Positions 1 through 33,137 of a stretch of 33,137 nucleotides of DNA are shown here, piece after piece; position 1 is the first letter of the stretch, and each line of letters begins with the position of its first letter. This DNA comes from Halobacterium sp. CBA1126 (GTDB lineage: Archaea; Halobacteriota; Halobacteria; Halobacteriales; Halobacteriaceae), in contig NZ_WPCF01000018.1 in NCBI RefSeq assembly GCF_009741975.1, forward strand, positions 1 through 33,137, written 5' to 3'. A program made the position numbers and the translations under genes. The notes beneath the pieces are model-generated. The model had not been told where the DNA came from. It did not search any database and saw only the letters and a list, made by a program, of their open reading frames with translations.

Positions 1-138
1 GAACCCCGGGCTTAGAGGCCGAAAACGGAGTTCCAGACGGGCTGCTGCCCCGTTTTGGGACTATGTAAAGAACTTTAGAGTAGTCCATCCTGGATGCTCG
101 CTAGAACCTTCATAGTCCACCCACCCAACAAGCGTGGT

Positions 139-1419
139 ATGGCCGACCTCAACGACGTCCAAAACTACGCGAGGAAGTTCCAGAATCAACTCGCGAAGGT
201 CGACGAGGCGCCCATCGACGACCGCGACCGCGAGGCCATCCACGACTGGGTCCGCCACCTCGACGCGTCCGGCGACCGCAACCAGGGCACCATCACCAGC
301 CTCCTCAACCGCATCCGCCTCAGCGCCGAACGCAGCGACACACCCCTGGTCGACATGGACCGCAGCGATGTCGACGCGCTGCTGTTCGACCTGAAACACG
401 ACTACGACCTCGGCGAAGGCACCCGCCGGAACTATCGGAAGGCCCTCAAGCAGTTCCACGACTGGCGCGGTGAGGACTGGGTTGAGGACTTCACGATCGG
501 CGCCAGCCCCGATCGGAGCGTCGACCCGAACGACCTCCTCACCGACGACGAGATCCAGGCGCTCCTGGACGCCGCGGGGAAGCCCCGCGACCAGGCGTTG
601 ATCGCGATGCTCGCCGACACCGGCCTCCGCATCGGCGCCCTTGCGAGTCTCCGTATCCGCGATCTCGACCTTGCGGGGCAGACGACGCTCATCTCCATCA
701 ACGAGGCCGCGAACGTCAAGGACGCCTCCGGCACCGTCCCGTTGACGTGGAGCGAAGGCCACCTCACCGGCTACCTCCACGTCCACCCCCGCCGCGACGT
801 CGAGGACGCCCCGGTCTTCCACAAGGACGCCGGGTACTACGACGGTGGGGATGATGGGGCGCTTGCCTACCAGTATCTCGCCCGGCGTGTCAAGGAGGTC
901 GCCGATCAGGCGGGCGTCCCGCGGGAGAAGGCGAACCTGCATAATTTCCGGCATACGGCGATCTCGAACTGGATTCGGGATGGGTTGAGCGAGCAGGCGA
1001 TCAAGCATCGCGCCAGCTGGGAGATCGACTCCGACATGCTCGAGACGTACGCGGCCGTCCGTGACGAGGAGTTCAACGACCAGATTCTCGACCACTACGA
1101 CCTCGCGACCAGCGAGGATGGCGAGGCGAGTCGTCCCGAGCTCGAGGCGTGCCCGCGGTGTTCGACCGCACTCATGGGGACCGAGCGGTTCTGTCCGAGT
1201 TGCGCGGCGCCGTTGTCGGCGGGTGCGGCCGACGCCGTCGAGGGGGTTGAGGACCGCGCGTTCGAGTCGATGGCCGCCGCCGACACGGGGGACGCGGAGT
1301 TGGTGGCGGAGTTCCGGGAGCGCTTCCAGTCTGACCCGGGGTTCCGGGAGCGGGTGCTCGGCGATCACGACGACACCACCGCCTCGTCTTCGTCGTCTTC
1401 GTCGTCTTCGGAGTCGTAG
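139..1419 (+). CDS. int: Tyrosine recombinase / integrase with C-terminal zinc ribbon
   Basis: Site-specific recombinase expected to integrate and excise the viral genome. Counting from the chosen ATG (426 aa), residues 1-120 form an N-terminal SAM-like core-binding domain. The catalytic domain shows Arg164 in ADTGLRIGAL, the HxxR box HNFRHT (His268, Arg271) and Tyr304 in DMLETYA. A C-terminal zinc ribbon has C338PRC and C352PSC, followed by an acidic tail and a run of serines. The frame is open from an ATG at 94, but residues before MADLNDV do not look like the family, so 139 is preferred. The serine run overlaps a convergent gene. The terminal position and strand are typical of the integrase end of a provirus; no attachment core was recognised next to it. 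Confidence 0.93.
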   Translation: MADLNDVQNYARKFQNQLAKVDEAPIDDRDREAIHDWVRHLDASGDRNQGTITSLLNRIRLSAERSDTPLVDMDRSDVDALLFDLKHDYDLGEGTRRNYRKALKQFHDWRGEDWVEDFTIGASPDRSVDPNDLLTDDEIQALLDAAGKPRDQALIAMLADTGLRIGALASLRIRDLDLAGQTTLISINEAANVKDASGTVPLTWSEGHLTGYLHVHPRRDVEDAPVFHKDAGYYDGGDDGALAYQYLARRVKEVADQAGVPREKANLHNFRHTAISNWIRDGLSEQAIKHRASWEIDSDMLETYAAVRDEEFNDQILDHYDLATSEDGEASRPELEACPRCSTALMGTERFCPSCAAPLSAGAADAVEGVEDRAFESMAAADTGDAELVAEFRERFQSDPGFRERVLGDHDDTTASSSSSSSSSES

Positions 1420-1565
1420 GTGAGTGCGCGTTCGGCGTCGCGTGCCAGCGGGAGGTCTTCGGGGTCGTTGTCGGCGAGGCGTGCGAGGAGTTCGTCGTCG
1501 GAGAGACTGCTGGCGTCCGTCCCGTGGTCGGTGTTGTCGTTGCTGTGGGTGGTGGGTTTACTCAT
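1365..1565 (-). CDS. Small acidic hypothetical protein, antisense overlap with int
   Basis: A 66-aa very acidic protein (MSKPTTHSNDN start) of unknown function. Its last residues are an Asp/Glu run (SEDDEDDEDEA) encoded on the strand opposite the serine run of the integrase, an overlap of about 55 bp between two 3' ends. It is the last gene of the left minus-strand operon, and its start overlaps the stop region of the gene at 1558-1875. Acidic composition and operon position support it as real; no domain is recognised. Confidence 0.6.
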   Translation of the reverse strand: MSKPTTHSNDNTDHGTDASSLSDDELLARLADNDPEDLPLARDAERALTYDSEDDEDDEDEAVVSS

Positions 1566-1875
1566 CGGTGATCAGCTCCGGGTACTGGATGCGGGTTGCT
1601 TCGACCACGGCCGCGCCGTGGTCGTTCGACACATCGTCGAGGTCGTAGCACGTCACCAGCGTCGCGCCACGCCGGAAGAGCACGGTCATCGTCTGGGGGT
1701 CGACGCGCGCTTCGTCGTGGCTGGGGACTCTGGCGTGGCCGTGGGATGCGTGGGAGACATCGAGTGGGCGGCCGCGGGCCCACGCGGTGGCGGGGGAGTG
1801 GGCTGGGTCGCCGCGCTGGGGCCACCGCTGGAGGGCGAGGTGTTGGCTGACCTCGGGGTGGGCAGCCGCCATCAC
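1558..1875 (-). CDS. Hypothetical early protein
   Basis: A 105-aa protein with no recognised domain. It starts with ATG-ATG at the 3' end of the upstream gene (1872-2174), giving translational coupling. The C-terminal half (VTCYDLDDVSNDHGAAVVEATRIQYPE) is typical acidic haloarchaeal protein, while the N-terminal half is unusually rich in His, Arg, Pro and Ala. Its 3' end overlaps the next gene by a few bases. Confidence 0.6.
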   Translation of the reverse strand: MMAAAHPEVSQHLALQRWPQRGDPAHSPATAWARGRPLDVSHASHGHARVPSHDEARVDPQTMTVLFRRGATLVTCYDLDDVSNDHGAAVVEATRIQYPELITDE

Positions 1876-2174
1876 GCATCGACCTCCGTGCGCTCGGGGA
1901 GGTCGACAGCAAGCTCGACCGCGTCCTCGCCCTGGGGTTTGAAGCGGACGTGGTCCGGCGCGAGATCCGGGTTCTTCGGGTCCCGAATCTCGCTAGGGTC
2001 GCCGAAGTCCGCCGCGGTGATCATGGCGTAGTAGGCGTCGAGGCCGTCGCTGTAGTGCTGGATTGTCGTCCGCGGGGTGCGGATGACGAGCTGGGTGTCG
2101 AACTCCCGAAACTGGGGTGGAATCCAGAGGCCGTGGTCTTCGTGGAGGTGCGTTCTGTTCTCAACGTCTGGCAT
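1872..2174 (-). CDS. Hypothetical early protein
   Basis: A 100-aa acidic protein (MPDVENRTHLHEDHGLW start), function unknown. It is joined to the upstream zinc protein by a TGATG stop-start overlap and to the downstream gene by a short overlap, so it sits inside a continuous early operon. No membrane segment or cysteine cluster is seen. Confidence 0.72.
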   Translation of the reverse strand: MPDVENRTHLHEDHGLWIPPQFREFDTQLVIRTPRTTIQHYSDGLDAYYAMITAADFGDPSEIRDPKNPDLAPDHVRFKPQGEDAVELAVDLPERTEVDA

Positions 2175-2431
2175 CAGTCGGCACCTCCGACGTCCTCGGG
2201 GTCCAGTTTCGCGAGTTTCGCGGTGAGCGCCGACCCAGCGCCCGGCCCCGTGTTCCCCTTCCGCGGGCGAAAGTTCGGTTCGTCGAAGCGTGCTTGGCAG
2301 TGACTGCAGCGGTACCGGGCGTCACTGCCGTTGCGTCGCGAGGACGGCTTCTCGGGGTGGCGAGCGCGGACCGCTGCCGTGTCGCATTCGGGGCAGGCCT
2401 CGATGAGGTCCTCGTCGCTGGGGTCCGCCAT
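2174..2431 (-). CDS. Small zinc-ribbon protein
   Basis: An 85-aa protein with two CxxC knuckles, C13PEC and C42SHC, spaced as in a zinc ribbon, with an Arg/Lys-rich stretch between them. Such proteins usually bind nucleic acid or act as transcription cofactors; that role is inference here. The start ATG overlaps the upstream stop (taATG), and its own stop overlaps the next ATG (TGATG). Confidence 0.75.
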   Translation of the reverse strand: MADPSDEDLIEACPECDTAAVRARHPEKPSSRRNGSDARYRCSHCQARFDEPNFRPRKGNTGPGAGSALTAKLAKLDPEDVGGAD

Positions 2432-2781
2432 TACGCGGTCACCTCCTGGCCGGACTTCAGCCGGTTGCACTTCCCGATGAGGACGTTCCGCGTGATGTCG
2501 GACTGCACCTCGTTCTCGATGATGGCGTCCAGGTACTCGTCGGTCGCGGGGGCGACCAGTCCGAACCACGTGATGATGTCGCCGGACTCCTGGAGCTCGT
2601 CGAGGGCGGCGTCGAGTTCGTCGACGTCGAAGGGGATGCGGTCCTTCCGCGCCTGGCCTTTCAGGTTGCTGCCGCCCGCCCAGACGGCTCCGTGGTTGCT
2701 CTGCTCGCCGTCCGCGACTGGTTCGGTGTTCTCGCGAACCCACTCCAGGACGTGCTGGGTAGCAGCATCTGCGTTACTCAC
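2431..2781 (-). CDS. Hypothetical early protein, GTG start
   Basis: A 116-aa protein (SNADAATQHVLEWVRENT near its start) of unknown function, predicted mainly helical and acidic. The frame has no ATG near the coupling point; a GTG at 2779-2781 overlaps the upstream stop by eight bases and is the best start. The C-terminal part (SDITRNVLIGKCNRLKSG) could be a small helical DNA-binding or dimer module, but no family is recognised. Confidence 0.65.
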   Translation of the reverse strand: MSNADAATQHVLEWVRENTEPVADGEQSNHGAVWAGGSNLKGQARKDRIPFDVDELDAALDELQESGDIITWFGLVAPATDEYLDAIIENEVQSDITRNVLIGKCNRLKSGQEVTA

Positions 2782-3370
2782 TGTTGACCACCCGAACTGA
2801 GTACGAGTCACACTCAGGGCACTGGCCATCCGGTCCCTGCAGCTCGGTCCCGTGGCCGTCCCATTCGCAGTCGAGGCACTCGTAGTCCTCTTCGACGCCG
2901 GGGAACGGCTCCCGCATCGAGACTGGCTTGCAGCGGTGACTCTCGCGGTGGCTGGTCCCGCACGCCTCGCAGTCCTCGATCCAGTCAGACGGCGGCAGCC
3001 ACTCGGCGCTACAGCAGTCACAGACCTCGTCGATAAGGTCGGTTCGGACGTCCTCGCTGCGGCTGTCGGTTTCGTGCGTCGTGTAGCAGACCGGGCAGTC
3101 GGCCTGCCAGTAGCTGTCGACGACTTCCGTCTTCGTACCGACCTTCTTCGTGATTTTGACGGGCTTGATGCGGAAGACGCCCTCCGTTGTGGCGACCTTC
3201 TCGCGGCTCTCGTAGCAGGCGTCTGCGACGCAGTCGGGGTGGGCGAACTGGTCGGAGACTGTCTTGAAGACGTCCGCCTGCATCGCGTCCACGTCGTCGC
3301 CACAGTGGTAGCACTCCTCGATGCCGTCGTCCTGCGGAGTGCTCGCACTCTCTTCCGCAGCGTCCGCCAT
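2774..3370 (-). CDS. Multi-zinc-knuckle protein
   Basis: A 198-aa protein with at least six cysteine knuckles: CYHC near residue 20, then CPVC, CDCC, CEAC with a following HR-C, CLDC and CPEC. This suggests three or more zinc-binding sites in series. The domains between them are acidic. The function is unknown; the likely role is nucleic-acid binding or protein scaffolding in the early phase. The ATG at 3370 sits on the stop of the 3370-4179 gene, so the two are translationally coupled. Confidence 0.75.
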   Translation of the reverse strand: MADAAEESASTPQDDGIEECYHCGDDVDAMQADVFKTVSDQFAHPDCVADACYESREKVATTEGVFRIKPVKITKKVGTKTEVVDSYWQADCPVCYTTHETDSRSEDVRTDLIDEVCDCCSAEWLPPSDWIEDCEACGTSHRESHRCKPVSMREPFPGVEEDYECLDCEWDGHGTELQGPDGQCPECDSYSVRVVNSE

Positions 3371-4179
3371 CAGGCTTCACCCCGGTTGTCGATGTCGTCC
3401 TTACACACCAGACAGACCATACGGCCATCCGACGCCTCCTTGAGACCGCGGTCGGGCTCGCGCCCACAGTTCTCGCAGACCTCGGGCTCATCGCCGGCGT
3501 CGTCGAGGGTCGCCTGCTCGTCGCGAGCAGCCAGCGAGAGGTAGGGCTCGACTTCGGCGGCGATCCAGCGCGCGAACGTCTCCGCAGTCCAGTCCTTGTA
3601 CACCGCAACGTACCCGGACTGGGCGAGCATCGCGTCGACGAGGACGCCGTCCCACGTGTACCGAACGTGCAACACACTGGTGCCCTCGACGGGGATCTTC
3701 GACGGGGTGGCGTCGCGCTGCCAGTGGCTGCCGGCGGCGTCCCGGTCGTGGCCATCGTCGACGCTCGTGCTGTAGACGACGCCGTTCGTGTCGACGTCGT
3801 CGGGGAGGCGTTCGGCGAAGGCGTCGAGGTTCAGTTCGGCGTCTTCGGGGACGACGCTGGCGTGGCTGGCGATGTAATCCACCAGGAGCGGTTCGATGTC
3901 CTGCGTGGTGATTCCGGCCCACCCGAGCTCGAGGTCGGCGTGGTAGTCGCCGATTGCGGGGTCCTTGGTTTCCTCGCGTTCGGTCGCGATGAAGTCCTCA
4001 CCGACGACCGGCACGTCCTGCTTGGTAGTGGTGTAGCCGGCGAGGGTGCCGGCGGTAATCTCGCGGCCGTCGAGATACTTCGTGGTCTCAGCAGTCGCCG
4101 CGGGCAGCCCGCCTTCGAGTTGGTTGGGGAGCTCACCATCGGGGTTGCCGGTGAGTTGGTAGAGGATTGCGGACCGCAT
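3370..4179 (-). CDS. Hypothetical protein with C-terminal zinc ribbon
   Basis: The largest early-operon protein (269 aa). Residues 1-210 show no recognised family but have a folded alpha/beta appearance, with an aromatic segment (SVLHVRYTWDGVLVD) and a helix ETFARWIAAEVEPYL. The C-terminus carries CENC and CLVC knuckles forming a zinc ribbon. Start and stop both overlap neighbours (TGATG at the start), so it belongs to the 1365-4806 operon. Confidence 0.72.
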   Translation of the reverse strand: MRSAILYQLTGNPDGELPNQLEGGLPAATAETTKYLDGREITAGTLAGYTTTKQDVPVVGEDFIATEREETKDPAIGDYHADLELGWAGITTQDIEPLLVDYIASHASVVPEDAELNLDAFAERLPDDVDTNGVVYSTSVDDGHDRDAAGSHWQRDATPSKIPVEGTSVLHVRYTWDGVLVDAMLAQSGYVAVYKDWTAETFARWIAAEVEPYLSLAARDEQATLDDAGDEPEVCENCGREPDRGLKEASDGRMVCLVCKDDIDNRGEA

Positions 4180-4328
4180 CAGTTCTCACTCCGGATGGCG
4201 CGGATCTCTTGCACGCGGTCGACACCGTCCTGGAGGGCAGCTTCGATGTCGTCGAGGTCGTGGTCGCCGGCGATGGCGGACTCCAGGCTGGAGTTGAGCT
4301 GGTCGCGGAACGCCTCACTCTCAGACAT
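4179..4328 (-). CDS. Small acidic helical protein
   Basis: A 49-aa protein (MSESEAFRDQLNSSLESAIA start), almost wholly predicted helix with heptad-like leucines, so a dimerising helix is possible. It overlaps both neighbours by stop-start contacts (ATG at 4326-4328, stop sharing bases with the ATG of the 3370-4179 gene). Unknown function; supported by its tight operon position. Confidence 0.65.
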   Translation of the reverse strand: MSESEAFRDQLNSSLESAIAGDHDLDDIEAALQDGVDRVQEIRAIRSEN

Positions 4329-4627
4329 CAGGCACCGACCTCCTCCGGGTCGACGCCCGCATCACGGAGATGCTGGTCGTCGATCTCCGCGAGCTTCTCG
4401 TTCATGTCCTCGACGACCGAGTCCTCGTACTCGGCCTCGTTCTCGTAGTCCTCGTAGCCGAGGCTGACGATGGTCTCCTCGTAGGTCTCACCCGACTCGA
4501 GGTTGCGTTTCTGTTGGACGGTCTGCTCGTTCTTCGACGACTGCGGGTAGCGGTTCTCGCGGATGTCGCAGCCGCCGACGCGGTCCTCGTTGGGGCTGTC
4601 GACGATGAGGTAGAAGTGCCGCCGCAT
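4328..4627 (-). CDS. Hypothetical acidic protein
   Basis: A 99-aa protein starting MRRHFYLIVDSPNEDRVGG, with a charged, tyrosine- and glutamate-rich C-terminal half (ETYEETIVSLGYEDYENE). An upstream in-frame GTG exists, but the ATG in the TGATG overlap with the zinc-finger gene is the better start. No domain recognised. Confidence 0.68.
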   Translation of the reverse strand: MRRHFYLIVDSPNEDRVGGCDIRENRYPQSSKNEQTVQQKRNLESGETYEETIVSLGYEDYENEAEYEDSVVEDMNEKLAEIDDQHLRDAGVDPEEVGA

Positions 4628-4806
4628 CACGCACCACCCTCGTTGTGGTCGCTGGCTTCGTGCTCATCACGAGCCTCAGTACTGCCGAACGCGGCAAAAC
4701 AGTCGTCGTGGTTACAGACGTAGGGCGCGCTCTCGTCGTTGTTGGTGGTCGATTCTCCGGAGTCGGTGGGGCTGGATTTATGCCCCGTCTGGTCCGTAGT
4801 TGTCAT
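4627..4806 (-). CDS. C2H2-type zinc finger protein
   Basis: A 59-aa protein. Residues 1-28 are a Ser/Thr/Asp-rich leader. Residues 30-54 form a single C2H2 finger: C31-x4-C36-x12-H49-x4-H54, with the usual hydrophobic positions (YVCNHDD.FAAF). Single C2H2 fingers are frequent among small archaeal virus proteins and probably bind DNA or RNA. It is the first gene of the left early operon; the 108 bases before it hold a strong inverted repeat (4860-4904). Confidence 0.78.
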   Translation of the reverse strand: MTTTDQTGHKSSPTDSGESTTNNDESAPYVCNHDDCFAAFGSTEARDEHEASDHNEGGA

Positions 4807-4859
4807 CGGTCTCGGAATCTGCTCGGGTTGATTACGTGGGCTATTCCGGGACCACCCCC

Positions 4860-4904
4860 GCACACCCGCGCTCCGATCTGTCCAGGAACTGAGCGCGGGT
4901 GTGC
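4860..4904. repeat. Perfect 13-bp inverted repeat (hairpin or operator)
   Basis: GCACACCCGCGCT at 4860-4872 and its exact reverse complement at 4892-4904 are separated by 19 bases. It lies between the end of the ribbon-helix-helix gene (4915) and the first gene of the left early operon (4806). It could act as a terminator-like hairpin for the regulator transcript, or as an operator controlling the early operon. Confidence 0.75.
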
Positions 4905-4914
4905 GAAAGGCGGT

Positions 4915-5076
4915 CTACTGTGAGGGAGTTGCGTCCGGCGAGTCGCGTTCAAGCCGGTCGCGGCAGGCCTCACGAATCCATTCTGCGCGACTATCCCCGT
5001 AGTCGAGTTGCTCGTCGATAGCCTCGAGGAGGTCGTCGGACATGGGGACGGTCGGCGCAGTACGATCTGCACTCAT
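4915..5076 (-). CDS. Ribbon-helix-helix DNA-binding protein
   Basis: A 53-aa transcription factor of the RHH (MetJ/Arc/CopG) type. After MSADR comes the strand TAPTVPMSDD, then helix DLLEAIDEQLDYG, a turn, and helix SRAEWIREACRDRLERD; this is a full RHH unit in a normal length. It is divergent from a paralogue at 5183 and the two share a 106-bp control region with repeated TTACCACGT boxes. It probably forms a dimer that represses its own promoter and neighbouring early promoters. Confidence 0.85.
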   Translation of the reverse strand: MSADRTAPTVPMSDDLLEAIDEQLDYGDSRAEWIREACRDRLERDSPDATPSQ

Positions 5077-5182
5077 CTTACCATGTTACCACGTTTCCAC
5101 GGATAGATAATAGTTGTTGTGGTGACTTACCACGTCGCCACGTGGGTATATAACTATAAAGCCACGGCGCCGACGTGGGCAT
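5077..5182. promoter_or_regulatory. Divergent promoter/operator region of the RHH pair
   Basis: The 106-bp region between two divergent RHH genes. It holds two similar boxes, TTACCACGTTTCCACG from 5086 and TTACCACGTCGCCACG from 5127; the second contains the palindrome CCACGT-CGCC-ACGTGG (5130-5145). AT-rich TATA-like elements follow on the plus strand (TATATAACTATAAA, 5147-5160), about 25-35 bp before the ATG at 5183. On the minus strand an AT-rich segment around 5103-5117 fits the gene starting at 5076. RHH dimers usually bind such short repeated boxes, so autoregulation is likely. Confidence 0.7.
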
Positions 5183-5358
5183 ATGGAAAATCGGAAAGAC
5201 GTCACCGTCCCGATGCCCGGTGCGATGGTCGATGAAATCGACGACCGCCTGGAGTACGGCGATAGCGTTCCGAATGGATTCGCGAGGCTGTCCGCCAGCG
5301 CCTCGAACGCGAGGAGGATGGTGAGGGAAATCTGAATCCGGCGGCGACAGCTAACTAA
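5183..5358 (+). pseudogene. Ribbon-helix-helix regulator, disrupted by a one-base deletion
   Basis: Starts MENRKDVTVPMPGAMVDEID, closely like the minus-strand RHH protein. After EYGDS the frame breaks: the open frame runs to a TGA at 5333-5335 with non-RHH residues. Adding one base near 5266 restores SRSEWIREAVRQRLERE and a stop at 5356-5358, giving about 58 aa. The restored second helix matches the paralogue almost residue for residue. Either this copy is inactivated, or a base was lost in sequencing. Confidence 0.75.
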
Positions 5359-5366
5359 CCCCACCA

Positions 5367-5606
5367 TCAGTCTCGAGTCTTTCCCGGCGGATACGACCGA
5401 ACCGCTTTATGCGAGCTTTCGGGGCCGACAAACTCGACGTCCTCGCGGCTGACGAGTCGGTCTTCTTGGGCGTCGTAGAGTTCAGTGACAGTCGACAAAC
5501 ATTTTCGACACCCGAAGGTCGAATTATGGCACCGCCAGTTCGTGCTCTTGCATTCCGGGCATTTCAGCCGCCAGCGTTCCTCCGGGTGGCGTGTGTCAAT
5601 CCGCAT
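5367..5606 (-). CDS. Small zinc-ribbon protein
   Basis: A 79-aa protein starting MRIDTRHPEERWRLKCPECK. It has C16PEC and C33RKC knuckles with an extra Cys26, a classic zinc ribbon in the first 40 residues, followed by a basic tail. An in-frame extension upstream to 5690 lacks haloarchaeal composition and runs through an inverted-repeat element, so the ATG at 5606 is preferred. Function unknown; a nucleic-acid role is likely. Confidence 0.7.
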   Translation of the reverse strand: MRIDTRHPEERWRLKCPECKSTNWRCHNSTFGCRKCLSTVTELYDAQEDRLVSREDVEFVGPESSHKAVRSYPPGKTRD

Positions 5607-5676
5607 ACTCTCGAGGAGTGCCGCTGGCCTCTTGATGGCTGGCGGGCCGGAGAGTGAAAGTGAAACTGAACACAGT

Positions 5677-5720
5677 CTTAACCAACACAACGGGGGTCGG
5701 GCAGCCAGTTGTTGGTTAAG
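5677..5720. repeat. 44-bp inverted-repeat element, copy 1
   Basis: CTTAACCAACA at 5677-5687 and TGTTGGTTAAG at 5710-5720 are perfect 11-bp arms around a 22-base spacer. The same arms with the same 22-base spacer length, but a different spacer sequence, recur at 6819-6861. On the right side the similarity extends outward to a 19-base block (5710-5728). It lies between the gene ending at 5772 and the gene starting at 5606. Confidence 0.85.
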
Positions 5721-5771
5721 GACTGCAGGCTACAGAGCTACGGACGGAGCGCGTCGTACTCATCTGTGGCG

Positions 5772-6350
5772 TTACAGGTACGGGAGCGGGATCTTCTCTT
5801 TTGCATCACGAACGGGATTACTGACGCCGCTGTGACTATCATACCCCATGCGTGCGGCCCAATTGTTGCGGGAGTTACCGGCGAGGACGCCCCAGACACT
5901 CCACGCCTCGCGTGGCGTCAGACCGCGACTGGTTAAGTTCAGCATCACGGCCTCGACGAGCCGTTGGCCGGCGTCGAACGAGCTGGGCTTCTCCACGACA
6001 ACCGGCTCGTCGACGGACCAGGAGTAGTCCGTGTGGCGGCGCGCCCACTCGTGGTGGAGTTGGGTGAGGACGCTCTGCATCCGCGGCGGGTAGTCGCGTT
6101 CCGCGAGGAGGCCGTTGTCAAATTCCGCGTTCCAGTGCTGGCCAGTGTGGTCCGCGAGGATGATTACGTCGGGTTCGATGGCGACGACTTCGAGCGCGTT
6201 GTCCTCGACTGCGTCCATGTGCGCGCTCCAGACGGCTTCGTGGGACTGCTGGACATCCGCGAGCGCGTCCCGGACTTCCTCGACGGTGGTGTTGGCGGCG
6301 TTACTGTCGATGGCGTCCTGAATCGTAGTGTCGGTGAAGGTGTCGGTCAT
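5772..6350 (-). CDS. Hypothetical protein with possible C-terminal helix-turn-helix
   Basis: A 192-aa protein (MTDTFTDTTIQDAIDSNAAN start). Residues 1-60 are an acidic helical region and the middle contains a beta-rich part (ALEVVAIEPDVIILADHTG). The C-terminal 60 residues (LTPREAWSVWGVLAGNS followed by NNWAARMGYDSHSG) resemble a helical HTH-like segment, but the family is not recognised. It is the second gene of the two-gene segment bracketed by the inverted-repeat elements. Confidence 0.72.
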   Translation of the reverse strand: MTDTFTDTTIQDAIDSNAANTTVEEVRDALADVQQSHEAVWSAHMDAVEDNALEVVAIEPDVIILADHTGQHWNAEFDNGLLAERDYPPRMQSVLTQLHHEWARRHTDYSWSVDEPVVVEKPSSFDAGQRLVEAVMLNLTSRGLTPREAWSVWGVLAGNSRNNWAARMGYDSHSGVSNPVRDAKEKIPLPYL

Positions 6351-6354
6351 TTGG

Positions 6355-6750
6355 TTAGCAGATGAAGTCGGTGTGCGTTTTGTTCGCGTAGCGGTCCTGG
6401 AACGCCTCGCGGGACGTCCACTCGCGGACTTCTTCGCCTTCGACGCGGTAGGGGTGGTGGTCGCCGTCCCAGACGCCGATGCTGGGGCCGGCGTTGAACT
6501 GGCCGAGGGTAACGTCGATGGTGAGGTCACGGGTGGCGTCGTAGACGTAGCAGTGCGCGACGTCGCTGCCTTCGATGAGGGCGTCTTTGACGACGACGTT
6601 GTGGTCGTCGTGGGTTTCGAGGTAGTCGAAGGCGAAGCCGTTGCAGGTGTTGGCCTTCGAGTATTCGGCGAGTTTGTCGACGGTGATGTCGCCGGTTTCG
6701 AGTTCGTGGTCGTCGCGGGTGTTGAGTTCGTCGATGGTGGGTTGGGTCAT
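6355..6750 (-). CDS. Hypothetical early protein
   Basis: A 131-aa protein starting MTQPTIDELNTRDDHELETG. A central alpha/beta part contains AHCYVYDATRDLTIDVTLGQF and an aspartate/histidine-rich loop (GVWDGDHHPYR). No known family. The ATG at 6750 is chosen because a TATA-like CTTTATG (minus strand, 6781-6787) and two operator-like repeats lie just upstream; an in-frame extension to 6798 would run over them. Confidence 0.7.
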   Translation of the reverse strand: MTQPTIDELNTRDDHELETGDITVDKLAEYSKANTCNGFAFDYLETHDDHNVVVKDALIEGSDVAHCYVYDATRDLTIDVTLGQFNAGPSIGVWDGDHHPYRVEGEEVREWTSREAFQDRYANKTHTDFIC

Positions 6751-6763
6751 CGTCCTACCTGAT

Positions 6764-6808
6764 ACAAACGGTGCCAACCCCATAAAGGTTTGGTTCAAAT
6801 AGTGCCAA
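6764..6808 (-). promoter_or_regulatory. Promoter with two operator-like direct repeats
   Basis: On the plus strand ACAAACGGTGCCAA (6764-6777) and TCAAATAGTGCCAA (6795-6808) are repeats 31 bp apart, about three helical turns. Between them CATAAAG (6781-6787) reads CTTTATG on the minus strand, a TATA-like box about 34 bp before the ATG at 6750. Repeats flanking the TATA box suggest a regulator that controls access of TBP/TFB. Confidence 0.6.
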
Positions 6809-6818
6809 TAAGGTGGGT

Positions 6819-6861
6819 CTTAACCAACAGCGCTGCCGCTACCCACTCCAGTGTTGGTTAA
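6819..6861. repeat. Inverted-repeat element, copy 2
   Basis: CTTAACCAACA at 6819-6829 and TGTTGGTTAA at 6852-6861, separated by 22 bases, match copy 1 at 5677-5720. The right side block TGTTGGTTAAAGACCGCAG (6852-6870) differs from copy 1 at two positions in 19. It overlaps the 3' end of the gene at 6839-7132. Confidence 0.85.
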
Positions 6862-7132
6862 AGACCGCAGAAAAACAGGATTCGAGGCTACTCGCCGCCG
6901 TCGTGGAGGAAGTGATCCCGCCACCACGCGTCCGCGCCCACCGTTGGGGACAACCCGGGTCGTGCGGGAGTTCGTCGACGCCCGGCGAGGGTTCCTCAGT
7001 CAACAACACCTGGGCAGTACAGTGCGCGCACGTCAGGTACTTCGGCTCTCCCAGCTTGTATCCATCCTCGCTGATTGGGGTCTCGCTGCGCTGGATCTCG
7101 AACTCCGTACTCGGGTCGAAGACGTCCCTCAT
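6839..7132 (-). CDS. Small zinc-binding hypothetical protein
   Basis: A 97-aa protein starting MRDVFDPSTEFEIQRSETPI. It has a zinc-site candidate CAHC followed by PHDPGC, and a basic Trp-containing segment (CPQRWARTRGG). The last about 25 residues run through inverted-repeat copy 2 and look less conserved, so the C-terminus may have been replaced when the element arrived. The start overlaps the stop of the gene at 7129-7530. Confidence 0.65.
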   Translation of the reverse strand: MRDVFDPSTEFEIQRSETPISEDGYKLGEPKYLTCAHCTAQVLLTEEPSPGVDELPHDPGCPQRWARTRGGGITSSTTAASSLESCFSAVFNQHWSG

Positions 7133-7530
7133 AGTTGGGCCTCCACCCACTCCTGGGCCGCGGTAATCGAGTCCGGCAGCTCGTCGACGTCCAATACATA
7201 ACACTCGCAGTAGGGTTCGCCCTCATAGTACCGGTGGAGTTTATCCGAGACGACGTCCTCGGTGGGGTTGGTTTCGACTTCGACCGCGAACGGCGGCTCA
7301 CCCTTCCCGTACGCGACGACGTCGATCTCCCCGACACCCTCCTTCTCGACCTCCGTATCAATCCGGTACCCCCTATCGCGGAGTTCGTTCGCGACGAGGG
7401 TTTTCGCGATGAGGTGCTGAGTGGATTCACTCCCCTCGTTGAACGCGATTGCGTCCTGTTGTTGGACGCGCCAGCCGGCGTCTTGGAGGTCTTTGCGGCC
7501 GCCGTACTCGTCGCGAGTCCGCTTATTCAT
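7129..7530 (-). CDS. PD-(D/E)XK-like nuclease-fold protein, possibly degenerate
   Basis: A 133-aa protein. Residues 36-90 show the layout of a restriction-endonuclease-like fold: helix with His39, strand with YRIDTEVEKEG, then GEIDVVAYG (Asp70) and a strand FAVEVET (Glu84, Glu86), with Lys97 in the next helix. The usual E-x-K is E-x-E here, so activity is uncertain. It overlaps the SWIM-protein gene upstream by eight bases. A nuclease or DNA-binding role is inference. Confidence 0.65.
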   Translation of the reverse strand: MNKRTRDEYGGRKDLQDAGWRVQQQDAIAFNEGSESTQHLIAKTLVANELRDRGYRIDTEVEKEGVGEIDVVAYGKGEPPFAVEVETNPTEDVVSDKLHRYYEGEPYCECYVLDVDELPDSITAAQEWVEAQL

Positions 7531-7855
7531 CACTGGCCCCGTGGACGTGCATGCCGAGCTGCTCATCGACGCGATCCCCGTTGACCCAGTCGGGGATCTC
7601 CCGCTCGCCGAGTGCGTAGGCGACACGCCGCACGTGCTTACAGCCCCCGCTGGGGTTGCGGTAGAACTGGTCGCTGCAGTTGCAGCGCTCCTCCTGGTGG
7701 TCGACGCGATAGCAGGCGCCGGATTCGGTGACGACGAGATACAGGCCGGGGCCACCCTTGGCCCAGCCGACGTCGTCGAGGACAGTCATCTTCTCGGTGA
7801 GTGCGGCGGCGTCTCGGCGGTCGAGGACGTCGCTGGTGGATGAGACGGCCGCCAT
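7523..7855 (-). CDS. SWIM zinc finger protein
   Basis: A 110-aa protein with the SWIM signature CxC...CxH: C58NC60 then, after 11 residues, C72KH74, followed by a hydrophobic helix VRRVAYALG. SWIM domains are common in small haloarchaeal proteins and are thought to mediate DNA or protein contacts. The ATG at 7855 lies in a TGATG overlap with the upstream gene; a GTG directly before it is also possible. Confidence 0.82.
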   Translation of the reverse strand: MAAVSSTSDVLDRRDAAALTEKMTVLDDVGWAKGGPGLYLVVTESGACYRVDHQEERCNCSDQFYRNPSGGCKHVRRVAYALGEREIPDWVNGDRVDEQLGMHVHGASDE

Positions 7856-8217
7856 CACTGGTCCTCCTGGACGATGGTCGTGCTGATCCCTGGGCCCTCA
7901 CTGTCGGGGGCGTCGTTGCTTGCTGGACTCCCGTCGTGCGGGCACGCAGTCGAGTGGATGCGCTCCTGGAGGCCGGTCTTGCCACACACGCTGCACTCGA
8001 CAAGCCGCTCCCCGGTCGTGTCCTCGGGGATTGGGTTGGTCGTGATCGGCGCCGACACCAGCATGTCGCTAGCTTGGCGAGCGCTCCGGCGCGCATCCTG
8101 AATCCGCGCCGCAACACTGGGGTCGTCGACTTGTTGGAGGGCGAGCCGGAGTTGCTTGCGCGCACCACGGAGGCGAGATTCGGGGCTGCCGGTCTCGTGG
8201 TGGTTACTCACTGGCAT
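7855..8217 (-). CDS. Hypothetical protein with CxxC zinc site
   Basis: A 120-aa protein. Residues 10-60 are a basic helical region (RLRGARKQLRLALQQVDD) and the C-terminal part has ECSVCGKTG with a distant HSTAC, suggesting one zinc site. Its tail is disordered and acidic. It is part of the 6839-8960 operon by overlaps at both ends. Function unknown. Confidence 0.7.
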   Translation of the reverse strand: MPVSNHHETGSPESRLRGARKQLRLALQQVDDPSVAARIQDARRSARQASDMLVSAPITTNPIPEDTTGERLVECSVCGKTGLQERIHSTACPHDGSPASNDAPDSEGPGISTTIVQEDQ

Positions 8218-8512
8218 CGACCTCCTCGTCGTCGCGGTCGTGCAGTGGCTCTACGAGCTCCAAGCGACTCCGGGGGAACGCGTAGTCGTCGAGGCGGTCG
8301 ATGTCCTGGGTGGTGCGCTGGGGGTACCGGACCTCGATCACGTCATCATCGCGGGGGTAGTCCTCGTTGTACGCTGCTACTGTTTGGTCGCCGACGTCGT
8401 ACTCGCTGGCGGTCTTGGGAGTGATCGTGGCGACCAGGAGGGTGGCGTCGTCGTCCTCCTTATCGACGACGTGGTCCCCAACATGCAGCTGGAGCTGGTC
8501 GTCGTTAGTCAT
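8204..8512 (-). CDS. Small beta-rich hypothetical protein
   Basis: A 102-aa protein starting MTNDDQLQLHVGDHVVDKED. The pattern LHVGDHVVDKEDDDATLLVA suggests a small SH3-like or KOW-like beta barrel, a form common in early viral proteins, but this is only a shape argument. The ATG at 8512 follows an in-frame GTG and overlaps the upstream stop. The stop overlaps the next gene start by 14 bases. Confidence 0.68.
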   Translation of the reverse strand: MTNDDQLQLHVGDHVVDKEDDDATLLVATITPKTASEYDVGDQTVAAYNEDYPRDDDVIEVRYPQRTTQDIDRLDDYAFPRSRLELVEPLHDRDDEEVDASE

Positions 8513-8960
8513 CACTATCGTCCTCCACGTCGATGTCGTGCAGCTCGCGGAGCGCGTCGACGATCTCCTCGGTCACCGGCGCACTGTGGGGCGTGACGTG
8601 CTCGCCGTCGACGGCCACGCTCGCCATCAGGCCCTTCGGCGTCACCTGGAGGCCATCGCTGGTTTCGGTGACGCTGGCGTCGTAGGTCCGGGAGACGCGG
8701 CGCGCGCCATCCGCACGAACGTAGAGGACGTGGACGGTCCACTGTTCGCCGCGGCCATCCCGCTTGCCGGCGAGGACGTCGGGGTCCTGGGCGAGCGTGC
8801 GTTCGACCGTGTAGAGGGTGGCGTAGTACTCGGTTTCGCCGTCGTCGATGGTGGCTCGGGGTGCGTTCTGCAGCCACTCCTGGGGGAGTTGTTGGGGGTT
8901 GGTTTCCCGGTGGAGTGGGGAGGCGTTACGGTCTTGGGTTTGCGGTGATTCAGTCGACAT
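8505..8960 (-). CDS. Hypothetical protein, first gene of right early operon
   Basis: A 151-aa protein (MSTESPQTQDRNASPLHRET start), acidic, with beta-strand segments (TEYYATLYTVERTLA and QWTVHVLYVRADGARR) and a final helix (EEIVDALRELHDIDVED). No family recognised. It is the first gene of the minus-strand operon leaving the divergent control region at 8961-9147. The 5' leader holds an imperfect hairpin at 8980-9003. Confidence 0.7.
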   Translation of the reverse strand: MSTESPQTQDRNASPLHRETNPQQLPQEWLQNAPRATIDDGETEYYATLYTVERTLAQDPDVLAGKRDGRGEQWTVHVLYVRADGARRVSRTYDASVTETSDGLQVTPKGLMASVAVDGEHVTPHSAPVTEEIVDALRELHDIDVEDDSDD

Positions 8961-9147
8961 GGGTTCTCTCCGAACCCGAGGTCCGGCGTTGCACCGCCGG
9001 GCCACTTTCTGTCGTGTGGCGTCCCTCGGGCTCTACTTCAGGGTACACGCCGTATGCCCTTATAGTTTACTATCGTCAAGTGTGTTGTACCGGACAGTGG
9101 GTAACTATTTACGGTGTCGATGACAATAGACAAGTGGCGATGAACCC
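8961..9147. promoter_or_regulatory. Divergent early promoter region
   Basis: This separates the minus-strand early operon (8960) from the plus-strand regulator operon (9148). An AT-rich TATA-like block at about 9059-9073 (minus strand GATAGTAAACTATAAGG) would start a transcript with an approximately 75-base leader. A second AT-rich block at 9102-9112 (GTAACTATTTA) fits the plus-strand operon. The minus leader contains an imperfect stem-loop at 8980-9003 with about eight paired bases around a TGCAA loop. Binding by the winged-helix protein at 9148 is an inference. Confidence 0.55.
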
Positions 9148-9633
9148 ATGCACCACCAAATGGCACACGAGCTGAAAGACATCGACGAGCGCATCCTCGA
9201 AGCGCTCGCCACCGGCCGCAACGTCCCCTCAAACCTCGCCGAACAACTCGACGTCTCACGCCAGTGGATCACCCAACGCCTCCAACAGATGGAGAGTGCC
9301 GACTACGTCACCAACGACGGCCGCGGCGTCTACGAGCTCCAACCCGAGAACATCCCCACCGAACAACGCGACCGCCTCGACCTCGGCACCACCGACGACG
9401 CCGACGCGCTCGAGCATAAACTCGACCAGGCGCGCGACGACCTCGAAGCCCTCCGCGAGGAAAAGCAGCGCCTCGAACGCGAACTCCACCAGACGGACGC
9501 ACAGGATAGTGTGGACGTCGACCGGCTGCGGACGCTCCTCGACCAGATCGAGACGGCTGCTGAGCGTGGTGATCCGCAAGCACTCCAAGACGCCCTCGAA
9601 GACGCCCGCGAGGTACTCCAGAATGGCGAGTGA
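9148..9633 (+). CDS. Winged helix-turn-helix regulator with coiled coil
   Basis: A 161-aa transcription regulator. Residues about 10-70 form a winged HTH: helix IDERILEALATGR, helix PSNLAEQLDVS, recognition helix RQWITQRLQQMES and wing YVTNDGRGVYELQ. Residues 88-125 are a coiled coil (EHKLDQARDDLEALREEKQR) that probably dimerises the protein. An alternative start at 9160 (MAHELKD) is equally good. It is first in a four-gene plus-strand operon opposite the early genes, so it is a candidate switch regulator. It ends in the shared ATGGCGAGTGAG junction. Confidence 0.85.
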   Translation: MHHQMAHELKDIDERILEALATGRNVPSNLAEQLDVSRQWITQRLQQMESADYVTNDGRGVYELQPENIPTEQRDRLDLGTTDDADALEHKLDQARDDLEALREEKQRLERELHQTDAQDSVDVDRLRTLLDQIETAAERGDPQALQDALEDAREVLQNGE

Positions 9634-9838
9634 GAACCAGTACCTCCTCTTCGGCAAACCCGCCGAGGTAGATGCCGTCGTCACAACCGGCGACGACTGG
9701 TACGTGCTCGCGCACAACGCCGCCGAGAGCACGGCCGTACCCTACCGGCGTGGCGCCGCAGCCCGCGAAGTCGCCTCGGAGCACGACGTCAAGGTCTACG
9801 AGCTGGATGAACTCGACGGGGTTAGCGATGGCGAGTGA
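9623..9838 (+). CDS. Small hypothetical protein of regulator operon
   Basis: A 71-aa protein starting MASENQYLLFGKPAEVDAVV, with a compact alpha/beta look (DWYVLAHNAAESTAVPY). Unknown function. It overlaps the regulator by 11 bases: the bases encoding the end of one protein (NGE-stop) encode MASE here. It ends in the same kind of junction. Confidence 0.72.
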   Translation: MASENQYLLFGKPAEVDAVVTTGDDWYVLAHNAAESTAVPYRRGAAAREVASEHDVKVYELDELDGVSDGE

Positions 9839-10220
9839 GGAAAAACTCCCCATCGACCCCGGCCTCCACACCCCTACCGCCGGGACCTACGAAGGGTCAT
9901 TCTCCTTCAGCCTCGACGTCGGCGACGCCGAACTCGCCCCCACGTTCGATGACGCTGTCGCTGCCGAACTCCAGCGCATCGAATACGCCGTCCGCGGCGC
10001 AATCCTCGCTGGCTACGACGGCGTCGACTGCTACCGCCACCCCACGCACGCAACCATCGACGAGTTTGTCCCGTGGCGTGATTCGCCGCCCAGCCCGCCA
10101 CGCAGGCTTGAGGTGGAGCGGTTCGCGTGGCCGTACTTCGACGAAGACGTCCTCGTAGAGATCGCGCGGACGGGCGAAGTGCCGGCGTCGACACGCAGGG
10201 TGCTCGACGATGGCGAGTGA
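9828..10220 (+). CDS. Hypothetical protein of regulator operon
   Basis: A 130-aa protein starting MASEEKLPIDPGLHTPTAGT, with an aromatic C-terminal half (ERFAWPYFDEDVLVEIARTG). No recognised family. It overlaps the previous gene by 11 bases and the following membrane-peptide gene by the same 11-base pattern. Confidence 0.72.
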   Translation: MASEEKLPIDPGLHTPTAGTYEGSFSFSLDVGDAELAPTFDDAVAAELQRIEYAVRGAILAGYDGVDCYRHPTHATIDEFVPWRDSPPSPPRRLEVERFAWPYFDEDVLVEIARTGEVPASTRRVLDDGE

Positions 10221-10350
10221 GCGTGCCGCCCGGCGCCGGGAAGACCATCGTCCTCGCCGCACCCGCCTGCTCGCCTACGCTACCGTGGGCGTGCTCGCAA
10301 TCCTCCTGGCTGCCGGCTGTGGACTCCTCATCCTCGCAACCCTCCGGTAA
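10210..10350 (+). CDS. Small single-pass membrane protein
   Basis: A 46-aa protein, too short for most gene finders. Residues 1-19 are very basic (MASERAARRREDHRPRRTR); residues 20-44 form one membrane helix (LLAYATVGVLAILLAAGCGL). By the positive-inside rule the N-terminus is cytoplasmic. It overlaps the previous gene through the shared ATGGCGAGTGAG junction and ends 50 bp before the convergent lipoprotein gene. Confidence 0.65.
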   Translation: MASERAARRREDHRPRRTRLLAYATVGVLAILLAAGCGLLILATLR

Positions 10351-10364
10351 CCCCCCGGGGTTAG

Positions 10365-10389
10365 GTCTGGCGAGCCGTATCCGTCAACG
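10365..10389. repeat. 25-bp direct repeat, copy 1 (regenerated end of the hub gene)
   Basis: Identical over 25 bases to 11177-11201. On the minus strand it encodes LTDTARQ followed by ACC TAA (Thr-stop), the same ending as the hub protein. It lies just downstream of the lipoprotein gene, so the lipoprotein segment is bounded by two copies of the hub gene's 3' end. Confidence 0.9.
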
Positions 10390-10400
10390 CCCCCGCCCCC

Positions 10401-11099
<699 letters not shown>

Positions 11100-11120
11100 A
11101 TCCAAACGCACCGATGCAGC

Positions 11121-11138
11121 CCGTATAAAAGTATACGA
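11121..11138 (-). promoter_or_regulatory. TATA promoter of the lipoprotein gene
   Basis: The minus strand reads CGTATACTTTTATACGG, an AT island in GC-rich surroundings. Its TTTATA lies about 25-30 bp before the ATG at 11099, the spacing expected for a nearly leaderless archaeal transcript. It gives the lipoprotein expression independent of the late operon. Confidence 0.7.
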
Positions 11139-11172
11139 CAGTGACAAGACACCGCGCCACAGTCCCAGCGAG

Positions 11173-13947
11173 TCACGTCTGGCGAGCCGTATCCGTCAAC
11201 GTCCCCTGCAACTCCCCAACAACATCCGCCACCGTCCGCCCGAGCCCAAGCTCAAGCTGCACCTGGCCGCCCTCCCCAGTCACCGACTCGATCCGCAAAC
11301 TCCCGACGTCGGGGAGGCCGTCGAGGTCGAGGGCGCGCGTGAGCTGGTAGCCAATACGGGATCCCGCGAGGGAGGCCGACGCGGAGATAACCGGGCCCTC
11401 GGATTCGTCGACAATGTAGAGGGCGGCTTGTTCGGCTTGACTCTCACTAATCACCTGGGGGAGATCCCGGATTGCGGGCCGGCCCGCATCCCCGACTGCG
11501 TAGTATTCCCCGACGGTTTGGCGTTCATAACTAATCTGGTACGTCTCCCCCTGCGTCAACGCTGAGCCAAGGTCCGGCATCTTGATCTCCCCCAAGACGT
11601 GATTCACCACGTAGTCCGTGCCACGTTCGTACTCGACCCCCTCGCTGTCGGTGACGGTGGTTGACCCGACGACAATCGGATCATGCAACAACTCGACGTT
11701 GTTGATGTCCGCCGTGAACTCCTCGCCCTCAACGGTGTAGTTGCGGCCATGGACGACTGCTGCGGTCGGACTCGCCTCGACGTCCTTCTCAACACTCCAA
11801 TCGACGAGGTCCTCGTTGAGGTCGTGGGTGGGGCGTTGGCCGGGCCGCGTCACCACAACCTTCAACCCCTCGCTCTCAGCGTATTGGAGTTCCCAGATGA
11901 GGTTCCCGCGATCACAGAGACTCGAGATCGCGTCCGCGACCGTCGCGTCGACGGTTTCGCTCACCCCCGGACTGGAGATCGCATCATACTCGACGGTGAG
12001 CGCATCCAGCGTCTGGGGCCGCGTGCGGTAGGTGGTGACGCTCGTCTCCACGTCCGTCTCCGGCGACGAGGCGTCGACGCCACTGAGTGTCGCTCTTGCG
12101 AGGAAGCTGCCGGTGCTGGATTCGAAGTCCGCTTCCAGCGTCGCCGTTCCCGCCTGGGTTGTCCAGGTGTCGCCGTTCATCGACAACCCCAGCCCCTGCC
12201 CATTGCTGGTGCTGGACACCACTGCCTCGAGGCGGCCGCCAGTCGCCCGCCTGAGTGGATCCACCTCAAAGTCGACGCCGATGGGCGCGTACAACCCCGG
12301 TGGCCCATCCAGTTTATTGTTGGCATCGAGGGTGTTCGAGAAGTCCGATGCGTTCCAGTAGCGTTTGTCGTAGACAACCGCGCAGTCGATAATCCCCGAG
12401 CCGTCGGCGTCCCTGTACCCGCCGTCAACGTACGACAGCGACACGGTATGTGAGCCGGCTGTGAGCCCGCCAAGGTTGTCGGTCTCCCCGGCGACCGCCC
12501 AGGACACAGTCCGCGTTGCAGCACCAGCATCCGTATTCCCCGCAATCGTCGGCGTCGCCCCAAACATCCCACCGTCAACATGCAACTGCGCGAACCCCAC
12601 GCCATCTAACGCCAAGCGCACCGCAACCCCCACCTCCCCCTCCGGAATCCGATACGGCAACTCGATTGACGCGGCCGTCGACGTGTTCAGCGCGAGTTCG
12701 ATGGCTTCGCTGCTCGTCCAATTCTGCGTCGTCTCCCCAACCAACTTCGACGTGGAGAAGGCTTGCGGGGGGAGGATCCACGCCGTCTGCCGCGGGACGA
12801 TACTCCCACTGCCGGTCGCCTCATGTGGCCCCCCGCTCCGTGGCACCACGTCAAAATCCTCGACGGTGTCGAGGGTGCGCCACGGTTGGTTCGCGGTGGC
12901 CGGCGCCGCGTCAACCTCGACGGTGTAGTCTGTGTCTTGGGTGAGAATAGTCTCGATGGCGGTCTCGACGCGGACGTCCGAGAAGTCGTGGTTGGCGCGC
13001 TCTTGGAGTCGACTCCCACCCCTCGTGGTGAGCGTCACGTGATCCGGCTCCGGACTGATCTTCGCGACCGACTCAATCGGGACACGGACGCCATGATGGT
13101 AGGCGCGGACGGTGGCGTCCTCCCACGCCTCAGACTCAACCCAGTGGTTGTCCGCGGGAACGGGGATGTCGAGTTCCGGCCGCGCATTCAACCGCGGTTT
13201 CGGCGTCGGCGTATCGGCGAGTCGGAGCGTGCGCGTGCGACCAGTCTCCGGATGATCAAGCTCGATATGCCAGCCCCGCGGGGGGACTGACTGGGTGGAC
13301 TCGGGGTGTGGGTCATCAAGTCCGGGCGTCGACACAGACGACGTCCAGTTGGAGGTTGCCGCCGTGTGTTCCGTATAGGCTTCGACGCGGTAGCGGTAGG
13401 TGCGGCCGGGGGAGGCGGTGTCGTCCGTGATTGTGATCGCGCCCTCGCCGGCGTGTGGCCCACGCTCGGTAACGACACGGCGGTCCTGCCACTCGCCGTT
13501 GAGTTGTTCGTCGCGCTCGAGGCGGAACCCCGTCTCGTTGTCAGCGTTGTCCTGGGCATCTACCTGGACGCTCGTCGCGGCGACCGAGCCAATGGTGGGG
13601 TTGGCGGCGCCCGGGAACTGCGTAACGATGCTGACTGGCTCGGTCCACGCGCCAGTCCGATGCTCGGTCTCCGAGCGGATGCGGACCTCGTACTCCTCAC
13701 CGTCCTCGCGGCCCGTGAATATCGTCTCGATGGTGCCCGATGGGGCGTCGTCTGCGGAGATGACCTGTTCGTCGTAGCCGACCGCGTTCGAGTCCCACGA
13801 CGACTGCCCAGTCTCCCTGATTTGGATGCGGTAGTCGCCGTTGTTGAGAACGTCGGGGGTGCTGACTGCGACCTCGTCCTCGACGCCGTTGCCGAGGGTT
13901 GGTTGCTGGGCGTCCGGGAGTTGGGTTGTGAAGGATGCGTAGGCCAT
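11173..13947 (-). CDS. Tail hub/baseplate protein with N-terminal fibronectin III domains
   Basis: A 924-aa structural protein. Residues about 15-225 contain two FnIII-like repeats (DYRIQIRETGQSSWDS, then TGFRLERDEQ with RTYRYRVEAYTEH). The middle (about 230-600) is beta-rich and may be a carbohydrate-binding or jelly-roll part. The last about 300 residues (ADAISSLCDRGNLIWELQY, DYVVNHVLGEIKM) resemble a tail hub of the gp27/siphovirus type, with a long Asp/Thr-rich edge. It is the last gene of the main tail block. The stop at 11173-11175 is inside sequence duplicated at 10361-10389. Confidence 0.75.
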   Translation of the reverse strand: MAYASFTTQLPDAQQPTLGNGVEDEVAVSTPDVLNNGDYRIQIRETGQSSWDSNAVGYDEQVISADDAPSGTIETIFTGREDGEEYEVRIRSETEHRTGAWTEPVSIVTQFPGAANPTIGSVAATSVQVDAQDNADNETGFRLERDEQLNGEWQDRRVVTERGPHAGEGAITITDDTASPGRTYRYRVEAYTEHTAATSNWTSSVSTPGLDDPHPESTQSVPPRGWHIELDHPETGRTRTLRLADTPTPKPRLNARPELDIPVPADNHWVESEAWEDATVRAYHHGVRVPIESVAKISPEPDHVTLTTRGGSRLQERANHDFSDVRVETAIETILTQDTDYTVEVDAAPATANQPWRTLDTVEDFDVVPRSGGPHEATGSGSIVPRQTAWILPPQAFSTSKLVGETTQNWTSSEAIELALNTSTAASIELPYRIPEGEVGVAVRLALDGVGFAQLHVDGGMFGATPTIAGNTDAGAATRTVSWAVAGETDNLGGLTAGSHTVSLSYVDGGYRDADGSGIIDCAVVYDKRYWNASDFSNTLDANNKLDGPPGLYAPIGVDFEVDPLRRATGGRLEAVVSSTSNGQGLGLSMNGDTWTTQAGTATLEADFESSTGSFLARATLSGVDASSPETDVETSVTTYRTRPQTLDALTVEYDAISSPGVSETVDATVADAISSLCDRGNLIWELQYAESEGLKVVVTRPGQRPTHDLNEDLVDWSVEKDVEASPTAAVVHGRNYTVEGEEFTADINNVELLHDPIVVGSTTVTDSEGVEYERGTDYVVNHVLGEIKMPDLGSALTQGETYQISYERQTVGEYYAVGDAGRPAIRDLPQVISESQAEQAALYIVDESEGPVISASASLAGSRIGYQLTRALDLDGLPDVGSLRIESVTGEGGQVQLELGLGRTVADVVGELQGTLTDTARQT
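11177..11201. repeat. 25-bp direct repeat, copy 2 (3' end of the hub gene)
   Basis: This is part of the hub gene, encoding its last residues LTDTARQ plus most of the final Thr codon. It is identical to 10365-10389. The segment 10390-11176 between the two copies contains only the lipoprotein gene and its promoter. Confidence 0.9.
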
Positions 13948-16396
13948 CTATGGGTCCTCCGGGGACTGCGTGTGCTCTGTGACTGCGACGGCGCGCGCCT
14001 CGTACCGTTCGCCATGCAAGAGGCCAGCGAACGACGCGGCGTCCGCGGTGTTGTCGAGGCCGGTGACAGCGTCCACCCAGTCGCCGTTGTCGTGGCGGAG
14101 TTGGACTGTTATCGTGCCATGGTTCGCGTTCGGTGTCCACGAGTAGTCCGCGGTGGTCTCACCCACGTTTGATGGTAGGCCGTCGGTCGGCGCGGGGAGG
14201 ATTGTCGTCGCCGCTTGCGTGGTGCGGGTGGGGCCCCACTCCGATGATTTCGCCCCGTGGCGGTACTGGTGGATGGTAGTGGCGACTTCCAGCGTGTACC
14301 GCTCCCCGTCTAACAGCTCCGTGGCCGTGTACGAGGTGGTTCCCGGGCTATGGGTCACGTCGGACAACGCCCCACCAACTGGGCCGACGGACGTTTCCAC
14401 GTCGCCGGGAGCGGTGTTGGTTACGGAGCCGTTCGTCCACGTGCCCGTGAGTTCGCGCGTCGTGCTCGCGTCCAACTGGAGGTCGCTCGGCGCGCTCGGG
14501 GTCGTGTACTCGTGGAGGATGTCCGAGACGACCACGCGGTCTACGGCGAAGAAGTCGGCGTACCCACCGCTTCCGCCACCTTGGATGAAGCGAACCCGAT
14601 TGTCGGTGGAGAGCATCGAATCGGGGACCGCCGCCGTTACCTCTACCCATCCCTGCTTATTGTGTTCGTATCCGAATGAAGCGAGGTCGTTCCACGCCGA
14701 CCCGTCGTACCATCGGATGTAGTTTATCTCGTTGGCGGTGTCTAAGGACCCACTTTGTACGTAGGCTTTGACGATTACGTTGCTCTCCGATGAGAGGTCG
14801 CCGAGGTTTTTCTGAACGTAGTCGCCGTATGCCATTTGTAACGCATACGACCCTTCCTCGGGAGAAGATTCAGCGATTCGGCCACTTCCGTTGTAGCCGT
14901 CCAGATTGGTCCCGACGAACGTCTCTGAACCACTGTCCGTGTAGTCGTCCCACGCACTCAGGTCGCCGCTCTCGAAGTCGTCGGAGAAGTAGACGTTGCC
15001 CTCGTTGCCGTAGTCCGCGTAGACGTACTCAGAGTCTCGCCCCACGCCAACCTGTTCGTGGCGGAAGCGGAACTGATACCGAGCGTCTTGCTCCATCCAC
15101 GAATCATCGCTCACGGTTGCAGTTACTGACTGTGAGGTGCCTTTTGATACAGACGACACTGAAATGGAGTCTACGTAACCCCAACTGCCGTATCCGCTGC
15201 CCGTGTCTTTTCGGTAGAACAGCGCAGTCTTATCGGCTATATCGGAGTTGTCGGTCCACTGTATTGTGATAGAGCCTCCGTCAGGCCGACTCACGCTCGG
15301 GTTGTGCGGCGGCACGGGCGTCGTGTAGACCGTATCACTGTACGTCCACGGTGACTCCGAAGAAGACCCAACTGCCCGCACCCTAAATTCGAACGCCGAA
15401 TCAATCCCAACTTGAGAAGCATACGGAGCATCGCTACTCGGACCGTATGAGTGGGTTTGAGGGTCACTCGTATATGCCGGACTGCTCGGTCCACCAGATG
15501 GGGATACCCAATCCCCTCCATCTCGTCGTATCTCCACGTCGAAATAGTCAATCGAGACAGTAGACGTGTCCGCGTCAATCTCCACATCAAGCTGATCGTC
15601 AGCAACATACGTTGCCGATACAGCGGGTGGATTCGGAGCGACAGTCCACGATAATACGATTTCACCAGCGGTAGTATTGCCTCCACGTTGGTTTGTGCTG
15701 ACTGATTCCAGACCCCCCGTATAATTACTCCCGCCGCCACCCCCAGTTGCAGCACCGTTATTACTATCAATAGCCCCATCCCCACCAGCACCTCCGTAGT
15801 ACCCACCACCACCACCGCCACCAGCGGCTGCTTCACCACCACTCGTAGCAACTCTTGCATCGCCACCTGCTGCCAGTGACCCGTTGTGGGAACTATGGTT
15901 CGGGAGCGTGCCACCAGTCGTTTGTGTCCCCCCTCCCGCGCCAGATGCGGTAACAGTATTATTGTCTATATCGGTCGTTGACTCGCCAGTATTGGCTCCG
16001 CCCGCTGCACCATTTCCGCGGGCTCGATTGACAGCAGGACTGACGCCAGACCCACCGCCGCCGCCAGCAGCAACTGCAATACGGTCTTCGATAGCGGCCC
16101 CATTCTGGCGGATGTCGCTACTGCCGCCGCCACCGCCGCTGTTGAAGTATCCACTCCATCCATTACCGCCGTCAGGCCAACCACCACTTGGCTGACCGCC
16201 TTGACCGCCCACATAGAGGTAGAGCGTTTCGCCGGGTGTAACCGAGAATGAGCCTACAACAACGCCTCCCTCACCCCCCCGTGGAGAAGGCATCGTTACC
16301 CGCTCCACCGCGCAGTTCTGCGGTTACGTTATAGACATTATCGGGAACTGTCCATGTTTGTTCGGAGCCAGTATATGAGAAGGTCTCCGTGGGCAT
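13948..16396 (-). CDS. Glycine-rich/fibronectin III tail fibre, split by a G7 tract
   Basis: Two frames together encode one typical glycine-rich tail protein. Frame A (16271-16396) gives MPTETFSYTGSEQTWTVPDN and ends FSTGG-stop at a run of seven G (16274-16280). Frame B (from the same tract to 13948) continues EGGVVVGSFSVTPGETLYLY, exactly the next part of the family pattern. After the glycine-rich domain (to about residue 215) come FnIII repeats and a jelly-roll-like domain around VYFSDDFESGDLSAWDDY. About 820 aa if joined by a -1 step. It probably contacts the host surface. The start overlaps the upstream stop (taATG). Confidence 0.8.
16274..16280 (-). other. G7 homopolymer: frameshift or phase-variation site in the fibre
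   Basis: The minus strand reads ACG GGG GGG TGA in frame A. A -1 slip on GGG GGG gives GGT GAG GGA, entering frame B and avoiding the stop. Losing or gaining bases in the run would switch full-length fibre expression on or off. Confidence 0.7.
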
Positions 16397-17529
16397 TACC
16401 GCCGCACCTCCTCACGAGCGATCAACCCAAGCGACGCATTGGGGCGCCGAACTGACCCACCAGCAATCCCATCGAGGAGATCACGCAACCCCGGCGGGGT
16501 CGCCGCCTCGATGCTCGCGGGGACGAGGAACTGGATCGTACTGCGGCCACGCCGCCCCAGCGCATTCAGCGCGAAGACGCCCTCCGATGGGTGCGAGAAT
16601 TCGAGCTGCGCCTCGATGCGAATTGGGCTGACGTGCGTGATGTCGACGTCGCGTAGACTCCACTCTGAGTCTGGGAGGCTGACTGGGTTCCACGTTTTGT
16701 TGGTGGGGTTGTAGGTTTCGGCGGTGATGCCGGCTTGTTCGTCGAGCCGTAGTCGGAGTCGGCCCGTATCAATCACGGGGACGCCCGAGAACTCATGCGA
16801 CGTGGCAAATACCCATTGCCAGGAGTTCACGCCCTCACTGTCGATCTTCGCCCGGTTGTGGTCGTCCCAGAGGACGACATCACACTGCCCACCGGCCTCA
16901 TACGAGACATCATAGACGAGCTCGGGCTTCGCGAGATCAACCCCACGAGCATCAACAAGATCGACATCGGCTTGACTTCCCTCACACGCGACCGTCTCCA
17001 CCACAGACACCGGCTCACGCGCCTGCGTCTCGCGACTAAACCACGTGCGCTTGCTCGCCACGCTGGGGATCGCGACCAACGCGGTCGTCTCGTTGCCGTA
17101 GTCGTTGCGGTGGACTGGCTGCGGGGAGACCTCCAAACTGCGGCGATGACTCTGGCGCGTCCCCTCCCGCGTCAGCCGACCGTCGAAGTCCTGCACAGAG
17201 TCCCGCCGCGGGTCGTTCCGCCCGACGTCCATGTTCGACAGCGCGTAGTACCCCGTTTCCCGGAGTCGGCCATCTTGAGCGTAGTACGCGACCGCCTCAA
17301 ACGAGTTGTCGGGGCCGAACAACTCCTCGAGTTCCTCGGCCATCAGTTCGGCGTATTTGCCGCGGTACTGGCCGACGAGTGTGTATTCGCCGGGGTCGCC
17401 GCCGAGGTCTTCGACGCTGCTGCCGCTGTCGAGGTTCGCGAGTTTCGAGAGTTGGCGGCGCTGCTGGCTGCTGGTGCGGGTCTGTGCTTGCTCGGGGATG
17501 GCTTGCCGGTAGAGGTAGGTGTCACTCAT
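16396..17529 (-). CDS. Distal tail structural protein
   Basis: A 377-aa protein (MSDTYLYRQAIPEQAQTRTS start). It is mixed alpha/beta, with charged helices at residues 20-75 and beta segments such as VDITHVSPIRIEAQLEFS near the end. No family is recognised with certainty. By position, between a tail protein and the fibre, it resembles a distal tail or baseplate protein. The stop (TAA) shares a base with the fibre ATG. Confidence 0.65.
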   Translation of the reverse strand: MSDTYLYRQAIPEQAQTRTSSQQRRQLSKLANLDSGSSVEDLGGDPGEYTLVGQYRGKYAELMAEELEELFGPDNSFEAVAYYAQDGRLRETGYYALSNMDVGRNDPRRDSVQDFDGRLTREGTRQSHRRSLEVSPQPVHRNDYGNETTALVAIPSVASKRTWFSRETQAREPVSVVETVACEGSQADVDLVDARGVDLAKPELVYDVSYEAGGQCDVVLWDDHNRAKIDSEGVNSWQWVFATSHEFSGVPVIDTGRLRLRLDEQAGITAETYNPTNKTWNPVSLPDSEWSLRDVDITHVSPIRIEAQLEFSHPSEGVFALNALGRRGRSTIQFLVPASIEAATPPGLRDLLDGIAGGSVRRPNASLGLIAREEVRR

Positions 17530-17534
17530 AGTGG

Positions 17535-18122
17535 TTAGGTGATGAGGCGGAGTGCGGCGTCCTGGATGTCGCGGAGGTTCGCCGCCGACGCGAGCGTGAG
17601 GGTGCCCGTGATGTGGCTGCCGTCCTCGGCGACCTGCCGGATTTGGGGTTCCTCGAACACGACCTCGACGGGGTCGTAGACGCCGTCGTCGTAGTGCTGG
17701 CCGTACTCAAGTAGTGCGGGGTTCTCGGAGTCGATGGTGGATTGCTCGAGCCAATACGTGAGGCACTCGAGTTGGGAGTAGGCGTCCATGCCCGAGGCGC
17801 TGGTTTTCGTATGCACGCTGGGGTCGGGGGTGTCGCCCCACTGCAGGAGGTTGCCGTCCTCGTCGCTGGCGCCCTCCCATTTCTTGAGTTCGAGGTTGTA
17901 CATCATCGTCCCGCCACCGGCATCCAGGTAGACGCCTTTTCGCTTGGAGTCTTCGCCGTCGCCGGCGAGTTGGCCGAGGACGGCGTTGACCGTTGAGCCG
18001 CGGCCGCCGACGACGTACCCCGTCCTGAGCGAGGGCGCGATTGACGTCGCCCAGAATTCGAAGATACCGGTGCCGAGGCTGCTGTCGATTGTGATTGTAA
18101 CTGTCTGTTTGGCGTCTGGCAT
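17535..18122 (-). CDS. Tail protein of unknown type
   Basis: A 195-aa protein (MPDAKQTVTITIDSSLGTGI start), beta-rich, with segments such as GTLTLASAANLRDIQDAALR at the end. It lies after the tape measure in the tail block, so a distal tail or tail-tip role is likely. A plus-strand lipoprotein gene separates it from the tape measure gene. Confidence 0.65.
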   Translation of the reverse strand: MPDAKQTVTITIDSSLGTGIFEFWATSIAPSLRTGYVVGGRGSTVNAVLGQLAGDGEDSKRKGVYLDAGGGTMMYNLELKKWEGASDEDGNLLQWGDTPDPSVHTKTSASGMDAYSQLECLTYWLEQSTIDSENPALLEYGQHYDDGVYDPVEVVFEEPQIRQVAEDGSHITGTLTLASAANLRDIQDAALRLIT

Positions 18123-18157
18123 CTCGTGTATGGAAACGGGTTGGCCCCGGTGGTGGG

Positions 18158-18176
18158 GGAATGATTATTTGTAAGC
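18158..18176 (+). promoter_or_regulatory. TATA promoter of the Tat lipoprotein gene
   Basis: GGAATGATTATTTGTAAGC is an AT-rich island whose ATTATTT centre lies about 26 bp before the ATG at 18195, so the transcript would be nearly leaderless. It is the only AT-rich block in the 72-bp region between the divergent genes at 18122 and 18195. Confidence 0.65.
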
Positions 18177-18194
18177 GATTCGAACCGACCGCGT

Positions 18195-18590
18195 ATGAAC
18201 CGACGCCGCTTCCTCGCGACCACCGGCACTGCTGGCCTCCTCGGGCTCGCTGGCTGCAGTAGTCTCCCCGGAATGAACTCCTGCTCAGGCACACCAGAGT
18301 ACGACTACGAATGGCAAGCGGAGGGCTTCGTCGGACGCGGCTTCGAGCCAACGATAATCCTCACAGGGAGGATCGAAAGCCAGTCAGACAACTGCAGTCT
18401 GGACGAAGTCGAAGTGACCGCCGACGTCCTCGACTCCAGTGGGTCCGAGATCATGTCAAAGTCCACTATCGTCCGCCAAATCGCTCCGCGAGATGAAGAG
18501 AAGTTCATCATCTGGTTCTATCCGAGCCAGAATGAGGTAGACCGCGTCGATGGCTATCATGTGTCGGCGGAGGTTCCGGACTCGGACTAG
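18195..18590 (+). CDS. Tat lipoprotein inserted in opposite orientation in the tail operon
   Basis: A 131-aa lipoprotein. The N-terminus has a twin-arginine signal (NRRRFLATTG) and a lipobox LAGC with Cys21, so it is probably exported folded and lipid-anchored, as is common in haloarchaea. The mature part is a small beta domain (PTIILTGRIESQSDNCSLDE, then EVTADVLDSSGSEI). It reads against the late operon and its stop overlaps the tape-measure stop. With its own promoter it is a typical moron; a surface exclusion role is inference. Confidence 0.85.
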   Translation: MNRRRFLATTGTAGLLGLAGCSSLPGMNSCSGTPEYDYEWQAEGFVGRGFEPTIILTGRIESQSDNCSLDEVEVTADVLDSSGSEIMSKSTIVRQIAPRDEEKFIIWFYPSQNEVDRVDGYHVSAEVPDSD

Positions 18591-19753
18591 AGCCGGCTTG
18601 GCATCTCCTCGCGAAGCTGCGTGAGCACCTCGTGTTTGATATCCGGCGCAATACTATCCATCTCCCCACGGATCGCATCCTCAAGCGCTCGCCCACTCTC
18701 GATCTGTGCACGGATCTCCTGGACCTGCACATCAACGCGCGTCTCCGAGCCCGACGTCGACCCCGACTGCTGGCGGTCACGGATCGTATCCTTGCGTTGG
18801 CTTGCCCGCCACGCACGATCCCCAGAGTCGTAGGCGCTGGCGCCGGACGTCTGGCTAGGGCCCTGACTGGGATCGTAGTCGCCGTACGTCGCGCCGAGCC
18901 TCGACGACTTCTGCTGGGACCCGGGCGTGTTCGCGGACTGCGGCTGATCCGTCGAGTCACCTGGTGCATCACCCCATGACGGGTCGTTGGTTCCGCCACC
19001 GCCGCCACTCCCGGGGAGGATGCCAGACCAGAAGCCATCCGGTGGGCTCAGGTCGAACCCCCAGAGGTCATCCGGTGGACTGAGGTCGACGCCCCACAAG
19101 TCCTGTGGCGGGCTAAGATCGACGCCCCAGAGATCATTCGGTGGACTGAGGTCGACCCCCCAGAGGTCGTCGGGCGGGCTCAAATCAACATTCTCCCACA
19201 TCCCAGACAACCCCTGCCATTCGGGCGGTTCCCAGTCGATTCGACTGCCAACTGTATGCTCGACCATCCCCGGCAGTCCACTACTGACGTTCTCCTTCAC
19301 TCCCTCCGCGTCTTCGCCAACGTACTGGTCGGCTAGGAACGCCGAGCCGCCGATGCCGAGCCCGGCGATGCCTGCCGTACCCAGACTCGCGCCGCCCAAA
19401 ACCGACGCGGCGAGCCCGCCACCGCCACCGGTGAGCGCGCTCCCGATGGCGACACCGCTCGTCCCGTCGAGCAGCCCGCCGCTGCTCTCACTACCACCGC
19501 CGAAGCCGCCCGACGTCCCGATCTTCTCAAGTTCCTGGTGGATGTCGTGGAGGATGTCTGTCTGGTCGCCGAGCTCGTCGAGGGCGCCGGCACCGCCAGC
19601 AAGACTCGCCGTCGACCCACTACTGCCGGGGCCGCCTTGGGCTGCGTCGACGTCGATGGTGACGTCCCCGATTGATTGCTCGAGGTCTCGCTTCGCTTCT
19701 CGTTTCTCGCGGTCCGGAATGCGAATGCCGGACTCAATAGTGAAATCCGTCAT
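18587..19753 (-). CDS. Tape measure protein with five 11-residue repeats
   Basis: A 388-aa protein following the tail chaperones. Residues 1-80 contain charged helices. Residues 80-145 are Gly/Ala-rich and hydrophobic (SVLGGASLGTAGIAGLGIGG), like the membrane-active part of tape measures. Residues 189-243 hold five copies of VDLSPPDDLWG-like units. The rest is Ser/Gln-rich with a final helix (RALEDAIRGEMDSIAPDI). It is short for the family, so a short tail is expected. The ATG overlaps the stop of the frameshifted chaperone. Confidence 0.78.
   Translation of the reverse strand: MTDFTIESGIRIPDREKREAKRDLEQSIGDVTIDVDAAQGGPGSSGSTASLAGGAGALDELGDQTDILHDIHQELEKIGTSGGFGGGSESSGGLLDGTSGVAIGSALTGGGGGLAASVLGGASLGTAGIAGLGIGGSAFLADQYVGEDAEGVKENVSSGLPGMVEHTVGSRIDWEPPEWQGLSGMWENVDLSPPDDLWGVDLSPPNDLWGVDLSPPQDLWGVDLSPPDDLWGFDLSPPDGFWSGILPGSGGGGGTNDPSWGDAPGDSTDQPQSANTPGSQQKSSRLGATYGDYDPSQGPSQTSGASAYDSGDRAWRASQRKDTIRDRQQSGSTSGSETRVDVQVQEIRAQIESGRALEDAIRGEMDSIAPDIKHEVLTQLREEMPSRL
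19025..19189 (-). repeat. Five 33-bp tandem repeats in the tape measure gene
   Basis: Five exact-length 33-base units encode 11-residue repeats: VDLSPPDDLWG, VDLSPPNDLWG, VDLSPPQDLWG, VDLSPPDDLWG and FDLSPPDGFWS. Spacing is constant while third positions differ, so the repeat is maintained at the protein level rather than being a fresh DNA duplication. Confidence 0.92.
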
Positions 19754-19908
19754 GACTGATAGTCCCGTAGCGGGTTGCTGAACTGGATGTGCTGGCTGAA
19801 GTGCATGATGTCGCTCTCACTCCACTCACGGACTTCCCGCGGGTCATGGCCTGCCTGAATTGCTGCCATGATGCCGTGCCGGAGGATGGCTTCGTGGCTC
19901 GGGTTCAT
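19750..19908 (-). CDS. Tail assembly chaperone, second frame (GT-like C-terminal part)
   Basis: A 52-aa open frame (MNPSHEAILRHGIMAAIQAG start) in the -1 frame relative to the gene at 19935-20420. The open frame continues upstream without a stop to the slippery heptamer at 19941-19947, so it can be made as a C-terminal extension (about 63 residues added after Leu160). A GGGGAGG two bases before its ATG could also allow some separate initiation, although the spacing is short. Its stop overlaps the tape measure ATG. This is the position of gpG/gpGT in lambda-like phages. Confidence 0.75.
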   Translation of the reverse strand: MNPSHEAILRHGIMAAIQAGHDPREVREWSESDIMHFSQHIQFSNPLRDYQS

Positions 19909-19934
19909 CGCCTCCCCGGCAGCCAACCGGCGCG

Positions 19935-20420
19935 TTACGACAAATTTTCGCTACTCAGGTCATTCAGGTCGGTGAGTTCGTCGTCGAGGAAGTCCTGCAC
20001 CGCCGGTGGGAGTGCGCCCGTCACCCGCGCGGCCTCCTCAAGATCTTCGCTGCCGTTGAGCCATGGCGCCGCCTGGAGGGCGGCGGCGAGCAGCCAGATG
20101 CGGGACTCCATCCCGCCGACGTCGCCCATCGTCGAGGACTGCATCTCGTCGAGCGCCCGGGCGCGTGTGGTCGCCGTGAACGCCTCCATGGTGATCGTGG
20201 CGTCCTCACCGAACTCTCCAATCGCCCAGTTGAGCGCGCGCTGTTTGCCCGCCGCATCCTCACGCTCCGACCGAGCATCCCGGAGCGCGGACTCCTGCGC
20301 GTCCTCGTCATCCTCGAGTTCGTCAACGCGTGCCTCGGCGTCGGCGAGCTCGGACTCGACGTCACCCTTGGCTTCTTCGAGCGTGAACGTTCTCGTGGGC
20401 GGGTAGTCGAAGTCAGTCAT
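19935..20420 (-). CDS. Tail assembly chaperone, first frame (gpG-like)
   Basis: A 161-aa acidic, helical protein. Residues 14-60 form a coiled coil (DVESELADAEARVDELEDD), and the rest is a helical domain ending LNDLSSENLS. It lies between the tail tube and tape measure genes, the conserved place of the tail assembly chaperone in long-tailed phages. Three codons before its stop is A-AAT-TTG, a canonical -1 slippery heptamer. The ATG overlaps the stop of the tube gene. Confidence 0.78.
   Translation of the reverse strand: MTDFDYPPTRTFTLEEAKGDVESELADAEARVDELEDDEDAQESALRDARSEREDAAGKQRALNWAIGEFGEDATITMEAFTATTRARALDEMQSSTMGDVGGMESRIWLLAAALQAAPWLNGSEDLEEAARVTGALPPAVQDFLDDELTDLNDLSSENLS
19941..19947 (-). 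promoter_or_regulatory. -1 ribosomal slippery sequence A-AAT-TTG
   Basis: In the zero frame the codons are GAA AAT TTG TCG TAA. The heptamer A AAT TTG fits X XXY YYZ. A -1 slip continues GTC GTA ACG into the downstream chaperone frame. Ten bases further down, CCGG-TTGGCTG-CCGG can form a short stem-loop that may stimulate slipping. Confidence 0.72.
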
Positions 20421-21322
20421 ACTGCCGGATCACTCCCCGTTACCGAGTGCCCGAGGAAGTTCACGGACTCCTGGAGGTCGTTGTCGGGGTTCACGAGGTC
20501 CTGCCAGTTGTACGTGTCCGGCGCGACGCCAGCGATGTCGTAGCTCGCGACCTCACTGCCGGCGACGTCGAACGTGAGTGACGCCGATACTTCGCCGACG
20601 TCCTGCTGGACGCTGGTTGCGCCACTGGAGCCGAGTGCGAGCGAGTACTGTTCGGGGCCGTCGTAGATGCTTGTGATGTCCACGGAGGTGGAGACGTTCC
20701 CGGTGACCGCGTCGACGGGCTTCTGGCTCGGCCCGAGCTGCAGTCGGGAGATGTTCTCGAAGCTCAGGGTCGCGGACTGCAGTTTCGTCATCGCGACGCC
20801 GTTGATGGTGAGGCTGGCGCCATGCCCGGGGACTTCGTCCCCCGTCTTCGAGATCGTGCCCGCGGTCAGGCTCGTGTTCTTGACCTCGTCGCCGTACGCG
20901 CCGGTCACGGTGACGCGAACCGTCTCGGTCGGGCCGTTGTACTGTATTTGGACGCTGGCTGGCGCCCAGCCTTTCAGCTGGCGTTCGGTCGTCGCGCTGC
21001 TGTAGTCGACGCCGAGGTAGACCTCCGCAGAGTTCGCGAGCCCACTCGTGAAGCCGGTGTTCCCGTCGTTGAAGATGAGGCGGTGGAACTCGTCGTTGGT
21101 GAGGATCCAGGAGATCGAGAGTTGCCCCTCGAGGTTCTGCGCGAGGAGCGCCTGCGTCTCTGGGTCGTTGGGTGCGTAGATTTCGAGGAGGTTCCGGGAG
21201 AGTTCGGCGTCCTCGACTTGGATGTTGCTGCCGGGTTCTCGGTAGGTTGGGTCGGTTGCGGTGCCGCCGAGGTAGCTGGTTTCGGGCGCCCACGCGACGC
21301 TTGCTGCGCCGGCGCCGGTCAT
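20417..21322 (-). CDS. Major tail tube protein
   Basis: A 301-aa beta-rich protein (MTGAGAASVAWAPETSYLGG start). The segments STSVDITSIYDGPEQYSLAL and EVSASLTFDV fit the strands of a tail tube fold. Position directly before the tail chaperones and tape measure supports the call. AGAGGT about nine bases before the ATG is a good ribosome-binding site. A 14-codon open frame ends on this ATG. No sheath gene is nearby, so the tail is probably non-contractile. Confidence 0.75.
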   Translation of the reverse strand: MTGAGAASVAWAPETSYLGGTATDPTYREPGSNIQVEDAELSRNLLEIYAPNDPETQALLAQNLEGQLSISWILTNDEFHRLIFNDGNTGFTSGLANSAEVYLGVDYSSATTERQLKGWAPASVQIQYNGPTETVRVTVTGAYGDEVKNTSLTAGTISKTGDEVPGHGASLTINGVAMTKLQSATLSFENISRLQLGPSQKPVDAVTGNVSTSVDITSIYDGPEQYSLALGSSGATSVQQDVGEVSASLTFDVAGSEVASYDIAGVAPDTYNWQDLVNPDNDLQESVNFLGHSVTGSDPAV

Positions 21323-21363
21323 CGGTTGATACCTCTACTCGTAGGTGTGGTTGCGTAACTCAT
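21319..21363 (-). CDS. Possible 14-aa leader ORF before the tail tube gene
   Basis: ATG at 21363, peptide MSYATTPTSRGINR, and stop TGA overlapping the tube ATG (ATGA). It has a weak AGGA before it. It may couple translation into the abundant tube protein or may be chance; no homologue is claimed. Confidence 0.3.
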   Translation of the reverse strand: MSYATTPTSRGINR

Positions 21364-21370
21364 GGTTTCC

Positions 21371-21901
21371 TTACAGTTCTTCGTAGCCGTCGAAAACGAC
21401 ATCCCAGTCCGCGCGGTAGAAGTCCGCGTACTGCTGGCTGGTGTTCGCCTCGTTCTGCAGCTCGAGGTCCGTGTAGTACACACTCGGGTCGGGGCCCGCG
21501 TCGGGCCACGTGCGCTCGCTCCAGAGCGCGTCCTTCAGCCGGTTCACGAGCCCGTCGGTCCCGTTGTCGAACGGGATGCCCTCGTCTCCGCTGGGGTCGA
21601 TGTGGCCGTACGAGCCCTGAGAGGTAAGCCCCGTGACGCGGACGCCAACGACGACCTCCCGGCTGGCGTCGTACTCGGTGCCGACCGGGTCGCGGACAGT
21701 GTCGACGTGGGTAGCGCCGACAAACGCTGCCTTCTCGAGGTCACCCCGAATGGATTGGACGTCCTGTTCGAGGATGCGGGACTCGTCGCGATTCACGCGC
21801 TCGAGTTGCACGGGGTCGCCGCTCTCGAGCGTGTACTGGTTGGCGACGTCGTCGACAACCGACGCGAACTGAGAGAGGACCCAGTCGAGTTCCGCGGTCA
21901 T
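21371..21901 (-). CDS. Tail completion / tail terminator-like protein
   Basis: A 176-aa protein (MTAELDWVLSQFASVVDDVA start). It has an N-terminal helix, a central strand with REVVVGVRVTGL and an acidic, aromatic end (YADFYRADWDVVFDGY). Size and place immediately before the tail tube gene fit a tail terminator; sequence similarity is not clear, so the role is mainly from gene order. Confidence 0.62.
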   Translation of the reverse strand: MTAELDWVLSQFASVVDDVANQYTLESGDPVQLERVNRDESRILEQDVQSIRGDLEKAAFVGATHVDTVRDPVGTEYDASREVVVGVRVTGLTSQGSYGHIDPSGDEGIPFDNGTDGLVNRLKDALWSERTWPDAGPDPSVYYTDLELQNEANTSQQYADFYRADWDVVFDGYEEL

Positions 21902-22080
21902 CGCTTGGCCTCCCCGGGATAGAACTCCCAGAAGTGCCAGACGACGTCGTCCACGCCCTCGTACCCCCAGAACGCAAACGAGATCGGGACGAGGAGTGCG
22001 TGATACGCGCCGGCAAGCAGCCAGTACGCGAGGACGTGCAGCCAGCCGAGCGGCCGCGGTCGAGTGGTTGGTTGTGTCAT
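21898..22080 (-). CDS. Small membrane protein in the connector block
   Basis: A 60-aa protein (MTQPTTRPRPLGWLHVLAYW start) with one or two membrane helices between residues 12 and 36 (LAYWLLAGAYHALLVPISFA). It overlaps both neighbours by ATGA contacts, so it is translated with the head-tail genes. Its role is unknown; a holin or assembly-membrane protein are possibilities. Confidence 0.65.
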   Translation of the reverse strand: MTQPTTRPRPLGWLHVLAYWLLAGAYHALLVPISFAFWGYEGVDDVVWHFWEFYPGEAKR

Positions 22081-22601
22081 GTTTGTGCTACCTCCCGGCG
22101 GAGCCAATGCAGACTATCCCGGACCCAGCGGGCTTCGGGGATGCCGCCGGTCTCCGAGCCCCACTGGACTTCGTCGGTCTGAATCCACTGGTCCTTCGCG
22201 GCCCAGTAGAAATGCAGGGGGTCGCCGCGGATCGTGTGTGGCGGGACGCCGAACTCCCAGAGGCCAGCGGCGACGTGCCCCCACGACCACTCGATAGTGA
22301 GACCACGCTGGCTGCGCTCGACGGTGACGCCCTGGAAGCTGTCTTCGACGGGGTCGTAGGCGTAGCCGCCCTGCGCGGAGGCGTAGCTTGCGAGCGCGTC
22401 GTGGGCCTCACCAACCGTCTGCGAGATGAGGTTGCCCTGCGAGCCGACCAACGCGGACTCCGCGCTGTCGAGGAACGCTTGGCGCGCACTGTCGCTCGCA
22501 GCGTCAGGTACGGAGACGTCCAACTGGGCGCCGAGTGGGTCGGTCTGGAGTTCGAGGGAAAAGTCGATGGTGACTGTCGCCGCAGGATTCCCTTCTGGCA
22601 T
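22077..22601 (-). CDS. HK97 gp10-like head-tail/tail completion protein
   Basis: A 174-aa protein starting MPEGNPAATVTIDFSLELQT. The first half is helical (DSARQAFLDSAESALVGSQG). The second half has the gp10-like pattern: a strand with GLTIEWSWGHVA, then VPPHTIRGDPLHFYW, and near the end GIPEARWVRDSLHWLRREV. This fits a minor head-tail joining protein. The ATG at 22601 is chosen, not the longer frame to 22733, because it follows the stop of the small membrane gene. Confidence 0.7.
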   Translation of the reverse strand: MPEGNPAATVTIDFSLELQTDPLGAQLDVSVPDAASDSARQAFLDSAESALVGSQGNLISQTVGEAHDALASYASAQGGYAYDPVEDSFQGVTVERSQRGLTIEWSWGHVAAGLWEFGVPPHTIRGDPLHFYWAAKDQWIQTDEVQWGSETGGIPEARWVRDSLHWLRREVAQT

Positions 22602-22608
22602 GTGGGGG

Positions 22609-22773
22609 TCACTGTTCCTCCGTGCGTGGATCCTCGCTGGGCGTCTCCGAGACACGAGCCCGATACAGCCACCGTGGGTCGCCGTCGGTGCTGCGGTCCC
22701 GCCACGCATGGTACAGCCACGTCCCGAGGACAACGCCGACGACCGACGTCAAGAAGTCGACCAGTGGCGTCAT
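22609..22773 (-). CDS. Small single-pass membrane protein
   Basis: A 54-aa protein (MTPLVDFLTSVVGVVLGTWL start). Residues 3-21 are a hydrophobic helix; the remainder is charged (HAWRDRSTDGDPRWLYRARV). The start overlaps the stop of the connector gene (ATGA). It was found by reading the strand between the two larger genes; it is a second small membrane protein within the head-tail block. Confidence 0.6.
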   Translation of the reverse strand: MTPLVDFLTSVVGVVLGTWLYHAWRDRSTDGDPRWLYRARVSETPSEDPRTEEQ

Positions 22774-23519
22774 TTGTACACCTCGAGGAGTTCGTCCGCC
22801 TGTTCGCGCAACTCGCTGGCTTTCGATTCGGCGCCGTAGACCTCCGAGTTGTCGGGGATGGAGAACGACGGGCTTTCAGTCAGGTCCGCGGCCGCCCTGA
22901 AGGCGACCGCGCGCCGGACGTTCTCGGGAATCCCCTCGTGGCCGTAACTCCACTCGAGGTAGACGGCGTTCGCGAAACTGTCGAGGACGTACTCGTCGTC
23001 CTCCTCGGGCTTGAGGAGGTTCGTGGTGTCGAGGTACAACCGCGACCAGCCGCCGTTGTTCACGCGGAGGTAGTAATCCTCCCCCGATGGCGGCCACGAG
23101 CCCTCACTGTAGCCCTCGGACGCGGCCCAGTCCTCGTAGGTGCCATCCTCCTGGCGGACGTGCAACGCCGAGAGGGACTCGGCATCCCGCCGCGCCAGCG
23201 TGATCTTCGCATACGTCCCCTGACTCGTCTTCGGCACAGGGCCATCCTCGTCGACGATGAACGCCGAGGCGGTCGGGATGTCCTCCTCGTCGTTCCGCGT
23301 CTTCGGCGACGTCGGGATGTCGATCTCGGTGGCCTCGGTGAGGATCTGGTCGCCTTCTTGGGCGTACCAGTGTCGCTTCAGTTCCTTCTCCACTGGTTCC
23401 GTCTGCGCGGTGATCGCCTTCACCGCTATCGCTGGGTCTTGGCTGACATCACCCGGGAGGTCGGCGGCGTTGAGTGCTTTCCGGAGGTCTTCGAGCGTGC
23501 AGTACCCCGTGTTTGGCAT
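22770..23519 (-). CDS. Head-tail connector (adaptor) protein
   Basis: A 249-aa protein. The N-terminus (MPNTGYCTLEDLRKALNAAD) and final helices (NVRRAVAFRAAADLTES, then SKASELREQADELLEVYK) have the helical pattern of gp6/gp15-like adaptors that sit below the portal. A beta-rich insert of about 100 residues lies between. It follows the capsid genes, the expected place. Confidence 0.68.
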   Translation of the reverse strand: MPNTGYCTLEDLRKALNAADLPGDVSQDPAIAVKAITAQTEPVEKELKRHWYAQEGDQILTEATEIDIPTSPKTRNDEEDIPTASAFIVDEDGPVPKTSQGTYAKITLARRDAESLSALHVRQEDGTYEDWAASEGYSEGSWPPSGEDYYLRVNNGGWSRLYLDTTNLLKPEEDDEYVLDSFANAVYLEWSYGHEGIPENVRRAVAFRAAADLTESPSFSIPDNSEVYGAESKASELREQADELLEVYK

Positions 23520-23525
23520 TCTGGG

Positions 23526-23840
23526 TTACCTCGGGTTGTTCCGCACTTCGACACTGTACGTGCAGCCATTGCTCGACGTCACCTGGACGCCCTCGCACTG
23601 CGGCAGGTCGACCGTGTACGACTGCACCTCACTGAGCGTCCGCGAGTCCTCCTCGTAGGTCGCCGCGTCGCCGTCAAACGCGACCGTGAGCGTGTCGTCG
23701 GTGTTTCCTTCGAGGTCCTCGAGGTTGATGCAGACGACGGGCGTGTGGTACCCGGCGCCGGGGAACGTCCATCCGACTGCCTCGCCAGCGGTAAGGCTCT
23801 TGGAGTCGGCGAGAACCGCACTCGCGTGCCATGGGGGCAT
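23526..23840 (-). CDS. Small beta-rich virion protein, possible decoration protein
   Basis: A 104-aa protein (MPPWHASAVLADSKSLTAGE start) with predicted beta strands throughout (TLTVAFDGDAATYEEDS, CTYSVEVRNN) and three cysteines. It lies two genes after the major capsid protein, where capsid decoration or stabilising proteins usually lie. No motif proves this. Confidence 0.6.
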   Translation of the reverse strand: MPPWHASAVLADSKSLTAGEAVGWTFPGAGYHTPVVCINLEDLEGNTDDTLTVAFDGDAATYEEDSRTLSEVQSYTVDLPQCEGVQVTSSNGCTYSVEVRNNPR

Positions 23841-23843
23841 CGG

Positions 23844-24218
23844 TTATCCCTCCAGTTCCGCGCGGCGTTCGCCGACAGCATCCTCGACGGTGACGTACTC
23901 AGTCGCGTCACCGACTTCGTCCAGGTGGCCATCCGCCTCGCCCGCTTCGACGGCGTCGACGATGTCGGCGGCGTCCCGGTCGAGGAACGCCTCGGCGTCG
24001 AACCCGGACTCCTCGTCGACATCCTCGGACTCAGGTTCGCTGGTGTCCTCGTCCGGCGCGTCGCCGCCGGTCTCGTCCGTTTCCGAGACGATCTCGAAGT
24101 CGTTGCGCTCGTCGAGGTACTCGGCGAGGTCGTCGTTGACGTCCTGGGTGTCGCCGGGGTCGAAGCCGACGCCGGCGACGCGGTAGTGGCCGCCTCCGGT
24201 GTAAGTGACTTCAGGCAT
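23844..24218 (-). CDS. Acidic hypothetical virion protein
   Basis: A 124-aa protein. Residues 1-45 form a small domain (VTYTGGGHYRVAGVGFDPGD), which looks like the short module often found after the capsid gene. The middle is a disordered acidic stretch (GGDAPDEDTSEPESEDVDEE) and the end is a helix with repeated Asp/Ala. Possibly a head-fibre or connector-associated protein; unknown. Confidence 0.65.
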   Translation of the reverse strand: MPEVTYTGGGHYRVAGVGFDPGDTQDVNDDLAEYLDERNDFEIVSETDETGGDAPDEDTSEPESEDVDEESGFDAEAFLDRDAADIVDAVEAGEADGHLDEVGDATEYVTVEDAVGERRAELEG

Positions 24219-24233
24219 CCACTCTCACCAGAG

Positions 24234-25211
24234 TTAGGCCGTCGCGACGTTGTCGATGAGCACTGCGCCCTCTTCGTCCTCGACCTGGAAGTCGTCGCGG
24301 GTCCGCATGAAGTACCGCGCGAACAGGTCGTTCTCCGCGGTCTTGTCCGTCTGGTCGAGCACCTCGACCTCGGTCTGCCGCCAAATGCCGTAGATGAGGT
24401 TCTCCGGGTACGTGAACAGCGCCGTCCCCTGCGGCCAGCCGGCGAACCCGTAGACGTCGTAGTTGAACGGCGTCAGATCCTCGTCGCTGAAGATGACCGC
24501 GGCGCCGAGCGGATCCTCGCGCTGCGTGAGGTCGTACTCCCACTCCTCGATCTGGGAGAGGTTCATCATGTAGACCGGCTCCTGAACCTCCGCACTGCGC
24601 TTGAACTTGTTCGGCAGCGCAGCCCGCGCCTCGTGGAACAGCGACGTGTCGATGGCGCCGCCAGCGTGGTCGTACGTGTTCGTATCCGGCCGGTCGTTGA
24701 GAATCTTCAGCCAGCCGTCGTTCTGCGTGAGGAACGCCTGGCTGTCCCCACCCGACGTGTCGGCGGTGTCGCCGTTGATGCCGAGGTCCTGCGTGTCGAC
24801 GGACCACTGGTTGCTCATCTTGTCGAGCACGATCTCGTCGACCTGGCCGATGGTGTCCTCGACAGTCTCCCGGGGCAGGTCCCAGTCCAGAACGCCCTTT
24901 TCGGCGTCCATCTGGATGCCGTCCGTGTTCACCTCCGCACTGCCGCCAGAGGTACCTTCCTGAGTGCCGGCGCCGCGCCGCATGCGTTCGCCGACGCCGA
25001 TGCGTGCGAGCTCCATCTTCGGCCGCGGCAGCACCTCGGTACGGCACATGTTGAGGAGCTGGCTGGTGTCCTGGATGCGCTGGTACCAGTCCTCGAAGAG
25101 GTCCCGCGGCATCACACCGCCCGAGAGATCCCCGGGGGCGATGTCCTTCAGTGCTTCTTCGTTCTGCTTCCGCACGCCCGTCATGCCCGCGTAGTTCTGC
25201 TGAGTACTCAT
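24234..25211 (-). CDS. Major capsid protein, HK97 fold
   Basis: A 325-aa protein. The N-terminus (LSGGVMPRDLFEDWYQRIQD) begins the family pattern, followed by an extended E-loop region and a spine helix. The P-domain and A-domain regions carry TALFTYPENLIYGIWRQTEV, then ARYFMRTRDDFQVEDEEGAV near the end, as in other archaeal tailed virus capsid proteins. It follows the protease gene. There is no obvious cleavable delta domain in the N-terminus. Confidence 0.82.
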   Translation of the reverse strand: MSTQQNYAGMTGVRKQNEEALKDIAPGDLSGGVMPRDLFEDWYQRIQDTSQLLNMCRTEVLPRPKMELARIGVGERMRRGAGTQEGTSGGSAEVNTDGIQMDAEKGVLDWDLPRETVEDTIGQVDEIVLDKMSNQWSVDTQDLGINGDTADTSGGDSQAFLTQNDGWLKILNDRPDTNTYDHAGGAIDTSLFHEARAALPNKFKRSAEVQEPVYMMNLSQIEEWEYDLTQREDPLGAAVIFSDEDLTPFNYDVYGFAGWPQGTALFTYPENLIYGIWRQTEVEVLDQTDKTAENDLFARYFMRTRDDFQVEDEEGAVLIDNVATA

Positions 25212-25214
25212 GGT

Positions 25215-26780
25215 CTACCGACCTCCGCGGCCGCCGCTGTTTGCGAGTTCATGCATCTTCGACTCGGGCGTGAAGAACGCCGCCCGCTCGTCGACACCGC
25301 CCTCTCCAGCACCGCTCTTCTCCGTCCCGGTGAGCTGCTGGCTCTCGGTCGCGCCGGTCTGCTTGGAGATGTTGTCGATGCGCTCGGACTGCTTGTCGAC
25401 GTCCTCCTTCAGTTCCTTCGCCCACTCCGGGGCGTCCTCGAAGGCATCCGTCTCCCCGTTGGCGTCCTTCTCGCTGCCCTCCGCGAGGACGTCGTCGATT
25501 CGCTTGCTCTGTTCGTTGATCTGTTCCTGCAGTTCCTTGGCCCACTCGGGGGGCTCGCTGTCGCTCATGGTTGTGTTGTCATCCGAGGTATCGCCCTCGG
25601 AGGCGTACTTCTCAGACTGTTCGACCGCCTTCCGGCGGATGCGTTGCGCCTCTGCTGCGAAGCCGTCGGTCGGACTCTCCACCGAGTCCAGTGACTCGAT
25701 GTCGTTGCCGGTGGCCTGCTGGAGGTCCTCGACACTCCCGTAAATCGAGACGTGCGGGTCCTCGAGTGCGTCCGGGAACGCGTCCCGGCGCCAGTCGACG
25801 TAGACGTCGTGTTCGGGGAAGTCGACGCCCATGCCGAGCAGGTCGCCGTTGTAGTCCGTGTCGTCGTCCTCGCTGGCAGTGATGCGGAAGACGTCGACAC
25901 CGACAGTGTCCTCCTTGGACACGTGGGCCGCGTCCCGGCTGGGCGAACTGGCGCCCTTCGCTGCCGTCGCCCCGCCCTGGAGCGTGCTCGGGGAGGTACC
26001 CCAGCCGTTGGTGAGGGTGTTGAGGAACGACTTTGCGGCGCTCGTCAGGCTCTTCTCGCCGGGTTCACCGGCACCCTCGACGTTCACCGCACGACTGAGG
26101 ACATCCCAGAGTCGTTCAGCCTCGGTCTCGGTATGGCCACGCTCCATCGCCTCCTCGATGAACGCGCTCCGGTTCCCGAGGTGGTCGGCGAGCCGCTTCT
26201 CCGCGGTCGCCGCCCGTGCCTTCGACGCCTCCAGGATGCGGGCGTCTGGGACTGCGGGGACGTCGACGGCGGAGACCTCGCGGATGAGGCCGTCGGTGAG
26301 CTCCCAGTACTCCTCGACATCCACCTCGTCGGGAACGGAGACCTCCTCGGGGAGGTCGTCGGGGTCGTCGCCAGTGGGCTCCCAGACGACGTCGACGGCG
26401 CCGATGGAGTGGCCGTCGAGGATACCGTCCTCGACGAGGCTCCAGAGTTCGTCGTCGTTGTACGACCACTCCTGGACCCAGGCACCCTCATCGACGCTCT
26501 GGCCGCCGATCTCCTCCGCGGTGTCGAGGACCTCGTTGCGTTCGAGGGTCATCCACTCCGAGGGCCAGACGGCGTGCATGACGCCGCCGTCGGCTTCGCC
26601 GGCGTCGACAAACGCGTCGAACTGCGTGGCGAACGCCTCGATCGTCTCGGGGCGTTCCCAGTCGCCGTGGTGGTCGACCGTGTAGGGGACCATCACGACG
26701 CCAGTTGCCGTCTGCTCGTCGGCGTCCTTCTGGATGTAGTCGACGCGCTTCTCGTACTGTTCGCCTCGCTGCTCGGTCAT
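25215..26780 (-). CDS. Prohead protease fused to scaffold-like C-terminus
   Basis: A 521-aa protein. Residues about 10-190 look like an XkdF-type prohead serine protease: GVVMVPYTVDHHGDWERPET, the histidine in GGVMHAVWPSEW, and DGHSIGAVDVVWEP with a candidate catalytic Ser. The middle third holds an alpha/beta module (VGVDVFRITASEDDDTDYNG). The last about 115 residues are a coiled-coil scaffold with two repeats beginning PEWAKELQEQINEQSKRIDD and PEWAKELKEDVDKQSERIDN. An internal ATG at 25568 could start a separate 117-aa scaffold, as in lambda C/Nu3. Confidence 0.75.
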   Translation of the reverse strand: MTEQRGEQYEKRVDYIQKDADEQTATGVVMVPYTVDHHGDWERPETIEAFATQFDAFVDAGEADGGVMHAVWPSEWMTLERNEVLDTAEEIGGQSVDEGAWVQEWSYNDDELWSLVEDGILDGHSIGAVDVVWEPTGDDPDDLPEEVSVPDEVDVEEYWELTDGLIREVSAVDVPAVPDARILEASKARAATAEKRLADHLGNRSAFIEEAMERGHTETEAERLWDVLSRAVNVEGAGEPGEKSLTSAAKSFLNTLTNGWGTSPSTLQGGATAAKGASSPSRDAAHVSKEDTVGVDVFRITASEDDDTDYNGDLLGMGVDFPEHDVYVDWRRDAFPDALEDPHVSIYGSVEDLQQATGNDIESLDSVESPTDGFAAEAQRIRRKAVEQSEKYASEGDTSDDNTTMSDSEPPEWAKELQEQINEQSKRIDDVLAEGSEKDANGETDAFEDAPEWAKELKEDVDKQSERIDNISKQTGATESQQLTGTEKSGAGEGGVDERAAFFTPESKMHELANSGGRGGR

Positions 26781-26783
26781 GAG

Positions 26784-26882
26784 TCAGTCCTCCTCGTTGC
26801 TGTCGTCGGCGGCTTTCTGCGCGGTCTCGGTGTCAGCGAGGCCGCGCTTCTCGCCGCGCTCTCGGCTCTTGTTCTCAGACAT
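26784..26882 (-). CDS. Small hypothetical protein between portal and protease
   Basis: A 32-aa charged peptide (MSENKSRERGEKRGLADTET start), too short for normal gene calls. It ends directly before the protease ATG and begins just after a structured RNA element at 26899-26963. Composition fits the virus; no SD is seen. Its function, if any, is unknown. Confidence 0.45.
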   Translation of the reverse strand: MSENKSRERGEKRGLADTETAQKAADDSNEED

Positions 26883-26898
26883 CGGTCGAAAACAGGGT

Positions 26899-26917
26899 GC
26901 CGGCCCCGACGGCCGGC
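26899..26917 (-). other. Seven-base-pair hairpin GCCGGCC-GTCGG-GGCCGGC
   Basis: A perfect 7-bp stem with a five-base loop in the transcript between portal and protease, only six bases after the tRNA-like element. It is very GC-rich. It may block or pause RNA polymerase, protect a processed 3' end or 5' end, or help shape the RNA; no poly-U tract follows. Confidence 0.6.
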
Positions 26918-26922
26918 TGAAG

Positions 26923-26963
26923 TCCCCGGCGTGGAATCGAACCACGCCTCGACCACTCGGGGA
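26923..26963 (-). ncRNA. tRNA-like minihelix (acceptor plus T-arm, no anticodon arm)
   Basis: On the minus strand 41 bases fold as a 6-bp outer stem (UCCCCG/CGGGGA) stacked directly on a 6-bp stem GCGUGG/CCACGC with loop UUCGAUU, the exact T-loop consensus. The two stems give 12 bp, the same as the acceptor/T stack of a tRNA. In place of D and anticodon arms there is a 10-base bulge AGUGGUCGAG, like the AGUGGUAGAG of D-loops. No CCA follows. It lies in the 88-bp gap just after the portal stop. It may be a processing signal or a remnant of a tRNA. Confidence 0.6.
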
Positions 26964-26970
26964 TAACTGG

Positions 26971-28878
26971 TTAGATGTCGCTCGGGATGTCGTCCGGGAC
27001 GTCCTCCGGGTCGGGTGTCGGCCCCGACGGGAGGCGGTCGTGGAAGTTCGTCACCTCCAGGTAGGGATACTCGAGGCGGATGTTCGAGTAGTGGTAGCTG
27101 CCGTGACTCCCCGCGCTGTTCAACGCCGCCCACACCGACTGGGGGACGTCGACGTAGACGTACAGGGAGTTCTGGCCATCCGGCCGCTGAAACGACAGGT
27201 AGAGCTCCTGCGCCTCGAAGTCGTAGAGGCCTTCGTCGAGATTACTGGAGCTGAACGAGGTTTGCTCGATCGCGTCCTTTGTCTCCAGTTGGCTCTCGAC
27301 GACACTCCACTCGCGCTCCCCGATCTTCCGGTCCTCCGGGGGCGCGTCCACCGCACGCGACGCCTCCGTCTCCCCACCACCACCGCCGCCGCCACTGTCG
27401 CCGGCGACGTCGGCTTCGTACTCCGCGAGGGTCATGTCGCCGTACTCCTCGTTCGGCGGCAGCCCGAGCTCCTCGAGCGTCTGGTTGACCGTTGGCACAC
27501 CACTCAGGCGGTACGAGCGCACGCGACGCTCGGTGAGCTGTGCTTCCTCCTTCGGGTTGTTCGCGCCGCGGAGCTCGAAGTCGATCGTCCAGTCATCAAC
27601 CCCGAGCGCGGTCTGGTGGAGGATCTTGTACAGCCGCGCTTCGAACTTCGCCTGCTCCGGCGCGATGACACCCTCCGCGAACTCCTGAACTTGCGCCTCA
27701 GAGTTCGACCGGTTGCTCGTGCCGGTGACGTTGATGAGGATCGGGGGGACCTCGTGGACCTTCGCAATCTCGTGCTCGTTCCGTTCGCGGAACGCCTGGA
27801 ACTCCATGTCGTTGGAATCCGTCGCCCCGAGCGCCTCGAACTCGATCTCGACATCGCTCGGGTCGCCCTCCTTGAGGGGGTTGTCGTCTTCGAACTCGAA
27901 GCCCTCGACCTCGAGGATGGCCGTCCGGTACCGTTCACCCTTGAGGTTCTCCTGGAGGTCACGGAGTTCGTCCTTCGAGTCCTCGGTGAGCTTGCCGCCG
28001 TAGACTTTGACGGCGTAGTGGGGGATGCCGAGGTTGTCGAAGATGTCGTGGTTCCATTCCTGCGCGGCTTCGTCGGCGGCCATCGTCCGCATCGCCGCGA
28101 CGAAGTCCGGGATGCCGTAGTACAGACTGAGCGGACTGGGGTTCGGGACGAAGATGAGCTCGTTCGCCGGCCCGTTCTCAAGGTCGTCCGCCGAGGAGGC
28201 GACGTTGCCGTTCTCCTTGTCGACGAACGTCGGATCCTCGCCGTATCGGTCGCCGGCTTCTCCGAAGTACCGCCGGCGGCCCTGCCGGATTTGGACGTAG
28301 CCGTGCCCCGACTGAATCGCCTCGACCTCCTCGCCGTCCTCAGTCTCAGTGGTGGTCGTGGTCTTCCGGACGCGAACGGTGGTCGCCGGCACGTGTGCGA
28401 GACCAACGGGGCCGCCTTCGCCGTTCACGAGAATCTCCAGGGCGGCCCAGCCGACACCGTGGTAGTCGAGCCGGGAGAGCTCAAGCACCTCTTCCGGCGT
28501 CGACGTCGCCGTCCCCTCAGGACCGAGCTGCCACCTGGAGTCCGAGCCGCGCCAGAAGTCCTCGACCGTCTGGTAGGCGTCGCCCTCTGGGTCGGGGTCG
28601 TCCGCGCTCTGGTGGGGGACGATGTCGAAGCCGTACCCGACTTCGTAGCGGGCTTTCATGCGGAGGCACGCTTGGTGGGTCTCGTTGAGTTCTTGGAACG
28701 CCGCGAGGGTCTCGGGGTTGTACGGCGGGACGATGCCGCGGCCGACGTCGGTCGCGATGCGGCGTTCGTCGAGTTGCGTGGTTTCGCGTGCTTTCTCCAT
28801 CGCGCCCGTGTTGCCCTTGTCGAGGGAGGTGATGGACAGCGATACCTCACCGCCGCCGTCGTCAGCGTTGTCACTCAT
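26971..28878 (-). CDS. Portal protein with C-terminal KTSC domain
   Basis: A 635-aa portal forming the DNA entry ring of the head. The N-terminal half has the family pattern (GIVPPYNPETLAAFQELNE, MKARYEVGYGFDIVPH), the clip/wing region (NELIFVPNPSPLSLYYGIPD) and the stem helices with ISS-like KVHEVPPILINVTGTSN. A Gly-rich linker (about residue 490-500) leads to residues 538-610, which match the KTSC domain: SFSSSNLDEGLYDFEAQELY, then YVYVDVPQSVWAALNSAGSH and NIRLEYPYLEV. It follows TerL with five bases between stop and start regions. Confidence 0.88.
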   Translation of the reverse strand: MSDNADDGGGEVSLSITSLDKGNTGAMEKARETTQLDERRIATDVGRGIVPPYNPETLAAFQELNETHQACLRMKARYEVGYGFDIVPHQSADDPDPEGDAYQTVEDFWRGSDSRWQLGPEGTATSTPEEVLELSRLDYHGVGWAALEILVNGEGGPVGLAHVPATTVRVRKTTTTTETEDGEEVEAIQSGHGYVQIRQGRRRYFGEAGDRYGEDPTFVDKENGNVASSADDLENGPANELIFVPNPSPLSLYYGIPDFVAAMRTMAADEAAQEWNHDIFDNLGIPHYAVKVYGGKLTEDSKDELRDLQENLKGERYRTAILEVEGFEFEDDNPLKEGDPSDVEIEFEALGATDSNDMEFQAFRERNEHEIAKVHEVPPILINVTGTSNRSNSEAQVQEFAEGVIAPEQAKFEARLYKILHQTALGVDDWTIDFELRGANNPKEEAQLTERRVRSYRLSGVPTVNQTLEELGLPPNEEYGDMTLAEYEADVAGDSGGGGGGGETEASRAVDAPPEDRKIGEREWSVVESQLETKDAIEQTSFSSSNLDEGLYDFEAQELYLSFQRPDGQNSLYVYVDVPQSVWAALNSAGSHGSYHYSNIRLEYPYLEVTNFHDRLPSGPTPDPEDVPDDIPSDI

Positions 28879-30474
28879 CTATAGGTAGCTCACTCCGTTG
28901 CTGTCATCGTCCTCGTCGACGTCGTCGTCGGCGCCGGCGAAGGCCAGCCGACGCATCCCCTGCTCGGCCATGTACCACGCCGCCACGAGGTCCGGCGTAT
29001 GCCCCTGCAGCTTCCCGTCCTGGAGCTCCAAGCTCATCGCCGCCTGCACGAACTCCTCGCTCGGCTGATGACCACGGTAGAACTGGATCGCTCCATTCTC
29101 GACGAGCGTCCGCAGCCGCGGGATGCCGTTCTCCCACGAGTGCTTCTTCCCGCTGGTAGAGATGCCCGTGACCTTCGCGGCCAGCTGCGGGCTGAACTCG
29201 ATGGCATCGTTGACGACGTACTGCTGCATCCCGTTGTCCTCGATGACGATGACCGCCGGGTCGTACCGCCGGTCGTACTCCGCCAGTTGGGCCTTAATCT
29301 GACTGGGCTGTAGACCCTGCTCGGCGCGGGCGTCCAGGAGCGTCCGCGTGCCGTCAGCCTTCGCGCGGAAGACGACGAACGCCGCATCGTCACCGGTCGG
29401 CGACTGTGCCGGGTCGTGCGCGACGACGATCGCCTCCCGCTCGCCGGCGCGGTACTTCGCCGGTGGACTCGAGCCACGGATGCTGCAGCCGCCGTCCTCG
29501 ACGCGCTGGTTGACGTCGTCCGCGTTGATGAGGTTCCCACTGGCACCGCGAATCGTCAGGGTGTATTCGCGCCAGAAGAGGTGGTCAGCCATCTTCGACC
29601 GCTTATCACGGAGCCACTCGGGGCCACGGGCGTCCGGCCAGAGGACCTGGAGGGTACCGTTGCTCCACGGGTTCTGGACTTCCGTGTAGTAGTCGGGGTC
29701 GGGGCGGCGCTCTTGGTGGTCGTCGTCCTCTCCATACTCCGAGTCCCAGACGTCGAGGATCGCGGGATACTCCCGGAGCGCGTACCCCTGGTAGTCGCGG
29801 TAGTGCGACCAGATGTCGTCCGGGCGCTTGCGGGTGCCGACCATGATGGTGCGGCCGTCGTCTTTGACCATCGGCTGGGCGACGCCGTCCACCCAGTTGA
29901 TGACCTCTGACGTCGAGCCGTCGCCACGCTCCTTGATGATGTCGTCGTGCAGGAGTACGTGGGCGCGGGCGCCCTCGACCGCGCCGAACAGCCACGCGGT
30001 CGTCAGGGAGGCGTCGTGGTGGAACTCCTTGACCTTCTTCGAGTCCGTCTTCCGGGGCTTGTTCAGGTTGATCAGCCACGGGTTGCGTTCGATGAACTTG
30101 TTGAGCTCGCGGTCGGCTTTCTCGTAGGCCTGCTCTTGGGTGTTCATGCACCAGATCGCGCGGAACCCTGGCTTGTACTCGAGGCACGCGATCAGGTACG
30201 CGGTGATGATGGTCGTCTTCAGGCCGTCCCTGTGGCAGAGGAGTGCGAGGTCGCCGTCGGCGTCAGCTTCGCCGGCGATGTGGCGGAGCCACTGACTGTG
30301 GTGGTCGCCGAGCGGGCTCCACGGGTCGGGTTCCGAGCTCATGTAGCCCTCGGTGAGTTTGTTCGCGAACTCCAGCCAGCACCCGTGCTCGAACGGATTG
30401 TACGCGGCCCTGATTTCCGACCGGGAGAGCTCCACCTCGACGTCGTCGCCTCCCGTGTTCTGGGTACCACTCAT
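28879..30474 (-). CDS. terL: Terminase large subunit (packaging ATPase/nuclease)
   Basis: A 531-aa DNA packaging motor. The ATPase part has a deviant Walker A, HRDGLKTT (81-88), and Walker B HVLLHDDII (172-180). The C-terminal RNase H-like nuclease has three acidic positions: Asp354 in VVAHDPA, Glu412 in VIVIEDN and Asp495 in HTPDLVAAW. The frame is open to 30516, but the ATG at 30474 overlaps the stop of the small zinc-protein gene (ATGA) and fits the family. It packages viral DNA through the portal encoded next. Confidence 0.93.
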   Translation of the reverse strand: MSGTQNTGGDDVEVELSRSEIRAAYNPFEHGCWLEFANKLTEGYMSSEPDPWSPLGDHHSQWLRHIAGEADADGDLALLCHRDGLKTTIITAYLIACLEYKPGFRAIWCMNTQEQAYEKADRELNKFIERNPWLINLNKPRKTDSKKVKEFHHDASLTTAWLFGAVEGARAHVLLHDDIIKERGDGSTSEVINWVDGVAQPMVKDDGRTIMVGTRKRPDDIWSHYRDYQGYALREYPAILDVWDSEYGEDDDHQERRPDPDYYTEVQNPWSNGTLQVLWPDARGPEWLRDKRSKMADHLFWREYTLTIRGASGNLINADDVNQRVEDGGCSIRGSSPPAKYRAGEREAIVVAHDPAQSPTGDDAAFVVFRAKADGTRTLLDARAEQGLQPSQIKAQLAEYDRRYDPAVIVIEDNGMQQYVVNDAIEFSPQLAAKVTGISTSGKKHSWENGIPRLRTLVENGAIQFYRGHQPSEEFVQAAMSLELQDGKLQGHTPDLVAAWYMAEQGMRRLAFAGADDDVDEDDDSNGVSYL

Positions 30475-30602
30475 CGGAACAACCACCCCTGGAGGCGGCA
30501 CCACCGACTCGGGCACTCGAGGCCGTCGACGTAGACCATCGCGCCGGCGACGCCAGTCGACCGGACGAGGTCGCGGCCGCAGCGCTCACAGGTCTCACTC
30601 AT
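30471..30602 (-). CDS. Small zinc-knuckle protein between TerS and TerL
   Basis: A 43-aa protein (MSETCERCGRDLVRSTGVAG start) with CERC near the N-terminus and ECPSRWC after about 20 residues, enough for one zinc site. It overlaps the TerS stop at its start and the TerL ATG at its end, so all three are translated together. An HNH or ring-like job in packaging is possible, but only the zinc site is visible. Confidence 0.7.
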   Translation of the reverse strand: MSETCERCGRDLVRSTGVAGAMVYVDGLECPSRWCRLQGWLFR

Positions 30603-31317
30603 CGCTGTCACCTGTGGGGCTGGTCGCCTCCCGGATCACTGCAGCCGCCTCCTCATCGAGCGACACCGACGTCTCCAGCTCGCCGTCGACGTCGAGGTTG
30701 ATGTCCGTACTGTAGACGCCCATGACGTCGGCCTTCGCCTGCATGTGCTGGCTCATCTCTCCTCGAGAAGCCTGGCGCTGCGAGAGCTCCGGGACGTCGC
30801 GCGCCATGCCGACCATCTCCGTCGTGTATACTGGCTCGTCGTCGATCGGGTTGCGCGCGGGATACTGGTCGCCCGGTTTGATGGCTCGCGTCCCGTCTGT
30901 GAACCGAATGTAGAGGTCGCGCTCGTTGGCGTGCTCGGGCCAGTCCTCATCGCCGGGGTCGATGACCTCCCAGGCCGGCACCTCGATTGGTTCCGAGTCC
31001 GCCGGGAGCCGCCGCATCTCCGGCTTCACACGACGCACCGGCTCGTCCTCGACGGCCAGCTCGTCGTGGTCCTCCCGCGCCTGCTGGTACAACCGCTCGA
31101 AACGCTCCGCGGCCTGCAGCCGGACGTCAGCGTGCTCGGCCTCGATCATCTCCAGGACCTCCTCCTCTGGGTCCTCGTTGAGGTAGTCCCTGATCGTCGA
31201 GACCGTGAGGTCCGCGATACCCTCGGCCTCGAAGCGGTCCCGGACCTCCTTGGGGGAGAGGTTGTCGAGATAGTGCCACTTCAACGCGAGGTTGACGCGG
31301 CGGTCGCGGTTGGACAT
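30595..31317 (-). CDS. terS: Terminase small subunit-like DNA-binding protein
   Basis: A 240-aa protein. Residues 1-50 form a HTH (VNLALKWHYLDNLSPKEVRD, then LTVSTIRDYLNEDP). A helical oligomerisation part follows (VLEMIEAEHADVRLQAAERF). The middle contains a beta-rich module (RDLYIRFTDGTRAIKPGDQY), and the end is an acidic tail with DINLDVDGELETSVSLDE. It probably recognises viral DNA and hands it to TerL. A TATA-like box 35-45 bp upstream marks it as the first gene of the late operon. Confidence 0.82.
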   Translation of the reverse strand: MSNRDRRVNLALKWHYLDNLSPKEVRDRFEAEGIADLTVSTIRDYLNEDPEEEVLEMIEAEHADVRLQAAERFERLYQQAREDHDELAVEDEPVRRVKPEMRRLPADSEPIEVPAWEVIDPGDEDWPEHANERDLYIRFTDGTRAIKPGDQYPARNPIDDEPVYTTEMVGMARDVPELSQRQASRGEMSQHMQAKADVMGVYSTDINLDVDGELETSVSLDEEAAAVIREATSPTGDSDE

Positions 31318-31350
31318 GGGGGTATGGGTGTCGCGTGGTGTCGCGACTGA

Positions 31351-31368
31351 AGTTATACTTTAAGTAGG
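31351..31368 (-). promoter_or_regulatory. Promoter of the late structural operon
   Basis: The minus strand reads CTACTTAAAGTATAACTT, an AT island in GC-rich DNA, about 35-50 bp before the TerS ATG at 31317. A repeat of TCGCG units (31330-31347) lies between it and the gene and may be an operator. It is the most likely start of late transcription. Confidence 0.65.
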
Positions 31369-31414
31369 GTGGCCGGTGGACGTCGACGTCCGAGGCGTCC
31401 GGGGTGGTTGTGTG

Positions 31415-31675
31415 TCAGTTCTCCGGAGAGGTGGCGTCGTCGACGGCGTCCTGAGCGGCCTCCGTCGCCTCACTCGCACGGCGCTGGAGATCATCCGCGT
31501 AAATCCAGACACCCGTCACGAGAACAGCGTACGCGACCCACCGCATGGTGGGGCCGCCCGCGATCACTGTCTCGACGGTTTTGGTGATGCCGAGCACCGG
31601 CAGGAGTGGACTCGAGGCGAGCTTCCGCGTGAGCGTGCGCACTCGCTGCTGTGGGAGTTTGGACGTACCGGGCAT
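31415..31675 (-). CDS. Small membrane protein
   Basis: An 86-aa protein. Residues 1-30 are basic, one or two hydrophobic segments follow (LLPVLGITKTVETVIAGG and MRWVAYAVLVTGVWIYADD), and the end is an acidic helix. It lies with two more membrane proteins upstream of the packaging genes. Holin or membrane-remodelling roles are possible, but no family is recognised. Confidence 0.68.
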   Translation of the reverse strand: MPGTSKLPQQRVRTLTRKLASSPLLPVLGITKTVETVIAGGPTMRWVAYAVLVTGVWIYADDLQRRASEATEAAQDAVDDATSPEN

Positions 31676-31678
31676 CGC

Positions 31679-32023
31679 TTACGAGAGCGGGATATGAGGG
31701 GTCGCCCATCCCACGAGCACGCCGAGCACCGAGCCGGTGACGACGCCGCCGAGCGCGTAGTGCGGTTCTTTCTTGATGTCCTGCCAGAGCCGGCGGCGTT
31801 GGCCGTTGGCCTCCTGGGCTTTGCCGTAGACCGCCGCGCCGTAGACCAGCGAGAGGAGTTGCTGCTGGCCGTGTGCGGTGGCGGCGAAGCCGGCGGCGAT
31901 GCCGAGGCCGGCGGCGTGCGTCTCACTCTTGTAGCTGAAGGCGCCGTCGCGGTCGGTGCTGGCTTCGGTAGGTTGGCCGGCGGACTTGAGGAACGCGACG
32001 ATGGCTTCGAGGAGGCTGGTCAT
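31679..32023 (-). CDS. Membrane protein with N-terminal amphipathic helix
   Basis: A 114-aa protein. After MTSLLEAIVAFLKSAGQPTE it has hydrophobic segments AAGLGIAAGFAATAHG, LLSLVYGAAVYG and GGVVTGSVLGVLVGWA, so two or three membrane passes. It starts in the overlap with the upstream gene (about four bases). Unknown function; in size and topology it resembles phage holins. Confidence 0.68.
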   Translation of the reverse strand: MTSLLEAIVAFLKSAGQPTEASTDRDGAFSYKSETHAAGLGIAAGFAATAHGQQQLLSLVYGAAVYGKAQEANGQRRRLWQDIKKEPHYALGGVVTGSVLGVLVGWATPHIPLS

Positions 32024-32298
32024 GGGTCGTCCTGGTTGGAGAAGGTGACTGTGATGAGGTTCGCCACCTCGATCTCGTGGACCTCCCCGATGAACACGAC
32101 GATGACGCTCACCCCGAAGACGGCAGCCTGCATCCAGGTGCCGTCGAAGGCTGTCATCGCGACGAACGTGGCCGCCATGAGGATGGCGTACACGAGACTC
32201 TTGATAGCTTTCCAGCGCTCGACAGGCATCCGTGTTTCACGCTCCAAGCGCTCGTTGTACTCGGCGAGTGTTTCGCGGCGATGTGGTAGAACCGACAT
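32020..32298 (-). CDS. Two-pass membrane protein
   Basis: A 92-aa protein starting MSVLPHRRETLAEYNERLER. It has a charged N-terminal helix, then two membrane segments (SLVYAILMAATFVAMTAF and AAVFGVSVIVVFIGEV), ending EVANLITVTFSNQDDP. An in-frame extension to 32472 has no haloarchaeal composition, so the ATG at 32298 is chosen. It is the first gene of the three-gene membrane block. Confidence 0.7.
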   Translation of the reverse strand: MSVLPHRRETLAEYNERLERETRMPVERWKAIKSLVYAILMAATFVAMTAFDGTWMQAAVFGVSVIVVFIGEVHEIEVANLITVTFSNQDDP

Positions 32299-32574
32299 GG
32301 TGCATCCGAAGACCTCGCTCGACCGTGACGCCGATGCCCACGTGATGGGGGCGAGGCAGAACAGCTGCGATGGTGGCGAGTGGGCGGGGTTGCACCGCGC
32401 CCCATGCGTGGACGCCGCGGTTGTCCCGCGGGGTGGTCCACGACGCAGACTCGGGGCCCAGTAGGATGCCACTCGACTAGCCCGTCGGACACCCGAGGGG
32501 CCGGTATGCGTGCGATACAGTCCCTCGCCTCCAGCCCCCGAGGGGGCTGTCCAAACCGGGTCATCGGGACTGAG
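32299..32574. other. Non-coding or poorly coding region with a strong hairpin
   Basis: 276 bases between the membrane block and the right-end genes. No frame has convincing viral protein composition. It holds a perfect CAGCCCCC-GA-GGGGGCTG inverted repeat (32532-32549). No good TATA box is seen. It may be a terminator, a packaging or replication site, or a leader. Confidence 0.4.
32532..32549. repeat. Eight-bp inverted repeat CAGCCCCC/GGGGGCTG
   Basis: Perfect 8-bp arms with only two bases between. As DNA it could form a cruciform or protein site; as RNA the two-base loop must open to a four-base or larger loop. It lies 26 bases downstream of the stop of the gene at 32575. Confidence 0.7.
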
Positions 32575-32763
32575 TTACACTGGTGCCGTGATGTCGGACT
32601 CCGGAACCCGCCACGTCCCCGCACCAGGCACCTCCACAATCAGGACGTCCTCGGGGCCAGGACCGTACCGGGCTTCGGTGCCCACAGTGCCGACGACCTG
32701 GCCGGGGACCTCGCGGCCGGCGATCTCCGCGGTGACGATCGTCTCCTCAGAGAACTCAGGCAT
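32575..32763 (-). CDS. Small beta-barrel-like hypothetical protein
   Basis: A 62-aa protein (MPEFSEETIVTAEIAGREVP start) with predicted beta strands (GQVVGTVGTEARYGPGPEDV, TWRVPESDIT), like an SH3-type fold. Its ATG overlaps the stop of the upstream gene (ATGCCTGA), which supports both. Unknown function. Confidence 0.65.
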   Translation of the reverse strand: MPEFSEETIVTAEIAGREVPGQVVGTVGTEARYGPGPEDVLIVEVPGAGTWRVPESDITAPV

Positions 32764-33135
32764 CACGATCACCAGCTTCAGCAGCGATGCCAACCGCGAC
32801 CGGGAAGTCATACCCAGGGTCGTGCTGGTACTGCGCGTACAGGACGTCGACGAGCGCGTCGAAATCCACGTGACTGGAGTGCTGGCCTTCCTCGCGGAGT
32901 GACTCGAGTGTCGCGTGGAGGTGTTCGACGACGCCTTTGATGTCCGCGCCCTGGATGATGTCGTCGCGGTCCGCGTGGTTCGTCTGCCCGCACGTACAGA
33001 CGAGGCCGATGCGCGTGGTCGTCGGGGACGGCCGTCGGGGCGTTCGACGCGGACCTCACCGCGGGTTGCGTGTTCGCTCCAGTGCTGGAAGCCGATGACC
33101 GACTCCGGGTCGATTGCCTTCCGGTAGACCGGCAC
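32756..33135 (-). pseudogene. Hypothetical protein broken by a one-base frameshift
   Basis: The first part (GTG at 33135) reads PVYRKAIDPESVIGFQHWSE and continues to VERPDG. Protein-like sequence then resumes in another frame as TTRIGLVCTCGQTNHADRDD and runs to a TGA at 32756-32758 that overlaps the next ATG. Adding one C in the CCCC run (plus strand GGGG near 33025-33029) joins both into about 126 aa with a CxC and helical C-terminal part. The gene may begin beyond the window. Sequencing error near the end or true decay are both possible. Confidence 0.6.
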
Positions 33136-33137
33136 TC

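Follow-up and report, generated by a model that had tools for sequence, protein, structure and literature searches.

The DNA analysed here (the window) is 33,137 bases long and makes up an entire contig (C46); the assembly to which it belongs totals 2.73 Mb. Its kin are haloarchaeal viruses and genomes, among them the Halorubrum viruses BJ1 and CGphi46, Haloferax mucosum and Natrialba chahannaoensis. According to the list of open reading frames (ORFs) and to PHROG and Pfam matches, an integrase-like ORF lies at one contig end, and terminase, portal, capsid and tail genes are carried on the minus strand; the reading frames of the virion genes are open. No terminal repeats of at least 15 bases, a sign of a circular or complete genome, were found in the window. 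In the portal protein (26971-28878, minus strand), the portal domain is fused on its C-terminal side to a KTSC domain (Pfam PF13619, E = 1.1e-13). A small ORF on the opposite strand within the tail module (18195-18590, plus strand) carries a Tat-like lipoprotein signal, MNRRRFLATTGTAGLLGLAGCSS, and a predicted lipoprotein (LAGCSGG; 10401-11147, minus strand) with long Thr-Pro repeats is encoded directly after the tail genes.

The region of interest within the tail module contains the following features, given in the order of transcription with the basis for each.

20417..21322, minus strand: major tail (tube) protein (phrog_18409, E = 6.7e-66; relatives in BJ1, CGphi46 and HCTV-16)
19935..20420, minus strand: G frame, predicted tail assembly chaperone, 161-residue 0-frame product (ORF; PHROG 19457; AlphaFold and Foldseek)
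19941..19947, minus strand: slippery heptamer A_AAT_TTG (sequence; sole copy in the window; replaces G_GGA_AAC of relatives)
19750..19941, minus strand: T frame, a -1 open frame of 63 codons and a TGA, forming the C-terminal portion of a putative fusion (translation; dN/dS; shared motif)
19916..19930, minus strand: candidate stem-loop, CCGG-TTGGCTG-CCGG, which begins 10 nt downstream of the heptamer (no significant stability)
19906..19908, minus strand: ATG within the T frame, preceded at a distance of 2 nt by GGGGAGG (sequence; not conserved)
18587..19753, minus strand: putative tape measure protein, 388 residues (position after G and T; Trp repeated every 11 residues)

The gene that we term G ends with AGC GAA AAT TTG TCG TAA. 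The original prediction, made from the sequence alone, had described a gene before the tape measure ending in GAA AAT TTG TCG TAA and followed by a 63-codon -1 frame whose stop overlaps the tape measure ATG. Both descriptions are exact: the gene has 161 codons on the minus strand, and translation places the T stop codon (TGA, 19752..19750) across the ATG at 19753 of the next gene. The T frame protein runs VVTRRLAAGEAMNPSHEAILRHG...NPLRDYQS, and the predicted G-T fusion comprises 223 residues in total. The heptamer near the end of G was also called a textbook X_XXY_YYZ site. Its phase is right; the final base is G, which lies outside the usual -1 heptamer, in which a review allows Z to be any base but G (PMC8211752).

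PHROGs and the BJ1 record name the upstream neighbour of G a minor tail protein, and its HCTV-16 counterpart is called a tail tube protein. Downstream, the gene that follows T has four successive Trp spacings of 11 residues, and such spacing is typical of tape measure proteins. We therefore call it a putative tape measure gene, from its position and repeats. G thus sits between the major tail protein and the putative tape measure protein, as an arrangement of the lambda G/GT type requires. The 11-residue repeat LSPPDDLWGVD occurs in the putative tape measure proteins of the window (18587-19753, minus strand) and of its near relative L005 (3668-4888). Exact 11-residue Trp steps in the gene after T number four in the window, nine in L005 and none in BJ1; the difference between the window and L005 could alter tail length.

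In our effort to identify G, we considered both sequence families and predicted structure. PHROG 19457, a family that carries no function, was matched in all 53 relatives scanned, and a Pfam search of G and T gave no useful match. Weak, short matches to the same family in two genomes of the same genus (L003 and L004) were set aside. A confident AlphaFold model of G, built from an alignment of 53 G proteins (pLDDT 93, pTM 0.86), was compared by Foldseek with predicted viral structures. It matched the HCTV-1 tail assembly chaperone (E = 8.4e-4, probability 1.00, TM score 0.63), with weaker matches to predicted structures of chaperones from actinobacterial phages. Among solved structures, the HK97 chaperone 2OB9 ranked second with a weak match (E = 0.6). 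In its predicted structure, then, G has a tail assembly chaperone fold. Rows from VIA-align seemed to reflect coiled-coil similarity and were left aside.

Conservation of the heptamer and of the -1 frame

A tblastn search with the fusion protein against a phage collection returned no match even at E = 10, and relatives were therefore sought through the major tail protein. A search with the fusion protein yielded one near relative, L005 (IMGVR_UViG_3300018069_000018), which is 89% identical over G and T. With the major tail protein as anchor, we recovered many viral contigs, named genomes and 40 of the 392 genomes of the order. The survey covered 60 loci with enough sequence, the window included, and these have 58 distinct G ends; many of the loci are interrelated and hence do not represent 60 independent events. 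We excluded one locus in which the frame of the major tail protein is broken (L026), three at contig ends (L012, L024 and L072), copies of BJ1 and CGphi46 (L021 and L023) and a false match (L107).

A homologue of G immediately follows the major tail protein gene in all 60 loci. Conservation of the heptamer in homologues had been proposed as a check on the original prediction, and 57 of the 60 loci carry an in-frame X_XXY_YYZ heptamer, followed by a -1 frame that stays open for 46 to 70 codons. The heptamer is GGGAAAC in 53 of these, GGGAAAT in two, AAAAAAC in one and AAATTTG in one, the window. A second search added three loci, with GGGAAAT, AAAAAAT and GGGAAAC. The three exceptions in the survey are distant relatives (L068, L069 and L070) that have no heptamer, yet keep the -1 frame open over the G end, so that no homologue in the survey lacks both features. 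These three have a T5 run, GAT_TTT_T, at the spot where a slip would be needed, and its use as a slip site is a guess. The stop codon of T overlaps an ATG or GTG in 30 of the 57 loci, as it does in the window; in 55 of them one of these two codons occurs no more than 18 nt from the stop, which is weak evidence on its own as such triplets are common.

The T frame itself is, by its pattern of substitution, protein-coding and under purifying selection. Over its 63 codons the window and L005 differ by 18.8 synonymous and 11.2 nonsynonymous changes, giving a dN/dS of 0.12. The corresponding value for G is 0.17, and reading the T DNA in the two remaining frames gives 2.1 and 2.9. Diverse T frames also have in common a motif around GHDPREVR (G-H-D-P-R-E-V-R-x-W).

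Chance is a poor account of the heptamer's placement in the window. AAATTTG has a single copy there when both strands are counted, and 0.27 copies would be expected. Because a TAG in the -1 frame stands immediately upstream, a slip could enter the open frame over just 13 nt. Elsewhere in 60 related genes, canonical heptamers occur in frame six times in 10,343 codon positions (0.058% per codon), and the chance of an in-frame heptamer at the roughly four positions of the eligible stretch is about 0.2% at this background rate, or about 1.6% with equal base frequencies.

Gene order, frame geometry, the heptamers of some 60 relatives, selection on T and the fold match of G all fit the original proposal of frameshifting of the gpG/gpGT type, and support it. 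On this sequence evidence, the locus very probably belongs to a BJ1-like siphovirus or provirus of haloarchaea and encodes its G/GT pair of tail assembly chaperones, joined by a -1 slip at A_AAT_TTG. The mechanism that we infer, including the slippage itself, its frequency and the roles of the G and GT products, would run as follows. The majority of ribosomes would terminate at TAA to yield G, and a minority would shift back one base at A_AAT_TTG, where the Asn and Leu tRNAs would re-pair on AAA and TTT. The ribosomes that slip would produce the 223-residue G-T fusion as a longer version of the chaperone. By analogy with lambda, G would coat the tape measure protein and the fusion would recruit the tail tube protein.

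Could the polymerase, rather than the ribosome, be the slipping machine? The four-A run in GAAAATTTG and the T5 run in the three distant relatives would suit transcriptional slippage. Runs of three to four bases are short for a polymerase slip, however, and the near-universal G_GGA_AAC suits tandem tRNA slippage and not a homopolymer mechanism. We give this explanation next to no weight.

Internal initiation and RNA signals

T might instead be made as a separate protein, either by initiation at the internal ATG (19908) that follows GGGGAGG, an alternative raised in the original prediction, or by re-initiation past the G stop codon. The sequence elements are real, in that the T frame of the window does hold an ATG preceded by a purine-rich stretch, and a deeper ATG (codon 25) is common to the window and L005. 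Against this, GGAGG stands only 2 nt from the ATG, which is short for a Shine-Dalgarno (SD) sequence, and the start is private to the window: the ATG at 19908 is ATC in L005 and L014 and is absent in L009. The conservation shared by the window and L005 (TRRLAAGEA) starts 5′ of this ATG. An ATG occurs within the first 25 codons of T in only 14 of the 57 loci, and the whole T frame of three relatives (L041, L043 and L049) is devoid of ATG, GTG and TTG. Because these three have no start codon there, their sequences indicate that internal initiation cannot be the general route to T. A separate T protein would, moreover, leave the conserved heptamer without explanation, and we judge it quite improbable.

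Programmed slippage by the ribosome, the reading that we prefer, could be aided by signals in the surrounding RNA; stimulatory structures are common at such sites, although slippage does not require them. A stem-loop ten bases downstream of the heptamer had been put forward as a candidate; the sequence is present, and its predicted stability does not exceed that of shuffled sequences in the window (z = -0.15, -0.07 and +0.15, and -0.82 in a separate run). As a stimulator it has no statistical support in the window. A consensus fold of six members of the clade gave a weak stem without covariation support, and the same stretch doubles as code for the conserved RRLAAGE. Across all members, the 50 nt that follow the heptamer are somewhat more structured than shuffled sequences (mean z -0.78, standard error 0.19, compared with +0.15 for an upstream control), and some members may therefore have a stimulatory structure. 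SD-like sequences, another possible stimulator, are found upstream of the heptamer in 12 of the 57 loci, compared with 14% of control stretches, and thus show no clear excess.

An altered and shifted candidate slip site

The near relatives of the window (L005, L009, L014, L015 and L016) all have G_GGA_AAC, either abutting the G stop codon or one codon before it. When L005 (GGGAAACTCG) and the window (CGAAAATTTG) are aligned without gaps, the GGG is gone from the window, the AAA is retained and CTC has become TTT. A_AAT_TTG accordingly lies 3 nt, or one codon, downstream of the position of G_GGA_AAC in the relatives and reuses its AAA, which would have switched from the A-site to the P-site triplet if the relatives indicate the direction of change correctly. 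The A-site codon is Asn AAY in every other relative with a heptamer and Leu UUG in the window. We consider it reasonably likely that the slip site was relocated, the ancestral G_GGA_AAC having been lost and a chemically different A_AAT_TTG having arisen one codon downstream. If so, selection maintains the frameshift and not its sequence, and haloarchaeal ribosomes accept both Leu UUG in the A site and G at position Z.

The codons AAT and TTG are used 5.4 and 5.9 times per thousand in the virion genes, and the AAT/TTG pair is therefore rare in this genome. The tRNA genes of the host assembly, read locus by locus, include those for tRNA-Asn(GUU), tRNA-Leu(CAA) and tRNA-Leu(UAA). By ordinary pairing rules, the Asn and Leu tRNAs would each keep two pairs after the slip and be mispaired at the third position; given these mispairs and the G at Z, slip efficiency may be low. 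As the DNA comes from an assembly, there is also a small chance of a sequence error at the site.

The same observations could mean that an ancestral frameshift was lost in the window, with G_GGA_AAC decayed and A_AAT_TTG a chance leftover in a decaying provirus. All near relatives retain the ancestral type of site that is gone from the window, and the new heptamer carries G at Z and lacks a structure. Purifying selection on the T frame nevertheless persists (dN/dS 0.12), the virion genes are open, and a new heptamer would arise in frame within 13 nt by chance in only about 0.2 to 1.6% of cases. Loss is consequently an unlikely explanation, and a working, relocated site remains our preferred one.

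Relation to known frameshift systems

The closest bacterial parallel drawn here is lambda gpG/gpGT (G_GGA_AAG; details from PMC5009743 and general knowledge), which shares with the window the position between tail tube and tape measure genes, the -1 direction and a heptamer at the G end. The window differs in its heptamer, A_AAT_TTG, and its link to lambda-like chaperones is by position and by the weak HK97 fold match (2OB9). Among archaeal viruses, the Haloarcula viruses HCTV-1, -2, -5 and -16 and HVTV-1 have archaeal hosts, an upstream tail tube relative and an annotated or predicted -1 frameshift. HCTV-1 encodes the chaperone whose predicted fold resembles that of G. HCTV-16, a member of the Druskaviridae and distant from the window, has G_GGA_AAC, and its chaperone record is annotated with a putative -1 frameshift. 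Hardycor1, also a haloarchaeal siphovirus, carries a -1 slippery sequence close to where the gene preceding the tape measure ends; its predicted site is G GGA AAT, compared with A_AAT_TTG in the window, and the two are likened by arrangement (PMC7911831).

Nearer to the window, L005 shares its closely similar G and T and a matching stop/start overlap with the tape measure gene, and differs in having G_GGA_AAC one codon upstream and ATC in place of the internal ATG. BJ1 and CGphi46 (Graaviviridae) share the gene order, G and T, the major tail protein (33%) and an in-frame G_GGA_AAC. They differ in heptamer type and in the G stop codon, which lies 69 nt past the heptamer compared with 3 in the window.

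The original prediction noted that programmed -1 frameshifting is rarely documented in archaea. This holds for demonstrated cases, which amount to one gene, a Saccharolobus fucosidase (PMC8211752), and the novelty is less than implied, since halovirus chaperone cases had been predicted before: passages of PMC5009743 and PMC8211752 cite predicted -1 frameshifts in the tail chaperones of HVTV-1 and HCTV-1, -2 and -5. Predicted frameshifts of this kind in haloviruses are thus already known, and the window adds another case; what is new is the breadth of conservation across the BJ1-like group and the relocated A_AAT_TTG site. For frameshifting in haloarchaeal viruses there have been predictions only so far, and some 60 natural sites, among which one heptamer dominates and a few, the window's included, are clear variants, constitute a ready test set for slipping by haloarchaeal ribosomes.

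The T part of the chaperone is absent from the annotations of BJ1 (L006, 7413-7515) and CGphi46 (L007, 2557-2659), where the T frame is left unannotated between G and the next gene, and it is probably absent from many annotations of haloarchaeal proviruses as well.
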